Notes under the pieces: generated by a model
Database searches by the model: none
What the model was told of the DNA's origin: nothing
Seen by the model: only the letters and a program-made list of their open reading frames with translations
Shown here: piece by piece, positions 1-64,000 of the stretch
Layout: each line of letters begins with the position of its first letter
Position numbering within the stretch: position 1 is the stretch's first letter
Source of the DNA: Bergeyella sp.
Lineage (GTDB): Bacteria > Bacteroidota > Bacteroidia > Flavobacteriales > Weeksellaceae
Assembly (NCBI GenBank): GCA_030263285.1
Contig: SZYB01000001.1
Span: 556,911 to 620,910, forward strand
DNA length: 64,000 bases
Direction: 5' to 3'
Program-made: the position numbers and the translations under genes

Positions 1-107
1 ACATAAACTTCAAAGAGTTTGAAAAGAGAAATACCGACAAAAGGAATATGAATACTATCCAAAAAAAATTTCATGCCGGTAAATATTTTCGATGGATTCA
101 ACCCCAT
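1..107 (-). CDS. YihY/BrkB-family membrane protein, N-terminal fragment (partial)
   Basis: Only the first ~36 codons lie in the window; the gene runs off the left edge. The ATG at 107 (an alternative in-frame ATG is at 74) opens a frame reading MGLNPSKIFTGMKFFLDSIH and continuing with an IPFVGISLFKLFEVYV-like stretch. Flavobacterial YihY/BrkB proteins have a similar short stretch (small hydrophobic residues, then a Leu/Phe-rich helix ending in YV) just before the first membrane segments, and I recall YihY genes next to rlmH in this group. The family's molecular role is unsettled; it is an inner-membrane protein formerly called RNase BN. The assignment rests on a short segment and context, so it is tentative. 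Confidence 0.45.
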   Translation of the reverse strand, partial: MGLNPSKIFTGMKFFLDSIHIPFVGISLFKLFEVY

Positions 108-113
108 TCCACG

Positions 114-121
114 TACATTTG
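114..121 (+). promoter_or_regulatory. Bacteroidota -7 box TACATTTG for rlmH
   Basis: TACATTTG fits TAnnTTTG and ends 17 nt before the rlmH ATG. No clear -33 TTG at the usual spacing. Confidence 0.55.
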
Positions 122-126
122 TACGA

Positions 127-134
127 CAAAGATA
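127..134 (-). promoter_or_regulatory. -7 box TATCTTTG for the divergent YihY-like gene
   Basis: On the minus strand TATCTTTG ends 19 nt before the ATG at 107. It lies between the rlmH -7 box and the rlmH start, so the two promoters overlap face to face. Confidence 0.45.
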
Positions 135-138
135 AAAA

Positions 139-615
139 ATGAAAATATATCTCATCTCTGTAGGAAAAACCGAAAATAAAAACATAAAAGACTTAATCCT
201 CTATTATAAAGAAAGACTCCCAAAGTACTGGAATTTTGAAATGATAGAAATTCCGAATCGAAAAAGCACACAAAATCTCAGCATAGAAAACTTAAAAAAG
301 GAAGAAGGAAAATCTTTCTTCTCTCATTTGGACCCGTCTTCCTATACTATCTTGTTAGATGAAAAAGGCAAAGAATACACCAGTAGACAATTCGCCTCAA
401 GGATAGAAAATCTCATGATCAGCCCAGTAAAAAAAATAAATATTCTCATTGGTGGTGCCTATGGATTTTCTGAAGAGATATACGAGAAATCTCACGAAAA
501 CATTGCACTCTCTAAAATGACCTTTACGCATCAGATGGTGAGGCTGTTCATAATGGAACAACTCTACAGAGCTAGTCAGATTTTAGGAGGAAAGCCTTAT
601 CATCACGAAGGGTAA
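139..615 (+). CDS. rlmH: 23S rRNA (pseudouridine-1915 N3)-methyltransferase RlmH
   Basis: SPOUT-class methyltransferase that uses SAM to methylate pseudouridine 1915 in helix 69 of 23S rRNA on assembled ribosomes. The 158-residue length is normal for RlmH. Visible family marks are the N-terminal MKIYLISVGK strand, the glycine-rich SAM-pocket loop NILIGGAYGF (about 101-110) and the C-terminal knot segment HQMVRLFIMEQLYRASQI followed by KPYHH (about 131-156). The start is the ATG 17 nt after a TACATTTG box. It converges on the PAP2 phosphatase gene, whose stop is 12 nt away. Assignment is secure. Confidence 0.96.
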   Translation: MKIYLISVGKTENKNIKDLILYYKERLPKYWNFEMIEIPNRKSTQNLSIENLKKEEGKSFFSHLDPSSYTILLDEKGKEYTSRQFASRIENLMISPVKKINILIGGAYGFSEEIYEKSHENIALSKMTFTHQMVRLFIMEQLYRASQILGGKPYHHEG

Positions 616-627
616 AGGCAAAAAATC

Positions 628-1191
628 TCAAAGAGAAGAGGATTGGGAAATCGTCCTCACCGCTAAAGTAGAAAAAAGACCACTCAGAAAAAATCCCATA
701 CTTCCGCCCATCATCACATCCAGCGGAAAATGAACTCCCAAATAGATTCTGCTGTAAGAAACCAAAACCGCCCAAAAAAAGAGACCCACAGACAAATATC
801 TTATCTTGTTTTTCAGTAAAAAAGAGAGAAAACCGGCAATAAAAAAAGTATTGGAAGCATGACCAGAATAGAAACTGTACAGTCCGCCACAAACCACCTT
901 CCTTATATCGTTTTGTACAGCAGGATCGTGACACGGTCTCAGCCTGCCAATTCCCAGCTTAAAAAAATTAGCCAGTTGATCCGATACTGTAACGCCCAAA
1001 ACCAAAAACAACAGAATCAAAAGAAAATCGTACAACGAAAAGCTCTTATACAACAAATAGGTGAGAATAACATACAGGGGAACCCAGAACTCCACTTTTG
1101 ATACCAAAATCCAGAATCCATCACAACCCTCACTCCCCAGTCCATTAAGATAGACGAGAAAACTCTTGTCCAAATCTATAATATCACACAT
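628..1191 (-). CDS. PAP2-family membrane phosphatase
   Basis: Integral membrane phosphatase of the PAP2/undecaprenyl-pyrophosphate phosphatase type, 187 residues with about five hydrophobic segments. All three catalytic motifs are present: KLGIGRLRP (78-86), the SGH motif (109-111) with the phosphate-accepting His environment, and SRIYLGVHFPLD (147-158) with the conserved Arg, His and Asp. Members dephosphorylate lipid phosphates in the membrane, often C55-PP or phosphatidic acid derivatives; the substrate cannot be read from the sequence. It begins 5 nt after the tatA stop and is probably cotranscribed with it. PAP2 next to tatA is an arrangement I recall from flavobacteria. Confidence 0.9.
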   Translation of the reverse strand: MCDIIDLDKSFLVYLNGLGSEGCDGFWILVSKVEFWVPLYVILTYLLYKSFSLYDFLLILLFLVLGVTVSDQLANFFKLGIGRLRPCHDPAVQNDIRKVVCGGLYSFYSGHASNTFFIAGFLSFLLKNKIRYLSVGLFFWAVLVSYSRIYLGVHFPLDVMMGGSMGFFLSGLFSTLAVRTISQSSSL

Positions 1192-1196
1192 AAAAA

Positions 1197-1523
1197 CTAT
1201 CTCCTGGCAACGGGTCCCGAATGATTTTCGTCCTCCAGAAGATAGAGTTTTTCATTTTCTTTATCACTGAAGTCTTCAGAAGCAATATTGCGTTCTGGAT
1301 CAGAATTCTGAACAGAAATTTTCACTTCATCTATCTGATGCTTTATCTCCGAGAGGGGGCTATCAGTTTCCTTTAATATTTCTGTTTTTATATCTTCCAC
1401 CGCACCTCTGAACTTACGAACCCCGTGTCCAAAATCTCTTGCGATAGAAGGCAACTTATCCGGCCCAAACAAGACCACCACCACCACCGCAATAATTAAA
1501 ATTTCACCGAAACTCAATTCCAT
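1197..1523 (-). CDS. tatA: Sec-independent translocase subunit TatA/TatB type
   Basis: Small Tat protein-export component, 108 residues. It has one N-terminal membrane segment (about 6-21, very Val-rich) followed by the FGPDKLP hinge, an amphipathic helix (ARDFGHGVRKFRGAVEDI) and a long charged, probably disordered tail. I chose the ATG at 1523; a longer frame exists upstream but its extra 31 residues are unlike any Tat protein, and a TACCTTTG box ends 4 nt upstream of this ATG. A (GTG)n-like run encodes the Val stretch. Alone it does not say TatA versus TatB. tatC is not in the window. Confidence 0.9.
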   Translation of the reverse strand: MELSFGEILIIAVVVVVLFGPDKLPSIARDFGHGVRKFRGAVEDIKTEILKETDSPLSEIKHQIDEVKISVQNSDPERNIASEDFSDKENEKLYLLEDENHSGPVARR

Positions 1524-1527
1524 AGTG

Positions 1528-1535
1528 CAAAGGTA
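1528..1535 (-). promoter_or_regulatory. -7 box TACCTTTG in front of tatA
   Basis: TACCTTTG on the minus strand, 4 nt upstream of the tatA ATG. It would give a nearly leaderless transcript, internal to the mevalonate kinase-UbiA-tatA-PAP2 series. Confidence 0.5.
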
Positions 1536-1555
1536 TAAAATAAGTTGAAAGGAAT

Positions 1556-2452
1556 TTAATCTACAGTCCCGGTAAAACCACTTAGAAGTAAAAATAAAAC
1601 TCCCACAAAAACCCAAATCTTAAGGAAATAGACAATGTACAATGTTTTTTTACGCTTGGAAGACCTTAATAGAAATAAAAGTAATATGAGAACCAATGCA
1701 GATAACATAAAATAAAAGACAAAAAAGGTAAGATGGCAAGAAAAAAACACCACTGATAAAGCAATTACAGCATCAACAACCAAAAGAACAGAAACCCATC
1801 TGTAGGCAGTGAAAACCCCAAAACATACAGGAATCGTTCTGTAATGAAACAGGTAATCTGCGCGCAAAGTGAGCACATCTTTTAGTACATCCATAATCCA
1901 CAGAAGAACAAATAAAAATAAAGCCATAGAAAAAAGAATCCCGGAAAAATGCTTAAAGTAGATGAGCATACCAAAAAAAGGATAAAGAGAAAGCACTACG
2001 TAGGTGATATTGTTCAAAATAAGTACCTTGCTCAGTCTGTGACTGTAAAACCAAATCATAAACTGGTAGATCAAAAAAAAAATAAAAATCCTGTAAGAAA
2101 GTATCCCTGCTATAATAAGGGAGAAAAACGTCAGAAGGACATAGGTGTAAAGAAAATATTTTTGTTTTACAAATTGCTGTAAATTATATATAAACGGCAT
2201 TTGTAATCGATCTTTTTCCCTATCATAAAACTGATTAATAAGCCCCCCCGCTGCTATGCTTAAAAGAGAACAAAAAATAATACCCTGCACCTTGTAATCA
2301 AAGACAAAAGATCTGGGGCTCAACTCACGATTGAATAAAAAAAATGTAGAAACATAAAAAGTAAAGGCATAAAATACCAGCACAAATATCCGAGCCCCTA
2401 ACAACAGACCGACAATTTGAGAAAAACGGAAGTACATTCTCAAATTCTTCAT
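1556..2452 (-). CDS. UbiA-family prenyltransferase
   Basis: Polytopic membrane prenyltransferase, 298 residues with about eight hydrophobic segments. The two aspartate-rich motifs of the UbiA superfamily are visible: NQFYDREKDRL (about 73-83, the NDxxDxxxD type with Gln for the first Asp) and KDVLTLRADYLFHYRTIP (about 190-208). The family transfers a prenyl chain from a diphosphate donor to an acceptor. Flavobacterial relatives are usually annotated as geranylgeranylglycerol-phosphate geranylgeranyltransferase-like. Its start lies 24 nt after the mevalonate kinase stop, which fits use of an isoprenoid substrate. The exact acceptor is unknown. Confidence 0.85.
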   Translation of the reverse strand: MKNLRMYFRFSQIVGLLLGARIFVLVFYAFTFYVSTFFLFNRELSPRSFVFDYKVQGIIFCSLLSIAAGGLINQFYDREKDRLQMPFIYNLQQFVKQKYFLYTYVLLTFFSLIIAGILSYRIFIFFLIYQFMIWFYSHRLSKVLILNNITYVVLSLYPFFGMLIYFKHFSGILFSMALFLFVLLWIMDVLKDVLTLRADYLFHYRTIPVCFGVFTAYRWVSVLLVVDAVIALSVVFFSCHLTFFVFYFMLSALVLILLLFLLRSSKRKKTLYIVYFLKIWVFVGVLFLLLSGFTGTVD

Positions 2453-2475
2453 ATTTTTTTGATAAACAGAGTAAA

Positions 2476-3402
2476 CTAAAATCGATAAATGACCTCCTTA
2501 CGAAAATCTTTTAATAATTCTTCTGCTTTTTCATAATCCTGGGCAAAACCCAAAATGTAGCCCCCCCCCCCACTCCCACAAAGTTTGAGATAATAAGCAT
2601 TAGAATCTATTCCGTTTTTCCATATTCTGTAAATACTGGTAGGAATCATAGGACGGAAATGCTCAAAAGCCCAAACGGAAAGTTTTTTCAGGTTATTAAA
2701 AAAAGGAGGAAAGTCTCTACGTAAAAAAGAATCAATGCAGGCATTATTGTACTTGATGAACTCCTCCTTCAGTGTTTTTCTAAAACCTTCAGTTTTCATC
2801 TTCTCAAAAAATATCTGGATCATAGGAGCCGTTTCTCCCACACTTCCAGAGTCAATCAAAAAAATTGCAGCCTTCCCTTGTTCTTCCCCTGGGAGATAAA
2901 CCTTATCCACACTCTCTTTATTAGCAATTAAAAGAGGAAGATTCATATAGCAAATGAGTGGATCTATGCCCGAACTCGTCCCGTGAAAATAACTCTCCAA
3001 CTTACCAAAGTTCGCTTTGAGATCCATCAATTCTTCCCTTGATAGATGGGACGGATCTTTTTTATTAAACGCATATCTGTGATATATCGCGGCAACTAAG
3101 GCACCGGAACTCCCCACTCCATATCCCTGCGGGATATTCGAGTCAAAAAAAAGTCCATTTTTTATATCCTCTCTCAGTCTCTTGGTATCCAACAAAAAAT
3201 CCTCGGAAACCTCAAGATTTTCCAAGAAAAAGGAGTACCTCTCCAAATGAGAATTTGACTCTTTTTCGAGGTCATTTTGTAAATCAGAGAACCCGAGTGC
3301 TCCCTTATAAAAACTATAAGGGAGGGTAAGACCCTGAGAATTTTCTATTATACCATACTCCCCAAAAAGTAAAATCTTCGCAAAGAATAAAGAACTCTTC
3401 AT
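2476..3402 (-). CDS. mevalonate kinase (GHMP kinase family)
   Basis: GHMP-superfamily small-molecule kinase, 308 residues, most likely mevalonate kinase, which phosphorylates mevalonate with ATP in isoprenoid synthesis. Motif 1 is FAKILLFGEYG (about 7-17), the ATP loop is IPQGYGVGSSGA (about 90-101) and the C-terminal glycine motif is LCGSGGGGYILG (about 274-285). The flavobacterial mevalonate route and the acetoacetyl-CoA thiolase 3 kb away fit. The Gly278-281 codons are an uninterrupted run of 11 G/C pairs (2561-2571), unusual in AT-rich DNA and a possible slippage site. Preceded by TAAATTTG. A different GHMP kinase substrate is possible but less likely. Confidence 0.85.
   Translation of the reverse strand: MKSSLFFAKILLFGEYGIIENSQGLTLPYSFYKGALGFSDLQNDLEKESNSHLERYSFFLENLEVSEDFLLDTKRLREDIKNGLFFDSNIPQGYGVGSSGALVAAIYHRYAFNKKDPSHLSREELMDLKANFGKLESYFHGTSSGIDPLICYMNLPLLIANKESVDKVYLPGEEQGKAAIFLIDSGSVGETAPMIQIFFEKMKTEGFRKTLKEEFIKYNNACIDSFLRRDFPPFFNNLKKLSVWAFEHFRPMIPTSIYRIWKNGIDSNAYYLKLCGSGGGGYILGFAQDYEKAEELLKDFRKEVIYRF
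2561..2571. repeat. 11-nt C homopolymer inside the mevalonate kinase gene
   Basis: Eleven C in a row on the plus strand, read as G on the coding strand, fall in the GGGG motif of the kinase. The frame is open as given. Confidence 0.9.
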
Positions 3403-3417
3403 TTATAAATATTTGCG

Positions 3418-3425
3418 CAAATTTA
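3418..3425 (-). promoter_or_regulatory. -7 box TAAATTTG for the mevalonate kinase operon
   Basis: TAAATTTG on the minus strand, 15 nt upstream of the kinase ATG; the likely main promoter of the kinase-UbiA-tatA-PAP2 series. Confidence 0.5.
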
Positions 3426-3487
3426 GTAAAAATTTATTCCTAATATTTATGGAATTCCCGACATTCGCCTAAAGACCGAACTAAATT

Positions 3488-4951
3488 CTACTCATTTTGA
3501 TAAGGTTTTACACTCAAAAAACGTATAAAAATCAGACCAACGAAAAAGAAAATACTCATAGAAAGAGCAGCATAGCGCATGTTATCGTACTTCTCAATAA
3601 GCGTAGAAAAGATGAAAGTACCCAAAATTATTGCGAGCTTCTCCAACACATCATAAAAACTGAAATAGGTGGTATTTTCCATAGAATCCTGAGGAAGAAG
3701 TTTTGAATAAGTAGAGCGAGACATTGCCTGCAACCCTCCCATAACGATTCCTATAATACTGGCAACCCCATAAAATTGGTATTCCACATAAGGATTCTCT
3801 CTGTTAAGAAAATAAGCAAAAACACAGGCAGAAATCCACAGAACAATAGAAATGGAAATAACATTCTTATTTCCTATAATTTTGGAAAGTCTGGAAAAAA
3901 TTACAGCACCTACTATCGCCTCTATCTGGATAATGAGAAGCGTGGTAATCAACTTCCCTTCCTCCAAATTGATCTCACTTTTACCGAACAAAGTAGCCAT
4001 CAAAAAAATAGTCTGCATCCCCACACTGTAAAAGAAAAAACCCGAAAGAAAAAACTTCAAATTCCTATTCCTGAACAATTCGTCTCCTACCTTGAAAAGT
4101 TCTCTGAAACTCTCTTTGGCAATATCCAGATAAAAATGTAAATTCTCCTTCAGGACGACAAAAAATCCTCCCTCTTCTCTATGCTTGCTAAATAGGTTCT
4201 TGTAATTAAGTAAAACCAAATCTTTTGGCAGCTTCTTCTCTATATTGCCGAATTGGGGCAAATACCTGAAGGTATATTGGGAAAAACCAAACCACCAAGC
4301 TCCGGTAAGTAAAAAACTAAAACGTGTGAATAAAAGTTTTTGTGTGGGGGTCTTTGCTATGACCTGCACCAAAAACAAACACAATAAAACCAAGATTACA
4401 GATCCGACATAGCCATACACATATCCCCTGGCAGATAACGCATCTTGTTTTTCCGGTGTAGCTATATCGGGAAGGAAGGAATTATAAAAAACCAAACTTC
4501 CCCAAAAGCCTATACTCGCAGTTATACTGAACAGTAGACCCAAAAATATATTGCTCATACTCGTAAACAACGCAAGTCCCATACAGGAGGTAGCCCCGAG
4601 ATAACAAAAAAACTGCAGAAAAGATTTTTTATTGCCTATAATATCAGCCAAAGAAGATAAAAACGGAGAAATAATCACCACTACCAAAAAAGAGAGCGTA
4701 AGAGAATATCCGTAAACTGCATCGGGATGATATGATTTACCAAAAACTTCTACAGTATACCGTACAGGAATCTCTATCCAGGATTGAGTAGCTTCGATAT
4801 ATTCCTTTTTTTGTTTTGCTGTCGTAATGATCGAATAGTAAATAGGGAAAATAGTGGAGGTAATCACCAGCGAATACACCGAATTTGCCCAGTCATAAAC
4901 CGCCCAGGCTCGCATAATTTTTGGATTGTCTTTTATGGATGACTTTCCCAT
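3488..4951 (-). CDS. MFS transporter, UMF1/Atg22-like
   Basis: Twelve-segment major facilitator, 487 residues. The N-terminus MRAWAVYDWANSVYSLVITS, with the WAxYDWANS signature, is typical of the UMF1 family related to fungal vacuolar effluxer Atg22, as is the GGLQAMSRSTYSKLLP segment (about 405-420) in the second half. A soluble central loop links the two bundles (about 225-280). Substrate is unknown; relatives are proposed amino-acid or general effluxers. It stands between the mevalonate kinase and the alanine symporter genes on the same strand, with 85 nt separating it from the next gene downstream, so it may be transcribed alone. Confidence 0.85.
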   Translation of the reverse strand: MGKSSIKDNPKIMRAWAVYDWANSVYSLVITSTIFPIYYSIITTAKQKKEYIEATQSWIEIPVRYTVEVFGKSYHPDAVYGYSLTLSFLVVVIISPFLSSLADIIGNKKSFLQFFCYLGATSCMGLALFTSMSNIFLGLLFSITASIGFWGSLVFYNSFLPDIATPEKQDALSARGYVYGYVGSVILVLLCLFLVQVIAKTPTQKLLFTRFSFLLTGAWWFGFSQYTFRYLPQFGNIEKKLPKDLVLLNYKNLFSKHREEGGFFVVLKENLHFYLDIAKESFRELFKVGDELFRNRNLKFFLSGFFFYSVGMQTIFLMATLFGKSEINLEEGKLITTLLIIQIEAIVGAVIFSRLSKIIGNKNVISISIVLWISACVFAYFLNRENPYVEYQFYGVASIIGIVMGGLQAMSRSTYSKLLPQDSMENTTYFSFYDVLEKLAIILGTFIFSTLIEKYDNMRYAALSMSIFFFVGLIFIRFLSVKPYQNE

Positions 4952-5035
4952 ATATATTAATATAAAAAAGTTAATAATTTTTGTATTCCGGTGTTTCTAT
5001 TGTTTCTTTTCAAATATAAAAGAGACTCAGTGAAA

Positions 5036-6436
5036 CTATTGGTTACATGAAAAATCAAAAGTGGGATCTTTTCCTTCTTTTCTCTGTTTTTCATAATCTT
5101 TGAAAAGAGAAAACGCTTTTTTTTGCAGTAACCATAGTGCAATAATATTAAGCCAAGCCATAAGCCCTACCCCTATGTCCCCCAGTCCCCATGCGAGATC
5201 TGAGGTCTTTATTGCCCCATAATACGTAGAAAAAAGAATCACTGCCCTAAAAATATTGATAAATGCTTTACTTTTGTTCTTGCCCTGCAAATAACTTACA
5301 TTCGTTTCTGCTATATAATAGTAGGCCATGATGGTAGTAAAGGCAAAGAAAAAAAGAGATATCGCCACAAAACTACTTCCTATAGCAGAAAAATGATAAG
5401 AAACAGCAAACTGAGTATATTCTGCCCCTTTTGCTACCCCAGGCAAATGCTCTACGATAAACCTTCCTGAAGGGTGCTCTACGTTATACATCCCCGTGAA
5501 TAGTATGACAAGCGCGGTCGCCGTACACACAAAAAGAGTATCTATGTAGACGGAGAAACCCTGTATCAGACCCTGTTTCATGGGATGGGAAACTTCAGCC
5601 GCCGCTGCCGCATGCGGAGCCGAGCCCTGACCTGCTTCATTACTATATACTCCTCTTTTTACCCCCCAAGAAATAGCCGCCCCGACAATTCCACCAAAAG
5701 TAGCGTCAATACCAAAAGCCGAACTAAAAATAAGCTTAAAAACCGAAGGAATATATTCATAGTTAATTCCTATGATAATCAAAGCCATAAGAATATAGCC
5801 TCCTGCCATAAAAGGAACTAAATACTCTGCCACTTTTGCTATTCTCCTCACTCCCCCAAAAATAATAAGTCCAAGTACGAAAACTACCACAATCCCTGTG
5901 ATATTACGCGGAATATTAAATGCTGTCTTAACCGCTACCGCAATACTGTTACTTTGTACACCGGGAAGAAAAAGCCCTGTGCCCATCACCGTTACAATGG
6001 CAAAGGCTACAGCATACCATTTTAGTTTGAGCCCCTTTTCTATATAAAATGCAGGTCCTCCCCTGTATTGCCCATCCCTCACTTCTTTGTACATCTGCCC
6101 CAAAGCAGCCTCTACAATAGCAGAGGCACTACCTAAAAAAGCAATCGCCCACATCCAAAAAACAGCACCCGGACCTCCCATCCCTATTGCTGTGGCAACT
6201 CCTGCTATATTTCCTGTCCCCACCCTTCCAGAAATGGCTATGGCAAAGGCCTGAAAAGAAGATATTCCCTTCTCTGATGAAGAACTTTCAAAAAAAAGCA
6301 GCTTCCACATTTCTCCGATATAACGCACTTGGGGAAATCTCATTTTTACAGAAAAATAAATCCCCGTAATGACACAAAGTGCGATAAAGAGATCACTCCA
6401 GATAATATCATTTACTGCTTTTACGTAAGTCTCCAT
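5036..6436 (-). CDS. sodium:alanine/glycine symporter (AGCS family)
   Basis: Na+- or H+-coupled amino-acid symporter of the alanine-or-glycine:cation family, 466 residues and about eleven membrane helices. Strong family segments are GRVGTGNIAGVATAIGMGGP (about 50-69), FWMWAIAFLGSASAIVEAAL, and NEAGQGSAPHAAAAAEVSHP (about 264-283). The protein imports small neutral amino acids at the inner membrane. An alternative reading frame on the same strand overlaps its 3' end but is not a gene. The product starts 35 nt after the thiolase stop, so cotranscription with thiolase is possible though the functions are unrelated. Confidence 0.93.
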   Translation of the reverse strand: METYVKAVNDIIWSDLFIALCVITGIYFSVKMRFPQVRYIGEMWKLLFFESSSSEKGISSFQAFAIAISGRVGTGNIAGVATAIGMGGPGAVFWMWAIAFLGSASAIVEAALGQMYKEVRDGQYRGGPAFYIEKGLKLKWYAVAFAIVTVMGTGLFLPGVQSNSIAVAVKTAFNIPRNITGIVVVFVLGLIIFGGVRRIAKVAEYLVPFMAGGYILMALIIIGINYEYIPSVFKLIFSSAFGIDATFGGIVGAAISWGVKRGVYSNEAGQGSAPHAAAAAEVSHPMKQGLIQGFSVYIDTLFVCTATALVILFTGMYNVEHPSGRFIVEHLPGVAKGAEYTQFAVSYHFSAIGSSFVAISLFFFAFTTIMAYYYIAETNVSYLQGKNKSKAFINIFRAVILFSTYYGAIKTSDLAWGLGDIGVGLMAWLNIIALWLLQKKAFSLFKDYEKQRKEGKDPTFDFSCNQ

Positions 6437-6471
6437 TTCTTTTTCAATAAGCTAATAGTAGGCTAATCGAT

Positions 6472-7653
6472 CTATATAATATTCTCTATAACAATAGCAG
6501 AAGCACCACCACCGCCATTACAAATAGCCGCTGCACCATATCTTCCTTCATTCTGCCTCAAGACACTGGTAAGTGTCACGATGATTCTGGATCCGGAATT
6601 ACCCAACGGATGTCCTAAAGATACGGCACCGCCATAAACATTCACCTTGGAAGAATCGAGTTCCAAAATCTTGTTGTTTGCAAGTACTACTACAGAAAAA
6701 GCTTCATTAAACTCAAAAAAGCTGATGTCGGCAACAGAAAGCTTGGCCTTCTCCAATGCTTTACCAAGAGCGGCTGCGGGAGCAGTGGTAAACCATTTGG
6801 GGTCTTGGGCTGCATCTGCATAAGCCACTATTCTTGCAACAGGCTTCAGATTCAGCGCTTTCATTTTCTCTTTGGAGATAAGCACCAAAGCAGAAGCCCC
6901 ATCGTTGATCGTAGAAGCGTTCGCTGCAGTAACAGAGCCATTATCTTTTTGGAATACCGTGGGCAAGAAAGGAATTTTTTCAAATTTTACATTTCTATAT
7001 TCTTCATCCTGAGAGATAATTACAGAAGCTCCCTTCCTTTGTGAAACTTCCACAGGAAGCACTTCATTGGAAAATCTTCCGTGCTTCCATGCCCTATCTG
7101 CTCTTTTATAAGACTCTATCGCAAAAGCATCCTGATCTTCTCTGGAAAATTGATATTTCTCCGCACACAACTCAGCAAAAGACCCCATATGCTGACGAGA
7201 ATATGCATCGGTAAGACCGTCCCACAACATCCCATCCTGTAGACTTATGTCTCCCAGTTTCTGTCCTTTTCTCATACCAAAATAATGAGGAACCTGAGAC
7301 ATACTTTCCATTCCTCCGGCTACAGCGATATCTATATCTCCGGCTTTTATCGCCTGAGTCGCAATAATTATCGCCTTCATACCTGAAGCACACACTTTAT
7401 TAACTGTAGTACAGGGTACCGATTGGGGAAGGCCTGCCCCTAAGGCAGCCTGTCTGGCAGGCGCCTGCCCCTCTCCTGCCTGTAGCACGTTTCCCATAAA
7501 AACCTCATCTACCAAAGAAGGATCCAAAGATATCCTATCCAAAGCCCCTTTTATTACAACAGAACCCAGCCCAGGCGCTGAAAGGGAAGAAAGCCCCCCT
7601 AAAAAACTTCCTATAGGAGTACGAACAGCAGAAACAATATACACCTCGCTCAT
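6472..7653 (-). CDS. acetyl-CoA C-acetyltransferase (thiolase)
   Basis: Biosynthetic-type thiolase, 393 residues, condensing two acetyl-CoA to acetoacetyl-CoA or the reverse. Catalytic residues sit at canonical numbers: Cys88 in NKVCASGMKA, His348 in GGAVSLGHPLGNSG and Cys378 in CNGGGGASA. It is the first step toward HMG-CoA and mevalonate, so it may serve the same pathway as the mevalonate kinase 3 kb away; use in fatty-acid or ketone metabolism is equally possible. HMG-CoA synthase and reductase are not in the window. Length and all motifs are normal. Confidence 0.93.
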   Translation of the reverse strand: MSEVYIVSAVRTPIGSFLGGLSSLSAPGLGSVVIKGALDRISLDPSLVDEVFMGNVLQAGEGQAPARQAALGAGLPQSVPCTTVNKVCASGMKAIIIATQAIKAGDIDIAVAGGMESMSQVPHYFGMRKGQKLGDISLQDGMLWDGLTDAYSRQHMGSFAELCAEKYQFSREDQDAFAIESYKRADRAWKHGRFSNEVLPVEVSQRKGASVIISQDEEYRNVKFEKIPFLPTVFQKDNGSVTAANASTINDGASALVLISKEKMKALNLKPVARIVAYADAAQDPKWFTTAPAAALGKALEKAKLSVADISFFEFNEAFSVVVLANNKILELDSSKVNVYGGAVSLGHPLGNSGSRIIVTLTSVLRQNEGRYGAAAICNGGGGASAIVIENII

Positions 7654-7725
7654 AGAACTACTGATTTTTATTTCTTGTCCTTCTTTCTTACAAAGAAAGA
7701 TTTTTATGAACTTAAAAAGTATCTT

Positions 7726-9114
7726 TTATATATTGTGTGGACTCGTTATTTTTTTACTTTCTTGAAGATCATCTTTGAATAACAAGGCAAACAATATTCC
7801 TATTACAAACGCATAAAGAGAAAATACAAACCAAATATAGGGCCATTCCCTTATAGCCACGCTACGGCTCAAAAAACCATTCTCCAGTATTGTAACTCCA
7901 AAATTTTCTTTCAAAACATTAACAAAATACCCATTATTTACCGTAGTGTCCATGTATCGAGCGAGATCCTGTGCTCGAGTATAATACGAAGTAAAAAAAA
8001 GATCAATGAGCCAACCCGCAGAAAAACTCCCAAGAACAGACCCGAAACCATTGGTCATCATCATAAAAAGCCCCTGGGCAGAAGATCTTATTTTGGGACT
8101 GGTATAAGTCTCTATAAAAATAGACCCTGAGATATTGAAAAAATCAAAAGCCATTCCGTAAACAATGCAGGAAAGAATGATGAAAACCAAACCGAAACCC
8201 TCCGGAGTTCCCAAAGCAAAAAGAGCAAACCTCAACACCCAAGCAGATATGGACATGAGCATGACGAGTTTTACCCCAAATTTTTTAAAGAAAAAAGGGA
8301 TACTGAGAATAAAAAGAGTCTCCGAAATCTGAGAAATGGACATGATGAGGGTCGACCTTTTGACCACAAAAGAATCTCTGTATCTGGGAATGTTCTTAAA
8401 CTCTCCTAAAAAAACGTCTCCGTAAGCATTGGTAAGTTGAAGAGCCGCACCCAAAAACATAGAGAAAACGAAGAATAGCAAAATTTTTTTATCCGAAAAA
8501 AGTTTAAAAGCATCAAGTCCCAAAAGTTCCAGGAGATTTTTATCTCCCTTCTCACTTTTCTCCGGCGGACATTCGGGCAGAAAGAGAGCATATAGCCCAC
8601 AAATAACCGCTACCACGCCGGCAATGGTAAATTGATATGCACTGGCTTTATTCCCCGAGAGATTAGTAATCCACATTGCTGCAATAAAACCCACAGTTCC
8701 CCATACCCGTATAGGAGGAAAATCTTTTACCACATCCCCATTCCTTTTTTTAAGAACAGTGTAAGAAACAGAATTGGATAAAGAGAGTGTAGGCATATAA
8801 AAACACATGGCCAAAAGCATATACCAAAAAAACGAAATGGGACTTTCTACCAATGGAATGAAAAAAAGAACTCCTCCGTAAAGAACATGTAACAAAGCGT
8901 AGAGCCTCTCTGCATTCATCCAGCGGTCTGCAATCATTCCTGTAAGTGCCGGCATAAACAAAGAGGCAATGCCCATCGTGCTGAAAATAATCCCAAACCA
9001 TGAACCATCCCACTGTTTTGTACCAAACCAGTAATTACCAAAAGTGATGAGCCATGCCCCCCAAACAAAAAACTGGAGAAACCACAAAACAGAAAGACGA
9101 TATTTTATTTTCAT
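7726..9114 (-). CDS. nucleoside permease-like MFS transporter (NupG type)
   Basis: Major facilitator of the nucleoside:H+ symporter type, 462 residues. The N-terminus LSVLWFLQFFVWGAWLITFG followed by GIASLFMPALTGMIADRW and the IRVWGTVGFIAAMW segment (about 140-153) match the NupG/XapB group common in Bacteroidota. It would take up nucleosides by proton symport at the inner membrane. There is a soluble loop after helix 6 rich in Lys/Asp. The gene is 73 nt downstream... of no close partner other than the bifunctional nuclease gene, which lies 48 nt upstream on the same strand; nuclease plus nucleoside importer could be a functional pairing, but this is only inference. Confidence 0.85.
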   Translation of the reverse strand: MKIKYRLSVLWFLQFFVWGAWLITFGNYWFGTKQWDGSWFGIIFSTMGIASLFMPALTGMIADRWMNAERLYALLHVLYGGVLFFIPLVESPISFFWYMLLAMCFYMPTLSLSNSVSYTVLKKRNGDVVKDFPPIRVWGTVGFIAAMWITNLSGNKASAYQFTIAGVVAVICGLYALFLPECPPEKSEKGDKNLLELLGLDAFKLFSDKKILLFFVFSMFLGAALQLTNAYGDVFLGEFKNIPRYRDSFVVKRSTLIMSISQISETLFILSIPFFFKKFGVKLVMLMSISAWVLRFALFALGTPEGFGLVFIILSCIVYGMAFDFFNISGSIFIETYTSPKIRSSAQGLFMMMTNGFGSVLGSFSAGWLIDLFFTSYYTRAQDLARYMDTTVNNGYFVNVLKENFGVTILENGFLSRSVAIREWPYIWFVFSLYAFVIGILFALLFKDDLQESKKITSPHNI

Positions 9115-9162
9115 GGATCACAATATTTTGATTCTATCTCAAGATTTTCAAATAAAAATATC

Positions 9163-9768
9163 TTACGAAGAATCACTCATTTTTTTCCTTTTTTTTATCT
9201 CTTCCTGTATAAAAAGTGCCTTATCAAAATCCTCATCTTTCACCGCAGATTCCAGTCTCCCCTGGAGCTCCTCCATGCTAAGATGGGAAAGACCGTGCAC
9301 CGACTGGGATGACTTTACAGAAAGCGGCCCATTCGTTCTCGCTTCTTCTAGTTCCAGAAGAATTCCCGCCTCATCAAGTACCTGACCAGTAGTATATATT
9401 GGAGCTTCAAAACGAACCGCCATAGCCACAGCATCCGAAGTACGAGCATCCAAAATCAATTCTTCACCAGAAATCTCATTAATAAAACTAATGTTGGAAA
9501 AAAACACCCCGTCTACAATCTGATGAATCATCACGCAAGAAACACTGTGCTGAGTAGACTGTACAAATTTTGAAAAAAGATCATGCGTAAGAGGCCTGGG
9601 AGGATGAATATCTTTCTCTATACCCAAAGAAATAGACTGCGCCTCAAAATTCCCTATCACTACCGGAAGTTTTACGGAAGTTTCCTCATCTTCCAAGAGC
9701 AACACGTAAGCACCCGACTGCGTCTGGCTGTAGGAAATTCCTCTAATGATCAATTTCTTATAATCCAT
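9163..9768 (-). CDS. bifunctional nuclease-family protein (DUF151) with UVR domain
   Basis: 201 residues. The first ~135 form a bifunctional nuclease (BFN/DUF151) domain, recognised by LPVVIGNFEAQSISLGIEK (about 34-52), RPLTHDLF and the DARTSDAVAMAVRFEAPIY segment (about 107-125). The C-terminus carries a UVR-type helical hairpin, LESAVKDEDFDKALFIQEEI (about 172-191), as in UvrB/UvrC partners. BFN proteins in plants have DNase/RNase activity; the bacterial role is not established. A TATATTTG box lies 4 nt upstream. The gene precedes the nucleoside permease gene on the same strand. Confidence 0.88.
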   Translation of the reverse strand: MDYKKLIIRGISYSQTQSGAYVLLLEDEETSVKLPVVIGNFEAQSISLGIEKDIHPPRPLTHDLFSKFVQSTQHSVSCVMIHQIVDGVFFSNISFINEISGEELILDARTSDAVAMAVRFEAPIYTTGQVLDEAGILLELEEARTNGPLSVKSSQSVHGLSHLSMEELQGRLESAVKDEDFDKALFIQEEIKKRKKMSDSS

Positions 9769-9772
9769 ATGA

Positions 9773-9780
9773 CAAATATA
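9773..9780 (-). promoter_or_regulatory. -7 box TATATTTG for the bifunctional nuclease gene
   Basis: TATATTTG on the minus strand, 4 nt upstream of the ATG; predicts a nearly leaderless mRNA. Confidence 0.45.
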
Positions 9781-9925
9781 AAATATTTCGCGACTTAGGG
9801 GTTAGTGTTTTGAAGTTTATTTGAAAAAATTGCTCCGCCTACAAGATACATAAGCACGCAAAGCAGAAGACTGTTTCTAACCTTAAAACAGCCCCTGCGC
9901 AATGAGAGCCAATAGTACAATTTTC

Positions 9926-11002
9926 TTACTTTATTCTTGTTATTTGTACATCAAATACAAGCCAAGCATTTGGCGGAATCACACTCCCTGCACCGTGTGA
10001 TCCATACCCAAGATCGGGCGGAATAACAAAAGTAGCCTCATCCCCCTCCTGAAGAAGAAGTATTCCCTCATCCCAGCCTCTTATTACCTGGCCTTTACCT
10101 GCGGTAAATTCTATAGGCTCTCCTCTTTCAAAAGAATTGTCAAATTCCGTCCCATTGGTGAGTTTGCCAACATAATGCACGAAAACGCTATTCCCTTGTT
10201 CTACTTTTTTTCCCTTTCCCCTCTTTTTCACCTTATAAAGAAGCCCAGAAGGCATTTTTTTCATTCCCTCTTTTAATTTTTCCAAATTTTTCTGTGCTTC
10301 CAGTTCTTGTTTTTTTACATAAGCCCAGTTGTTCTCCTGTATCTTATTTTTCCCTTCCCTGAATATTTTTTCTGCATCATAATTTTTGTAAGCATCTCCC
10401 TTTGTAAAAATACTTACCCTCTCCAATACCACATCTGTTATGGGCTTATCCTGTGCAGATTTCTCCACTGCAGCAATAACATCTATTACTTCCTGACCTT
10501 TTATCACTTTCCCGAAAACCGTATGCCTGCCATCTAACCAAGGGGTGGCCACCTCGGTAATAAAAAACTGAGAGCCATTTGTGTTCGGGCCAGAATTTGC
10601 CATGGATACAATCCCTTTCCCTATATGTTGCAAAGCATTTTTCTCGTCATCAAATCTGTATCCTGGATCTCCCATCCCTGTTCCCTTTGGATCTCCTCCC
10701 TGTATCATAAAGCCTTTGATTACTCTATGGAACAGAGTACCATCATAAAAGGGTACCCCCTTTTTCTTGGCTGAATTATCTATTTTTCCTTCTGCAAGAC
10801 CTACAAAGCTTGCCACAGTAACGGGAGAGTCTTTATCCTCAAGTTTTATGATCAAGACTCCTTCGGAAGTCTGGAGTTTTGCGTAAATCCCCTCTTTCAA
10901 GCTACTGTAAAATTCTTTTTCTATATTCATTTTTTTGTACGTTGGGACACAGCTACTGGCAAAAACAACTATAATAACCCTGCAAATTAGCTGACGTATC
11001 AT
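9926..11002 (-). CDS. lipoprotein prolyl isomerase with cyclophilin and FKBP domains
   Basis: 358 residues with a lipoprotein signal (lipobox VFASSC, Cys18), so likely anchored in the envelope facing the periplasm. Residues ~36-195 are a cyclophilin domain: MIQGGDPKGTGMGDPGYRF, MANSGPNTNGSQFFITE and WLDGRHTVFGKV. After a charged linker comes an FKBP domain (~265-358): VFVHYVGKLTNGTEFDNSFE, VIRGWDEGILLLQEGD and YGSHGAGSVIPPNAWLVFD. Both domains keep their core residues. Proteins joining the two unrelated isomerase families (dual-family immunophilins) are known from some Bacteroidota. It probably assists folding of exported proteins. It starts 12 nt after the ilvE stop and may share its transcript. 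Confidence 0.92.
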   Translation of the reverse strand: MIRQLICRVIIVVFASSCVPTYKKMNIEKEFYSSLKEGIYAKLQTSEGVLIIKLEDKDSPVTVASFVGLAEGKIDNSAKKKGVPFYDGTLFHRVIKGFMIQGGDPKGTGMGDPGYRFDDEKNALQHIGKGIVSMANSGPNTNGSQFFITEVATPWLDGRHTVFGKVIKGQEVIDVIAAVEKSAQDKPITDVVLERVSIFTKGDAYKNYDAEKIFREGKNKIQENNWAYVKKQELEAQKNLEKLKEGMKKMPSGLLYKVKKRGKGKKVEQGNSVFVHYVGKLTNGTEFDNSFERGEPIEFTAGKGQVIRGWDEGILLLQEGDEATFVIPPDLGYGSHGAGSVIPPNAWLVFDVQITRIK

Positions 11003-11014
11003 AATAAGATATTC

Positions 11015-12076
11015 TCAGCATTTTTTTTCCACCAGATATCTCCATCCGAAGGCATCTTCTGACAGATTGGTCTGTATATCCACTAGCTCTTTTTTGAGTA
11101 AAGAGGCATAACTATCGGCTTCGGATAAAACGGGCAGTGGATACCTTTTATCCTTATAACCAAAGGACTTAAAAGAATTGGCTACCACCGCCGTACCTAC
11201 TCCCCATATCTCCTGCAAAGTTCCCCCTTCATATGCTTTTAGAAGATCATTTACATAGATGTTTTCTTCTCTTACTGCTATCCCTCTTCTCTTGGCAAGC
11301 GTTATAAAGCTATCCCTCGTTACACCATCCAAAATTCTGTCTGAAATAGGTGGAGTAAACAAAGTATCATGTATTCTTACAAAAACGTTCATCGTTCCAC
11401 TCTCCTCTATTTTTTCGTGAGTGGCATCATCTGTCCATATAATCTGATCATAGCCTTCTTCCTGTGCCAAATAGGTAGGTAAAAAAGAAGCAGCATAGTT
11501 TCCCGCAGCCTTTGCAAAACCCACCCCTCCGCTGGCCGCTCTGGAATAATAATCTGATATCTTTACGGCAACGGGATCAGAGTAATACACCTTTGCGGGC
11601 GAGGCCACAATGGCAAATAAAAATTTTTCTGCCGGACGGGCCTTAAGCATCTCCTCTGTAGCAAAAATAAGAGGTCTCAAATAGAGGGAAAGCCCTTCTC
11701 CGTAGGGTACCCATCCTCTGTCTACGTCTACAAGAGTGTAAAGCCCATCATAAAAGATTTCTTTAGGAATTTTTGGCATCCCAAGTCTTTGCGAAGATTT
11801 ATTAATGCGGTCGTAATTCTTATCTATCCTAAAAAGAAAAATATCGTCATTTTTGTCTTTATAGGCTTTCATCCCTTCAAAACATGCCTGTCCATAATTC
11901 ACTGCCATCATGGCAGGCGTAAATGAAATAGGGCCATATGGCAAAAGTTGAGGTTCCTTCCACTCTCCATTTTCGTACTCGCAAATCACCATGTGATCAG
12001 TAAAAGTATCCCCAAAAGAAAAATTATCCCAGTCAAACCCAGAAAGCCTGGAATTAGGTGTTTTTTTTATATTCAT
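11015..12076 (-). CDS. ilvE: branched-chain amino acid aminotransferase
   Basis: PLP-dependent class IV aminotransferase of the BCAT type II subgroup, interconverting Leu/Ile/Val and their 2-oxo acids. The PLP lysine is in GFAKAAGNYAAS, followed by EKIEESGTMNVFVRI with the EEsGTMN loop and by LDGVTRDSFITLAKRRG. Starting at 12076 the protein is 353 residues and begins MNIKKTPNSRL, as in relatives. Earlier in-frame starts at 12100 (ATG) and 12109 (TTG) are unlikely because the latter overlaps the TATATTTG -7 box and the former would sit on the transcription start. Divergent from mnmD. Confidence 0.94.
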   Translation of the reverse strand: MNIKKTPNSRLSGFDWDNFSFGDTFTDHMVICEYENGEWKEPQLLPYGPISFTPAMMAVNYGQACFEGMKAYKDKNDDIFLFRIDKNYDRINKSSQRLGMPKIPKEIFYDGLYTLVDVDRGWVPYGEGLSLYLRPLIFATEEMLKARPAEKFLFAIVASPAKVYYSDPVAVKISDYYSRAASGGVGFAKAAGNYAASFLPTYLAQEEGYDQIIWTDDATHEKIEESGTMNVFVRIHDTLFTPPISDRILDGVTRDSFITLAKRRGIAVREENIYVNDLLKAYEGGTLQEIWGVGTAVVANSFKSFGYKDKRYPLPVLSEADSYASLLKKELVDIQTNLSEDAFGWRYLVEKKC

Positions 12077-12106
12077 TCCCCTGAAGTAAAATCTATTCAT
12101 TCCCCG

Positions 12107-12114
12107 CAAATATA
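12107..12114 (-). promoter_or_regulatory. -7 box TATATTTG for ilvE
   Basis: TATATTTG on the minus strand, 30 nt upstream of the ATG at 12076. Its position argues against the upstream start codons. Confidence 0.5.
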
Positions 12115-12144
12115 TAAATCTAAATAAATACGAGAAAATTAATT

Positions 12145-12152
12145 TACCTTTG
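12145..12152 (+). promoter_or_regulatory. -7 box TACCTTTG for mnmD
   Basis: TACCTTTG ends 13 nt before the mnmD ATG; the promoter is divergent from that of ilvE. Confidence 0.5.
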
Positions 12153-12165
12153 GCAAGCGGAAAAA

Positions 12166-12852
12166 ATGGAAAGAGAAATCATTCTGACTCAGGACGGTAC
12201 AAAGACCCTGTTCATCAAGGGGTGGGGTGAGCACTACCACTCCTGTCATGGAGCCCTGAAGGAGGCAAGACACGTTTTCATAAAAAATGGACTGGCAAAA
12301 GTAAAAACTCCTGAAATTAACATTTTGGAACTGGGATTTGGAACAGGGCTGAATCTACTGGTCACCCTGGAGGAGTTTCTTTCCAGAAATTCTCCGAAAA
12401 AAATTAATTATTTTGCCATAGAAAAATACCCTGTTACCCAAACAGAAATCAGTATTTTAGCTTATACCCACCACTTCTCGTTTCCCAAAAAAGAAGAACT
12501 CTATAAAAAAATACATCGGGAAAGTTGGGAGCAAGATATGGAGCTTCTACCCGGTTTTCGCTTTAGTAAATTTAGGAGAGATTTCTTTGACCTTTATAGT
12601 CTTGAACTTCCTAAAATGCATCTGGTCTATTTTGACTGTTTCGGACCTCGTGTGCAACCCGACCTGTGGGAAAAAAGGCTTTTCTCTGTTGTACGTGAAA
12701 AAATGGAAGATAAAGGAATTCTCACTACCTATTCCTCTAAAGGTAGTGTAAGAAGAATCCTTGCCGAGCTGGGTTTTTATGTGGAAAAACTCGTGGGGCC
12801 TCCAGGAAAAAGGGAAATGATAAACGCTATAAAAAACGGGAAAATACAATGA
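12166..12852 (+). CDS. mnmD: tRNA 5-(aminomethyl)-2-thiouridine methyltransferase MnmD
   Basis: SAM-dependent methyltransferase of the MnmC2/MnmD group that completes the mnm5s2U modification at tRNA wobble position 34. The 228-residue protein carries the early YHSCHGALKEARHVFIKNG segment (about 24-42), the SAM loop ILELGFGTGLN (about 58-68) and the characteristic FDCFGPRVQPDLW motif (about 154-166). It lacks the C-terminal oxidase domain that is fused in E. coli MnmC, as is normal in this phylum. Its stop overlaps the Nudix start by 4 nt (ATGA), so the two are translationally coupled. Confidence 0.93.
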   Translation: MEREIILTQDGTKTLFIKGWGEHYHSCHGALKEARHVFIKNGLAKVKTPEINILELGFGTGLNLLVTLEEFLSRNSPKKINYFAIEKYPVTQTEISILAYTHHFSFPKKEELYKKIHRESWEQDMELLPGFRFSKFRRDFFDLYSLELPKMHLVYFDCFGPRVQPDLWEKRLFSVVREKMEDKGILTTYSSKGSVRRILAELGFYVEKLVGPPGKREMINAIKNGKIQ

Positions 12853-13274
12853 TAGATCGCTTCAATGTAAGAGTATATGCGGCCTGTATAAAAAACAATA
12901 AACTGCTGGTACTAAGGGAAGAATATGCAGGAGGTTCTTTAGCAAAATTTCCCGGTGGCGGATTAGAATTTGGAGAAGGCGCACTGGATTGTCTCAAAAG
13001 AGAGCTTCTTGAAGAACTTAACTTAAAAATCACAAAAACAGAACATCTTTATACCCAGGAAGATTTTCTGATCTCTCGTTTCAGTGATAAAGAACAGCTG
13101 CTTACCCTCTACTATACAGTGGATGTGGAAGAGATAAACGATTTGGTGATTTTGGACCCCTGTATAGAAAGCCTGGAGTGGATCTCCTTAAAAGAAGAAA
13201 ACCCCTTTGAACTTCCTGTGGATAAAATAGTGTTCGACAAACTAAAGGAAAAATATGTCAATGCCCCACTTTAA
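12849..13274 (+). CDS. Nudix hydrolase
   Basis: 141-residue Nudix-fold hydrolase. The Nudix box is GGLEFGEGALDCLKRELLEE (about 37-56), matching Gx5Ex7REuxEE with Asn in place of the last Gly. Such enzymes cleave nucleoside diphosphates linked to another group; the substrate is not apparent. The start ATG overlaps the mnmD stop. The 3' end runs 17 nt into the convergent DUF4294 gene, an antisense overlap of stops. Confidence 0.88.
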   Translation: MIDRFNVRVYAACIKNNKLLVLREEYAGGSLAKFPGGGLEFGEGALDCLKRELLEELNLKITKTEHLYTQEDFLISRFSDKEQLLTLYYTVDVEEINDLVILDPCIESLEWISLKEENPFELPVDKIVFDKLKEKYVNAPL

Positions 13275-13956
13275 AATCTTTGTAGCCCCTATACGGCGTC
13301 AAATTGCCCTTAGACCAATTTATTTTGAGCAGATCTTCTACATACTCATCCACTCTGTTTTTGTAAGGGTCATAAGGCTCCTTTATATCTACATCTGCAA
13401 TATTTCCCTTTACATTCCACCAAAAAGCACTCCACCCTCCACGAAGTTCATCAATAATCTCAAAAACCGTCTTACCCGTAGCTCTGTACATGAGTTTTGC
13501 AAAAATTTGTCCTTCGGAGGTGGTAAGATTTCTTAACCTAGATTCATATTGATCGGCTAGTTCTGACTGCTTTTTTTTCATCCATTTTTTTCGTGTATAC
13601 TTGTTGTCTGTTCGTTTATTTTCTTTGGAAAGCTCTCTGTATTGTTCTAACGCAACAAGAAACAAAGGATATACTGTATTGAGTTTCCTGCTCAGAAAGT
13701 AATAATAATTTCTGTCGAGTTCATTGTTGAATTTTGAGCCGGAGACAATGTGCATCTCATCAAGAATAACCACCGACTCACCGTTTACTTCATACACCCT
13801 AGCTTTTTTATTCTTGTCATAGTAATAGATTTGCCCATGCTCATCGGTTAAGATACCTTCCTTATCCTGTATTTTTACTATGGCCGTGTCTCTTTGAGAA
13901 AAAACGAACAAAGGGAGAAAACTCAACAACGAAACTAAAATCTTGGTAAAAATCAT
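13258..13956 (-). CDS. DUF4294-family exported protein
   Basis: Bacteroidota-specific DUF4294 protein of unknown function. I start at the ATG at 13956, giving 232 residues with a clear signal peptide (MIFTKILVSLLSFLPLFVFS, cleavage near Ser-Gln); the longer frame adds ten residues that overlap the M42 promoter. The mature part has a basic helix-rich centre (about residues 90-135) and Trp-rich segment GGWSAFWWNVKGNIADVDIK (about 175-195). Divergent from the M42 peptidase with a 51-nt gap, and overlapping the Nudix gene by 17 nt at the 3' ends. Confidence 0.82.
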   Translation of the reverse strand: MIFTKILVSLLSFLPLFVFSQRDTAIVKIQDKEGILTDEHGQIYYYDKNKKARVYEVNGESVVILDEMHIVSGSKFNNELDRNYYYFLSRKLNTVYPLFLVALEQYRELSKENKRTDNKYTRKKWMKKKQSELADQYESRLRNLTTSEGQIFAKLMYRATGKTVFEIIDELRGGWSAFWWNVKGNIADVDIKEPYDPYKNRVDEYVEDLLKINWSKGNLTPYRGYKDFKVGH

Positions 13957-13964
13957 TATTTTTG
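13957..13964 (+). promoter_or_regulatory. -7 box TATTTTTG for the M42 peptidase gene
   Basis: TATTTTTG directly abuts the start codon of the divergent DUF4294 gene and lies 43 nt upstream of the M42 ATG. Confidence 0.4.
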
Positions 13965-14007
13965 GAAGCCGAATACTCACAAACACAAAAACTATTCCTT
14001 TTCGATT

Positions 14008-15081
14008 ATGAAATATGGCAAGAAATCAGTAACCTTTTTGAGAAGGTATGTTGACACTGCTTCTCCCACAGGATTTGAGGTAAATGGACAGAAAGTATGG
14101 ATGGAATATATAAAACCTTATGTGGATGAGATAAGAACCGACAATTATGGAACATGTTATGGGATCATAAATCCTAAAGCAAAGTTCAGGGTGGTAATAG
14201 AGGCGCATGCAGACGAAATTTCTTGGTACGTAAACTACATCACGGAAGATGGACTTATCTACGTAATAAGAAATGGAGGGTCGGATGAGATCATTGCCCC
14301 TTCAAAAATAGTTCATATACATGGAGATAAGGGAGTCGTAAAAGGGGTGTTTGGGTGGCCCGCTATCCATACGAGAAAGAATCAAAATGATCCTGTACCC
14401 AAAATAGAAAATCTATTTGTAGACTGCGGAGCGCGAACCAGAAAAGAAGTAGAGTCACTGGGGATAAGAGTGGGGAATATGATTACTTATCCCGATGAAT
14501 TTTTTGAACTCAACAACAAGTACTTTGTGGGTCGGGCACTGGATAACAGAATAGGCGGATATATGATAGCTCAGGTAGCAAAAAAACTCAAGAAAAGTAA
14601 GAAAAAAATTCCTTTTGGTCTCTACATTACAAACTCTGTTCAGGAAGAAGTGGGTCTGTACGGCGCAAAGATGATCGCAAAAACCATAAAACCTGATATG
14701 GCCATAGTGACGGATGTTACTCATGATACTTCTACCCCCATGATAGATCAGAAAAAAGAAGGAGCACAAAAATGCGGTGCAGGTCCTGTGATTTATTTTG
14801 CTCCCAGTGTACACCATAAGGTAAGAAATCTTATTATAGATACGGCAAACGAAAACAAAATTCCCTATCAAAGAGCCGCTTCCAGCAGAGTTACCGGTAC
14901 GGACACCGATGCCTTTGCCCTTGCAAACGGGGGGATCCCCAGTGCATTGATTTCTCTACCCTTACGCTATATGCATACCACGGTAGAAATGGTCTCTAAA
15001 GACGACGTAAATCATGTAATTTCCCTTATCTACAAAACACTCTTAAAAATAAGGTCCAATCTGTCGTTAAAATATCACTAG
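14008..15081 (+). CDS. M42-family aminopeptidase/glutamyl aminopeptidase-like metallopeptidase
   Basis: Dinuclear metal aminopeptidase of the M42 (FrvX/PepA-like) family, 357 residues. The metal-ligand segments are in order: IEAHADEI (His and Asp, about 67-74), GRALDNRIGGY (Asp, about 175-185), NSVQEEVGLYGA (catalytic and ligand Glu, about 209-220), VTDVTHD (Asp) and LRYMHTTVE (final His, about 321-329). Relatives are cytoplasmic oligomers that trim N-terminal residues from peptides. It has no signal peptide, so it acts in the cytoplasm. All ligands are kept. Confidence 0.92.
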   Translation: MKYGKKSVTFLRRYVDTASPTGFEVNGQKVWMEYIKPYVDEIRTDNYGTCYGIINPKAKFRVVIEAHADEISWYVNYITEDGLIYVIRNGGSDEIIAPSKIVHIHGDKGVVKGVFGWPAIHTRKNQNDPVPKIENLFVDCGARTRKEVESLGIRVGNMITYPDEFFELNNKYFVGRALDNRIGGYMIAQVAKKLKKSKKKIPFGLYITNSVQEEVGLYGAKMIAKTIKPDMAIVTDVTHDTSTPMIDQKKEGAQKCGAGPVIYFAPSVHHKVRNLIIDTANENKIPYQRAASSRVTGTDTDAFALANGGIPSALISLPLRYMHTTVEMVSKDDVNHVISLIYKTLLKIRSNLSLKYH

Positions 15082-15148
15082 GGCAATTCTGGTTCGGAAG
15101 CAAGAGTACAAGAACACGTATAAGTAAGCCTATAAAACAACGAATAAA

Positions 15149-15802
15149 ATGTTGAAAAGAATCATAGCGCCCTCTATCTTATCTGCAGATTTCGCTTACC
15201 TGAAAAAAGATATTGAAATGATAGAGAGATCCCAAGCAGATTGGATACATATAGACGTTATGGACGGAAGATTTGTACCGAATATATCCTTTGCCTTTCC
15301 TGTTCTGAAGTCTGTAAGAAAACACTCCAAAAAATTTTTGGATGTTCACCTTATGATAGTGGAACCGGAAAAATTCATAATACCTTTCATAGAAAACGGA
15401 GCAGATCTTATCACTCTCCACTGGGAAGCCTCTAGCCACTTACACAGAAATATATCGCTCATAAAAGACCACGGCATAAAGGCAGGCGTTGCGCTGAATC
15501 CTTCAACTCCTGTTTCCTTTCTGGAAGATAGTATCCAAGACCTGGATATTGTACTTATTATGAGCGTAAATCCAGGATTTGGCGGACAAAAATTTATAGA
15601 GAATACCTATAAAAAAATTGTAGAAACCAAAGAACTTATCGAAAGAAAAAATACCCCCACGCTCATAGAGGTAGATGGAGGAATAAGTTTAGAAAATGCC
15701 TCAAAACTCTATGACTGCGGAGCCCAAGTTTTGGTAGCGGGAAATACCGTATTCACAGCCGAGGATCCGGAAAAAATGATAGAAAAACTAAAACAAGCAT
15801 GA
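15149..15802 (+). CDS. rpe: ribulose-phosphate 3-epimerase
   Basis: Pentose-phosphate pathway epimerase interconverting ribulose 5-phosphate and xylulose 5-phosphate; TIM barrel of 217 residues. Signatures are PSILSADFAYL (about 7-17), WIHIDVMDGRFVPNISF (about 31-47) with metal-binding His/Asp, VHLMI, VNPGFGGQKF (about 139-148) and EVDGGI (about 173-178). The stop overlaps the response-regulator start by 4 nt (ATGA), so it probably heads a three-gene operon with the two-component pair. Confidence 0.96.
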   Translation: MLKRIIAPSILSADFAYLKKDIEMIERSQADWIHIDVMDGRFVPNISFAFPVLKSVRKHSKKFLDVHLMIVEPEKFIIPFIENGADLITLHWEASSHLHRNISLIKDHGIKAGVALNPSTPVSFLEDSIQDLDIVLIMSVNPGFGGQKFIENTYKKIVETKELIERKNTPTLIEVDGGISLENASKLYDCGAQVLVAGNTVFTAEDPEKMIEKLKQA

Positions 15803-16476
15803 AACCGAAAAAAATACTTTTGATAGATGATGAACAAGACATTTTAGAAATCTTTTCCTATAACCTGAAAAAAGAGGGATATGACGTTTATGCTGCAGAA
15901 AACGGAACGGAAGGCATAAACATTGCGAAAAAAATAATACCAGACCTTATTTTGCTAGACGTGATGATGCCCGATAAAGATGGAATAGAAGTCTGTCTGG
16001 AACTCAGAAACACAAATGAATTACACAGGACACTCATCGTGCTGCTTTCTGCCAGAGGAGAAGAATTCTCTCAACTTGCCGGTTATCAAGCAGGAGCGAA
16101 TGATTATGTCATAAAAGTAATAAAGCCCAAGGTTCTGATTTCAAAAATCAATGCTCTTCTCAAGCTTAATACCTCTGTAGAAAATCAATCACATTTTATA
16201 GAACTAAAGGATCTCATTATAGATAAAGATAGCTTTCGGGTTTCAAAAAATGGAAACTCTTTTTCTCTACCCAAAAAAGAATTCGACCTGCTCTACCTCT
16301 TGGCTTCCAATACAAATAAAGTGTTTAAGAGAGAGGAAATCCTGGAAAAAGTGTGGGGAAATGAAGTCATTGTAGGAGAAAGAACCATAGATGTACACAT
16401 CAGAAGGCTGAGAGAAAAGCTAGGGAATAAGAGTATACAGACCCACAAAGGTATTGGATATAAGTTGGTGGTCTGA
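15799..16476 (+). CDS. OmpR/PhoB-family response regulator
   Basis: 225 residues. The receiver domain (1-120) has acidic pair Asp10-Asp11, the phosphate-accepting Asp54 in LILLDVMMPDKDG, the switch Ser in VLLSARG and the Lys-Pro pair in KVIKPK. The C-terminal winged helix (about 130-225) has NGNSFSLPKKEFDLLYLLA and GERTIDVHIRRLREKLG, typical of OmpR-type DNA binding. It is translationally coupled to rpe and followed 14 nt later by its likely sensor kinase. The signal and regulon are unknown. Confidence 0.93.
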   Translation: MKPKKILLIDDEQDILEIFSYNLKKEGYDVYAAENGTEGINIAKKIIPDLILLDVMMPDKDGIEVCLELRNTNELHRTLIVLLSARGEEFSQLAGYQAGANDYVIKVIKPKVLISKINALLKLNTSVENQSHFIELKDLIIDKDSFRVSKNGNSFSLPKKEFDLLYLLASNTNKVFKREEILEKVWGNEVIVGERTIDVHIRRLREKLGNKSIQTHKGIGYKLVV

Positions 16477-16490
16477 TAACAAACCCAAAA

Positions 16491-17549
16491 ATGCCCCTAA
16501 ATAAAATTTCTCTCGCTTTTGCTGCGTGCATCACTTTGGTTATCACCGTTGTAGTTGGTGTGTACAGATATTTAGAATACAACACACACAATATCTACTC
16601 TGATAGTACGAATAGTACGAACATTCTTTTCTACGGAATTATACTCATTGTATTCCTTACACTCTATATGGCAATTGAGATGCTTTTTGCCTATTACAGT
16701 AAACACCAAATAAAAAAAATTATAAGAACCTTTCCGAACGATTATTTTGACCATGCTCGCAATATAGGATTCAAGGAACTCAGAAAAACCATATCGGGTC
16801 TTCAGGAAAAAAGTGATGCCGAATTTTATATGTTTAAAGAAATGGAAAATTATAGAAAAGAGTATATAGGAAATGTGTCTCATGAACTAAAAACCCCTCT
16901 ATTTTCTATACAGGGATATGTAGATATACTGAAAGACGGCGGAATAGAAGACCTAAGTATACGGGACAAATATCTGGAAAGAATTGGTCTTTCTGTAGAA
17001 AGACTCATCACCATTGTAAAAGATCTAGACCTTATGCACAGGCTGGAATCTGGAGAAATCGAGCTCAAAAGAGATATATTTGATGTCCACATGCTCATTA
17101 AGGAAGTTTTTGATTTGCTAGACCTAGAAGCCCAAAATACAGGCGCCCATTTATCTTTAAAGACCTCCCATCGCCAAATATTTGTACAGGCAGACAAGCA
17201 AAAAATAGCCCAAGTCTTTATCAATTTACTTTCCAACGCCATCCATTATGCCAATAGACAAGAAGCAAAAATTACGGTAACTACAAACATCATAAAAGAC
17301 AAAGTGGAGATAAGTGTATCTGACAATGGGATGGGCATCAGACCTGAACAATTGCCCAGAATTTTTGAGCGATTCTACAGAGTAAAATCTAGTAGAAGTA
17401 GAAAAGACGGGGGGTCAGGCTTAGGCCTTGCCATTGTGAAACATATTCTGGAAGCTCACGGAGAAAATATCTTTGCCAAAAGCGAATATCTAGAGGGGAC
17501 AGAATTCACTTTCCGACTCCGTTACGTAACGCCAATAAGACAAGAATAA
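16491..17549 (+). CDS. sensor histidine kinase
   Basis: 352 residues, partner of the preceding regulator. Two membrane helices (about 6-26 and 45-67) enclose a very short periplasmic loop, so it probably senses something in or near the membrane. The dimerisation helix has the phospho-accepting His131 in NVSHELKTPL; the ATPase domain has the N box INLLSNAIHYA, the G1 box DNGMGI, the F box RIFERFYRV and the G2 box SGLGLAIVKHI. No clear HAMP or PAS domain is seen. A 9-nt direct repeat encodes STNSTN in the loop. Confidence 0.93.
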   Translation: MPLNKISLAFAACITLVITVVVGVYRYLEYNTHNIYSDSTNSTNILFYGIILIVFLTLYMAIEMLFAYYSKHQIKKIIRTFPNDYFDHARNIGFKELRKTISGLQEKSDAEFYMFKEMENYRKEYIGNVSHELKTPLFSIQGYVDILKDGGIEDLSIRDKYLERIGLSVERLITIVKDLDLMHRLESGEIELKRDIFDVHMLIKEVFDLLDLEAQNTGAHLSLKTSHRQIFVQADKQKIAQVFINLLSNAIHYANRQEAKITVTTNIIKDKVEISVSDNGMGIRPEQLPRIFERFYRVKSSRSRKDGGSGLGLAIVKHILEAHGENIFAKSEYLEGTEFTFRLRYVTPIRQE

Positions 17550-17592
17550 ATCGTCATAAAAAAAATAAACAACCAATTAAAGCAGAAAAAAA

Positions 17593-18162
17593 CTAAAAAA
17601 ATTTACCTCTCTTTCTCATATGCGGATTGTGCATGTGCTTTTGCATGGAAGGCATCTTGAGTTGGTCTTTCATTGCTTTTATCTGCTCTGTCATCAGCCC
17701 TGCTTTATCTAACTTTCTGGATTCTTCCAAAAACTTTTGTCCTTCCTGCTTTCTCCCCTTAGAAATTGCCACGGCAGCAAGATTGAGATATGCCATTGCA
17801 CGATCTTGTTTCATATTGAGACCGTACTCCAATGCTTTTCTCATCAGAGGTTCCATTTTGGAAGGATGCTCCTGAGCAAGACAAAGCCCCTTTAGGTAAT
17901 GGTAATACCCGTACTGAGATTTATGAAGCTGAGAAGTATAATTCCTAATTTTACCAAGCCAATATACTGCCTTCCCTATTTTTTGCTTTCTTAAAAACCA
18001 AAAAGACATCAGGATATACTCGTTTTTGAAAAACATGAAAACAAGGATACCCGACAATAAAAAAACAACCACTCCCCAACCGACATTTCTGGTGAAAAAC
18101 ATCATATAAACACCCAAAATAATCAAAACCGCGGCAACAAAAATTTTTATGTACTTATTCAT
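17593..18162 (-). CDS. DUF2892-like membrane protein with helical repeat tail
   Basis: 189 residues. The first ~50 form two closely spaced membrane helices starting MNKYIKIFVAAVLIILGVYM, like DUF2892 proteins. The rest is cytoplasmic and helix-rich with tetratricopeptide-like pairing (LEYGLNMKQDRAMAYLNLAA, about 110-130), ending in a His/Met/Arg-rich tail (MQKHMHNPHMRKRGKFF). Function unknown. It faces away from the histidine kinase, with tail-to-tail spacing of 43 nt, and has a TATCTTTG box 20 nt upstream. Confidence 0.75.
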   Translation of the reverse strand: MNKYIKIFVAAVLIILGVYMMFFTRNVGWGVVVFLLSGILVFMFFKNEYILMSFWFLRKQKIGKAVYWLGKIRNYTSQLHKSQYGYYHYLKGLCLAQEHPSKMEPLMRKALEYGLNMKQDRAMAYLNLAAVAISKGRKQEGQKFLEESRKLDKAGLMTEQIKAMKDQLKMPSMQKHMHNPHMRKRGKFF

Positions 18163-18182
18163 CTTCTTTTAAGATTTGCCAG

Positions 18183-18190
18183 CAAAGATA
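18183..18190 (-). promoter_or_regulatory. -7 box TATCTTTG for the DUF2892-like gene
   Basis: TATCTTTG on the minus strand, 20 nt upstream of the ATG. Confidence 0.5.
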
Positions 18191-18225
18191 AAAAATATTG
18201 CCCTTTATCCCCGTCACCAAAGTGG

Positions 18226-18714
18226 TTAATTCCTTTTTTCATAGGTCTGAAAACAAAAAGAATAGGCATTTCTTTCGTCTTTTTCACGACAGGTTTCCTG
18301 TATCAGTTTCCACTTTTTAAAATCTATTTCCGGAAAAAATGTATCCGCCATAAGGCTCACATCTACTTGGGTTATTTCCAGACGATCTGCCATTTCCATT
18401 GTTTGTTCGTATATTTTCCCTCCCCCTATCACGAAAATATTTTCGTCAATTTTTTGCGCATGTTTCAGTGCATTCCTCACACTCTCTACAACAAGAATAC
18501 CCTCCTCAAACCAATCTTTTTTGCCTGACACCACAATATTGGTTCTGTTAGGAAGTGGCCTTCCGATACTCTCGTAGGTTTTTCTCCCCATGATGACAGG
18601 ATGTCCCGCGGTAAGATCTTTAAAGTGTTTCAGATCATCAGGTAAACGCCATAGAAGTTGATTTTCTTTGCCTATTTCTCTATTTTTGCCCATTGCCACT
18701 ATTATCGTAACCAT
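18226..18714 (-). CDS. folA: dihydrofolate reductase
   Basis: NADPH-dependent reduction of dihydrofolate to tetrahydrofolate; 162 residues. Typical segments are MVTIIVAMGKNREIGKENQL (1-20), LLWRLPDDLKHFK (about 20-32) with the catalytic Asp27, IMGRKTYESIG (about 41-51), the FVIGGGKIYEQ dinucleotide loop (about 95-105) and a C-terminal FCFQTYEK. Divergent from lemA with both -7 boxes in a 98-nt gap. thyA is not in the window. Confidence 0.95.
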   Translation of the reverse strand: MVTIIVAMGKNREIGKENQLLWRLPDDLKHFKDLTAGHPVIMGRKTYESIGRPLPNRTNIVVSGKKDWFEEGILVVESVRNALKHAQKIDENIFVIGGGKIYEQTMEMADRLEITQVDVSLMADTFFPEIDFKKWKLIQETCREKDERNAYSFCFQTYEKRN

Positions 18715-18736
18715 AACTAGATGTCTTTAAGGGAAG

Positions 18737-18744
18737 CAAATGTA
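18737..18744 (-). promoter_or_regulatory. -7 box TACATTTG for folA
   Basis: TACATTTG on the minus strand, 22 nt upstream of the folA ATG. Confidence 0.5.
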
Positions 18745-18756
18745 GCATATAAATCG

Positions 18757-18764
18757 TATATTTG
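18757..18764 (+). promoter_or_regulatory. -7 box TATATTTG for lemA
   Basis: TATATTTG on the plus strand, 48 nt upstream of the lemA ATG. Confidence 0.5.
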
Positions 18765-18812
18765 GGCTTTAGATTTTTTTGAATAAGCAAAAACCATACA
18801 ACATTTAAAAAT

Positions 18813-19427
18813 ATGAAAGGCAAGGGTTGTTTAAATATTTCAGGAATATTTATTTTTCTATTAATCTCCTTAGGAATCATTGCATTCTGGGGACTGAGTG
18901 CATACAAAAAATTAGTAGCAGGAAACAACGAAGTAGGAAAAAAATGGGCCAATGTAGAAACAGTGTACCAGAAGAGAGCCAATCTTATCCCAAATCTGGA
19001 AAGGACACTAAAGTCTTACACAAAATACGAACGGCAAACCCTCACGGATGTTGTAGAGGCGAGATCTAAAGCAACCTCCATAAATATAGATCCGAATAAC
19101 CTCACCGAATCAAATCTCGCAAAATTTCAGGCAGCCCAGGGAAAACTCTCCGGAGCTCTCAGCCGGCTTATGATGGTGGTAGAAAAATATCCCGACCTAA
19201 AAGCTGACCAGCAATACATCAATTTTCAGAGAGAATATACCGCCATAGAAAACAGTATACGTGCAGAAACCGTATACTATAATGATGCCGTAGAAAAATT
19301 CAACAACCTCGTAGAAACTCCACCCACAAGTGTTTTGGCGGCTTTTTTTCCAAAGTTTAAATCCAAACCTTTCTTCAAGGCAGCTGCAGGTGCAGAAAAA
19401 GCACCGGAAGTTTTTCAAGACGAATGA
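18813..19427 (+). CDS. lemA: LemA family protein
   Basis: 204 residues: one N-terminal membrane helix (about 8-27), then a long four-helix coiled domain facing outward. The LemA core is clear: WANVETVYQKRANLIPNLER (about 46-65) followed by VVEARSKATSI and FQREYTAIENSIRAETVYYN (about 133-152). Function is unsettled. In this phylum lemA is followed by TPM-domain genes; here the next gene is the decayed small TPM gene, overlapping by 4 nt, and then the intact long one, so the operon has lost a member. Confidence 0.92.
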   Translation: MKGKGCLNISGIFIFLLISLGIIAFWGLSAYKKLVAGNNEVGKKWANVETVYQKRANLIPNLERTLKSYTKYERQTLTDVVEARSKATSINIDPNNLTESNLAKFQAAQGKLSGALSRLMMVVEKYPDLKADQQYINFQREYTAIENSIRAETVYYNDAVEKFNNLVETPPTSVLAAFFPKFKSKPFFKAAAGAEKAPEVFQDE

Positions 19428-19815
19428 AGCACAATATTCTTACAGAAGAACAGGTTGTGTATCCTGGCAGCAGGGCATGCCCCCAGCAAGGTTACTGCGC
19501 ATATGGATTCTTTCTCGGAAAAATATAATTCTGCAAAACGTATATTCGATGCCTTTTCAGATCTTTTGTCCGGGATTTACTAGAAAACACAATTGGGTAT
19601 TCTCGTACGCGTGAATTTTTTAAAAAAATACCTTACCATCATTAGGAGGAATATCCACAAAAAAATATATCAGGTTGGGTATCGGTGACATGATAAAGGC
19701 TACCGAAAAATTTTCGAAAAAAATATTATTAAAGGTGTTATCGTTATATTGAGAGCGGGCAGAAAATTAAATTTTTATTTTCCTCTGCCGAAAAGGAAAA
19801 AATCGACTCCCTGAT
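19424..19815 (+). pseudogene. decayed small TPM-domain (TPM_phosphatase) gene
   Basis: No intact frame, but pieces align in order with the short cytoplasmic TPM protein that normally sits between lemA and the long TPM gene. The start overlaps the lemA stop (ATGA) and reads MKHNILTEEQVV; a second frame gives VTAHMDSFSEKYNSAKRIFD, resembling the family's GEIRVHxDSFSxK segment; a third ends with IIKGVIVIL...LNFYFPLPKRK, like the family's final helix and FP motif. There are several frameshifts and stops, including one after LLSGIY and one after the VGYR stretch. The lesion load suggests old inactivation rather than a single sequencing error. Confidence 0.8.
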
Positions 19816-20596
19816 GAAATTATTTTCTCTTAGATTAATTATCGCTTTGTCCCTATGGTGTGGTATTCAAAAGAATTTTGCACAATACACGATCCCCAAT
19901 AAACCCGATATACTCTATCCGGTATACGACGAAGTGGGTCTCTTGAGTCCTGGAGAAAAAAACTCGTTAAACGAAAAACTCATTGAATTCGAAAAAGAGT
20001 CCTCCACAGAAATATTAGTAATCATCATTCCCACGACCAAAGGAGAAGATATAAACTTTATTGCCACTCTTTTTGGGGAAAAATGGGGATTAGGAAAAAA
20101 AGGGAAAGATAATGGGATTGTATTCCTGATCGCTAAAGATGACAGAAACATGGCAATACAACAAGGCAGAAGCATAGAGCAATATATCACCGCCTCCGTT
20201 GCCGGACAAATCCTGGACTATATTGTAACCCCCAACTTTAAACAAGGGAAATGGTATGAGGGTATTGATCGTGGCACAAGTGCCATTATGGAAGCCATAC
20301 AAGGAAAGTTTAAGCCCGATGAAAAAAAAGGAGAGGAACCCGATTTACTTACGATTATTATAATTACGTTTATCATTTTGATCATTCTAAGTCTACTGTC
20401 CAAAGACAAGGACAAAAACGGAAATTATGAAAACGAAGAAGATGTAGTTCTTTCCAGAAGAGGATACTCAAGAGGGGATTTTCCATTTCCTGTGGGAGGG
20501 GGTTTCGGAGGAGGAAGTAGGGGCAAAGGAGGAGGTTTTGGCGGATTAGGAGGAGGAGGAAGTTTTGGCGGAGGTGGGGCTTCAGGAAATTGGTGA
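19814..20596 (+). CDS. TPM-domain exported protein with glycine-rich tail
   Basis: 260 residues: signal peptide (about 1-24, ending FAQ), a TPM domain (about 33-165) recognised by LLSPGEKNSLNEKLIEFEKE, EILVIIIPTTKGEDI and WGLGKKGKDNGIVFLIAKDD, one membrane helix (about 177-194), and a Gly-rich tail ending GGGGASGNW, typical of these proteins. TPM proteins in plants act in photosystem II repair as thylakoid phosphatases; the bacterial role, with LemA, is unknown. Starts at an ATG just after the small-TPM remnant. Confidence 0.9.
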   Translation: MKLFSLRLIIALSLWCGIQKNFAQYTIPNKPDILYPVYDEVGLLSPGEKNSLNEKLIEFEKESSTEILVIIIPTTKGEDINFIATLFGEKWGLGKKGKDNGIVFLIAKDDRNMAIQQGRSIEQYITASVAGQILDYIVTPNFKQGKWYEGIDRGTSAIMEAIQGKFKPDEKKGEEPDLLTIIIITFIILIILSLLSKDKDKNGNYENEEDVVLSRRGYSRGDFPFPVGGGFGGGSRGKGGGFGGLGGGGSFGGGGASGNW

Positions 20597-20638
20597 TTTT
20601 TATATTTTTTCTTACTTTCATACAAACGTTCGGAAAAT

Positions 20639-21160
20639 TTGAAAAAGACACTGGTCATTTTTGCACATCCCTATCTGGAATACGCTTCGAATAATGAAGA
20701 ACTTACCAAATATTACGAAAACTGTGATTCGTTTGTCTTTCGTGACATTTATGAGGAATATCCGGACTTCCATATTGCCGCATTTAAGGAACGGAAAAGA
20801 ATCCATCAGTTTGATCGGTTTATTTTTCATTTTCCTATCATATGGTTCGGCATGCCTCCGCTCCTCAGATTATGGGTAGACGAAGTGCTGGAAAACAAAT
20901 GGCTGAACAAAGAAGAAAAAAACCCCTTGGAAAATAAAGAAATCTTCTTCTTCATCACCACAAGGGGTAAGGAAAGATCTTACAGAAGAGATGGGAAATA
21001 TTATTACTCTGTAGATGAGCTCATTAGCGGTCTTATTGTAAGCCTAAAAATCTTCAGAGCCCAAATAAAATACATCTATACGGTATTCGACTCCGAAAAT
21101 CTTACGAAAAAGGAAATAGACCTTCATAAACAAAAGTTTGCTGAAATCCTGAAAAAATAA
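20639..21160 (+). CDS. NAD(P)H oxidoreductase, KefF/MdaB-like flavodoxin fold
   Basis: 173-residue flavodoxin-fold quinone reductase. It begins at a TTG codon, the only start that keeps the Rossmann strand KKTLVIFAHPYLE at the N-terminus. FHFPIIWFGMPPLLRLWVDE (about 62-81) is the KefF-family FMN-loop motif, and LENKEIFFFITTRGKERSYR follows. In E. coli KefF binds and activates the glutathione-gated K+/H+ antiporter KefC. Here a KefC-like gene starts 6 nt downstream, so the pair is likely the same two-part system. Confidence 0.87.
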   Translation: MKKTLVIFAHPYLEYASNNEELTKYYENCDSFVFRDIYEEYPDFHIAAFKERKRIHQFDRFIFHFPIIWFGMPPLLRLWVDEVLENKWLNKEEKNPLENKEIFFFITTRGKERSYRRDGKYYYSVDELISGLIVSLKIFRAQIKYIYTVFDSENLTKKEIDLHKQKFAEILKK

Positions 21161-21166
21161 AACGGT

Positions 21167-23074
21167 ATGGAATCTGATTTTTCAATGAAGCTACTTATCT
21201 TTTTGGGTGCAGCCATAGTGATGGTTCCTCTGGTGAGAAAAATAGGTCTAAGCTCTGTGATAGGATATATTCTGGGAGGGGTTATTATAGGGCCTTTTGT
21301 ACTAAAGCTTACCGGCAACGATACCCATGATGTCATGAATGCTTCAGAGTTCGGGGTGGTCATGTTGTTGTTTATTGTAGGACTGGAACTGGAGCCCAAA
21401 AAGTTTTGGGCTATGCGGAAAAAAATTATAGGATTGGGACTCTCCCAGATGTCCATTACTGTTGTACTCTTATATGTCATACTGACACTCGCACGCTGGC
21501 CAACGGACCAGGCTGTGGTCATCGCCCTGTCCTTTGCTCTCTCCTCTACTGCCATTGTACTCCAGACCTTGCAGGAGAAAAAAATGTTCCGTACCACTGC
21601 GGGACAATCTTCTTTTTCTACGCTATTGTTCCAGGATATAGCGGTAATTCCTATTCTCGCACTCATTCCCCTTATTGCTCAAAGCGATGATGTAAGCACC
21701 AGATCCGGCGGACTCAAATCTCTGCTAGATGATAACTCGGAATGGATACAGGCCTCTACGGTGGTTTTGGGAATATTACTGCTGTATGTTCTAGGTAATT
21801 ATGTCTTTGTCCCTTTCCTGAGATATGTATCAAAATCCGGTATGCCGGAATTGCTCACCGCTACCTCGTTATTTTTGGTAGTGGGAGTATCAGAACTGAT
21901 GGAATTCGTCGGACTATCTCCTGCTCTTGGGGCCTTTCTGGCTGGAGTAATGCTAGCCAATTCAGAATTCAAACACGAATTAGAAGCCCATATAGACCCC
22001 TTCAAAGGACTGTTATTGGCCGTATTTTTTGTAAGTGTGGGCTCTACCATAAATTTTGTTACTATACAACAACACCCTATTCTTATTTTTAGTCTGGCAT
22101 TCGCGGTACTTTCAGTAAAATTTATCGTTCTCTTTTTCGTAGGAAAATTTTATAAATTGGAAAAAGGGCAAAATTTTTTCTATGCTTTTGCCCTTTCACA
22201 GGTCGGAGAGTTTGCCTTTGTCCTCATTAGCTTTTCCAACAAGCTTTTTTTATTTAACGATGAAGTAACCTCTCAACTTATGGCTGTGACAGCCATCACG
22301 ATGTTTTCTACCCCTATTCTTATGATCCTGCATGAGAAAATAATCTTAAAGAAAATTAATTCAAAAATAGAGATTGACACGCCCTACGATATTATGAATA
22401 AAAATATTGCACAAAAAAAGATTATTATTGTAGGCTTTGGGTCTTTCGGAAGTATTGTAGGAAGATTATTGAAGGCCAATAAAGTGTCTGCCACGATTCT
22501 GGATAACGACTCAGAAAGGGTAAAGCTCTTAAGAAGTTTTGGATTCAAGGTATACTACGGCGATGCGACCAAAATCCCTACCCTGAGAGCTGCAGGAATC
22601 GCAGAGGCAGAAATATTGGTTTTATGCCTTGATAATCCCGAAGAAAATAAACTTATAGCAGAGCTTGTACGCCAGCAATTTCCCAATGTCAAGATATACG
22701 TAAGGGCAAAGACCAGACACGATGCTTATTACTATCTCAACCACGGCATAGAGAATAGCTATAGAGAAAATCTGGGTACTGCCGTGAGTATGGCGGTAGA
22801 TCTCCTACACGAAACAGGAATGAGAAAATATGCTGCCAGACGCCTGGGAAAAAGATTTATGTCCATAGACAAAATCTCTCTGAAAAGACTGGCCAAAAAA
22901 CTGGAAGAAAAAGAAATATCTACCTTCAATATAAAAGAAAACATAATAGAAGAAGAAGCTCTTCTATCGGAAGACAGTCTCACATTTGAAAATCATGACT
23001 GGATGGAAACCGAAGTAGAAGAAGAAAAAAATGAAGAAGAAGTTGCAGAGACACTAGCAAACAAACCAGAATGA
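21167..23074 (+). CDS. KefB/KefC-type K+/H+ antiporter (CPA2) with RCK domain
   Basis: 635 residues. The first ~385 are the CPA2 exchanger with about twelve helices: GYILGGVIIGPFVLKL (about 33-48), EFGVVMLLFIVGLELEPKKF (about 62-81) and the LSPALGAFLAGVMLANSEFK segment (about 248-267). A linker leads to a TrkA-N nucleotide-binding domain (about 410-530) with KIIIVGFGSFGSIVGRLLKA and YYGDATKIPTLRAAGI. The C-terminus is Glu-rich. It would exchange K+ for H+ in response to ligand or partner binding; the flavoprotein gene just upstream is the probable partner. Confidence 0.92.
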   Translation: MESDFSMKLLIFLGAAIVMVPLVRKIGLSSVIGYILGGVIIGPFVLKLTGNDTHDVMNASEFGVVMLLFIVGLELEPKKFWAMRKKIIGLGLSQMSITVVLLYVILTLARWPTDQAVVIALSFALSSTAIVLQTLQEKKMFRTTAGQSSFSTLLFQDIAVIPILALIPLIAQSDDVSTRSGGLKSLLDDNSEWIQASTVVLGILLLYVLGNYVFVPFLRYVSKSGMPELLTATSLFLVVGVSELMEFVGLSPALGAFLAGVMLANSEFKHELEAHIDPFKGLLLAVFFVSVGSTINFVTIQQHPILIFSLAFAVLSVKFIVLFFVGKFYKLEKGQNFFYAFALSQVGEFAFVLISFSNKLFLFNDEVTSQLMAVTAITMFSTPILMILHEKIILKKINSKIEIDTPYDIMNKNIAQKKIIIVGFGSFGSIVGRLLKANKVSATILDNDSERVKLLRSFGFKVYYGDATKIPTLRAAGIAEAEILVLCLDNPEENKLIAELVRQQFPNVKIYVRAKTRHDAYYYLNHGIENSYRENLGTAVSMAVDLLHETGMRKYAARRLGKRFMSIDKISLKRLAKKLEEKEISTFNIKENIIEEEALLSEDSLTFENHDWMETEVEEEKNEEEVAETLANKPE

Positions 23075-23111
23075 CTCTTAAATCAATTCCTATCCTTTTT
23101 TCCAAAAAAAC

Positions 23112-24563
23112 TCAAATTACCAATAAGTCTACAAACTCCTGCACCTCTAGGTCTACAAGCGTGTCGTAGTCCAGTGATTTTTTTAGGATAATTTTTTGTT
23201 GTTTCTCTGGAAATCTCCTTGCCAAATTTGTTTTATACTTTTCTATGAGTTCCGGAATTCCCTCCTCCCTTCTCCTTTTATGACCCATGGGATATTCCAC
23301 CTCCACCTCTTCCAGTAAAGTACCATCGTTAAGCTCAATACTAAGAGCATTGGCTATGGATCGTTTTTCAGGATCGTGATAATCTCTTGTATATTTGGGG
23401 TCTTCCACACACACTATTTTTTCTCTCAAAATATCAATTCTAGGATCGGCGGCCACACTATCTTCATAGTCCGAAGCGGTAAGCTTCCCAAAGATCAACG
23501 GGACTGCCACCATATACTGAATAGAATGGTCCCTGTCTGCAGGATTGTTCAGGCGGCCTTTTTTGTCTATAATTCTAATAGCGGCCTCATGGGTACGAAT
23601 GCTTATTTTCTTTATATCCTCCGAAGTTCTCCCCAAAGATTGTAATTTTTTGTACAGTATCATAGCAGCCTCTACGGCAGTTTGAGAGTGAAACTCTGCA
23701 GGAAATGAAATCTTAAAAAGCACATTTTCCATCACATAAGACCCGTAATCTCTTTGGAAATCGAACTCCTTTCCCTTAAAATAAACATCATAAAAACCCC
23801 ATGTTTTGGCTGTAAGCACAGAAGAATACCCCATTTCTCCCGTATGAGCAATAAGTGCTAAACGAACCGCCCTGGAGGTAGCATCTCCGGCAGCCCATGA
23901 TTTTCTGCTTCCTGTGTTGGGAGCATGCCTGTAAGTTCTCAATGCCTGTCCATCTACAAAAACCAGCGAAAGAGCGTTAATTAATTCCTCCCGGGAGAGA
24001 TTTATAATTTTTCCTACAACAGCGGTAGAGGCAAGTTTTACAAGAATTACATGGTCCAATCCCACCCTATTAAAAGAATTTTCTAATGCAATCACCCCTT
24101 GTATCTCATGTGCCATGATCATGGCCTCTAATACCTGTTTCATTTTCAGGGGTTTTTTACCTTCCGAAATCCGAGTTCTGGAAAGCCAATCGGCAGTTGC
24201 CAAAATCCCTCCTAAATTATCAGAAGGATGTCCCCATTCTGCAGCCAACCAAGTATCATTAAAGTCTAACCAGCGAATAATAGTTCCTATATTGAAGGCT
24301 GCCTGAACCGGATCCAGTTGAAACTGAGTTCCAAAAACTTTGGCTCCATTAGGCACGACAGTCCCCCTTACTATGGGACCTAGAAGCTTGGTACAAGCAG
24401 GGTAAGAAAGTGCCTCCAGACCACAGCCTACAGTATCTAGAAGGCAATAATGCGCAGTTTCCCATGCAAGATCACTCTTTATTTCATATCGTAAAACATA
24501 ATCTGCGATATCTGCAAGTACCTGGTCGGGTTGTGGTCTTTCGTTTGAAATATATAAAGGCAT
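23112..24563 (-). CDS. prpD: 2-methylcitrate dehydratase
   Basis: MmgE/PrpD-family dehydratase, 483 residues, the same length as E. coli PrpD. It converts 2-methylcitrate to 2-methyl-cis-aconitate in propionyl-CoA breakdown. Strongly conserved stretches are [20 protein letters not shown] (about 95-114), [20 protein letters not shown] (about 221-240) and [15 protein letters not shown] (about 292-306). It is last in the prpB-prpC-prpD series (35-nt and 4-nt gaps) and converges on the KefC-like gene. Together the three make pyruvate and succinate from propionyl-CoA and oxaloacetate, with aconitase completing the hydration. Confidence 0.95.
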
Positions 24564-24598
24564 AAGTGGGGGATATAGGTATTTTCAGTGTTTCTTAT

Positions 24599-25747
24599 TT
24601 AGCGTTTCTCTATAGGAACATATTTTTTAGGCTCAGGACCACAGTAGTTTGCACTTGGGCGGATGATTTTTCCATCTGCTCTCTGCTCCAGAATATGTGC
24701 ACTCCACCCTGCAACCCTGGAGATCACAAAAAGAGGGGTGAACATAAAGGTAGGAATCCCCATTAGGTGGTAAGAAACGGCAGAAAACCAATCTAAATTG
24801 GGAAACATTTTTTTCTCCTCCCACATCACCTTCTCCAGCCTCTCGGCAATAGCATAGAGCAAAGAATCTCCCGACTCTTCGGAAAGTTGTCTTGCCACTT
24901 CTTTTATCACCACATTTCTAGGATCCGATACGGTATATACAGGATGTCCAAAACCTATAATCACTTCTTTTTTTGACAGTCTCTGTCTTATATCTTCCTC
25001 TGCTTCCTGTGCGGAACAATATCTGCTCTGGATTTCAAAAGCTACCTCATTTGCCCCTCCATGTTTTGGTCCTCTCAATGCGCCTATAGCACCCGCAATA
25101 GCAGAATACATATCAGATCCCGTACCTGCAATAATCCTACCGGTAAAGGTAGAGGCGTTGAACTCATGTTCTGCATAAAGATTAAGAGAAATTTGCATCG
25201 CTTCTATCCAGGATTCAGGCGAAATTTTACCATGGAGTAAATGTAAAAAATGACTTCCAATGGTATCATCATCTGTCTCTACCCGTATTTCTTTGCCATG
25301 GTGAGAATAATGGTACCAATACAAAAGTGCCGAAGCAAAAGAAGCCATCAGTTTGTCCGCAATATCCCTGGCCCGGGAAAAAGAATGATCCTCCTTTTCT
25401 CCATGTATGCTTCCCATGACGGATACATAGGTGCGGAGAACATCCATAGGGTGAGAATGAGCAGGAAGTTCTTTGAGAATATTCTTTGCCGTATGAGGCA
25501 AACCTCTCAGGGATTTGAGCTTCGTTTTATAAACTTTAAGCTGTGCCTTCGATGGAAGAACCCCGTAAATAAGCAAATATGCTACCTCCTCAAACTCTGC
25601 TTGGGTAGAAAAATCCAGAATATCATAACCTCTATAACGGAGCTCATTTCCGTTTTTTCCTACACTGCAAAGTGAAGTATTACCCGCAACCACACCGGAT
25701 AGTGCAACACTTTTTTTAGCCTTAAAATTAGGGGCCGAGTCAGACAT
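24599..25747 (-). CDS. prpC: 2-methylcitrate synthase
   Basis: Citrate-synthase-family enzyme, 382 residues, joining propionyl-CoA and oxaloacetate. It resembles proteobacterial PrpC closely from [20 protein letters not shown] (about 11-30) to the end. Catalytic regions are present: [13 protein letters not shown] (His, about 208-220), [13 protein letters not shown] (His, about 241-253) and [13 protein letters not shown] (Asp, about 314-326), with the C-terminal [13 protein letters not shown]. Context with prpB and prpD makes methylcitrate rather than ordinary citrate synthase the best call, though such enzymes often do both. Confidence 0.95.
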
Positions 25748-25751
25748 ATAT

Positions 25752-26633
25752 TTACTGTTTTTTGTAGAGTTGATCTAGTTTTTTTTCATATTCGTAATAA
25801 CCGATGCTATCGTATAATTCCTCACGGGTCTGCATCGTATGGAGGACATTTTTTTGAGTGCCATCCTTGCGGATATGCTCGTAAACATTTCGTGCGGCTT
25901 TATTGGCCGCACGAAAAGCCGAAAGCGGATAGAGAATAAGCCCCACTCCCGCCTGCTTAAGCTCTTCCGTATTATACATCTCTATCCTGCCAAACTCAGT
26001 AATATTGGCCAGAACAGGTATACCTGTTGCCTCTACAAATTTTTTGTACAAAGTGATATCCTCTACCGCCTCCGCAAAAATAAAATCTGCCCCCGCTTCT
26101 TTGTAAGCCACTGCCCTTTCTAAAGTTTTTTCCAGTCCCTCAACGGCATAAGCATCTGTGCGTGCACCTATGACAAAGTGCTTATCCGTCCTAGCGTAAA
26201 CACATGCACGCAGCCTGTCTACCATTTCTTCTTTGCTCACCAACTCCTTTCCGGGAAGGTGACCACATCTCTTTGAACTTACCTGATCTTCTATATGCAG
26301 CGCTGCAGCACCTGCCTTAATGAGGGATTTTACGGTGCGCTCCACATTAAGTACAGAAGAACCAAAACCTGTATCCACATCCACTAACAGGGGAAGCTTA
26401 GAAACACGGGTAATGCGTTCTACATCTACTAAAACATCTTCTAATGTAGTAATGCCTAAATCCGGAATACCCAAAGACCCAGCAGCTACACCACCTCCCG
26501 AAAGATATATTGCACGAAAACCCACCCCCTCTGCCAAAAGTGCATGGTTGGCATTTATAACTCCTACGATTTGCAAAGGACACTCCTCACTCATGGCTTC
26601 CCTAAACAACAATCCGGAACTTTTCATCTTCAT
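25752..26633 (-). CDS. prpB: 2-methylisocitrate lyase
   Basis: Isocitrate-lyase-superfamily enzyme cleaving 2-methylisocitrate to pyruvate and succinate. The KRCGH catalytic motif is present in [11 protein letters not shown], with [17 protein letters not shown] near the N-terminus, [18 protein letters not shown], and the metal-binding [10 protein letters not shown] segment. I start at the ATG at 26633 (293 residues), which places nine residues before FREAM just as in E. coli PrpB; ATG at 26642 or 26627 and TTG at 26657 are alternatives. It heads the prp operon and overlaps no other gene; no prpR-type regulator is adjacent. Confidence 0.94.
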
Positions 26634-26919
26634 ACCACTCATGAATTCAAAAATCAAACAAACTACAGTTTAAGAAAAAATTTAATGACCACAATTTAGG
26701 GAATAAATCATTAAAATAAATGGAATAGATGAAAATTTTATTCTATACCTCTTCTGTACCAAAATAGAGCACCCTTGGGGCATAAACTGGGACATCTTTA
26801 AAAAATTATCTTAATTTAGCAGCATTCTTTGGAATATATTTTTCTCTATACACCGGCTAAATAAAAGACAATGTATTTTATTGTACAACTTTTTAATCCA
26901 TAAAACAAAATTATTAGTG

Positions 26920-29058
26920 ATGAGTCGTCTAGCATTTGTGATTGGGATTCTATGTCTTATTCCAGCGCAGGGAGTCTATGCACAGAAAATAAAAAACAAA
27001 AGCGCAGAAATGAAAATAGAGAAGCTAAGGGGGGACAATCCCTTTTTCAGAAAAAGTACCCTCCAATATCAAAGTCCAGAATTTGACAAGATAAAAATTG
27101 AGCACTACAGACCCGCTTTTGATTTAGGATTGAAAATTCAGGAGAAAGAAATAGAAGACATTGCAAACAATCCAAAAAAACCTACTGTCCAAAATACACT
27201 GGAAGCTTTAGAAAAAAGCGGAGAAATACTGAGAAGAGCTCAATCCGTCTTTTATAATCTTACCAGCTCAGATTCAAACGAAGCGTTACAAACGCTTGAG
27301 AGCGAATATGCTCCGATATTTGCAGCGCAAAAAGACAAGATTCTCTTAAATGAAAAACTCTATCAAAGGCTGAAATCAATAGATCCAAAAAATCTGGAGG
27401 CAGAGAGCAGAAGACTTCTGGAAGTCTACCTTCAAAATTTTAAAATTTCCGGAGCTGAGCTGAGCCAGAAAAAAAAAGAAGAACTAAAAAAACTTAACCG
27501 GGAACTTGCGGTATTGCAAACCGAATTCAGTAAAAAACTTTTGGCAGCCACAAAAACAGGAGGGCTTTTAATCTCTGACGTAAAAGCCTTGGACGGACTT
27601 TCTCAGAACGAAATAGCAGGGCTTGCCTTTAACGCAAAACAGGCGGATAAAGAAGGGAAATACCTTATCAACCTACAAAACACTACCCAACAACCCGAAC
27701 TCCAAAAACTGAAAAACAGAGTCATAAGGGAAAAATTGTTTATGGCTTCTTGGAAAAGGGCCGAAAAAAAAGATGCCAACGATACCAGAAATACAATAGA
27801 AAGGTTGGCGATCCTAAGACTGAAAAAAGCAAAGATTCTGGGCTTTAAAAACTATGCCGAGTGGAACTTACAAGACCAAATGGCCAAAACACCGAAAGCG
27901 GCCGTACACCTCATGAAACAAATCGCCCAACCTGCATTGGAAAAGGCGAAGAAAGAACAAAATGAAATTGAAAAACTAAAAAAAATACAGGGAGACATGA
28001 GTGAGGTAGCGCCTTGGGACTGGAACTTTTATGCAGAACAGGTGAGAAAAGGAAAATACGACCTGAACGAGGAGGAGCTAAAACCCTATTTCGAGATTAA
28101 ATCCGTACTAGAAAAAGGCGTCTTTTATGCCGCAGAAAAATTTTACGGACTTACATTCAAGAGAAGAAATGACCTGCCCGTTTATCATCCCGACGTGGTA
28201 GTGTATGAAGTTTTTGATAGCAACGGAAAGTCTCTGGCAATCTACTTCTTGGATTTTTATATACGAGATTCGAAGAGGGGAGGCGCATGGATGAGCAATT
28301 TTGTGGAGCAGTCTACCCTACTGGGTACTCATCCTGTCATTGTGAACTGTTTTAATTACCAAAAACCTGCCGAAGGAAAACCTTCTCTTATCAACTTCAG
28401 AGAGGTGGAGACCATTTTTCATGAATTTGGTCACTCTTTACACGGCTTTTTCTCAAACCAAAAATACCCTACACTTTCAGGAACCAATGTACCCAGAGAT
28501 TTCGTAGAGTTTCCTTCCCAGATCAATGAGCATTTTGCACTAGAAGAAGAAATCCTTAAAAATTATGCCCGCCACTACAAAACAAACGAAGTAATCCCTG
28601 CAAAACTGATAGAAAAAATAAAAAAGTCCAGCAAATTTAATCAAGGATACCAAACCACAGAGCTGGTCTCTGCAGCGATGACAGACATGGCATGGCATAC
28701 CGTTACGGATCAGTCACAAATCACTCCTGTATCGGACTTTGAAAAAAAAGTACTGAAAAATAACGGCTTTACCTTAAATGCTGTCCCTCCCAGGTATCAT
28801 ACACCCTATTTTGCCCATATATGGGGTGGAGGATATGCAGCGGGATATTATGCCTATCTGTGGTCCGAAACTTTAGATAGTGATGCATGGGACTGGATAA
28901 AATCCCATGGTGGAATCACAAGAGAAAATGGAGACAGATTTCGGAGATATATACTTTCCGTGGGGAACTCGGTAGACTTGAATGAGACCTACAAAAATTT
29001 CGCAGGAAGAAATCCGAATATAAAACCTCTCCTTAGGGATAGAGGATTTATACAATAA
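26920..29058 (+). CDS. dcp: M3-family peptidyl-dipeptidase (Dcp-like), exported
   Basis: Zinc metallopeptidase of the M3 (thimet/Dcp) family. Starting at the ATG at 26920 it has 712 residues with a signal peptide MSRLAFVIGILCLIPAQGVY ending in AQ; an upstream start adds 13 residues before it and is less likely. The zinc motif FHEFGHSLHGF (His501, Glu502, His505) and the FVEFPSQINEHFA ligand helix are intact, as are DRNPPRY-like residues in VPPRYHTPYFAHIWGGGYAA (about 626-645) that bind substrate. It would remove dipeptides from peptide C-termini in the periplasm. Confidence 0.92.
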   Translation: MSRLAFVIGILCLIPAQGVYAQKIKNKSAEMKIEKLRGDNPFFRKSTLQYQSPEFDKIKIEHYRPAFDLGLKIQEKEIEDIANNPKKPTVQNTLEALEKSGEILRRAQSVFYNLTSSDSNEALQTLESEYAPIFAAQKDKILLNEKLYQRLKSIDPKNLEAESRRLLEVYLQNFKISGAELSQKKKEELKKLNRELAVLQTEFSKKLLAATKTGGLLISDVKALDGLSQNEIAGLAFNAKQADKEGKYLINLQNTTQQPELQKLKNRVIREKLFMASWKRAEKKDANDTRNTIERLAILRLKKAKILGFKNYAEWNLQDQMAKTPKAAVHLMKQIAQPALEKAKKEQNEIEKLKKIQGDMSEVAPWDWNFYAEQVRKGKYDLNEEELKPYFEIKSVLEKGVFYAAEKFYGLTFKRRNDLPVYHPDVVVYEVFDSNGKSLAIYFLDFYIRDSKRGGAWMSNFVEQSTLLGTHPVIVNCFNYQKPAEGKPSLINFREVETIFHEFGHSLHGFFSNQKYPTLSGTNVPRDFVEFPSQINEHFALEEEILKNYARHYKTNEVIPAKLIEKIKKSSKFNQGYQTTELVSAAMTDMAWHTVTDQSQITPVSDFEKKVLKNNGFTLNAVPPRYHTPYFAHIWGGGYAAGYYAYLWSETLDSDAWDWIKSHGGITRENGDRFRRYILSVGNSVDLNETYKNFAGRNPNIKPLLRDRGFIQ

Positions 29059-29090
29059 AACTTCTTGGGCCTTATCCACCCTCCGCCTAA

Positions 29091-29135
29091 AAAAAGCGGC
29101 AGACTACGATAGTACTGCCGCCGCTTTGGTATTTT
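29091..29135. terminator. bidirectional hairpin terminator between dcp and the ABC-F gene
   Basis: GCGGCAG at 29096-29102 pairs with CTGCCGC at 29115-29121, flanked by an A run on the left and a T-rich stretch on the right. It lies between two convergent genes. Confidence 0.75.
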
Positions 29136-29148
29136 TAATAGAATGATA

Positions 29149-31095
29149 CTATCCTAATTGTGCACCCAAATATTCCCATTCCTGCAAGGCAAGATCCAAT
29201 GCTTCTTTCCTTTTTCTGTATTCTTCCAGACGTTCTTCTGTAGGATTGCTTACAGAAAATTCTCTTTCATAATCTATAATTTCGGATTCCAAAAGGGCAA
29301 TCTTTTCTTCTATCTTCTTAAGCTTGTTTTGCCGTTTTTTTTTCTCTTTACTGATACTTACTTGTGGCTTATCATAAGAAACAGGATCTTCTTGTGGCTT
29401 AAGAGATTGTGACAAAGCTTCTTGACCTACGGTCTTTTTGGATTTTCCTAGCTTGGCTTTTTCTTCGGAAATTTCCCTGATGCTTTCTTTTTCTCTATAG
29501 GTCAGATACTCATCTATAGTTCCTAAAAACTCTTTCATTTTTCCCTCCTGGAATTCAAATATTTTATTGCAAAGCCCCCGTAAAAATTCTCTGTCATGAG
29601 AAATTACAATGAGTGTTCCTTCAAATTTTTGCAGCGCCATTTTTATAATCTCCTTGGATTGGATGTCCAGATGATTGGTAGGCTCATCCATGATAAGGGT
29701 ATTAAACGGACAGAGCAAAAGTTTGCACAACGCCAGCCTATTTCTCTCCCCACCGGAAAGTACTTTAGTTTTTTTATCTACATCTTCTCCAGAAAACAAA
29801 AAACTTCCCAGAAGATCCCGCACCCGGGGTCTGGTCTCTTCTGTAGCAACATCTTCCGCCTCCTGAAATACCGTTTTTTCCGGAGAAAGCACCTCTTCTT
29901 GGTTCTGAGCAAAATAACCAATACTTACGTTATATCCCAACGTCCATGTACCAGAATAATCTGAAATAACACCCGAAAGTATTTTGGCAAGCGTGGTTTT
30001 ACCCTGTCCGTTTTTCCCTAAAAGAGCTATTCTATCGCCTCTCTCCACAAAAAAATCAACACCGGAAAATATGTTTTTCTCTCCATAATTTTTACCCAGA
30101 CCTTTTGCTTCAAAAATTACTTTTCCGGGAACCACACTCTGTACAAAACGTATATTAAACTTTGAAACATCTTCGTTATCAACCTCTATACGCTCTATTT
30201 TTTCGAGCTTCCTGATAAGAGACTGGGCAAAAGACGCTTTCGACGCAATTGCGCGAAATTTGTTTATGTTGTCCTCCATTTGCTTGATCTCCACATCCTG
30301 ATTTTTCTTTGCTTGTACAAGTTTTTCTCTCCTCTCTTTCCTCAATTCCAAATACTGGATATAGTTGGCTCTATAATCCTCTATTTTTTTGTTGTTTACA
30401 TCAAAGGTTCGGTTACATACAGAGGTCATAAATTGTTTATCGTGACTCACCAAAACAATTGCTCCGGTGTACTCCCTCAAAAAACTCTCCAGCCACAGGA
30501 TACTTTCCATATCCAAATGATTGGTAGGTTCATCAAGGAGTAGCAGATCGTCCCTTTGCAAAAGAAGTTTTGCCAGCTCTATCCTCATACGCCATCCCCC
30601 GGAAAAAGTATCGGTGATTTTGGAAAAATCATCTGCCTTAAAACCGAGTCCCAACAAAACTTTCTCCACACTGCCCTCCAAATTGTGGGCATCATGATGC
30701 TGTAAAAGATCATTGAGATCTGTCATCCGCTGAATAAGATCTCCATAGGCATCACTTTCATAATCAGTTCGGGTGGTCAGCTGATCGTTTACCTCATCCA
30801 GTTCTTTTTTCCATCTGTTGATCTGCTCAAAAGCCTGCAAAGTCTCTTCCCAAACCGTTCTCCCCTTTACAAAATCCAAATCTTGTCTTAAAAATCCTAT
30901 AGTGATATTCCCTTCCGGAACCACATTCCCTTCATAAAAACTTATTTCTCCGGATAATATTTTAAGTAATGTAGACTTTCCTGCTCCGTTTTTCCCTATA
31001 AGCCCTATCTTATCCGTACGTTTTATGGTAAAGTTTACGTCCCGAAAAAGGTACTTACCCGAATGATGTAGACCAAGCCCCTGAACAGATAACAT
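29149..31095 (-). CDS. ABC-F family ATPase
   Basis: Soluble duplicated ATPase, 648 residues, with no membrane domain. Domain 1 has Walker A GKNGAGKST (about 36-44), signature FSGGWRMRIELA and Walker B DLLLLDEPTNHLD; domain 2 has GKNGQGKTT, LSGGERNRLALC and TLIMDEPTNHLD. A helical linker (about 240-300) and a Lys/Glu coiled coil at the C-terminus (about 560-648) fit the Uup-like branch. ABC-F proteins act on the ribosomal E site or in translation; the specific role is not clear, so resistance should not be inferred. Confidence 0.92.
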   Translation of the reverse strand: MLSVQGLGLHHSGKYLFRDVNFTIKRTDKIGLIGKNGAGKSTLLKILSGEISFYEGNVVPEGNITIGFLRQDLDFVKGRTVWEETLQAFEQINRWKKELDEVNDQLTTRTDYESDAYGDLIQRMTDLNDLLQHHDAHNLEGSVEKVLLGLGFKADDFSKITDTFSGGWRMRIELAKLLLQRDDLLLLDEPTNHLDMESILWLESFLREYTGAIVLVSHDKQFMTSVCNRTFDVNNKKIEDYRANYIQYLELRKERREKLVQAKKNQDVEIKQMEDNINKFRAIASKASFAQSLIRKLEKIERIEVDNEDVSKFNIRFVQSVVPGKVIFEAKGLGKNYGEKNIFSGVDFFVERGDRIALLGKNGQGKTTLAKILSGVISDYSGTWTLGYNVSIGYFAQNQEEVLSPEKTVFQEAEDVATEETRPRVRDLLGSFLFSGEDVDKKTKVLSGGERNRLALCKLLLCPFNTLIMDEPTNHLDIQSKEIIKMALQKFEGTLIVISHDREFLRGLCNKIFEFQEGKMKEFLGTIDEYLTYREKESIREISEEKAKLGKSKKTVGQEALSQSLKPQEDPVSYDKPQVSISKEKKKRQNKLKKIEEKIALLESEIIDYEREFSVSNPTEERLEEYRKRKEALDLALQEWEYLGAQLG

Positions 31096-31246
31096 AGAAT
31101 TTTTATATTTTAGCGTGCGATACCAAGTTTAAAAACCACAAAAGTAGTCAATTCCGGATATTACCGGAAACACACCGAGACAAAACAACAATGAAAAGGA
31201 AAAAAATAGGGAATATTACGGCAATATGGTCTTTGGCTGAATAGTA

Positions 31247-31943
31247 TCATCCCGATGCTTTGGGTGCGGTACTGGTGATCATGTCAGGATTTTCCAGAGA
31301 AAAGTTTTTTGACTCAAGAAGCTCGGTAAGTATTGTCCTCATCTGCTCTGCCACTGCCACAGGAAGATGAGATTTTTGAGCAACTTCCATCACCTGTTTT
31401 TTTCCATTGTCCTGTATCCTGGCCAGGTCATCTTTTTTACTGAAAAGATTAAAAAACTGCTCCTCCAGATTATAGTATTTATAATCTGTCTCTGTAGAAA
31501 GAATCTCAGGAGGCGGGAATTTTATCAGTCTTACTCTTCTTCTATTTTCGTCTATCTCCCACTGAAACTTTGCAAAATCATTATCCTACAAGTATTTTCG
31601 CCTATACAATGACCAGAGCTCTTTTGGTTGACGGAATAAATCTTAAATTTTTTTTGGTCTCTTCGTAATTGTAAATCTCATTAAAATATCTCTCGGCGCT
31701 TACCACCTTAAACGCTTTTCTTATGCCTTCTACAATGGTATGAGAACTCTCACGTACCTGAAGAGGTTTCTTGGAAAACTTTTCCTTTATAAGGTAAACA
31801 AATAGCCCTCCCAATAAAAAACCTATTATCAAAAATAAATACAAAGGAAAATCTCCGGGAAAACCCCGATAGAGGATTCCGACCCCCAGCAACAGTAAAA
31901 GTAAGCCCACCCCGTAAACAACAAACCGATTTTTTTTATACTA
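31247..31943 (-). pseudogene. decayed DUF4230 gene
   Basis: The minus strand holds a DUF4230-type protein broken in two. The first part has a membrane segment (about residues 1-40) and ends RYFNEIYNYEETKKNLRF and RALVIV, then an in-frame TAG. The next codons read KILVG, and a single extra base (31582-31592 region) shifts into the frame DFAKFQWEIDENRRRVRLIK...PPPEILSTETDYKYYNLEEQ, continuing to a stop at 31247. A nonsense change plus a one-base shift in one normally continuous domain argue for decay. The 5' end has no ATG; a GTG at 31910 or a lost start near 31940 are options. Confidence 0.75.
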
Positions 31944-32013
31944 ATCAATGCGAAAAACGTTTGATGCAAAATTAATTTTTTCGCGACATGTATAATGATA
32001 GAACATTTGTAAA

Positions 32014-32590
32014 ATGAAAAATCTATCTACATTTGATTTTCTTATAAACAAACTTTTGGTACATTTTGTTTTTTTATTAGGGGGTGAGAGTGCCGTTTTT
32101 TCGGCAAATGTTTCTGATGTGTGAGCGTACAAGAGCCATTGCTACTACAGGTTCGGGCGCACTTTACATAATCCCAAACGGAGCTGGAGCTTTTTTCCAC
32201 GGAATGGGCAAGTGCCTTTGCGACCAACTTTTATGAACAAGCAGTTTACCAAGGAAGATGTTATTCTCTCACCGTAGAATTTTTGGCAGAATTTCTTCTC
32301 ACTGCATTTTTTATCATAATAAATACTGGGAGCTACAGAAAAATAAGCAAACAGAAAATTTGCTGGGCTGACCACAGGGTTGGGCACTCACATTCATCTT
32401 ACTTCTATTCCTGTCACCAATACGTTTGTAAATCCCACCATATCACTCTCTCAGGCTCTATTTCTTCACGCTGCACTGGGTCAGTATATCTCTTTGGGGG
32501 CCGCCCTTGACGGTAAGAATTGTAAGAGGACTGGTCTACAAAAACCTTCTCAAAAAAATGAAACAGAAAACGAAAGTTATCGGCTGTAAA
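32014..32590 (+). pseudogene. aqpZ: decayed aquaporin Z gene
   Basis: Pieces of an AqpZ-like water channel appear in order in different frames. The ATG at 32014 reads MKNLSTFDFLINKLLVHFVF and then GGESAVFSANVSDV before TGA at 32122, like the family's GGCGSAVFAAxxPDVG. Downstream, AEFLLTAFFIIINTGSYRK matches helix 5, and another frame reads IHLTSIPVTNTFVNPTISLS, with SIPVTNTSVNPARS as the family version of the second NPA half-helix. The second NPA is now NPT and the region holding the first NPA is unreadable. Several frameshifts show inactivation. Confidence 0.8.
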
Positions 32591-32764
32591 AAACCAAAAA
32601 AAACTTACCTTGCGGCTTTATTTTTAAATTATTTTATATAGGCTCAAGCCTTTTGGGTTTATGGTCCGTCTTTATCTTTCTGAAAATTTTAAATTTCCAG
32701 AAACACAAAATACAGTAAGCCCAGTTTGATGTAGCAATTTTAGGAAATAAACATTTTGCCAAAA

Positions 32765-34015
32765 ATGAAACTAAAGAAAATACTGGGAGAGCTTTACGTA
32801 CAGGTCATCATAGCCATTGTCTTGGGGGGGGGGCTGGGAAATTTTTTCCCGGAAATTGGCAAAAGTATGAAACCCTTGGGAGACGGATTTATAAGAATTG
32901 TGAAAATGATCATTGCTCCCGTCATTTTCGTCTCTCTCACGCTTGGGATCGCCCACATGACAGATCTGAAAAAAGTAGGGAGAATAGCCACCAAGTCCTT
33001 TATTTATTTCCTTACATTCTCTACTCTTGCCCTGATCATTGGTCTCGTGGTTGCCAATGTGATAAAGCCCGGGTCAGGACTCAATATCGACCCCGCTACC
33101 CTTGCAGGAGATGTATCAGACTACACAAAAAAAGCAGAAGAATCTACCGTCACTGCTTTTTTGTTAAACATTATCCCCACCACTCTTTTTAGCCCTCTTG
33201 TGGGAAGTAATATTTTACAGATTCTCCTTATCTCCGTACTCATAGGAATCGCATTGGTACTTACAAAAGACAAGAGTCAGAACGTTGCTAATTTTTTACA
33301 AGATCTGTCTGCTCCCATATTCAAAATTGTTCATATCCTAATGAAATTGGCTCCTATAGGTGCATTTGGGGCAATTGCCTTCACAATAGGAAAATACGGC
33401 ATTGCCTCTATAAAAAACCTTTTGTTTTTGGTGGGGACTTTCTACATTACTTCTTTCTTATTTGTCGTTTTAGTTTTAGGATCGGTGGCTTGGTATAATA
33501 AATTCAATATTTTCAAGCTTTTGAACTACCTAAAAGAAGAGCTCCTCTTAGTTTTGGGCACCAGCTCCTCTGAATCTGTTTTGCCAAGCCTTATGGAAAA
33601 AATGGAAAAAGCAGGCTGCTCAAAGCCTATCGTAGGGCTTGTAGTCCCAACGGGATATTCATTTAATCTGGACGGCACCAACATCTACATGACTCTCGCC
33701 TCTCTTTTTATCGCACAGGCCATGAACATCCCCCTAACTTTAGAAAAGCAAATTCTTCTGCTATTGGTCGCCATGGTTAGCTCAAAAGGAGCAGCAGGCG
33801 TATCGGGAGCCGGATTTATCACCTTAGCCGCAACACTGGCCATTGTCCCGGAAATCCCTGTGGAAGGGATGGCTCTTATTTTGGGTATCGACAAATTCAT
33901 GAGCGAGTGCAGGGCACTCACCAATGTGATAGGAAACTCTGTTGCCACTGTGGTAGTGGCAAACTGGGAAAACCAACTGGACAGAGAAAAGTTAAATAAG
34001 GCACTCAATCCGTAG
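32765..34015 (+). CDS. dctA: C4-dicarboxylate:cation symporter DctA
   Basis: Dicarboxylate/amino acid:cation symporter family, 416 residues from the ATG at 32765 (a TTG at 32756 adds three). The closest memory match is E. coli Dct[66 protein letters not shown] and [19 protein letters not shown], then [20 protein letters not shown]. It would import succinate, fumarate and malate. A run of ten G (32824-32833) encodes GGG early in the first helix. The C-terminal stop is followed by a hairpin terminator. Confidence 0.93.
32824..32833. repeat. 10-nt G homopolymer inside dctA
   Basis: Ten G in a row in codons for Gly-Gly-Gly near residue 21. The frame is open as given. Confidence 0.9.
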
Positions 34016-34021
34016 AAAAAT

Positions 34022-34064
34022 AAAACCTCTCGACTAATTCCCTAATACGAGAGTTTTATTTTTT
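34022..34064 (+). terminator. hairpin terminator after dctA
   Basis: CTCTCG at 34027-34032 pairs with CGAGAG at 34048-34053, followed by a T-rich run. The 3' arm overlaps the end of the convergent AddB-like gene. Confidence 0.75.
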
Positions 34065-36732
34065 CTTCAAACGGGATCTCTGAATTAAGAATCTCCAAAA
34101 TAAGCGTACGCACGGAAAGTAAAACCTCTTCCAAAGAGCAGTTTTCCAAAACCAGTGTACTGACTCCCTTTCCTATAGAGGCAAAACTCCATATTCCCGC
34201 CTCCATGGGCAGGGTTGAGAACTCAGGAGTCTTCTGCAAACAATAAAGATAAACTGCCAACTGCAGCGCTTGTACATACTTTTCATGAACCAAAAAATTT
34301 TGTGCTTGTGCAGAATCTTTGATGTTTATTATCAGATTTTTAGGCTTTGCTGTTTTATAGTCTATCAGTCTAATTTTTCCGTTAAGTTGATCTATTCTAT
34401 CTGCAAAACCAAAAAGAGTTACCACATCTTTTTCTTTTTCACTCCCTATAAAAAAATCTATATTTTCTATCCTCCGCTCTATGTCTATAATCTTCAGGAC
34501 ATCTCCATTTTTCACCAAGCCTTCATCATAAGCTATGATCTTTCCTATTACATTGTGGGCTACGGATTTATGCACAAAATTCATACCCCTGTGATAAAAA
34601 TCTTCCTGATGTTCCAGTTTTTTTATCGCATAAGACAATGCATCCGGTACAGCCTTACGCATCTCTATAAAATCTTGGTTTGTAAATATTTTTCCCACAA
34701 AACCCTGATAGAGATACTGCAGAGAATAATGCACAAGATTGCCATAATTTATCTGTGAGATTTCCTCCTCTATTGTCTTCGTTTTCCCTATCTTAAGAAC
34801 GTAGCGATAATAAAACTCCAAAGGATTATAGAGATAGGCAGACAGGTGAGAGGGGGAGACCCTTTTTTTCCAGTGAAGAAGTTGTTCTTGGACCGTTTTT
34901 GTTTTTTTTATAATTATGGGCTCTGCTTTTACAGGCAAAGCCGTACCCTCCACTGTTATTTCCTCTATTTTATGAGGGCTCTCAAGAAGCAACTGGGTAA
35001 TGAATCTGCTTCTCTCTCCCGTATTAGTTCCCGAATCTACAGCACTATAAAGGAGATATATGGTTTTTGCACTCTGTATAAGCCTGTAAAAGTGATAAGC
35101 GTAAATACTATCATTCTCATGATAGGTAGGAAGGCCGAATCTCCGCCTTACATCAAAGGGAAAATAGGTGTTTTGGGTATTCCCCAGAGGAAGTTTTCCT
35201 TCATTCATTGAGATGAGAATCACACGATCAAAGTTCAGAAGACGGGTTTCCAAAAGTCCCATAATCTGTAACCCCTCCAGAGGTTCGCCTACAAAATCCA
35301 ATGTCTCTTGCTGTATCGTCTGGGAAATAAGAATCTCCAGCGTCTCCAGACTTATATCAAAAGAATAACCGGAAATAAGATTTGCAATTCGGATAAAACA
35401 CTTCTCATAGTAGGAAACACACTCATAGAGTATATCATCCGAAATCTGAGCAGCGAGTGTTTTGCAAAAAGAGGACAAATGATACAAAAAATCTTCCGAA
35501 TCTTGATCTGGCTGCAGGAGATCTAGATAAGAAAAATTCCTTAATTCATTCATAACATAGGATGGAGAGAGGTACACCCTGTTATTTCTCCTTATTTCCC
35601 GTATAAATTTTTCCACAAGATCGTGGTCTTTTCCATTTATTGGGAGAATTTCCAAAAAATTGACAAGATCTTGATAATAATATATTTTTGGATTTTTTTG
35701 GATTTGTTTCTGTAAATGAAAGAGATTTCTGACCACACGACTAAACTCCATATTTTTTAGCGGAAACCCCATCGTGATATTAAGTCTGCCCACGCAACTC
35801 ACTGCCTCCAAAGTGGCAGGAAGCAAATGCTCATCCAGAAGAACCACAGCGGTATCTTCTGCAGAAACTGTAAAATTCTCAGAAAATAACTCAGGCAAAA
35901 TTTTGGTCTGGGATAGATTACCCGATACCTCAAGAACTTTTATATTCTTAGGTTGTGAAAATTCATTTTCTATCCACCGAAAAGGTCTGGAGCTGTTAAA
36001 TTCTTTCCAGTCTCTGTATCTTCTTAAAAAAAAACCCGCCTCCTGACGCTCATCTCCCATATAATAAAAGTCCGAATGGAAATAACAATCCGCTTTCCCG
36101 CTACGCAAAAGAGAGCGTACTAATAATTCTTCTATGGGAGAAAACGCATTAAACCCAATAAAGAAATAATGTTTTTGAGTCTCAGTGCATAGGTTAGGAA
36201 TATTTTTTTTTGCCTCTCCATAAAGAATTCCAGAACTCGCTAGCCCTACATCCAAAAGACTTTTTTTAAGATTGGGAAGAAAAATGTTCATCTTTTTCCA
36301 AAAGTCCAGATGCTTGTCTCTGGGGGTATTTTTACCCAAAGCTCCCCCCCAGTTTCTTATGCGTTCCTCATCGAACATATACGATAAAACTTCAGATTCA
36401 TGAGCAGAAAACTTTAACAAATCATCATAGTCTTTTAGAACCGTGGGAAACCACTTCAGAAAGCTTGAAAAATCTTCACCGGAAAAATCTCTCCGGTATA
36501 CATCATACGCAAAAAGCCAAAGAGAAACGCCCCGAACAGGTATTTTATGAGAAATACTTATCATCACATCCTCAATGGTCAAAATCTCTGGCAGAATACC
36601 CGTATAAGAATTTTCTTGCAATATTTTTTTTATAAATACGGTCGGTCTTTTTCCCGGAAGTATCCAAAGTGTAGAAGACAAATCTCCATGGGAAGAGAGA
36701 ATGTCCAAGACCACTTTTTCTAGAAATTTCAT
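34042..36732 (-). CDS. AddB/RecB-like PD-(D/E)XK nuclease-helicase protein
   Basis: 896 residues. The C-terminal third is a RecB-family PD-(D/E)XK nuclease: SPSHLSAYLYNPLEFYYRYV (about 640-659), LFGFADRIDQL and IRLIDYKTAK (Asp and the DYK lysine, about 800-820). The N-terminal part begins MKFLEKVVLDILSSH and STLWILPGKRPTVF, resembling the degraded helicase-like domain of AddB. It probably partners an AddA helicase-nuclease to process double-strand breaks; addA is not in the window. No Walker A motif was seen, which fits AddB-like proteins that lost ATP binding. Confidence 0.82.
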   Translation of the reverse strand: MKFLEKVVLDILSSHGDLSSTLWILPGKRPTVFIKKILQENSYTGILPEILTIEDVMISISHKIPVRGVSLWLFAYDVYRRDFSGEDFSSFLKWFPTVLKDYDDLLKFSAHESEVLSYMFDEERIRNWGGALGKNTPRDKHLDFWKKMNIFLPNLKKSLLDVGLASSGILYGEAKKNIPNLCTETQKHYFFIGFNAFSPIEELLVRSLLRSGKADCYFHSDFYYMGDERQEAGFFLRRYRDWKEFNSSRPFRWIENEFSQPKNIKVLEVSGNLSQTKILPELFSENFTVSAEDTAVVLLDEHLLPATLEAVSCVGRLNITMGFPLKNMEFSRVVRNLFHLQKQIQKNPKIYYYQDLVNFLEILPINGKDHDLVEKFIREIRRNNRVYLSPSYVMNELRNFSYLDLLQPDQDSEDFLYHLSSFCKTLAAQISDDILYECVSYYEKCFIRIANLISGYSFDISLETLEILISQTIQQETLDFVGEPLEGLQIMGLLETRLLNFDRVILISMNEGKLPLGNTQNTYFPFDVRRRFGLPTYHENDSIYAYHFYRLIQSAKTIYLLYSAVDSGTNTGERSRFITQLLLESPHKIEEITVEGTALPVKAEPIIIKKTKTVQEQLLHWKKRVSPSHLSAYLYNPLEFYYRYVLKIGKTKTIEEEISQINYGNLVHYSLQYLYQGFVGKIFTNQDFIEMRKAVPDALSYAIKKLEHQEDFYHRGMNFVHKSVAHNVIGKIIAYDEGLVKNGDVLKIIDIERRIENIDFFIGSEKEKDVVTLFGFADRIDQLNGKIRLIDYKTAKPKNLIINIKDSAQAQNFLVHEKYVQALQLAVYLYCLQKTPEFSTLPMEAGIWSFASIGKGVSTLVLENCSLEEVLLSVRTLILEILNSEIPFEEKIKLSY

Positions 36733-36750
36733 AGATGAACTTTACGGAAG

Positions 36751-36758
36751 CAAAAGTA
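36751..36758 (-). promoter_or_regulatory. -7 box TACTTTTG for the AddB-like gene
   Basis: TACTTTTG on the minus strand, 18 nt upstream of the ATG. Confidence 0.5.
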
Positions 36759-36837
36759 CTAAAAGAAAGCATACGGTATCCAAGTACCACAGTATTAACA
36801 GATAGGAGACAGAGTATACAAAGAGATGAAATTTAAC

Positions 36838-36845
36838 TACATTTG
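36838..36845 (+). promoter_or_regulatory. -7 box TACATTTG for icd
   Basis: TACATTTG on the plus strand, 54 nt upstream of the icd ATG. Confidence 0.5.
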
Positions 36846-36872
36846 TGGGTTGTTGTACAAAAACTAATATAA

Positions 36873-39119
<2,247 letters not shown>

Positions 39120-39136
39120 AAAGAAATACACAGAAA

Positions 39137-40339
39137 ATGAGAAAAATATCGGATAGACTCAACAGACTGAATTATTCCCAAACATTTGTTATGAGCAATA
39201 AGGCTAGAGAAATGAAAACTAAGGGTATAGATGTTATAAGCCTTACTTTGGGAGAACCAGACTTTGATGTTCCGGATAATATAAAAGAGGCAGCCAAAAA
39301 GGCGATAGACGAAAATTATAGTCACTATTCTCCGGTACCCGGTTTTCTGGAGCTGAGAGAAGCTGTTTCTTACAAATTAAAAAGAGATAATAATCTAGAC
39401 TACAAACCTACCCAAATATGCGTATCAAACGGAGCAAAACAATCCATTATCAATATTCTCCTGGCGTTGATAAACGATGGAGACGAGGTAATACTTCCCG
39501 TTCCTTATTGGGTGAGTTATGATGAAATGGTAAAAATGACGGGGGGAGTTTCTGTATTGGTTAGGTCAAGCTATGAAAATGAGTTTAAGATTACTGCCCG
39601 GCAACTGGAAAAAGCCATCACGCCAAAAACGAAAGTAATTTTATTTAGCTCCCCGTGCAACCCTTCGGGAAGTTATTATACCGCAGAGGAATTGAAAGAC
39701 CTTGCTCGAGTCATAGAAAAGTATCCTGACATCACGGTAATATCAGACGAAATATATGAGTATATAAACTATGAAGCCCGACATGTTTCTATAGTAGAGG
39801 TATATCCCAAAATTTACCCGCAAGCAGCAGTAGTAAATGGTATGTCAAAAGGCTACGCCATGACGGGATGGAGAATTGGTTATTCGGCTTGTCCGGAATG
39901 GTTGGCTGAAGCCTGCGAGAAAATACAGGGACAAATAACCAGCGGAGCCAACACTATAGCTCAGAGGGCATCTATGGCAGCACTAAAAACAGATCCTAAA
40001 AAATACCGATATATGGTGGAAAATTTCAAAAAAAGGAGAGATATCGTATTTGATCTCATGAAGGGTATCAAGGGCTTCAAAGTCTCTCTCCCGAAATCTG
40101 CTTTTTACCTGTTTCCAGACGTTTCTTTTTATATAGATAAGACCATCAACGGAATGTTCATTAAGGATTCTGATGATTTTTCCATGTTTTTATTAGAAAA
40201 TGCGCATGTTGCTTCTGTAGGGGGTGTCTCATTCGGAAGTCCCGAATGCGTCCGCTTCTCTTACGCCGCTTCCGAAAAAGAACTAAAAGAAGCTATGAAA
40301 AGGATAAAAATCTGCCTGGAAGGTGCCTCCATAGCATAG
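39137..40339 (+). CDS. pyridoxal-phosphate aminotransferase, aspartate aminotransferase type
   Basis: Class I aminotransferase of the I-gamma type, 400 residues. PLP-binding Lys238 is in NGMSKGYAMTGWRIGY; other signatures are SLTLGEPDFDVPDNIKEA (about 35-52), YSHYSPVPGFLELREAV, SSPCNPSGSYYTAEEL (about 172-187) and ISDEIYEYI. It most likely transfers amino groups between aspartate and 2-oxoglutarate; related enzymes also use prephenate. Close spacing after icd suggests a shared transcript. Confidence 0.92.
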   Translation: MRKISDRLNRLNYSQTFVMSNKAREMKTKGIDVISLTLGEPDFDVPDNIKEAAKKAIDENYSHYSPVPGFLELREAVSYKLKRDNNLDYKPTQICVSNGAKQSIINILLALINDGDEVILPVPYWVSYDEMVKMTGGVSVLVRSSYENEFKITARQLEKAITPKTKVILFSSPCNPSGSYYTAEELKDLARVIEKYPDITVISDEIYEYINYEARHVSIVEVYPKIYPQAAVVNGMSKGYAMTGWRIGYSACPEWLAEACEKIQGQITSGANTIAQRASMAALKTDPKKYRYMVENFKKRRDIVFDLMKGIKGFKVSLPKSAFYLFPDVSFYIDKTINGMFIKDSDDFSMFLLENAHVASVGGVSFGSPECVRFSYAASEKELKEAMKRIKICLEGASIA

Positions 40340-40434
40340 ATAAGAAAGATTATCAAAGATTTTAATATAAAATACCTAAACGCATGATAGATTTTATATA
40401 TCCACAATATTCAAATTATGTAAGGGTTTTGTCC

Positions 40435-40442
40435 TAGCTTTG
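40435..40442 (+). promoter_or_regulatory. -7 box TAGCTTTG for ahpC
   Basis: TAGCTTTG lies 52 nt upstream of the ahpC ATG and leaves a 5' leader of about 45 nt. Confidence 0.5.
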
Positions 40443-40494
40443 CATTGCAGAACAAAAATAGAGAATTAAAGTATAACGCTAAAAAATTAAAAAA

Positions 40495-41127
40495 ATGTCA
40501 GTAGTAGGTAAAGTCTTCCCCAATTTCACAATAGATGCCATTTCTGAAATGGGAGAGAACTTAAAGATCAATGTATTAGATGAAGCAGTAAAAAACCAAC
40601 AAAAGGTGGTTTTATTCTGGTATCCCAAGGATTTTACTTTCGTCTGCCCCACGGAGCTTCACGCATTCCAAGATGCGCTAAAGGATTTTGAAACTAGAAA
40701 TACCAAGGTTATTGGTGCCTCTTGCGATACAAATGAGGTACATTTTGCTTGGTTAAACACACCCAAAAACGAAGGCGGAATAGAAGGAGTGACTTATCCC
40801 ATCTTAGCCGATACTCACAGGCAACTCGCAAATGCTTTGGGAATAGTAGACCAAAATTTTGAGTACGACGAAGAAGGCAATGAGGTATATCTAGGCTCAA
40901 ATGTAACTTATAGAGCTACCTATATTATAGATGAAAGGGGAAAAGTGATTCATGAGTCTGTAAACGATATGCCACTAGGTAGAAATGTAAAAGAAATTTT
41001 GAGACTCATAGATGCCTACACCCATGTACAAAAACATGGAGAAGTATGTCCTGCAAACTGGGAGGAAGGAAAAATGGCAATGAGTGCAGACAGAAAATCT
41101 ACCGCAGAATATTTATCAAAAAACTAA
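40495..41127 (+). CDS. ahpC: peroxiredoxin, AhpC/Prx1 type
   Basis: Two-cysteine peroxiredoxin, 210 residues, reducing hydrogen peroxide and alkyl peroxides. The peroxidatic Cys51 is in FTFVCPTELHAF and the resolving Cys185 in HGEVCPANW; a third Cys lies in IGASCDTNEVHFAWL. The C-terminus extends about 20 residues past the resolving Cys, as in AhpC/Prx1 enzymes prone to overoxidation. Thioredoxin and DUF6952 genes follow on the same strand, separated by a terminator-like hairpin, so the thioredoxin could be its reductant. Confidence 0.95.
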   Translation: MSVVGKVFPNFTIDAISEMGENLKINVLDEAVKNQQKVVLFWYPKDFTFVCPTELHAFQDALKDFETRNTKVIGASCDTNEVHFAWLNTPKNEGGIEGVTYPILADTHRQLANALGIVDQNFEYDEEGNEVYLGSNVTYRATYIIDERGKVIHESVNDMPLGRNVKEILRLIDAYTHVQKHGEVCPANWEEGKMAMSADRKSTAEYLSKN

Positions 41128-41141
41128 TTTATACTAAACTC

Positions 41142-41180
41142 AAAAACTCGTTTGGTAGAAGTGATCAAGCGAGTTTTTTT
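41142..41180 (+). terminator. hairpin terminator after ahpC
   Basis: AAAAACTCG at 41142-41150 pairs with CGAGTTTTT from 41170, ending in a T run. It would end or attenuate transcription before the thioredoxin gene. Confidence 0.75.
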
Positions 41181-41204
41181 AACACTCCTTTAATCAGAGT
41201 AAAC

Positions 41205-41513
41205 ATGTATACGGAAATAGCAGAAGACAATCTAAAGTCTCTTGTGGAAAAAAACGGAAAAGTGGTAGTCCAATATGGAGCCAGCTGGTGCGGTAACTGC
41301 AGAATTATGAAACCAAAATTCAAGAAATTAGCTTTAGAAAACCCTGACATTCCGTTCTATTACGTAGACGCAGAGAAATTTCCCGAGAGCAGAAAATTAG
41401 CACAGGTAGATAATCTTCCTACTTTTGCTGTTTTTAAAAACAAAAAACTCGCGGGTCAAATACAGACCAATAAACAAGAATCTCTTATTCAACTATTTAA
41501 CGAATCCATATAG
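41205..41513 (+). CDS. thioredoxin family protein (CGNC active site)
   Basis: 102 residues from the ATG at 41205; the longer frame upstream runs back into ahpC and is not used. The active site is WCGNC (Cys29 and Cys32) instead of the classical WCGPC, followed by RIMKPKFKKLALENP and DNLPTFAVFKNKKL with the cis-Pro. This cytoplasmic variant is common next to ahpC in flavobacteria. The following DUF6952 gene begins 4 nt after its stop. Confidence 0.93.
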   Translation: MYTEIAEDNLKSLVEKNGKVVVQYGASWCGNCRIMKPKFKKLALENPDIPFYYVDAEKFPESRKLAQVDNLPTFAVFKNKKLAGQIQTNKQESLIQLFNESI

Positions 41514-41517
41514 AGTA

Positions 41518-41772
41518 ATGAAACTTCCCATAATAAGACAATTTTATCAGAATCAATCTCCAGAAAATCTAGAAAAAACGATTGAGGTACTGGAAAGTTT
41601 TACAGAGTTCCGAAACGTTTCGGAAGAAGAGCTTAATGTGTGCGGAGAACTCATTACCAATATCTGTGGTGCTTTGGAAGTTCATCAACTGGTAAAAAAT
41701 GGGAGATCAGAAAAAGATGCGCTCAACAGTTTTGCCCAAAAAGTATTAGGAAGCATAGACAATAAAGTATAA
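41518..41772 (+). CDS. DUF6952 family small protein
   Basis: 84-residue acidic, helical protein MKLPIIRQFYQNQSPENLEK ..., matching the flavobacterial DUF6952 family (ETIEVLExxTEV, CGELITNxxGALEVHQ patterns). Function unknown. It follows thioredoxin by 4 nt, as in related genomes. The start is the ATG at 41518; an in-frame upstream start would overlap thioredoxin. It is the last intact gene before 2.3 kb of decayed DNA. Confidence 0.88.
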   Translation: MKLPIIRQFYQNQSPENLEKTIEVLESFTEFRNVSEEELNVCGELITNICGALEVHQLVKNGRSEKDALNSFAQKVLGSIDNKV

Positions 41773-41851
41773 ATTAGGACATATTTTTTTCATGAATTTT
41801 TATTATTTCGATATAGTGTTAATATTGTAACCCCACATAATAATAAAGATT

Positions 41852-42120
41852 ATGAAGGGATTTGTTACTATTTTTTTCGGTTTTTGTATTTGTGGAGGTC
41901 GTCTTTCCTCTGGATGCACAACGGTAAAGAAGAGCTTATCAATGAGTTTCGCCTTGATAGCGAAAAGAAGTTTAGAGATTTTGACACTTTTTACGCCAAA
42001 ACTTACAGCAGTTCAAGAATTGGTGATAAGAAAAAGCTGTACAGCTTGCTTGGGAAGATTATTTGCTGGGTTTTCCAGAAATATTCCATTTTTTAACCCC
42101 GTATGAAAAAAAGAACCAAT
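41852..42120 (+). pseudogene. broken lipoprotein-like gene
   Basis: The ATG at 41852 reads MKGFVTIFFGFCICGGRLSS then GCTTVKKS, a lipoprotein-type signal. The downstream charged sequence resumes in a second frame as NGKEELINEFRLDSEKKFRD and FDTFYAKTYSSSRIGDKKK, which vaguely recalls DUF4348-type lipoproteins. The first frame runs 84 codons but its second half looks random. I read it as one decayed lipoprotein gene; the family call is weak. Confidence 0.4.
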
Positions 42121-44012
42121 AGGAGTACCGGTATTCCTATTCTGAAAAACGTACATTTATATGACTTATAATTCATATAAAATCAGATGAAAAGGCATTG
42201 AAACGCTGAATAGACCGCGGAAATGCCTTTCTACACGATAAACCTAAAGGAAATAATAACAAATTTAGAATTAATGGAAAATTATTGAGTGATAATGTCA
42301 TAATAAGTCTCCATGTAAAAGCTGTCACGGGAACAATTATGAGAGACGGAAATTCTAATAAGTTATTCCAATACAACAAAAAAGTACCATCAAGCTTTCG
42401 GAGACAAAAGGAATAGTTCCTAAGACAACCTCGGTTGATTGTTACTTTTGGAAACACACTCCCGGGAGATAATCTTAACTGATCTGGCAAGCGCCAAAAG
42501 GGGTAAAATCTATCTAACCATTCCTACGGCTACCGTCCGGGGTGAAGATTTTCCAATTATGGAACAAGTATAGGATGGTATTGGACGGGAGATTATTCCT
42601 TCAATGCGAGAGACACCTATTCTGGGTTGTTGATAGCGCAGATCAAAAACTGTAAATAGTCAACAACCCAAACAAATTGTGATAAAATCTGCAGGTAGTG
42701 CCTGTGGAGGCAGACCAGGTCAAGCGTCTGATATTCCAAACTTAAGTTTGATGACGAAACATTAAATATATTCTGTTTGGAGAGAGAAACATCATCCCTT
42801 CCGCCAATTGTCGTGAAAGCGATAACTGCGTAAGCCGAGAATCTTTAGACAAAAACATCATCTTAGTGGAAACTACTGATCAGCTAAAGACCACCCTGCT
42901 CCCATAGATACAGATGTAGAAAAGAACGTATTACAGTAAGAAAAAACATGTCCATAAAGCCTAATCTTGCTGCCGTGGGTTCATGATTTATCCTTCCTAA
43001 CATCTAACATGATTTATCTCAAAAGGCATTATACACTTTGATGTCTGGCCCTCCTTTTTCTTTCCCTGTAACAGAGCACTTACCCAAGTACAGCACAAAC
43101 TTTTAAAAAATAGAATTATAAATTTTTAGGATAGAAGAAATGAAAACTCTACTCGTACACACTGCCAATGAAGCGGGAAAACACCCTGATCCTGATGTCT
43201 ATTCGGTGGGGATTTGTAAAATGCAAAAGTAGGAGACAATCTGCTTATAGGCGCCATTAAACGAAATATCACATTTACAAGAAGTAATCTAGCATCAGAC
43301 AAAAGACACACAGGAAAGGTATTAGCCAAAAGAGGGGGGGGAGTAAAGAACCTCCCAAAGCAACCATATCATGAATAGATTTCTCAACAAAGAAAAATTA
43401 TTGCCGAATCAAAAGATATTCAAAATAACAGAGCTTCTCGTCTGATAAATGACCTCATCTCAGAATCGTAGATCTCACTACCAAAAAAGTCATCATCTAT
43501 GGAAGCTGGACGTAAGAAATTTTGCGTGTCCAGCCATAAGACAATACCATAGATAATGTAGAACAAGTAGTAATAAAAACCTTCGTAGCCAGAAGACAAC
43601 ATGCAGTAGTTAGTAGTAGGAAGGAAAAGCAAGGGAACTCGCCGGTGAACAATATAATACCAGCCAAAACCTCAATACTATGCCATTGCCATAGCGGGAT
43701 AAGGGAACCTCTTATCTGCAGGTAAACAAAACAATTCAAGGAAAAGGGAGAAATGAAGGTGAAGGGAACAATATAGAGAATCTTAGCTGTATAGTACAGA
43801 ATACTACCGAGGCAAAAAAACCAAAATTTGTAGAGGTACATCCTGCTGTTATAACAGACAAAGTCAAAGTATTTACTAAAGGTTACCTAGTTAAATATTA
43901 GTGAACCTGGAAGGAGAAAAAGTACTTGAACAAGAAAATATTAAAGACTCAAACTTGAAGAAATAATAAAATTGTCTAATTATAAAAATTAGAACCCAGA
44001 GTGCCTAATTGT
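42121..44012. other. gene-poor stretch, probably decayed coding DNA of unknown origin
   Basis: No frame longer than about 115 codons and none with recognisable similarity. Short protein-like runs appear on the plus strand with stops and frame changes between them, for example KFRINGKLLSDNVIISLHV near 42260, GWYWTGDYSFNARDTYSG near 42570, MKTLLVHTANEAGKHPDPDV at 43141 and AKKPKFVEVHPAVITDKVKV near 43820. These suggest two or more eroded plus-strand genes, but I cannot name them. A run of eight G lies at 43334-43341. Confidence 0.5.
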
Positions 44013-44015
44013 AAA

Positions 44016-44041
44016 GAGCCGTCTCAGTCTTGAAACGGCTC
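44016..44041 (-). terminator. hairpin terminator after rplL
   Basis: GAGCCGT at 44016-44022 pairs with ACGGCTC at 44035-44041, 54 nt beyond the rplL stop on the minus strand. The T run is weak (CTTTAC), so efficiency is uncertain. Confidence 0.6.
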
Positions 44042-44094
44042 CTTTACCCTTATCACAAATTCTTGCCAGGGTAGAATTGAGAAAAAAAACGATA

Positions 44095-44460
44095 TTACTT
44101 CAACTCTACTTCGGCGCCTGCTTCTTCCAATTGTTTCTTGAGAGCTTCTGCCTCGTCTTTAGGTATCCCTTGCTTGATTGCCGCTGGAGCAGCGTCTACC
44201 ATATCTTTGGCTTCCTTAAGCCCAGCACCTGTAAGATCTTTTACCAGCTTTACGATAGCAAGTTTAGAGGCACCTGCAGATTTAAGAATTACATCGAATT
44301 CATTCTTCTCAACAGCAGCAGCATCTCCCCCTACAGCAGCTACTACAGTAGCCGCCGCCGGCTCTATACCATACTCATCCTTCAGTATAACAGCGAGTTC
44401 ATTTACATCTTTTACAGTTAAATTCACTAGCGTTTCCGCTAAATTTTTTAAATCAGACAT
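44095..44460 (-). CDS. rplL: 50S ribosomal protein L7/L12
   Basis: 121 residues. The N-terminal dimer domain begins [20 protein letters not shown]; an Ala-rich hinge [15 protein letters not shown] (about 34-48) leads to the C-terminal factor-binding domain [33 protein letters not shown] and [20 protein letters not shown]. It forms the flexible stalk that recruits translation factors. It is the last gene of the L11-L1-L10-L12 series, and rpoB does not follow, which is unusual. Confidence 0.97.
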
Positions 44461-44511
44461 TTTTGTAATGTTTTTGTTGTTGTACGATTATGTTATTTTT
44501 TTGAGTGCTCC

Positions 44512-45060
44512 CTATTCAGCCGCAGAATTTTCTTTAGCCGGTTCTAAAGGCACTTCTCCATCCCTTGTTTCCGGCTTTCCTTCCTCTCTATTTTCGAGAG
44601 CAGAAAGCAACCTTCTGATAGGGGACTGAAGAAGACCTATAATCTCTCCTATCATCTCATCCTTAGATTTTATACTTACCAAAGTATCCAGATGATCGTC
44701 TCCTACATAAAATGTTTCCTGCAGATAGGCCGATTTAAGTACAGGCTTATCGGAAGATTTCCTAAAAGCGTATATGAGCTTTGCCGGACCATTTACAGAT
44801 TCGGAAACCATGAGAGTAGAATTTCCTTTAAACGAAGTATACATCTCAGAGTAATCTACTTCACTAATTTGTTCCATAGCTTTCTGCAAAAGCGTATTCT
44901 TTACCACCTTTACTTTGATATTACCCTTGAACGCCTGTCTTCTAAAATATGAAGTCTGAGAAGCATTCAAACCCTGCAAATCTGCTACATATATATTTTT
45001 TGCATCCTGTAGTAAATCCTTTATCTCTTGTATTACGACTACCTTTTCTTCTTTTGTCAT
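44512..45060 (-). CDS. rplJ: 50S ribosomal protein L10
   Basis: 182 residues; forms the base of the stalk and carries L7/L12 dimers on its C-terminal helix. Visible segments are VIQEIKDLLQDAKNIYVADL, KGNIKVKVVKNTLLQKAMEQ and a C-terminal acidic tail EEGKPETRDGEVPLEPAKEN that is longer than in E. coli. The 5' gap to rplA is 17 nt. L10 normally autoregulates the operon by binding its own mRNA leader; no such structure was worked out here. Confidence 0.96.
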   Translation of the reverse strand: MTKEEKVVVIQEIKDLLQDAKNIYVADLQGLNASQTSYFRRQAFKGNIKVKVVKNTLLQKAMEQISEVDYSEMYTSFKGNSTLMVSESVNGPAKLIYAFRKSSDKPVLKSAYLQETFYVGDDHLDTLVSIKSKDEMIGEIIGLLQSPIRRLLSALENREEGKPETRDGEVPLEPAKENSAAE

Positions 45061-45077
45061 GACTGTTTTTTCAGATT

Positions 45078-45770
45078 TTAGTTTACAGATTTCACATCAA
45101 TCCCTATCCCCGGACTCATGGTAGATGACAAGTAAATACTCTTCATGTAGCTCCCTTTGGCCGAAGTGGGTTTTAGTTTTACTAAAGTCTGTATAAGTTC
45201 CTGAGTATTTTCTCTTATTTTAGAGGCTTCAAAAGACACCTTCCCTACGGAAGCATGCACTATACCATACTTGTCTACCTTAAAGTCTATCTTACCGGAT
45301 TTCACCTCTGTTACGGCCTTTCCTATTTCCATGGTCACAGTACCCGATTTTGGATTGGGCATAAGTCCCCTGGGACCCAAAACTCTACCCAATGGACCCA
45401 ATTTACCCATTACAGAAGGCATCGTAACAATAACATCCACATCGGTCCATCCCTTTTTTATCTTATCCAAATACTCATCAAGCCCCACATAGTCTGCACC
45501 CGCCGCCTTTGCTTCCGTCTCTTTATCAGGAGTTACCAAAGCTAAAACCTTTATGTCCTTGCCCGTACCATGAGGCAAAGAAACCACACCTCTTACCATC
45601 TGATTGGCCTTCCGGGGATCTACCCCTAAACGAACTGCCACATCTACAGAAGCATCAAACTTTGCGGTATTTACCTCTTTTACGAGAGAAGAAGCTTCAT
45701 CCAAACTATAAAATCTCCCCTTCTCTATTTTACCTAGAGCTTCTTTTTGCTTTTTTGTTAATCTTGCCAT
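45078..45770 (-). CDS. rplA: 50S ribosomal protein L1
   Basis: 230 residues; binds 23S rRNA at the E-site stalk and usually represses its own operon. The family core is clear: [20 protein letters not shown] (about 38-57), [32 protein letters not shown] (about 122-141) and [17 protein letters not shown]. It starts 11 nt after the rplK stop. Confidence 0.97.
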
Positions 45771-45781
45771 TGTTTTAAGTT

Positions 45782-46228
45782 TTAAGCGTTAGCACTAGGC
45801 TTCGTTCCCGTTACTTTAATTCCCATAGACCTGGCAGTACCCGCCACCATACTAAGCGCAGATTCCATCGTAAAACAATTAAGATCTGTCATTTTATCTT
45901 CTGCAATCTTTCTTATCTGATCCCAACTTACAGAACCCACCTTCTTTCTGTTGGGCTCTCCAGAGCCTCCTTTAAGTTTTGCTGCACCCAATAATTGTAT
46001 CGCAGCAGGAGGAGTCTTGATAACAAATTCGAAAGATTTATCTTCATATACAGTGATTACCACCGGCAAAATCTGCCCTGCCTTATCCTGTGTTCTTCCA
46101 TTAAATTGTTTACAAAACTCCATGATATTCACCCCGGCAGATCCCAGAGCAGGACCCACAGGCGGAGACGGATTCGCAGCCCCTCCCTTGACTTGAAGTT
46201 TTACCATTTTAAAGACTTTCTTGGCCAT
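45782..46228 (-). CDS. rplK: 50S ribosomal protein L11
   Basis: 148 residues, a few longer than E. coli L11 at the N-terminus ([20 protein letters not shown]). Family segments are [20 protein letters not shown] (about 21-40), [20 protein letters not shown] and [19 protein letters not shown]. It is the first gene of the series. nusG and secE normally lie just upstream; here a 690-nt gene-less stretch and then ndk follow, so the operon promoter must be in that stretch, though no TAnnTTTG box stood out. Confidence 0.97.
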
Positions 46229-46260
46229 TCTCTATTCTTTATTTTTAGTTCTCTAATTAA

Positions 46261-46919
46261 AACTTATTAAAAAATTTATGGAAGCATTTTTCTTGAAAAA
46301 ACGGACTGGGATCATCCCAAGTTTACCCAGCCGAAAATCAAGAGCGCAAAGCTATTATTTTTTTTCATCATTACCAAATCTTCAGAAAATTATAGAATGC
46401 GCAGTGTAAAAGTTTTATGCCATAGCCCAAAAGTCCCCAGTATATACACATCACCATCCGAAAGCTTATTTGGATATCCATCCGGAATACTCATTTTCCC
46501 GTCCTTTAATCTTCCCATCTGCTATGGTAAACCGTGCGCCTATTTTAAGATTAAATACCCCAAGTAGCATAGGAATCAAAACCTGCAGGGTGTAAGGTAA
46601 GTGTTGTAAAAAAATAACGTAAACCAAAAATTAATCCTCTACTTAGGGTACAAAGTATTAACACGCTAAACTTACTCCTCCTCACCAACATAAATAATAG
46701 TTGCACCAAACTTCAAATTATCACACGGAGGTATTTCCGTATGAGCCATCCTACACAACCAAACCAAAAGAAAATGTGCCAAAAGATTTATGCCCAGAAA
46801 AAGGCCTGGGTTATAAAAATCCAACTCCACACTTCCAACCCACACTCCCGAGAGAAAACACCCACTAAAACAAAAAACACACCCCTATCATGGTCAGATC
46901 ATAGGTTGCTAACTTCGAA
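46261..46919. other. gene-less stretch with possible minus-strand remnants
   Basis: No intact gene. On the minus strand protein-like pieces occur between stops and frame changes: VELDFYNPGLFLGINLLAHF near 46820, CDNLKFGATIIYVGEEE near 46710 and FNLKIGARFTIADGKIKGRE near 46530. The alternation of hydrophobic and polar residues would fit an eroded outer-membrane barrel, but no family could be named. A plus-strand frame at 46741-46947 looks spurious. The rplK promoter should lie at the left end. Confidence 0.45.
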
Positions 46920-47339
46920 TCAAAAAATTTCCCTCTCAGAAAAATGAAACCGAGATTCTATTTTTGCATTCTCGTCTGAATCGGAACCATGTATTGCATT
47001 TTCTCCTACATTTCTGGCATACAACTTTCTAATCGTCCCATCTTCTGCCTGATCTGGATTGGTAGCCCCTATAAGTTTTCTAAAATCTTCTACTGCATTT
47101 TCTTTCTCCAATACTGCCGCAACTATAGGTCCACTACTCATAAAATCCACAAGCTCCCTGAAAAACGGGCGCCCTTTATGTACATCATAAAATCGCTCTG
47201 CATCGCTCACTGTAAGCTGAGTTTTTTTGAGTGCTTTGAACCTGAAACCCGCCTCCGCAATCTTCCCTAAAATAGCCCCTGTAAAACCTTGTTCTACCGC
47301 ATCGGGCTTTACCATAGTAAACGTTATCTTCCCTGACAT
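46920..47339 (-). CDS. ndk: nucleoside diphosphate kinase
   Basis: 139 residues; transfers the terminal phosphate between NTPs and NDPs through a phospho-histidine. It begins [20 protein letters not shown] and holds the active His117 in [15 protein letters not shown], with [17 protein letters not shown] (about 51-67). Length and motifs are normal. It stands alone between a decayed stretch and the orphan terminator unit upstream. Confidence 0.97.
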
Positions 47340-47417
47340 ATTACCTTATTTGTTGCTAATTTATAAAAATGTTATTTTCTATTATCAATGTTTTTAATAA
47401 AAAATATTCAAATAAAA

Positions 47418-47425
47418 TATTTTTG
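47418..47425 (+). promoter_or_regulatory. -7 box TATTTTTG of an orphan plus-strand transcript
   Basis: TATTTTTG on the plus strand about 70 nt ahead of a strong terminator, with no long gene between. In an AT-rich gap this could be chance. Confidence 0.35.
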
Positions 47426-47429
47426 GCAC

Positions 47430-47516
47430 AAATATTGTTTTATTTAAAACGATTCTCATGTTTAATTTGAGTTTTCATGGTTATTAGTTTTTACCCAGCT
47501 CCGGCTGGGTTTTTTT
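47430..47516 (+). ncRNA. candidate small RNA or micro-ORF transcript between ndk and rsgA
   Basis: Predicted transcript of about 85 nt from the -7 box to the terminator, antisense in direction to both neighbours but lying in the gap between them. It includes a possible 9-codon frame at 47458-47487 (MFNLSFHGY, stop TAG) ending 5 nt before the terminator stem. A leader peptide would need a downstream plus-strand gene, and none exists. Expression is not shown. Confidence 0.35.
47493..47516 (+). terminator. strong orphan intrinsic terminator
   Basis: ACCCAGC (47493-47499), loop TCCG, GCTGGGT (47504-47510), then six more T. It works only on the plus strand; both neighbouring genes run on the minus strand. 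Confidence 0.8.
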
Positions 47517-47529
47517 GTTTTTTGTACTC

Positions 47530-48447
47530 TTAGCCTGCTTCTTCCAGAACATTCGTATAAGACTGATATCTAGACTTCGGAATCCTCCCCTTGTCTCTGC
47601 TTTCTATCACGGCACACTTTGGTTCGTTGGTATGTAAACAATTGCCAAACTTACAATCTTTTGCGTAAAAGAAAATTTCTGGAAAATAATTTTGTACCTC
47701 CTCCCTTTTTATGTCAATTATCCCAAATTCTTTCAACCCCGGAATATCAATCACACTTCCTCCAAAATCCCAAAAATACATTTGGGCAAAAGAAGTGGTA
47801 TGCCTTCCCTTTGCATTTGCATGAGATATCTCCCCTGTTTTTATATCAACCTGAGGCTGAATTCTTTGAATAAGGGTCGATTTTCCTACACCAGAATGAC
47901 CAAAAAAAACAGAAACTTTATGTGTAAGGTACCCCTTTATACTCTCTATATTTTTATTCGAAATACAAGAGATTTTTATCGTTTTATAGCCTATATTCCT
48001 ATAACTATTCTCTATGCCTTCTATCCATCCTAGTTCTTTTTCATCTAAAAGGTCTGTTTTATTAAACAAAATCAGTGGAGGAATACCGTAAGTCTCACAA
48101 CAGACCAAAAAACGATCCAGAAAACCCAAAGAAGTTTCCGGTAAACGTAGAGTAAATAAAAAACACGCAACATCTATGTTAGATGCAATAATATGAGACT
48201 CTTTTGAAAGATTTACCGATTTTCGTATAAGGTAGTTTTTTCGGGGTTGAATATCCACAATCCATGCAACCTTTTCCTTTTCCAACAAAAACTTCACTCG
48301 GTCTCCCACGGCCAAGGGATTGGTGAGCCTGTTTTTCAAGAGTTTAAACTTTCCTCTTATCCTAGCTTCAAAAACAAGGTTGGTACCAAGTTTTAAAACT
48401 TGGTACCAACTACCGGTAGACTTTATTATCAACCCTTCAAGGTACAT
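47530..48447 (-). CDS. rsgA: ribosome small-subunit-dependent GTPase RsgA
   Basis: Circularly permuted GTPase that checks 30S subunit maturation; 305 residues. An N-terminal OB fold (about 1-75) is followed by NKTDLLD (G4, about 130-136), FFGHSGVGKSTLI (G1, about 182-194) and the zinc module CKFGNCLHTNEPKC (about 263-276). Its ATG overlaps the aroG stop by one base (TAATG), indicating coupled translation. Codons about 13-23 contain a perfect 32-bp palindrome that changes the usual wording of this segment to SWYQVLKLGTNLV. Confidence 0.96.
   Translation of the reverse strand: MYLEGLIIKSTGSWYQVLKLGTNLVFEARIRGKFKLLKNRLTNPLAVGDRVKFLLEKEKVAWIVDIQPRKNYLIRKSVNLSKESHIIASNIDVACFLFTLRLPETSLGFLDRFLVCCETYGIPPLILFNKTDLLDEKELGWIEGIENSYRNIGYKTIKISCISNKNIESIKGYLTHKVSVFFGHSGVGKSTLIQRIQPQVDIKTGEISHANAKGRHTTSFAQMYFWDFGGSVIDIPGLKEFGIIDIKREEVQNYFPEIFFYAKDCKFGNCLHTNEPKCAVIESRDKGRIPKSRYQSYTNVLEEAG
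48379..48410. repeat. perfect 32-bp palindrome inside rsgA
   Basis: Left half GTTGGTACCAAGTTTT is followed at once by its exact reverse complement, with no spacer. It includes two GGTACC sites. The reading frame of rsgA stays open through it. Confidence 0.95.
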
Positions 48448-49544
48448 TACTTGTCTATCATAATACCGTTTTGCACCTCTATGGATTCTTCGTGAATTGC
48501 CTTAAAAACCTTCTCTATAAAAGACTCAGACATTCCTGTTTCCAATGCCTTCGCTCTTGCATAATCCGTGATTACTTTCCAACGATCTGGCTGGAAAATG
48601 GCAATGTTATTCGTTTTTTTTATGCCTCCTATTTTCTCTGATATCTCCATCCTTTCAGACAACAATTGAATAAGTTGAAAATCAATATCAGAGATAGAAG
48701 TTCTATATTTCTCCATATCCTCTTCATACCCCGAAATCTCGGTATTTCTTACTTTAAGATTTGAAATAATGTCCGCAAGCTCCTCCGGAGTTACTTGCTG
48801 TGCTGCATCGCTCCACGCCTCTTCGGGAGAACAATGCGTTTCTATCATAGCTCCTTGATACCCCACATTGAGTGCTTCCTGTGCAATTTCCGAAAGCCCC
48901 ATCCTGTTCCCACAAATATGGGAAGGATCCACTATTATCGGAATATTGGGGAACATATTTCTGAAGTCCAAGGCGATCTGCCAATTGGGAGTGTTTCTGT
49001 ATTTTGTTTTCTGATAAGAAGAAAAACCCCTGTGGATAACCCCTAGATTCTCTATCCCTTGTCCCAATAACCTTTCAAGGGCACCTATCCATAATGCTAA
49101 ATCCGGATTTACTGGGTTTTTTACCAATATAGGCTTATCCGTACCCCGAAGAGCTTGAGCTATCTCCTGAACCGTAAAAGGATTTACGGTGGATCGAGCT
49201 CCTATCCACAACACATCTACATCTGCCTCCAGCGCAGCAAAAACATGATTGGCATTTGCCACCTCTGTTGCTGTTTTTATCCCAAATTCCTCTTTGACTT
49301 TTTTTAGCCAATTAAGTCCTATCACTCCCACTCCCTCAAAACCATTTGGTTTGGTTCTTGGCTTCCAAATCCCTGCCCTAAAAATAGAAACCTCAACAGA
49401 AGACTCCGCTATTCTTCTTGCCGTTTCCATCATCTGAGTTTCACTTTCTGCACTACACGGACCCGCAATTACAAGCGGGTTGGGAAACTCATCAATCCAG
49501 TCACCCGATATATGTACCAAATCTTTATTTTTTTCTTTTTGCAT
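48447..49544 (-). CDS. bifunctional DAHP synthase / chorismate mutase
   Basis: Starting at the ATG at 49544 the protein has 365 residues. The N-terminal ~260 form the KDPG-aldolase-like DAHP synthase found in Bacillus AroA: PLVIAGPCSAES, FRAGIWKPRTKPNGFEGVG, ATEVANANHV, WIGARSTVNPF, PILVKNPVNPD and IIVDPSHICGNR. The C-terminal ~90 are an AroQ-type chorismate mutase (YRTSISDIDFQLIQLLSERM). This joins the entry reaction of the shikimate path with the branch to Phe/Tyr, and usually gives feedback control. Translationally coupled to rsgA downstream. Confidence 0.94.
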   Translation of the reverse strand: MQKEKNKDLVHISGDWIDEFPNPLVIAGPCSAESETQMMETARRIAESSVEVSIFRAGIWKPRTKPNGFEGVGVIGLNWLKKVKEEFGIKTATEVANANHVFAALEADVDVLWIGARSTVNPFTVQEIAQALRGTDKPILVKNPVNPDLALWIGALERLLGQGIENLGVIHRGFSSYQKTKYRNTPNWQIALDFRNMFPNIPIIVDPSHICGNRMGLSEIAQEALNVGYQGAMIETHCSPEEAWSDAAQQVTPEELADIISNLKVRNTEISGYEEDMEKYRTSISDIDFQLIQLLSERMEISEKIGGIKKTNNIAIFQPDRWKVITDYARAKALETGMSESFIEKVFKAIHEESIEVQNGIMIDK

Positions 49545-49612
49545 AAATCTGAACAATTTTCCTTGAAGGAACGATCGCCATTCCCTAATCAGACCACAAA
49601 GTAAGCTATTTT

Positions 49613-51364
49613 TTATGATAAATCAAACAGGAGCAAGTCATCGAGTTCTTTGAGCAAAGGATTAATCTCCACATATTTTTCGAATACCTTCTTCTTCGTT
49701 AGCACTTCTTTTTTTAGATGAACATCTGCAGAAAACTCAATCTTAATTTTATAATGATTAAGTTTATGCTTTAGCCTAGAAAAAAAACTCTCTCTATATT
49801 TCTCAAATTGTAACTTAGCCGATTCTGAGGGATACAAAACAAGCAAAGTATCCTCCTCTTTTTTTACTACACGAAATCGACTGATCGCGTTGTGGTCTAT
49901 CCTATTTTTTTTCTTTACTTCTCTTAAAAACTCTGTCCAATACAGATCTACGTCCGATTGCGAAAAATGATGGGCGGGGAGATTCTGTTCTTCCAATACC
50001 TCTTTTCCATCTTTTTCCTCCTCATTTTTCCCTTCCAGTGCCTCCGCTATAGCAAACTCCGAAGAAAAAACGGGCTTTCTTTTTAATAGCGGCTGAGAAG
50101 TTTTGTGGTATTTTCTCTGCGAAGAATTTTGCTCCGTTCGGGGGACTGCTTCCGCTTTATCTCCCGAAATCGGGAAAACGCCCTCTTCATCCCTTCTCTC
50201 TTTTTTTCCTTTCTCCAGGTCTTGCTGTCTACTTTTTTCTTTTCCCTCTGTATCCTCTTTGCGGAAAGGAGCTAGGATACTAAACTTTTTTTTTTTAAGC
50301 AAACCTTCCTGAGAATGAATACTTGCCAGTTGCATGAGTGCAATTTCTACCGTGAGGCGGGGGTTCTTAGAGCTCTTGTAATGTACATCAGCAATATTAC
50401 AAATTTCTATAGCCGTTACCAGATCTTGAGGAGACCATTTTTTACTTTGTTCAAAAAATTTATTCCTCGTATTCTCCCCTACTTCTATAAGAGAAAGGGT
50501 TTGCATATCCTGCGCCATCATAAGATCTCTGAAATGATTACCCAACCCCGCAATAAACAAATGAACATCAAACCCTCTTTTTATAACCTGATCCAGAGCC
50601 AACAAAATATTTGCGATATCACACTCTAAAGCATAGCCCGCAATACTCAGATATACTTCATAATCCAGTACATTGAGTATTTCTGTTGTTTTGTTAAGAG
50701 TGATATTTTTCTGTGTAAAAGTCGAGATTCTATCAAAAATAGAAAGTGCATCTCTCAGAGCTCCATCCGCCTTTTGAGCAATAAGATACAATGCATCTTT
50801 CTCAAATTTCACCCCTTCTTGTCCAGCAACCGACATCAAGTGTTTTTCTATATCCTCTACGGTAATTCTCTTAAAATCATAAATCTGGCACCGCGACAAA
50901 ATTGTAGGGATGATTTTGTGTTTTTCGGTAGTAGCCAAAATAAATATGGTGTGCTCCGGAGGTTCTTCAAGCGTTTTAAGAAAAGCGTTGAAAGCCGATT
51001 GTGAGAGCATATGTACCTCATCTATGATATACACCTTATATTTTCCTACTTGAGGTGCATATCTTACCTGATCTATCAAATTTCTTATATCATCTACGGA
51101 GTTATTCGAAGCGGCATCCAGCTCATAAATATTATAGGCAAAGCCATCCTCGGAAGTAGACCCGTCTTTCTCATTTATTTTTCTGGCCAAAATCCTAGCG
51201 CAAGTAGTCTTGCCCACCCCTCTGGGTCCACAAAACAAAAGCGCCTGGGCAAGCTGGCCGCTCTCGATGGCTTTCTCCAAGGTATCGGTGACATGCGCCT
51301 GACCCACCACCATACCAAAATCCTGAGGGCGGTATTTTCTAGCAGAAACCACAAAACTTTCCAT
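49613..51364 (-). CDS. dnaX: DNA polymerase III subunit gamma/tau
   Basis: Clamp-loader ATPase, 583 residues. Walker A is GPRGVGKTT (46-54), Walker B is IIDEVHML, the sensor 1 region is IFILATTEKHKI and the SRC motif TILSRCQ is intact. The Cys zinc module that normally follows Walker A is absent; the segment reads ARKINEKDGSTSEDGFAYNI, as I recall for flavobacterial DnaX. After about 370 a charged Lys/Glu-rich linker leads to a tau-like C-terminus. A TACTTTTG box ends 5 nt upstream of the ATG, predicting a leaderless message. Confidence 0.96.
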   Translation of the reverse strand: MESFVVSARKYRPQDFGMVVGQAHVTDTLEKAIESGQLAQALLFCGPRGVGKTTCARILARKINEKDGSTSEDGFAYNIYELDAASNNSVDDIRNLIDQVRYAPQVGKYKVYIIDEVHMLSQSAFNAFLKTLEEPPEHTIFILATTEKHKIIPTILSRCQIYDFKRITVEDIEKHLMSVAGQEGVKFEKDALYLIAQKADGALRDALSIFDRISTFTQKNITLNKTTEILNVLDYEVYLSIAGYALECDIANILLALDQVIKRGFDVHLFIAGLGNHFRDLMMAQDMQTLSLIEVGENTRNKFFEQSKKWSPQDLVTAIEICNIADVHYKSSKNPRLTVEIALMQLASIHSQEGLLKKKKFSILAPFRKEDTEGKEKSRQQDLEKGKKERRDEEGVFPISGDKAEAVPRTEQNSSQRKYHKTSQPLLKRKPVFSSEFAIAEALEGKNEEEKDGKEVLEEQNLPAHHFSQSDVDLYWTEFLREVKKKNRIDHNAISRFRVVKKEEDTLLVLYPSESAKLQFEKYRESFFSRLKHKLNHYKIKIEFSADVHLKKEVLTKKKVFEKYVEINPLLKELDDLLLFDLS

Positions 51365-51369
51365 TGCCC

Positions 51370-51377
51370 CAAAAGTA
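51370..51377 (-). promoter_or_regulatory. -7 box TACTTTTG for dnaX
   Basis: TACTTTTG on the minus strand with only 5 nt between it and the dnaX ATG. Confidence 0.45.
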
Positions 51378-51689
51378 GGGAATATAATTCTAAATCAGAA
51401 AACGTTTTATATCTAAAATCTCTATTAAAATTAAACCCATCCCAACGGTTTCCTCAACCTTACAAAAAATCTCCAGCAGTAAAAAATCAAGTGACAAACA
51501 AGGCACAAGGCATGTGTTACGAAATGCACAATAATTAAGAAAAACCCAATATACTGTAGTAGTATTGAAAATTGTATTGTTTCGTTTTTAAATAAAAGTG
51601 ATGTTTGTGAAAAAGTCCAAATTTCTCAGCCCATCCAAAACAGAAAACCTGGACTCAAACAATAAGCCGTTGAAAAGCTTTAGATTTTT
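51378..51689. other. intergenic stretch with nothing recognised
   Basis: About 310 nt between ppa and dnaX. I see no gene, repeat or clear hairpin here. The dnaX promoter lies at its right end. Confidence 0.5.
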
Positions 51690-52301
51690 TTATTTCAGAA
51701 ACTTCGATTCATAATCAGACAAGGAAGCCCCGATTACTTCTTTTGCGTGCTCTGCTCCATAAATATTTTCTATCCTGCACTTAGCAGGCTCACCAGGCAA
51801 ATTTTTATAGGTAAGAAAATAGTGGATCAGTCTTTTTATCTCTGCTTCCGGCACCTCTGAAATATCTCTAAAATTTCCAAAAACATGATCCCCCACCAGT
51901 ACAGAAATAATCTTGTCATCCGCCTCCCCATCATCTATCATTTTTAGTCCTCCAATAGGTATCGCTTCCAACAAAAAACCTCCAGACCTTACAGGATGAG
52001 AGCTCAATACACAAATATCGAGTGGATCTAAATCTCCTGTAATTACATCCCTCGCACCAGATTTAACAGCCAGTTCCTTCACCTTTTTGTTACAATAAGT
52101 TTTTGGAACAAAGCCGTACAATACAGGAATGATATTGGAAAACTTCTGCGGCCTGTCTATTTTCAGGAGTCCTGATTCTTTGTCTATTTCATACTTAACA
52201 GTATCTGAAGGAACTATCTCTACATATACATTAATCTTTTCCGGCGCACTTTCCCCCGCCGAAACTCCGTGCCAAGGATGTGCCATAAGCTGATTTGTCA
52301 T
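51690..52301 (-). CDS. ppa: inorganic pyrophosphatase, family I
   Basis: Soluble Mg2+-dependent enzyme hydrolysing pyrophosphate to phosphate; 203 residues. Metal-site segments are GDLDPLDICVL (about 109-119) and DGEADDKIISV (about 142-152); YGFVPKTYC and GFLLEAIPIGGLKMID are also typical. Start is the ATG at 52301; an ATG five codons in is possible. It lies downstream of the DUF4249 remnant on the same strand. Confidence 0.95.
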   Translation of the reverse strand: MTNQLMAHPWHGVSAGESAPEKINVYVEIVPSDTVKYEIDKESGLLKIDRPQKFSNIIPVLYGFVPKTYCNKKVKELAVKSGARDVITGDLDPLDICVLSSHPVRSGGFLLEAIPIGGLKMIDDGEADDKIISVLVGDHVFGNFRDISEVPEAEIKRLIHYFLTYKNLPGEPAKCRIENIYGAEHAKEVIGASLSDYESKFLK

Positions 52302-52439
52302 TTTGTAAGAAGTTATATAATTTAGCCTTTAGAATCTTTCTCTTTGCTCTTGTTTCAATAAATTTAGCCTCTGAGAGAAGATTTTTCTCCATGCAAGATA
52401 ATTGTCTTTTTTCCATTATTTTTTCGGAAGGCAAAGTAA

Positions 52440-53158
52440 CATAAATTATACTATAATTGCACCATATTATCCAATAATGTGATTTCCTTCTCTGCGAGGT
52501 GTGTGCAAAAAAAATACCCCAAAACTTCATTACTGATTTTACTCTTGGCGGATTTCTTATAGACCTCGGTTTTCTCCACTCTAAAAAATACTAAAAGTCG
52601 CACTGAAATAGTTATGCACATTACCGTCTATATTCTGCATTCTACATATGCTGTGTCCCCTACAATTACTTTATATATTTTATTTGTCGTTGAGAAATTT
52701 TATTTTTTCCGTATTAGGAAGGCCGTTATTCATACCATCTAAACATAGGATAAAACCACTTTTGGGAATTATCGTTTATTGTATATTGTTGATGGCAAAA
52801 CGATAACGATTTCCTTAATACTTTGGGATCTATAAAACAGGTAAAATATTATAGATTAATTTTCTCCCCCCCTCCTAAGAAAATTCCTGTAAAATATCAT
52901 TAAAACTTACCACTTCCTGCATTGTACTTCTGGCCGTATATGTTCTTGCGATTCTAGACTGTGTATTCTATAGGGTCTCCAACAAAAGAAGCAGGAGTCT
53001 GATATTCTCCGTTATCTACGTACCTTAGGATTTCTTCCTGTCCCTCGTTTTCCTTCAAAATAACTCTAGCATTGGTCACTGGGAAACATTGAGTTCCTTT
53101 GCAAGTATAAACTTTATTACTTTTATTATAGATAGAGCCTTATGATCTGTTTCATGAT
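52440..53158 (-). pseudogene. decayed DUF4249 outer-membrane partner gene
   Basis: No intact frame, but pieces of a DUF4249 protein appear in the right order on the minus strand: PVTNARVILKENEGQEEILR and YQTPASFVGDPIEYTV, then ARTYTARSTMQEVVSFNDIL in another frame, NRYRFAINNIQ and CLDGMNNGLPNT, RMQNIDGNVHNYF, and finally MKFWGIFFAHTSQRRKSHY, like the family's C-terminal ALGYFSAHT segment. Stops and frameshifts separate all of them. DUF4249 genes usually follow a TonB-receptor gene, as here directly after the intact receptor, so the pair has lost one half. Confidence 0.78.
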
Positions 53159-55546
53159 TTAAAACTTAAAATTATAGGTGATGTTAGGAATTAGTCTAAA
53201 TAAAGAAATCTGATTGACAACAACAGTTCCCGGTCCATCCGGATCCTCTTCGAAACTTATGTGGTAAGGGTTCTCCCGAGCATAGACGTTGTATATCCCA
53301 AAAGTCCAAGAACTTCGGTAACGTCCTTTAGATGAAGACTCATAAGTTACACTCAAATCTAATCTGTGGTATGCAGGCATTCTGTCTGTATTTCTCCCTC
53401 CACTATATTGGAGTACGTTTTTTTCATCTATTGAATATTTTCCGGCAGGAAAAGTCACAGCTCTACCTGTAGTATAAATGAATAAGGCCGAAGCACTCCA
53501 CTTTTTGCTCAGTTGGTAAGTAGCCGTAAAAGAAATATTATGGGTTTGGTCTGTTGGAGCACTGTACCATTGGTCGTTATTTATACACTCTATTTTTCTC
53601 TCTGACTTAGACAAAGTGTAGGAAAACCATCCTGTTAGTTTTCCTGTCTTCTTTTTTGCAATGAGTTCTAAACCATATGCTCTTCCTTTACCAAATAACA
53701 ACTCACTTTCTATATCTTGTCCACTATAAAACAATATTTGACTGGGATTTTTAAAATCAATTTGATTTTGCAGTGATTTGTAATATACTTCGGCATTCAG
53801 CTCGTAAGCATTTTTTTTTAAATTTCTACTGTAGCCCGCACCTACCTGATCTGAAATCCCTGGTCTTATAGTGTAACTGTTTCCTATCCACTGACCTACG
53901 GATGCCATGCCCACATAGTCCGGGTTTATGAGGTGAAGATTTTGGGTGTTTCTAAAGTAGCCCGCTTTAAAACTGCTCACCTCATTGATACGATAATTTC
54001 CGGAAATACGTGGCTCGAGATTTACATACGTTTTCCCCAGCTTGCCTTCTTCTAAATTCTTGGTCCCCACGAGATTCCCATCTTGATAAATGTTGTATCG
54101 GTCACCACCCAAAATTGTTGATAGGGAAAGTCTCAATCCATAATTAATTGTCAACTTCCCCGTGATTACTTTAAATTCGTCATTTATGTACAAAGCATTT
54201 TCCCATAATTTCCTGGAATTTCTCGCATAACTACTTACACTACTTCCAGAGATCCTGTTCGAAGTTATGGTATGGTAAATAGATTGTAACCCAAAATTTA
54301 TCAAATGCTTATTTCTTGCAAACCATGTGAAATCTTGTTTGAAATTCCAATCGCTAATTGTCGAACGTAAACCAGAATTTTTTCCGGAATTTCTTACATC
54401 GATCTGCTGGTTATATTCACTGTAAATCAATGAAGCATTGGAAAATAATTTACTATTAAGAATACTATTCCAACGCAAAGTTCCTACCCTATTCTCCCAG
54501 AGCATAGAAACGTCTCCTACCTCAAATTTGTCCCCCCCAAAATATCCCGATAAATACACTCGGTTATTTTCATTGATTTTATAATTTACCTTTGAATTAA
54601 AATCATAAAAACGGGGCAACTGGTTTGTACCAAAATCTGATTCTGATTCTTCCTTTTGAAAAAGCAAGTCGAGGATTGATCTTCTGAATGACACAATGAA
54701 TGAAGATTTTTCTTTTTGTATGGGACCTTCTACACTTATCCTTCCACCCAGCAAGCCCAATCCTCCACTTACGCTATACTCTTTGTTGTTACCCTCTTTC
54801 ATTTTTACTGCCAATACAGAAGAAAGACGTCCTCCATATTGCGCAGGACTACTCCCTTTTGTAATCTTTACGTCTTTTATCGCATCGCTATTAAAAGCAC
54901 TTACCAGACCAAATAAATGAGAGATGTTATAAATCGGAGCTTCGTCAAGCAGGACAAGATTCTGATCTATTGCCCCACCTCTTACCGTAAATCCATCACT
55001 TATATCTCCGGCACTTTTAACCCCAGGCAGCAATTGTAGGGTTTTTATTATGTCCCTTTCTCCAAGTAAAACAGGAAGTTTTTCTATCTTTTTTATGTTG
55101 AGGATCTCCTCACCCATCTGAGCTGTAGAGAGATTTTTATCTCTTTTGGCATCAGAAATAACCACTTCTTCTATCCCTACCTCTTTCCTTCCATCATCAA
55201 TATTTTCCTCTTTTATTCTTTTATTTTTCACTTCTTCTTCCAAGGCAATGTCTAACCTCTTATCCTTATCAAGTATAACGGACCGTTGGGTGCTTTTGTA
55301 TCCCGGATAAGAAATAACGAGGGTGTAATTTCCCTCTGGTAGAGATAAAGAATAAAAACCCTGTCCATTAGAAATAAGATTTATTAGAGAGTTTTCTGCA
55401 ATTCTCACACTCGCTCCCACAATAGATTCTCCTCTATCTCTATCTTTGACGGTTCCACTTACAGAATACCGTTGTTGTGCTGTAAGCAAAATACTTAAGC
55501 ACATTGCCGAAAATGTGGCAACGATTTTGGTTAGAGATGTTTTCAT
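53159..55546 (-). CDS. TonB-dependent outer-membrane receptor with CarboxypepD_reg domain
   Basis: 795 residues from the ATG at 55546, which gives a clean signal peptide (MKTSLTKIVATFSAMCLSIL, cleavage after LTAQ); the longer frame adds 50 residues with no signal. Residues ~30-115 are a carboxypeptidase-regulatory-like fold (GTVKDRDRGESIVGASVRIA). The plug follows (VKSAGDISDGFTVRGGAIDQ; HLFGLVSAFNSDAIKDVKI) and then a 22-strand barrel ending in Phe (RLIPNITYNFKF). It takes up an unknown ligand with energy from TonB. Its DUF4249 partner just downstream is decayed. Codons look normal and the frame is intact. Confidence 0.92.
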   Translation of the reverse strand: MKTSLTKIVATFSAMCLSILLTAQQRYSVSGTVKDRDRGESIVGASVRIAENSLINLISNGQGFYSLSLPEGNYTLVISYPGYKSTQRSVILDKDKRLDIALEEEVKNKRIKEENIDDGRKEVGIEEVVISDAKRDKNLSTAQMGEEILNIKKIEKLPVLLGERDIIKTLQLLPGVKSAGDISDGFTVRGGAIDQNLVLLDEAPIYNISHLFGLVSAFNSDAIKDVKITKGSSPAQYGGRLSSVLAVKMKEGNNKEYSVSGGLGLLGGRISVEGPIQKEKSSFIVSFRRSILDLLFQKEESESDFGTNQLPRFYDFNSKVNYKINENNRVYLSGYFGGDKFEVGDVSMLWENRVGTLRWNSILNSKLFSNASLIYSEYNQQIDVRNSGKNSGLRSTISDWNFKQDFTWFARNKHLINFGLQSIYHTITSNRISGSSVSSYARNSRKLWENALYINDEFKVITGKLTINYGLRLSLSTILGGDRYNIYQDGNLVGTKNLEEGKLGKTYVNLEPRISGNYRINEVSSFKAGYFRNTQNLHLINPDYVGMASVGQWIGNSYTIRPGISDQVGAGYSRNLKKNAYELNAEVYYKSLQNQIDFKNPSQILFYSGQDIESELLFGKGRAYGLELIAKKKTGKLTGWFSYTLSKSERKIECINNDQWYSAPTDQTHNISFTATYQLSKKWSASALFIYTTGRAVTFPAGKYSIDEKNVLQYSGGRNTDRMPAYHRLDLSVTYESSSKGRYRSSWTFGIYNVYARENPYHISFEEDPDGPGTVVVNQISLFRLIPNITYNFKF

Positions 55547-55754
55547 TTGATATTTCATTTGATTACTTCCAAAAAACGCAAGGGGAGAAAACCAAGATTC
55601 TAGCGTAATCCTCGTTTGGGTCAAGAACCAATACATTAGTAAAAAAATCATAGTCCGATTGCCTATCAAGCAAATACAAAAAACTATGATAAGCACAATT
55701 ATTCAGCTTTTTTATTTTTATGATTGTTAGCCGTTATAAATAAAAAACGAACGA

Positions 55755-55781
55755 CATGGTTTATTTCAAAAAAATTAACCA
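55755..55781. repeat. inverted repeat upstream of the TonB receptor gene
   Basis: ATGGTT and AACCAT arms flank a 15-nt AT-rich centre, about 200 nt upstream of the receptor start. It could be an operator; the arms are short. Confidence 0.3.
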
Positions 55782-55799
55782 TATTGGCTGTTAATATGA

Positions 55800-55988
55800 A
55801 TGGCCAAAAAAATTATGTTATCTATTTTTTTCTTCTCACCTCACCCTAAGATAATTTTCTCAGGAGAATGGCAGGTTGTGAGATATACGTGGAGATACAG
55901 TAACTATAGAAAGCGAAACACTCCCCCCCTGAAAAAAGACTATTTTATTTTTAGGAACTACTACACCTTCCTTAATAATAGATTATAG
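55800..55988 (+). pseudogene. possible fragment of a small exported protein
   Basis: A 62-codon plus-strand frame reads MAKKIMLSIFFFSPHPKIIF then SGEWQVVRYTWRYSNY. The GxWxVVxY wording recalls lipocalin-like lipoproteins of Bacteroidota, but it is too short for a domain. It may be a remnant or chance. The rest of the 55559-56020 gap holds nothing else I recognise except the inverted repeat and the receptor leader. Confidence 0.25.
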
Positions 55989-56020
55989 AAAAAAACATCA
56001 AACTATCGAAATAATTTTAG

Positions 56021-56686
56021 TCATGCGATCATTCCATCTACTATCGTTAACTTACGATCGGTAACTTTTGCAAGACCCAGATTGTGTGTCACGATGATAA
56101 AAGTCTGATTATATTTGTCCCTAAGATCAAAAAATAACCGATGGAGCCCCTCCGCATTTTTAGAATCAAGATTTCCCGTGGGTTCATCTGCATAAATAAT
56201 TTTTGGCGACATGATAAGCGCCCTGGCTACCGCCACTCTCTGAGCTTCTCCACCCGAAAGCTGATTAGGCTTTTGATGTATCTTATTTGTAATTTTCAGA
56301 TCTTCAAACAGAGTAAATGCCTTTTCTCTGTAATTTTTTTCGTCCTCTCCTGCAATTTTTACGGGTAACATAACGTTCTCCAATGCTGTAAATTCGGGAA
56401 GAAGCTGATGGTATTGAAACACGAAACCTATATTTCTATTCCTAAATTTAGAAAGGTCACTATCCTTCATCTCCATGAAAGACTCGTCTGCAATGGTAAT
56501 TTCGGTTTTATACTCCTGAGGACGAGTAGGCAAATCCAACGTACCCAAAATCTGGAGCAAAGTAGACTTCCCTGCACCCGACTCCCCCACCACAGAAACC
56601 ACCTCTCCCTCTTTTATATGAACCTCAACCCCCTTCAGCACCTCTATATTACCGTAGAATTTATGTACATTTTTTGCCTTTATCAT
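56021..56686 (-). CDS. LolD-like ABC transporter ATPase
   Basis: 221-residue ATPase of the MacB/LolD group. Walker A is GESGAGKST (about 36-44), Q loop FVFQYHQLLPEFTALENV (about 89-106), signature LSGGEAQRVAVARAL and Walker B IIYADEPTGNLD. LolD powers lipoprotein release from the inner membrane together with LolC/E; those genes are not adjacent here, so the exact partner is unknown. It stands alone downstream of pdhC. Confidence 0.88.
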   Translation of the reverse strand: MIKAKNVHKFYGNIEVLKGVEVHIKEGEVVSVVGESGAGKSTLLQILGTLDLPTRPQEYKTEITIADESFMEMKDSDLSKFRNRNIGFVFQYHQLLPEFTALENVMLPVKIAGEDEKNYREKAFTLFEDLKITNKIHQKPNQLSGGEAQRVAVARALIMSPKIIYADEPTGNLDSKNAEGLHRLFFDLRDKYNQTFIIVTHNLGLAKVTDRKLTIVDGMIA

Positions 56687-56769
56687 AGGGAACCGAAAAT
56701 ACTGATTCAGTAAGATATTAAGAAGAATAAAAAGAAACCTTTCATGAAGTTTTTTACAAAATGCTTTGT

Positions 56770-58413
56770 CTAAAGCAAAAGAGTTAAAGGCTGCTCCAGA
56801 TAGGTTCTCACAGTTTGTAAAAACTCTGCTCCGGTGGCTCCATCTATCACTCTATGATCACAGGCGAGAGAAACCTTCATGGTATTTCCCACCACGATTT
56901 GTCCCTCTTTCACAATTGGTTTTTCTACAATGGTTCCCACAGAAAGAATGGCAGAATTGGGCTGATTTACAATAGAGGTAAATACTTCAATACCAAACAT
57001 TCCCAAATTTGAAATAGAAAAAGTAGAACCTTCCATTTCATTGGCTTTCAGTGCTTTTGTTTTAGCACGTGCTGCCATATCTTTTACCTGGGCAGAGATT
57101 TGATTATAATTCAAAAAATCCGCGTTTTTGAGCACAGGAACCACAAGACCGTCCGGCACTGCCACAGCAACCCCTATATTAATATCCCCGTGATGTACAA
57201 TCTTGTCGGTCCGCCAACTGGAATTTACCTGAGGATGTTTTCTAAGCGCCACAGCACATGCCTTTACTATCATGTCATTGAATGAAACCTTGGTATCCGG
57301 CAAAGCATTCATCTCTTCCCTAGCCTCCATTGCTTTATCCATATTAATCTCTACCATAAGGTAGTAATGAGGCGCCGTAAACTTACTCTCAGAAAGCCTT
57401 TTGGCGATGACCAGCCTCATCTGAGAATTAGGTGTCTCCGTCGTTTCCGATAAAGGAGTCACTGCAGGAGCTTTAGCGGCAACACTTACCTTCTCGGCAG
57501 GAACAGCAGAATCCGATTCCGAAAACACTGTTCCTTTATACGATTCTATATCTTTCTTTATAATTCTTCCGTTTTCTCCAGACCCCCGGAGAGAAGTGAG
57601 CGCAATACCTCTCTCCTGAGCCATCTTTCTGGCCAGTGGAGAAATGGCGATCCTCTCTATTAAATCCTCATTAACCGCCTGCTCTTGGATATTTTGAGAT
57701 GACCGAACTGCAAAGTTTTGAGATTCTTTTTTCGGTATACCGCCCGCCGGAGAATTTCTCCCTCCAGAAGCAATAAACGACACATCCGTCCCTTCAGGTC
57801 CTATAACTGCCAAAACAGCATCCACCGGAACCGAGGATCCCTCGGCAACCCCTTGATATAACAAAAACCCCTGGTATTCTGACTCAAAATCCTGAACCGC
57901 CTTGTCTGTCTCTATCTCTGCTATGATATCCCCTTCTTTTATCTCATCCCCCACCTTTTTGTGCCATTTGGCCACTTTTCCTTCCGCCATGGTATCCGAA
58001 AGTCTCGGCATGTTGACCACCTCAACGCCTTCCGGAATTTCTGTGACCGTCAAACCTATCTCAGCAGAATGAGGCTCCTCCCGAACTTCTTTTTTTTCTC
58101 CACGGGAAGCGAATTCTGCTTTTTCGCCTAGAACAACCCTCCCCTGGGAAGAAATAAGCGCAGTAACATCTTCCCCTTTTGCACCAATAACAGCCAACAC
58201 TCCATCTACCGGAGCCTGAGCACCTTCCGCCACTCCCACATAAAGCAGCGTACCCTCCACCTCCGACTCAAAATCCTGAACCGCCTTGTCTGTCTCTATC
58301 TCTGCTATGATATCCCCTTCTTTTATCTCATCCCCCACCTTTTTGTGCCATTTCGCAACCTTACCCTCGATCATGGTATCGGACAAACGTGGCATTGTAA
58401 TCACTTCAGCCAT
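56770..58413 (-). CDS. pdhC: pyruvate dehydrogenase E2, dihydrolipoamide acetyltransferase
   Basis: 547 residues: two lipoyl domains (about 1-80 and 130-210) with lipoyl lysines Lys43 and Lys171 in EIETDKAVQDFESE, an E1/E3-binding domain (ISPLARKMAQERGIALTSLR, about 262-281), and the acetyltransferase core (about 320-547) with His520 in ACDHRVIDGATGAEFL. Pro/Ala/Glu-rich linkers join them. The lipoyl repeats share an 89-bp stretch without a single difference, so they are kept alike by conversion or are recent. pdhA precedes it by 81 nt. E1beta and E3 are elsewhere. Confidence 0.95.
   Translation of the reverse strand: MAEVITMPRLSDTMIEGKVAKWHKKVGDEIKEGDIIAEIETDKAVQDFESEVEGTLLYVGVAEGAQAPVDGVLAVIGAKGEDVTALISSQGRVVLGEKAEFASRGEKKEVREEPHSAEIGLTVTEIPEGVEVVNMPRLSDTMAEGKVAKWHKKVGDEIKEGDIIAEIETDKAVQDFESEYQGFLLYQGVAEGSSVPVDAVLAVIGPEGTDVSFIASGGRNSPAGGIPKKESQNFAVRSSQNIQEQAVNEDLIERIAISPLARKMAQERGIALTSLRGSGENGRIIKKDIESYKGTVFSESDSAVPAEKVSVAAKAPAVTPLSETTETPNSQMRLVIAKRLSESKFTAPHYYLMVEINMDKAMEAREEMNALPDTKVSFNDMIVKACAVALRKHPQVNSSWRTDKIVHHGDINIGVAVAVPDGLVVPVLKNADFLNYNQISAQVKDMAARAKTKALKANEMEGSTFSISNLGMFGIEVFTSIVNQPNSAILSVGTIVEKPIVKEGQIVVGNTMKVSLACDHRVIDGATGAEFLQTVRTYLEQPLTLLL
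57881..57969 (-). repeat. 89-bp direct repeat in pdhC, copy in lipoyl domain 2
   Basis: Identical at every base to 58265-58353, exactly 384 nt (128 codons) away. Confidence 0.95.
58265..58353 (-). repeat. 89-bp direct repeat in pdhC, copy in lipoyl domain 1
   Basis: Identical at every base to 57881-57969. The neighbouring bases on either side differ. Confidence 0.95.
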
Positions 58414-58494
58414 ATGTATTTTTTTGATTTGAAGTTTATCTATTTCTTTTATTCACCATCAAGAAAAAGTATCCACTCTTGAATAAACAGACCA

Positions 58495-59499
58495 TCATAG
58501 GTTCTCTATTTTATCTACAAAAGGATAATTTTCCTGATCATAAACGTACTCGTATATTTTTTCCCTAGACGGATACGGGGAATTCTCCATAAACTCTACA
58601 CACTCCTCTACCATCTCTCTAGATTTTTGGTCAGCCTCCTCAAGCTCCTTCTCCGTAGCCCACTTATTCTTTAAAATTCTCTCCTTTACCAATGCTATGG
58701 GATCATCATTTTTTCTTAGCGTTACCTCCTCCTTACTCCTATAGGGCTCCGCATCCGACATAGAATGCCCCCTGTATCGATAAGTTCTTGCCTCTATAAA
58801 AGTAGGCCCATCCCCCCTTCTGGCTCTCTCTATGGCTTCATAGGCTGTTTCTGCAACCTTCTTAGGATCCATCGCATCTACCTGCATACAAGGCATTTCG
58901 TATCCCAAACCAAGTTTATAAATGTCTTCATGATTCGCCGTCCTCTTTACCGATGTTCCCATAGCATACTGATTATTCTCCACCACAAACACTACAGGCA
59001 ACTTCCAATTCATTGCCATGTTAAAGGTTTCATGCAAAGATCCCTGTCTTGCAGCTCCATCTCCAAAAAAACAAACGTTCACCGCCTTCCTATCAAAATA
59101 TTTATCTGCAAAGGCGATACCGGCCCCTAAAGGAATCTGTCCCCCCACAATTCCATGTCCACCATAAAATCTGTGCTCTCTACTGAAAATATGCATAGAT
59201 CCACCCATTCCGCCCGAGGTTCCCGTGGCTTTTCCACAAAGTTCAGCAAGGATTCTTCTAGGATCTACCCCCATCGCCATAGGATGAATATGGCATCTGT
59301 AAGCTGTGATCATGCTATCCTTCGATAAGTCCATAGCATGGACAAAACCTGCGGGAATAGCCTCCTGCCCGTTGTATAAGTGAAGAAAACCTCTTATTTT
59401 CTGTTTCAAATAAAGGGAGCGACATTTATCCTCAAATCTTCTCCACATCGTCATGTCTGCATACCATTTCAGATATACCTCTTTTGAAAATTCTTTCAT
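58495..59499 (-). CDS. pdhA: pyruvate dehydrogenase E1 component, alpha subunit
   Basis: 334 residues; with E1beta it decarboxylates pyruvate and loads acetyl on E2 lipoate. The thiamine diphosphate motif GDGAARQGSLHETFNMAMNW (about 166-185), ending NNQYA further on, is intact, as are YRCHIHPMAMGVDPRRI and TYRYRGHSMSDAEPYRSKEE (about 262-281), the phosphorylation-loop region. E1beta is not adjacent, as in many flavobacteria. It starts 25 nt after a TACTTTTG box and precedes pdhC. Confidence 0.95.
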   Translation of the reverse strand: MKEFSKEVYLKWYADMTMWRRFEDKCRSLYLKQKIRGFLHLYNGQEAIPAGFVHAMDLSKDSMITAYRCHIHPMAMGVDPRRILAELCGKATGTSGGMGGSMHIFSREHRFYGGHGIVGGQIPLGAGIAFADKYFDRKAVNVCFFGDGAARQGSLHETFNMAMNWKLPVVFVVENNQYAMGTSVKRTANHEDIYKLGLGYEMPCMQVDAMDPKKVAETAYEAIERARRGDGPTFIEARTYRYRGHSMSDAEPYRSKEEVTLRKNDDPIALVKERILKNKWATEKELEEADQKSREMVEECVEFMENSPYPSREKIYEYVYDQENYPFVDKIENL

Positions 59500-59524
59500 A
59501 GTCTTTTTTCAGTATGTTTCGGAA

Positions 59525-59532
59525 CAAAAGTA
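59525..59532 (-). promoter_or_regulatory. -7 box TACTTTTG for pdhA-pdhC
   Basis: TACTTTTG on the minus strand, 25 nt upstream of the pdhA ATG. Confidence 0.5.
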
Positions 59533-59739
59533 TAAAAAAAGAATATCTTTCCTAACCAAAAACTCATTATATAATTTGAGGACATATGCAAAAATAAAAA
59601 TCTCTATCCCATTTCTACTTTCCCCACGCAAAGGAAGTCCTCATACGTGTATCGCAAAAAGATTCGGCCGCCATTGTAATCTGTTTTTCCCTTTGATTAC
59701 TCATTGGCTATTTCACTTACCTATTTATTATTATTTTTT

Positions 59740-59747
59740 TACCTTTG
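59740..59747 (+). promoter_or_regulatory. -7 box TACCTTTG for the BlaI-like gene
   Basis: TACCTTTG on the plus strand, 39 nt upstream of the ATG at 59787. A TTG start at 59745 would fall inside it and is therefore rejected. Confidence 0.5.
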
Positions 59748-59786
59748 GCAAAAATTATAATCTGCCTTGCTCCCCATAACCTTCCC

Positions 59787-60200
59787 ATGAAGCTTAAAAC
59801 ACTCACCCCCACGGAGGAAAGTCTTATGAAAATCTTGTGGAGTCTGGATGTTTTTTACCTCAAGGATGTATTGTGCGAGCATCCGGAACCAAAGCCGCAT
59901 CAGAATACCATATCTACCTATCTTAAATTGCTATCAGAAAAAGGATTTATAGATCACACAAAGGAGGGACGAATTTTTAAATATTTTGTAAAAATTGCCC
60001 ACCGGGACTATAAAATTTTTCTCATTGAAAAAACCATAGAACAGCATTTCCATGAAAATTCGGATGAGTTTGTCCACTTTCTACTGGATCAAAACATCAT
60101 AAGGAACCCCCGGCTTAAAGAAAAATCAATAAACTCTAAGAAAAAAAACAAAAAGACAAAGGGAAAAGGAAAAAGAAAAAAAGGGAAAAAAGCCTGGTAA
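59787..60200 (+). CDS. BlaI/MecI/CopY-family transcriptional regulator with lysine-rich tail
   Basis: 137 residues from the ATG at 59787. Residues 1-75 are a winged helix of the penicillinase-repressor family: LTPTEESLMKILWSLDVFYL (about 5-24) and QNTISTYLKLLSEKGFIDHT (about 40-59). The next ~40 residues would be the dimer helix. The last ~25 are almost only Lys with Gly, Arg and Ser, ending GKRKKGKKAW, a tail I do not recall for this family. No BlaR1/M56 sensor gene is adjacent, so the trigger is unknown. The tail may add unspecific DNA binding. Confidence 0.85.
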   Translation: MKLKTLTPTEESLMKILWSLDVFYLKDVLCEHPEPKPHQNTISTYLKLLSEKGFIDHTKEGRIFKYFVKIAHRDYKIFLIEKTIEQHFHENSDEFVHFLLDQNIIRNPRLKEKSINSKKKNKKTKGKGKRKKGKKAW

Positions 60201-60271
60201 ATAAACAATTTTATGCTAATTCTATACTTTTTTTTTGCCTCTTCGCCGTCTCGTTATTTATTTAAAATACA

Positions 60272-60877
60272 ATGAAAAAAGCACTGTTGGTCATTGATAT
60301 TCAAAATGATTTTTGCCAGGGGGGAGCACTTGCCGTATCGGGTGGTGAAGAAGTAATACCCTACGTTAATGGTCTTATGGAAAATAATCTGTATTCCGAA
60401 ATAGTTCTGACACAGGATTGGCATCCCAAAAATCACAAAAGCTTTGCTTCTTTCCACAAAAAAAATACAGGAGAAACCGTTCTTCTCAACAATCTTCCAC
60501 AAATATTATGGCCCGATCACTGCATTCAGGGAACCTCTGGGGCGGAATTTCATCCCAAACTCAGAAAAGAACTTGCCACGCATATAGTACAAAAAGGAAC
60601 TCATGCTTCTCATGATAGCTACAGCGGATTTCAGGATAATCATGGAATGAGAAAAACCAACCTGGACGAATATCTAAAAAACAAAAAAATACAACAAGTG
60701 GAAATAGTGGGACTTGCCTTGGACTATTGCGTAAAATACACCTGTCTGGACGCTGTAAGAAACGGATACCATACTCTCTTACATTTTAGAGGAACAAAGG
60801 CCGTAAATCTAAAACCAAAAGACGCCCACGAGAGTCTCTTCGAACTTCTGGAAAACGGAGTTTCTGTACTGGCATAA
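60272..60877 (+). CDS. pncA: nicotinamidase
   Basis: Cysteine-hydrolase-family nicotinamidase, 201 residues, turning nicotinamide into nicotinate for NAD salvage. The catalytic triad is Asp9 (LLVIDIQNDF), Lys108 (VQKGTHASHD) and Cys153 (GLALDYCVKYTC); metal ligands Asp49 and His51 lie in TQDWHPKNH, with His83 in WPDHCIQG. Its 3' end converges on rluB with a 25-nt gap. Length and all key residues are normal. Confidence 0.94.
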   Translation: MKKALLVIDIQNDFCQGGALAVSGGEEVIPYVNGLMENNLYSEIVLTQDWHPKNHKSFASFHKKNTGETVLLNNLPQILWPDHCIQGTSGAEFHPKLRKELATHIVQKGTHASHDSYSGFQDNHGMRKTNLDEYLKNKKIQQVEIVGLALDYCVKYTCLDAVRNGYHTLLHFRGTKAVNLKPKDAHESLFELLENGVSVLA

Positions 60878-60902
60878 AAGCAGGAAACAATGAAAAACCC
60901 GG

Positions 60903-61829
60903 TTATAACATTTTCAGATTATTCACCTCCTGATCCGTAAGAATTCTCCAATGCCCTCTTTTAATATTTTTCTTGGTAAGTCCTGCAAACATTACTCTAT
61001 CCAAAGATTCCACCTCGTATCCCAATCTCTGGAAAATTCTTCTAATCACCCTATTCCAGCCGATGTGTATTTCAAGTCCTACTTCGTTCTTGGGTTTTCC
61101 TTCTATGTAGGAAATACGATTTACCAAAGCTATTCCCTCCTCTAGTCGAATCCCCTTTTCAACAGACTGCAAATCTCTCGCACTAAGCTTTTTATCCAAA
61201 ATCACGTGATAAATTTTCTTAATACTGTAAGAAGGGTGGGTAAGCTTTTTGGTAAGATGTCCGTCGTTGGTAAGCAAAATAACCCCCGTGGTAGACCTAT
61301 CCAACCTGCCTACAGGATACAATCTATAAGGAGAAGCACTGGTGATAAGATCCATTACTGTCTTTCTAGCTTTCTCGTCCCTGGTAGTAGAGATATACCC
61401 CTTAGGCTTATTGAGCAGCACGTATACATTTTTCTCCGGTGTTATAGACTGTCCATCAAAAACTACTTTGTCGTGCACTTTTACCTGATATCCCATTTCC
61501 AAAACCTCTACTCCGTTTACAAGCACCAAGCCTTGTTTTATGAGGATATCCGCTTCCCGCCTACTACATATCCCCGAATTCGCAATATATTTATTGAGGC
61601 GGATCGTCTCCTTATGTAGATCTTTGTCTATTTTTTCCTGCTTTCTTCGCTTTATTATGTGATCTACTTTCCCGGCGTTTGCCCTATTAACCGCGTACCC
61701 CCCCATCGAAGATCTACCCTCTCCCCCCTTTTTATATTTTTTTCTACTGTCAAAATCCCTATCGGAAGTGTTTTTACCAATTCCGCGCCTCCTCTTTGAC
61801 CGATCAGAATTATTTCGCCCCTCACTCAT
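60903..61829 (-). CDS. 23S rRNA pseudouridine synthase, RluB-like
   Basis: 308 residues. The first ~75 are a very basic, disordered-looking extension (RSKRRRGIGKNTSDRD, KKYKKGGEG). An S4 domain follows (IRLNKYIANSGICSRREADI, about 76-95), then the RsuA/RluB catalytic domain with the aspartate in GRLDRSTTGVILLTNDG (about 175-191) and the earlier KPKGYISTTRDE. Position in rRNA (2605-type) is inferred from family. A TAATTTTG box lies 16 nt upstream. Basic N-terminal extensions are usual for this phylum. Confidence 0.9.
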   Translation of the reverse strand: MSEGRNNSDRSKRRRGIGKNTSDRDFDSRKKYKKGGEGRSSMGGYAVNRANAGKVDHIIKRRKQEKIDKDLHKETIRLNKYIANSGICSRREADILIKQGLVLVNGVEVLEMGYQVKVHDKVVFDGQSITPEKNVYVLLNKPKGYISTTRDEKARKTVMDLITSASPYRLYPVGRLDRSTTGVILLTNDGHLTKKLTHPSYSIKKIYHVILDKKLSARDLQSVEKGIRLEEGIALVNRISYIEGKPKNEVGLEIHIGWNRVIRRIFQRLGYEVESLDRVMFAGLTKKNIKRGHWRILTDQEVNNLKML

Positions 61830-61845
61830 TTCTTATGGTTTTGCA

Positions 61846-61853
61846 CAAAATTA
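61846..61853 (-). promoter_or_regulatory. -7 box TAATTTTG for the rluB-like gene
   Basis: TAATTTTG on the minus strand, 16 nt upstream of the ATG. Confidence 0.45.
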
Positions 61854-61906
61854 CGACTCTATAAGTTAAAAAAGAGATAATCCCAGGTAAATCTTAGTTT
61901 TTTGTC

Positions 61907-62455
61907 TCATTCACCTACCTTATCGGGCAAAAAACTGCCTCTATTGTTATAAAACTTGTACTCCATAAAATGATCGTCGGCCTCCATTCCGTTGGTTCCT
62001 ACAAGGTGATTCCCATCCTTATCCTCCACATATACCGTATCTTTTGTGTACATTCTGTTTGTATTTTTATCCCAAAAAATAGACTTTGTGGTAAAAGTGG
62101 TTCCCTCACTTGTTCTTATTTTCACATGGTTTTTAGCGTGATATAGGTTTTTCTTATCGTATAATATAGCATAACCAGCCCATACTTTACCCGGAATTTT
62201 AGGATTTTTCTTATCAAAATATTCCAGATAAAATCCCTTTTTTACCTCCGTATAGGGAGAATCTATGTACTCGTATTTCTCTATGACAGGAGCCTTCAAA
62301 CTAAGAATTATATTTCCGGAGTCCCTCTGTATTACTGATGTATTATAAAGTGTCTGAGAAGGAAAAAACTTTTTTTTAGTACTGTTTTTCTCAGGGGGAT
62401 TTTCACAAGAAAAAAAACCAAAAAAAACCAAAAAAAACCAAAGGCTTCTACACAT
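61907..62455 (-). CDS. lptC: LPS export protein LptC-like lipoprotein
   Basis: 182 residues. A Phe-rich lipoprotein signal ends in FGFFSC (Cys17). The rest matches the LptC/OstA-like beta-jellyroll of Bacteroidota: GNIILSLKAPVIEKYEYIDS, GFYLEYFDKKNPKIPGKVWA, AKNHVKIRTSEGTTFTTKSI and WDKNTNRMYTKDTVYVEDKD. It would bridge LptBFG and LptA in LPS transport. Three exact 10-nt tandem repeats lie in the signal-peptide codons, so a change in copy number would shift the frame. It starts 26 nt after the outer-membrane protein stop. Confidence 0.85.
   Translation of the reverse strand: MCRSLWFFLVFFGFFSCENPPEKNSTKKKFFPSQTLYNTSVIQRDSGNIILSLKAPVIEKYEYIDSPYTEVKKGFYLEYFDKKNPKIPGKVWAGYAILYDKKNLYHAKNHVKIRTSEGTTFTTKSIFWDKNTNRMYTKDTVYVEDKDGNHLVGTNGMEADDHFMEYKFYNNRGSFLPDKVGE
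62410..62443 (-). repeat. 10-nt tandem repeat (three units) in the lptC signal sequence
   Basis: Unit AAAAAAACCA on the plus strand is repeated three times exactly at 62411-62440, with one matching base before and three after. The unit length is not a multiple of three. Confidence 0.95.
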
Positions 62456-62481
62456 CTGGATTTTCTTTTACAAACTCATTA

Positions 62482-63777
62482 CTAGTCATACTGAACTTTC
62501 CTGAACCATAAATCTGCAAAGTTAATTCCCACTTTTAGATTAACAAAAGTTTGCCTCACAAGATTATTTTGCAAAGATCCTCTCTGCCCTATCTCTATGC
62601 CCAGATCAAGGTAACTTAATTTATTGATATTTGCATTGGCAAAAGGCAAAGAAGCCCCCCCGGTAATCGCAAACTCATTGACTAGCGAAGGACTCGTAGA
62701 GCCCTTGGGAATTATTCTCAGACTGCCCTTCTGGTAATAAACCCCATATCTGTAAACCACTCTGGAAAAATAATTTCTAAAGTTATTTACACTGGGCAAT
62801 ATCCATCCACCAAAAGAAAATTTATATGCGTCCTGATACTGAAATGGCTTACTAAGAAACCAAATCGTCTCTCCTTTTTTATAGTCAAACTGGGTAGATA
62901 AAAACCAATGTAAATCTTTCCCGTATCCTACCCCTACAGAAGCTTCCATAGGGAAATATCCTTTTCCACCATATTCTTTACTATCCAAAATAGTCTGAGA
63001 TTTTTTGGTTCCGTCACCTATATAATAATAGGTGCTATTGGTGTATTGGGTCGTGACGGTGCCAAGATTACCAAAAGTATATGTACCTCCCAGCGTAAGT
63101 TTTTTGTCTTTAGACAGTTTTCTTTGGTAAATCCCTCCTGCCGTAAAATTATAAGCTAAAATTTTGGTAGAATTCTCATAACCATTTACCAAATCCGCCG
63201 AAGAATAAGATAACTCTTCCGTATCACTGATCCTTCCAAAATAGGTATTTGATCTCAGCCCCAGAGAAATATCCTCATTTATTTTGAAAGATAAAGCCCC
63301 CTGAACTATAGATATAGAACCTTTCCCCATAAATCTATTGATGGAAGTCGTATTTTCATCTATCTGATCTTTGGTTACAATAGTATACATTTTCGAGCTA
63401 TAAGGCTGAAATCTCACCCCAAACTTCATGCTTTTTGATAAGGGAAAGGCAAGAGATACATTCGATAAATAAACAGACTTTTTGGCAAGAGAATTATTTT
63501 GATAATTCGTTCTAAGAAAATTGTTTTCATTAGTGCCCTCTATAGAAAAAGAAGTGAGTCCAAAATTTTGGTTTGCAGCAGAATTAGCAAAATTAAATTT
63601 ATTATTAAGATCATTAACATAAGCGGTGGATATTCCCCCCATTGCACCTATGTCTATTGTATTATCGTACTTCTCATCGCCTATTCCGTACACTGCATAA
63701 GGAGAATTGCCTATAGTCTGGGCTTGAGTAAGAAGACAAGTCCCGATTATCGTTGACAGCAGTGATAATTTTTTCAT
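62482..63777 (-). CDS. putative outer-membrane beta-barrel protein, Bacteroidota-type
   Basis: 431 residues with a signal peptide (MKKLSLLSTIIGTCLLTQAQ). The mature start TIGNSPYAVYGIGDEKYDNT and GAMGGISTAYVNDLNNKFNF (about 44-63) match a conserved Bacteroidota outer-membrane family of unknown role. The sequence is rich in alternating aromatic and polar residues, as in barrels (SVGVGYGKDLHWFLSTQFDY, about 278-297; INFADLWFRKVQYD at the end). It is followed by lptC with a 26-nt gap, so an envelope function is likely; none can be assigned. Confidence 0.78.
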   Translation of the reverse strand: MKKLSLLSTIIGTCLLTQAQTIGNSPYAVYGIGDEKYDNTIDIGAMGGISTAYVNDLNNKFNFANSAANQNFGLTSFSIEGTNENNFLRTNYQNNSLAKKSVYLSNVSLAFPLSKSMKFGVRFQPYSSKMYTIVTKDQIDENTTSINRFMGKGSISIVQGALSFKINEDISLGLRSNTYFGRISDTEELSYSSADLVNGYENSTKILAYNFTAGGIYQRKLSKDKKLTLGGTYTFGNLGTVTTQYTNSTYYYIGDGTKKSQTILDSKEYGGKGYFPMEASVGVGYGKDLHWFLSTQFDYKKGETIWFLSKPFQYQDAYKFSFGGWILPSVNNFRNYFSRVVYRYGVYYQKGSLRIIPKGSTSPSLVNEFAITGGASLPFANANINKLSYLDLGIEIGQRGSLQNNLVRQTFVNLKVGINFADLWFRKVQYD

Positions 63778-63893
63778 CCCGTAGTATAAAAACAGAGGGC
63801 AAATATCCTAAATTATACCGAAAGCAGAAAATTTGGCCTCGTTAAATTTTGTGTAACAAAGGTATTTATCCATAACAAAAAACTTAAATTTGC

Positions 63894-63901
63894 TACGTTT
63901 G
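63894..63901 (+). promoter_or_regulatory. -7 box TACGTTTG for the DNA polymerase III delta' gene
   Basis: TACGTTTG on the plus strand, 10 nt upstream of the ATG. Confidence 0.45.
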
Positions 63902-63911
63902 AATCCAAATA

Positions 63912-64000
63912 ATGAACTGGGAAGATATAATAGGGCAGGAAGAGCTCAAAAAGCAACTGATACAGGCGGTGGACAGTCACAGATTGGGACATTCTCTGCT
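63912..64000 (+). CDS. holB: DNA polymerase III delta' subunit, N-terminal fragment (partial)
   Basis: Only 29 codons before the window ends. They read MNWEDIIGQEELKKQLIQAV then DSHRLGHSLL, the start typical of clamp-loader delta' and related AAA+ proteins (the IIGQE motif and a following HSLLF strand leading to Walker A). DnaX also shares this pattern, but dnaX is at 49613-51364, so delta' is the better choice. The rest of the protein is out of view. Confidence 0.7.
   Translation, partial: MNWEDIIGQEELKKQLIQAVDSHRLGHSL

Follow-up and report, generated by a model that had tools for sequence, protein, structure and literature searches.

The Qrr1-5 RNAs of Vibrio depend on sigma-54, LuxO and Hfq, and the enterobacterial sigma-E sRNAs MicA and RybB belong to a circuit in which an alternative sigma factor senses envelope stress and the sRNA lowers outer-membrane protein synthesis. 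Within the Bacteroidota, sRNAs with worked-out targets come mainly from Bacteroides, at least in the papers we compared. The FopS report describes 14 paralogous RNAs of ~65-70 nt in Bacteroides thetaiotaomicron that bind near susC-like start codons, and also reports the presence of FopS in a phage (PMC11697453). GibS is another Bacteroides sRNA that blocks ribosome binding (PMC7366714). For Flavobacterium psychrophilum, a published selection of sigma-54-type promoters places them in front of groESL, lon, dnaK, grpE-dnaJ, htpG, skp and clpB, as well as in front of genes for envelope or exported proteins and of a putative regulatory RNA, Rfp36, which falls into one expression cluster with exported-protein and gliding genes (PMC9723704).

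Here we consider a short intergenic unit from Bergeyella sp., located in a 64,000-nt stretch of genomic DNA (the window). An earlier note, made from the letters of the window, had described it as an orphan promoter-terminator unit that might encode a small RNA or a micro-protein.

Results

A conserved intergenic unit between ndk and rsgA

The unit lies between ndk (46920-47339) and rsgA (47530-48447), both named by eye and both on the minus strand; as a plus-strand gene it is divergent from ndk and convergent with rsgA. The parts listed in the earlier note are present as described: a TAnnTTTG string (TATTTTTG, 47418-47425), a 9-codon frame from ATG to TAG (47458-47487, MFNLSFHGY), a GC hairpin (ACCCAGCTCCGGCTGGGT, 47493-47510) with a T run directly after it on the plus strand, and minus-strand neighbours on either side. 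Hairpin and U run form an intrinsic terminator that extends to 47516; on the minus strand, the hairpin lacks a subsequent T run. Region 47430-47519 folds better than 200 out of 200 shuffled versions of itself (z -3.28). We also noticed a 14-bp inverted repeat (GTTGGTACCAAGTTTTAAAACTTGGTACCAAC, 48379-48410) within the 5' coding part of rsgA, which scores terminator-like on the minus strand.

Comparison with relatives brings out a further set of plus-strand elements. A sigma-54-type promoter, TTGGCAC-AAATA-TTGT (47423-47438), has its -24 element at 47423-47429, where it overlaps the TAnnTTTG string, and its -12 element at 47435-47438; counting from the GG at -25/-24 puts the predicted +1 at ~47450, adjoining the first base (47451) of a 42-nt core (GATTCTCATGTTTAATTTGAGTTTTCATGGTTATTAGTTTTT, 47451-47492) that is nearly invariant across genera. 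According to RNA folds, the core begins with a 4-bp stem-loop, CUCA-N9-UGAG (47455-47471), followed by 21 single-stranded nucleotides that we propose as a seed (UUUUCAUGGUUAUUAGUUUUU, 47472-47492) and that are antisense to AAAAACUAAUAACC-AUG-AAAA.

When 191 bp of the intergenic region were searched against 59 related genomes (DNA, BLAST), the segment was recovered in 29 of 36 genomes of the same family at E<1e-9 (own genome included), and in 46 of the 59 at E<=0.01 if weak matches are counted. Among 80 named loci fetched through rsgA, 65 contain the exact 21-nt seed, with representatives from Chryseobacterium, Kaistella and Cruoricaptor; the fetched stretch lacks it in the other 15, Elizabethkingia and Riemerella among them. 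To see where conservation resides we took 29 copies that carry a sigma-54-type motif, after deduplication, and averaged pairwise identity segment by segment. The averages are 0.33 ahead of the promoter, 0.94 for the -24 element, 0.34 for the N5 spacer, 0.84 for the -12 element and 0.41 from promoter to transcript; they then rise to 0.91 across the 42-nt core, which is identical in 21 of the 29 copies, before falling to 0.52 for the terminator and 0.31 beyond it. Note that having the exact 21-nt seed and the fixed motif letters was a requirement for inclusion, and that this selection explains part of the core figure as well as the GGC and TTG letters; the BLAST and model matches are free of it. 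Likewise, the seed is invariant both in the 29 copies and in 36 aligned copies, sets that were chosen by the seed string.

Aligning the segment among relatives was one of the checks that the earlier note had proposed, and it reveals conservation well beyond the hairpin, namely in the 42 nt that precede it. The letters of the hairpin vary between genera, with its pairing and the T run retained; as codons, the nine triplets show no conservation. The unit itself is beyond chance; the TAnnTTTG box and 9-codon frame turn out to be by-products. Like trans-encoded intergenic sRNAs in general, it possesses its own promoter and terminator, a conserved non-coding core and no conserved ORF. Conservation, near-fixed spacing between promoter and terminator, and the existence of paralogues in arrays and phages (see below) argue for a small RNA gene, which on the evidence of sequence comparison is predicted to yield an RNA of roughly 67 bases between two ordinary genes, and we regard it as close to certain that the gene is real. 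The earlier remark that no target gene lies downstream is borne out at the locus; the RNA most likely acts in trans.

A sigma-54-type promoter

The element conserved upstream of the core, TTGGCAC-N5-TTG(T/C), has the layout of sigma-54 -24/-12 promoters, with the spacing between the -24 GG and the -12 element as it should be. In the window it is the sole match to TGGCAY-N5-TTG on either strand, and in ~364 kb of the same genome (G000) the sole match to TGGCAY-N5-TTGY. Two perfect TGGCAY-N5-TTGY sites occur in 300 kb of another genome (G502); at these densities (1 site per ~364 kb and 2 per 300 kb) no sigma-54 regulon can be drawn from the sampled stretches. The rpoN gene is found in 56 of 59 relatives' genomes and in 50 out of 50 complete ones, and the rpoN domain is present in the Bergeyella genome itself.

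Across the family, 150 of 179 distinct copies have the motif ahead of the seed, and they do so at preferred distances: 34 nt for most copies of type I (90 of 129) and 30 nt for most of type II (29 of 37; types are introduced below). The stricter pattern TGGCAY-N5-TTG precedes 38 of the 44 units fetched from type II and from genus g10. Within 144 motif copies, the letter before GGC is T in 142 and the letter after it is A in 143 (the pattern allowed A or T), whereas GGC and TTG are found in all 144 by virtue of selection; in the -12 element TTGT is commoner than TTGC. The -24 element reads TTGGCAC in g10 and TTGGTA (GGTA) in g21 and g28. In one set, 24 copies lack the motif; 15 of them come from phages, six are type I paralogues on chromosomes and the other three belong to type II. 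Judged from these regularities, the sRNA gene very probably has a sigma-54 promoter.

The TAnnTTTG box, which had been put forward as the promoter, does not qualify as that of the window copy: of 150 distinct copies of the sigma-54 type, just 10 have it at this place. Among chromosomal paralogues, four (two in L101, one each in L112 and L117) do carry the box close before the core, in place of the sigma-54 motif. Further upstream, a plus-strand TAnnTTTG box is found no more than 90 nt before the -24 element in 73 of 147 sigma-54-type copies (e.g. L010, L012 and L021), mostly at a distance of 41-45 or 69-71 nt, and an element resembling GAAAATTC no more than 60 nt before it in 30 of the 147; neither tally comes with a chance control. 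An upstream element of this sort might serve as an additional promoter or bind an activator.

Distribution, types and genomic neighbourhood

At E<=1e-4, a covariance model (R1) built from 36 copies (alignment A1) finds the RNA in 263 of the family's 296 genomes, which represent 27 of its 33 genera; a single genome has as many as seven copies. As an outgroup we drew 395 genomes from the class. Three of them are family members, and these have strong matches; the 392 from outside the family yielded no convincing match, with nine at E 0.002-0.01 against ~4 expected by chance.

Besides the form found in the window (type I), there are two diverged types, both with a sigma-54-like promoter. Type II is found in genus g16 and comes in tandem arrays of 11 units in ~2.2 kb (G502, L254), seven (G470, L259) or six units (G483, L253), most of which have their own sigma-54-type promoter. 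These three arrays adjoin genes that, by eye, resemble pncA and nicotinate phosphoribosyltransferase and are in that sense NAD-salvage-like. Type III is found in genera g10, g21 and g28. Copies from g10 were part of the training set of a second model, R2, and copies from g21 and g28 were not; run on the missing genera and on relatives from the order, R2 recovered type III in g21 and g28; 16 of its loci were inspected, and the other rows were weak. Genera g8, g18 and g29 had no clear member. L275 (G462, g29) and L286 (G017, g18) each hold a short unit in which a sigma-54-like TTTGGCAC-N5-TTG is combined with a terminator hairpin but the seed is missing; these units may be highly diverged or degenerate relatives.

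The more constant neighbour is ndk: for 64 of the 65 copies at named rsgA loci, and for 17 of 20 copies fetched by the sRNA region, it is no more than 1.5 kb away. The figures for rsgA are 61 of 65 (at loci themselves fetched by rsgA) and 10 of 20, respectively, making it less constant than ndk; where present, it is on the strand opposite to the sRNA in 71 cases out of 71.

In Rfam, no family reaches its gathering score in the window; five sub-threshold matches to the sRNA stretch were returned up to E 5, the best at E 0.1 and every one of them far below its cut-off. A literature search that included work on Chryseobacterium and Elizabethkingia, largely without subscription papers, found no description of such an RNA. 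As far as these searches reach, the family is undescribed, the kind of RNA being already known. On balance, we favour the view that this candidate sigma-54-dependent, trans-acting sRNA gene defines a new sRNA family spanning most of one bacterial family.

Structure is shared between types to a considerable degree. Types I and II both fold into a 5' stem-loop, a single-stranded stretch and a terminator, with a 5' stem of CUCA/UGAG in type I and AUUCAU/GUGAAU in type II. Other copies have a 7-bp AU-rich stem (L258), CUCAAU/AUUGAG (L120), a 7-bp stem in a viral contig (L333) or yet another paired sequence (L112). Since the letters of the stem differ and pairing is nonetheless present, pairing appears to have been kept between types. 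No covariation of the 5' stem was seen in alignment A1, where there is too little variation to count. In type III, part of the seed folds against a 5' extension.

Does the seed mirror a translation start?

What might such an RNA do? The reverse complement of the seed is an idealised start region, AAAACTAATAACC-ATG-AAAA (also written AAAAACTAATAACC-ATG-AAAA), and in Flavobacterium johnsoniae A at positions -3, -6, -12 and -13 goes with efficient initiation (PMC6847099). The likely action of an RNA whose seed is antisense to such a region is to block translation initiation. The scenario we have in mind runs as follows. RNA polymerase with RpoN and an enhancer-binding activator would make the ~67-nt RNA, perhaps under protein-folding or envelope stress, a context suggested by analogy with the sigma-54-type promoters of F. 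psychrophilum. The 5' hairpin and the terminator would leave the 21-nt seed single-stranded, free to pair across the start codons of mRNAs shaped like AACTAATAACC-AUG-AAAA, often those of exported proteins beginning MK, and pairing would then block ribosome binding, as with FopS and GibS in Bacteroides.

Several observations bear on this scenario. The three types differ in their seed letters, and the consensus keeps the antisense of ATGAAAA and A at -3 and -6. When scored with start-region matrices from two genomes, the antisenses of the types rank in the top 1-7% of all ATGs. In BLAST, some partial matches in antisense orientation fall on the start codons of signal-peptide-like genes, for example that of a DUF3575 protein in G031; an exact 14-mer antisense match was also seen in G010, at the start of a gene for an outer-membrane beta-barrel protein. 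A Pfam scan of ten candidate target proteins gave a match for three. In the Bergeyella genome, the only other exact 14-mer site starts a gene that looks coaD-like by eye and is not an envelope gene.

We then compared the number of potential target sites in 36 family genomes and 23 genomes outside the family, working from table sums after removing sRNA copies by position. The antisense 22-mer with up to three mismatches occurs 128 times in the family, or 91 times once 37 sRNA copies are removed, compared to 44 for a permuted pattern; outside the family the numbers are 34 and 31 (Fisher p 0.044). Exact 14-mer sites number 24 in the family, against 10 for the reversed control, and 5 against 4 outside; the contrast with the outgroup is not significant (p 0.44). 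For the 15-mer with one mismatch there are 44 matches versus 31 reversed in the family and 14 versus 24 outside (Fisher p 0.031), the count alone not being significant (p 0.17). Bear in mind that reversed controls contain no start codon and are hence lenient. Type II genomes show no enrichment of the type II pattern: it occurs there 16 times in 20.2 Mb, as opposed to 35 times in 66.5 Mb of type I genomes (p 0.18), and the reversed control gives 15 in the type II genomes; four further type II rows inside or beside arrays were dropped from this comparison as array units. Duplex energies are no better than those of shuffled seeds: against 259 start regions of its own genome the Bergeyella seed is equalled by 12 of 40 shuffled seeds, and the type II seed in G502 performs no better than shuffles (30 of 40 as good). 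In sum, the 22-mer, 14-mer and 15-mer counts lean weakly towards targets; the type II pattern and the duplex energies do not.

An RNA that is just as real could have an invariant core because that core binds a protein, for instance one of the RRM type or the ribosome, or because it sponges another RNA, the resemblance to a start region then being incidental. The seed is kept across some 26 genera, even though near-perfect mRNA sites are few per genome; duplexes between seed and starts are no stronger than those of shuffles; and four type II copies read TTTTCGT, so that their antisense has ACG instead of ATG and the complement of the start codon is lost. There is also a precedent in Bacteroides, where FopS is bound by RbpB (PMC11697453). 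If protein binding or sponging were the whole story, however, it would be surprising for three types with differing seed letters to retain, in consensus, an antisense of ATGAAAA together with a start-like upstream context. We consider this alternative unlikely, if the most serious of those we weighed. Pairing with translation starts remains our preferred reading, a reasoned proposal from the shape of the seed to which we would give an even chance of being correct; that its targets are mainly envelope proteins under stress is more doubtful and suggested only tentatively.

Copies in viral contigs

A scan of viral contigs returned 15 type I copies, spread over 14 contigs; every copy has the hairpin and T run, and the sigma-54 motif is missing from each. 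The contig stretches include tRNAs in 7 (ARAGORN) or 8 (Rfam) cases out of 14, and in L171, L174 and L175 the core begins right after the tRNA. Ten proteins were tested, and among those on L169, L171 and L175 there are matches to phage families such as portal, replication initiation, helicase and integrase. The type II pattern matches three viral contigs (L332, L333 and L334), of which L333 folds like a copy of the sRNA, its 7-bp 5' stem being accompanied by a terminator; type III was not found in the viral contigs. Named phage and plasmid records gave only weak matches to parts of the query, all short of 80% coverage; the strongest was a 43-nt partial match to a Chryseobacterium joostei plasmid.

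Two further features of these contigs deserve mention. In L332 (from 4130, plus strand) and L334 (minus strand), the start of the same 64-aa ORF (MKTIIKIGIITLIVIYLL...) matches the type II antisense exactly, with no hairpin, and is possibly a phage target rather than an sRNA copy. In six viral contigs (L168, L170, L173, L176, L177 and L180), an element resembling a hairpin, as judged by eye, sits ~45 nt before the core, after a called tRNA in five of the six; its arms vary but stay complementary, and its loop, similar to GTTAAACTACRGGAAATTG, is conserved; it is possibly an RNA element of its own.

Might the RNA owe its existence to an arms race between phage and host, captured by phages or derived from them, and directed at phage messages or at surface proteins through which phages enter? 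The viral copies, some directly behind phage tRNAs, the phage proteins on three of the contigs, the ORF start on L332 and L334 that equals the type II antisense letter for letter and the sRNA-like copy on L333 could all be accommodated by such a scenario. Yet in a collection this large the L332/L334 match could be due to chance, and the chromosomal copy beside ndk is widespread and equipped with a stress-type promoter. We think an arms-race role improbable.

The 9-codon frame

The earlier note had likened the frame to a leader peptide, a comparison that does not hold up, as the frame is not conserved as codons and no co-directional gene follows it; a leader peptide or attenuator was rejected on the same grounds. 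Of its two broader options, small RNA or micro-protein, only the former is backed by conservation, promoter, terminator and paralogues. A translated micro-protein or leader peptide might seem attractive given that the frame ends just before the hairpin and that, of 132 distinct copies of type I, 114 have all its nucleotides intact. It is the nucleotides that are conserved, though, and not the codons: one-base deletions or loss of the ATG destroy the frame in L017, L138, L101, L180, L009 and L118, all of which keep the seed, types II and III lack the frame altogether, and there is no target gene after it. With the frame broken and the seed intact, a protein product is unlikely, and we deem translation of the frame very improbable indeed. 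Finally, that the unit should be a mere terminator or roadblock that stops plus-strand transcription from running into rsgA, or should act on rsgA as an antisense RNA, is hardly credible: hairpin and T run do face the 3' end of rsgA on the plus strand, but conservation is strongest upstream of the hairpin, many copies reside elsewhere than beside rsgA, and no T run follows the hairpin on the minus strand.

Discussion

The sRNA gene described here would represent a compact family that is nearly universal in one family of the Flavobacteriales and links sigma-54 to an RNA, sigma-54 being a factor whose sites precede chaperone and envelope genes in a related flavobacterium. Copy numbers that range from 1 to 11, along with the copies in phages, make dosage and phage capture directly testable. 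The sRNA is also relevant to the question of how bacteria that lack Shine-Dalgarno signals select start codons and block them: if the proposal is true, its antisense amounts to a near-ideal translation start of a phylum without these signals, and the RNA itself would be a general 'anti-start' RNA. One might go further and imagine a family-wide, sigma-54-fired stress RNA of this kind that lowers the synthesis of AUGAAAA-starting, mostly exported proteins, whose output is scaled by arrays and which phages have captured behind tRNAs, so that tRNA processing releases the RNA. Taken as a whole, this extended model is speculative and we would not expect all of it to be right.

How does the RNA compare to known systems? 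Qrr1-5 resemble it in that they are paralogous sRNAs of a bacterial family driven by sigma-54; they differ in being quorum-sensing RNAs of another phylum. With MicA and RybB, what is shared is the proposed logic, which leads from an alternative sigma factor via an sRNA to less outer-membrane protein synthesis. Those two RNAs use a different sigma factor and are Hfq-dependent, and we know of no sequence relation to the sRNA examined here. Rfp36 of F. psychrophilum is similar in that it, too, is a flavobacterial RNA of putative regulatory function whose listed promoter is of the sigma-54 type (SM4; PMC9723704). Rfp36 was compared by description only; in the neighbouring family f3, the members that were sampled gave no convincing match to R1 (lowest E 0.005).

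By analogy, FopS is the nearest known system in its working. No Rfam match up to E 5 names FopS, and the two are set apart by description only. FopS RNAs are likewise short, multicopy RNAs from the Bacteroidota, reported from a phage too, with a single-stranded seed before a Rho-independent terminator, and their seed is aimed at the region of the start codon, something that we propose for the present RNA from its antisense shape alone (PMC11697453). FopS differs in having 14 copies in one genome, canonical sigma-ABfr promoters and a single-stranded 5' stretch (PMC11697453). The sRNA at this locus and its relatives, by contrast, have mostly sigma-54-type promoters (the motif in 150 of 179 copies rather than the sigma-ABfr type) and a stem-loop at the 5' end; one genus carries them in tandem arrays, and the copy next to ndk is conserved.
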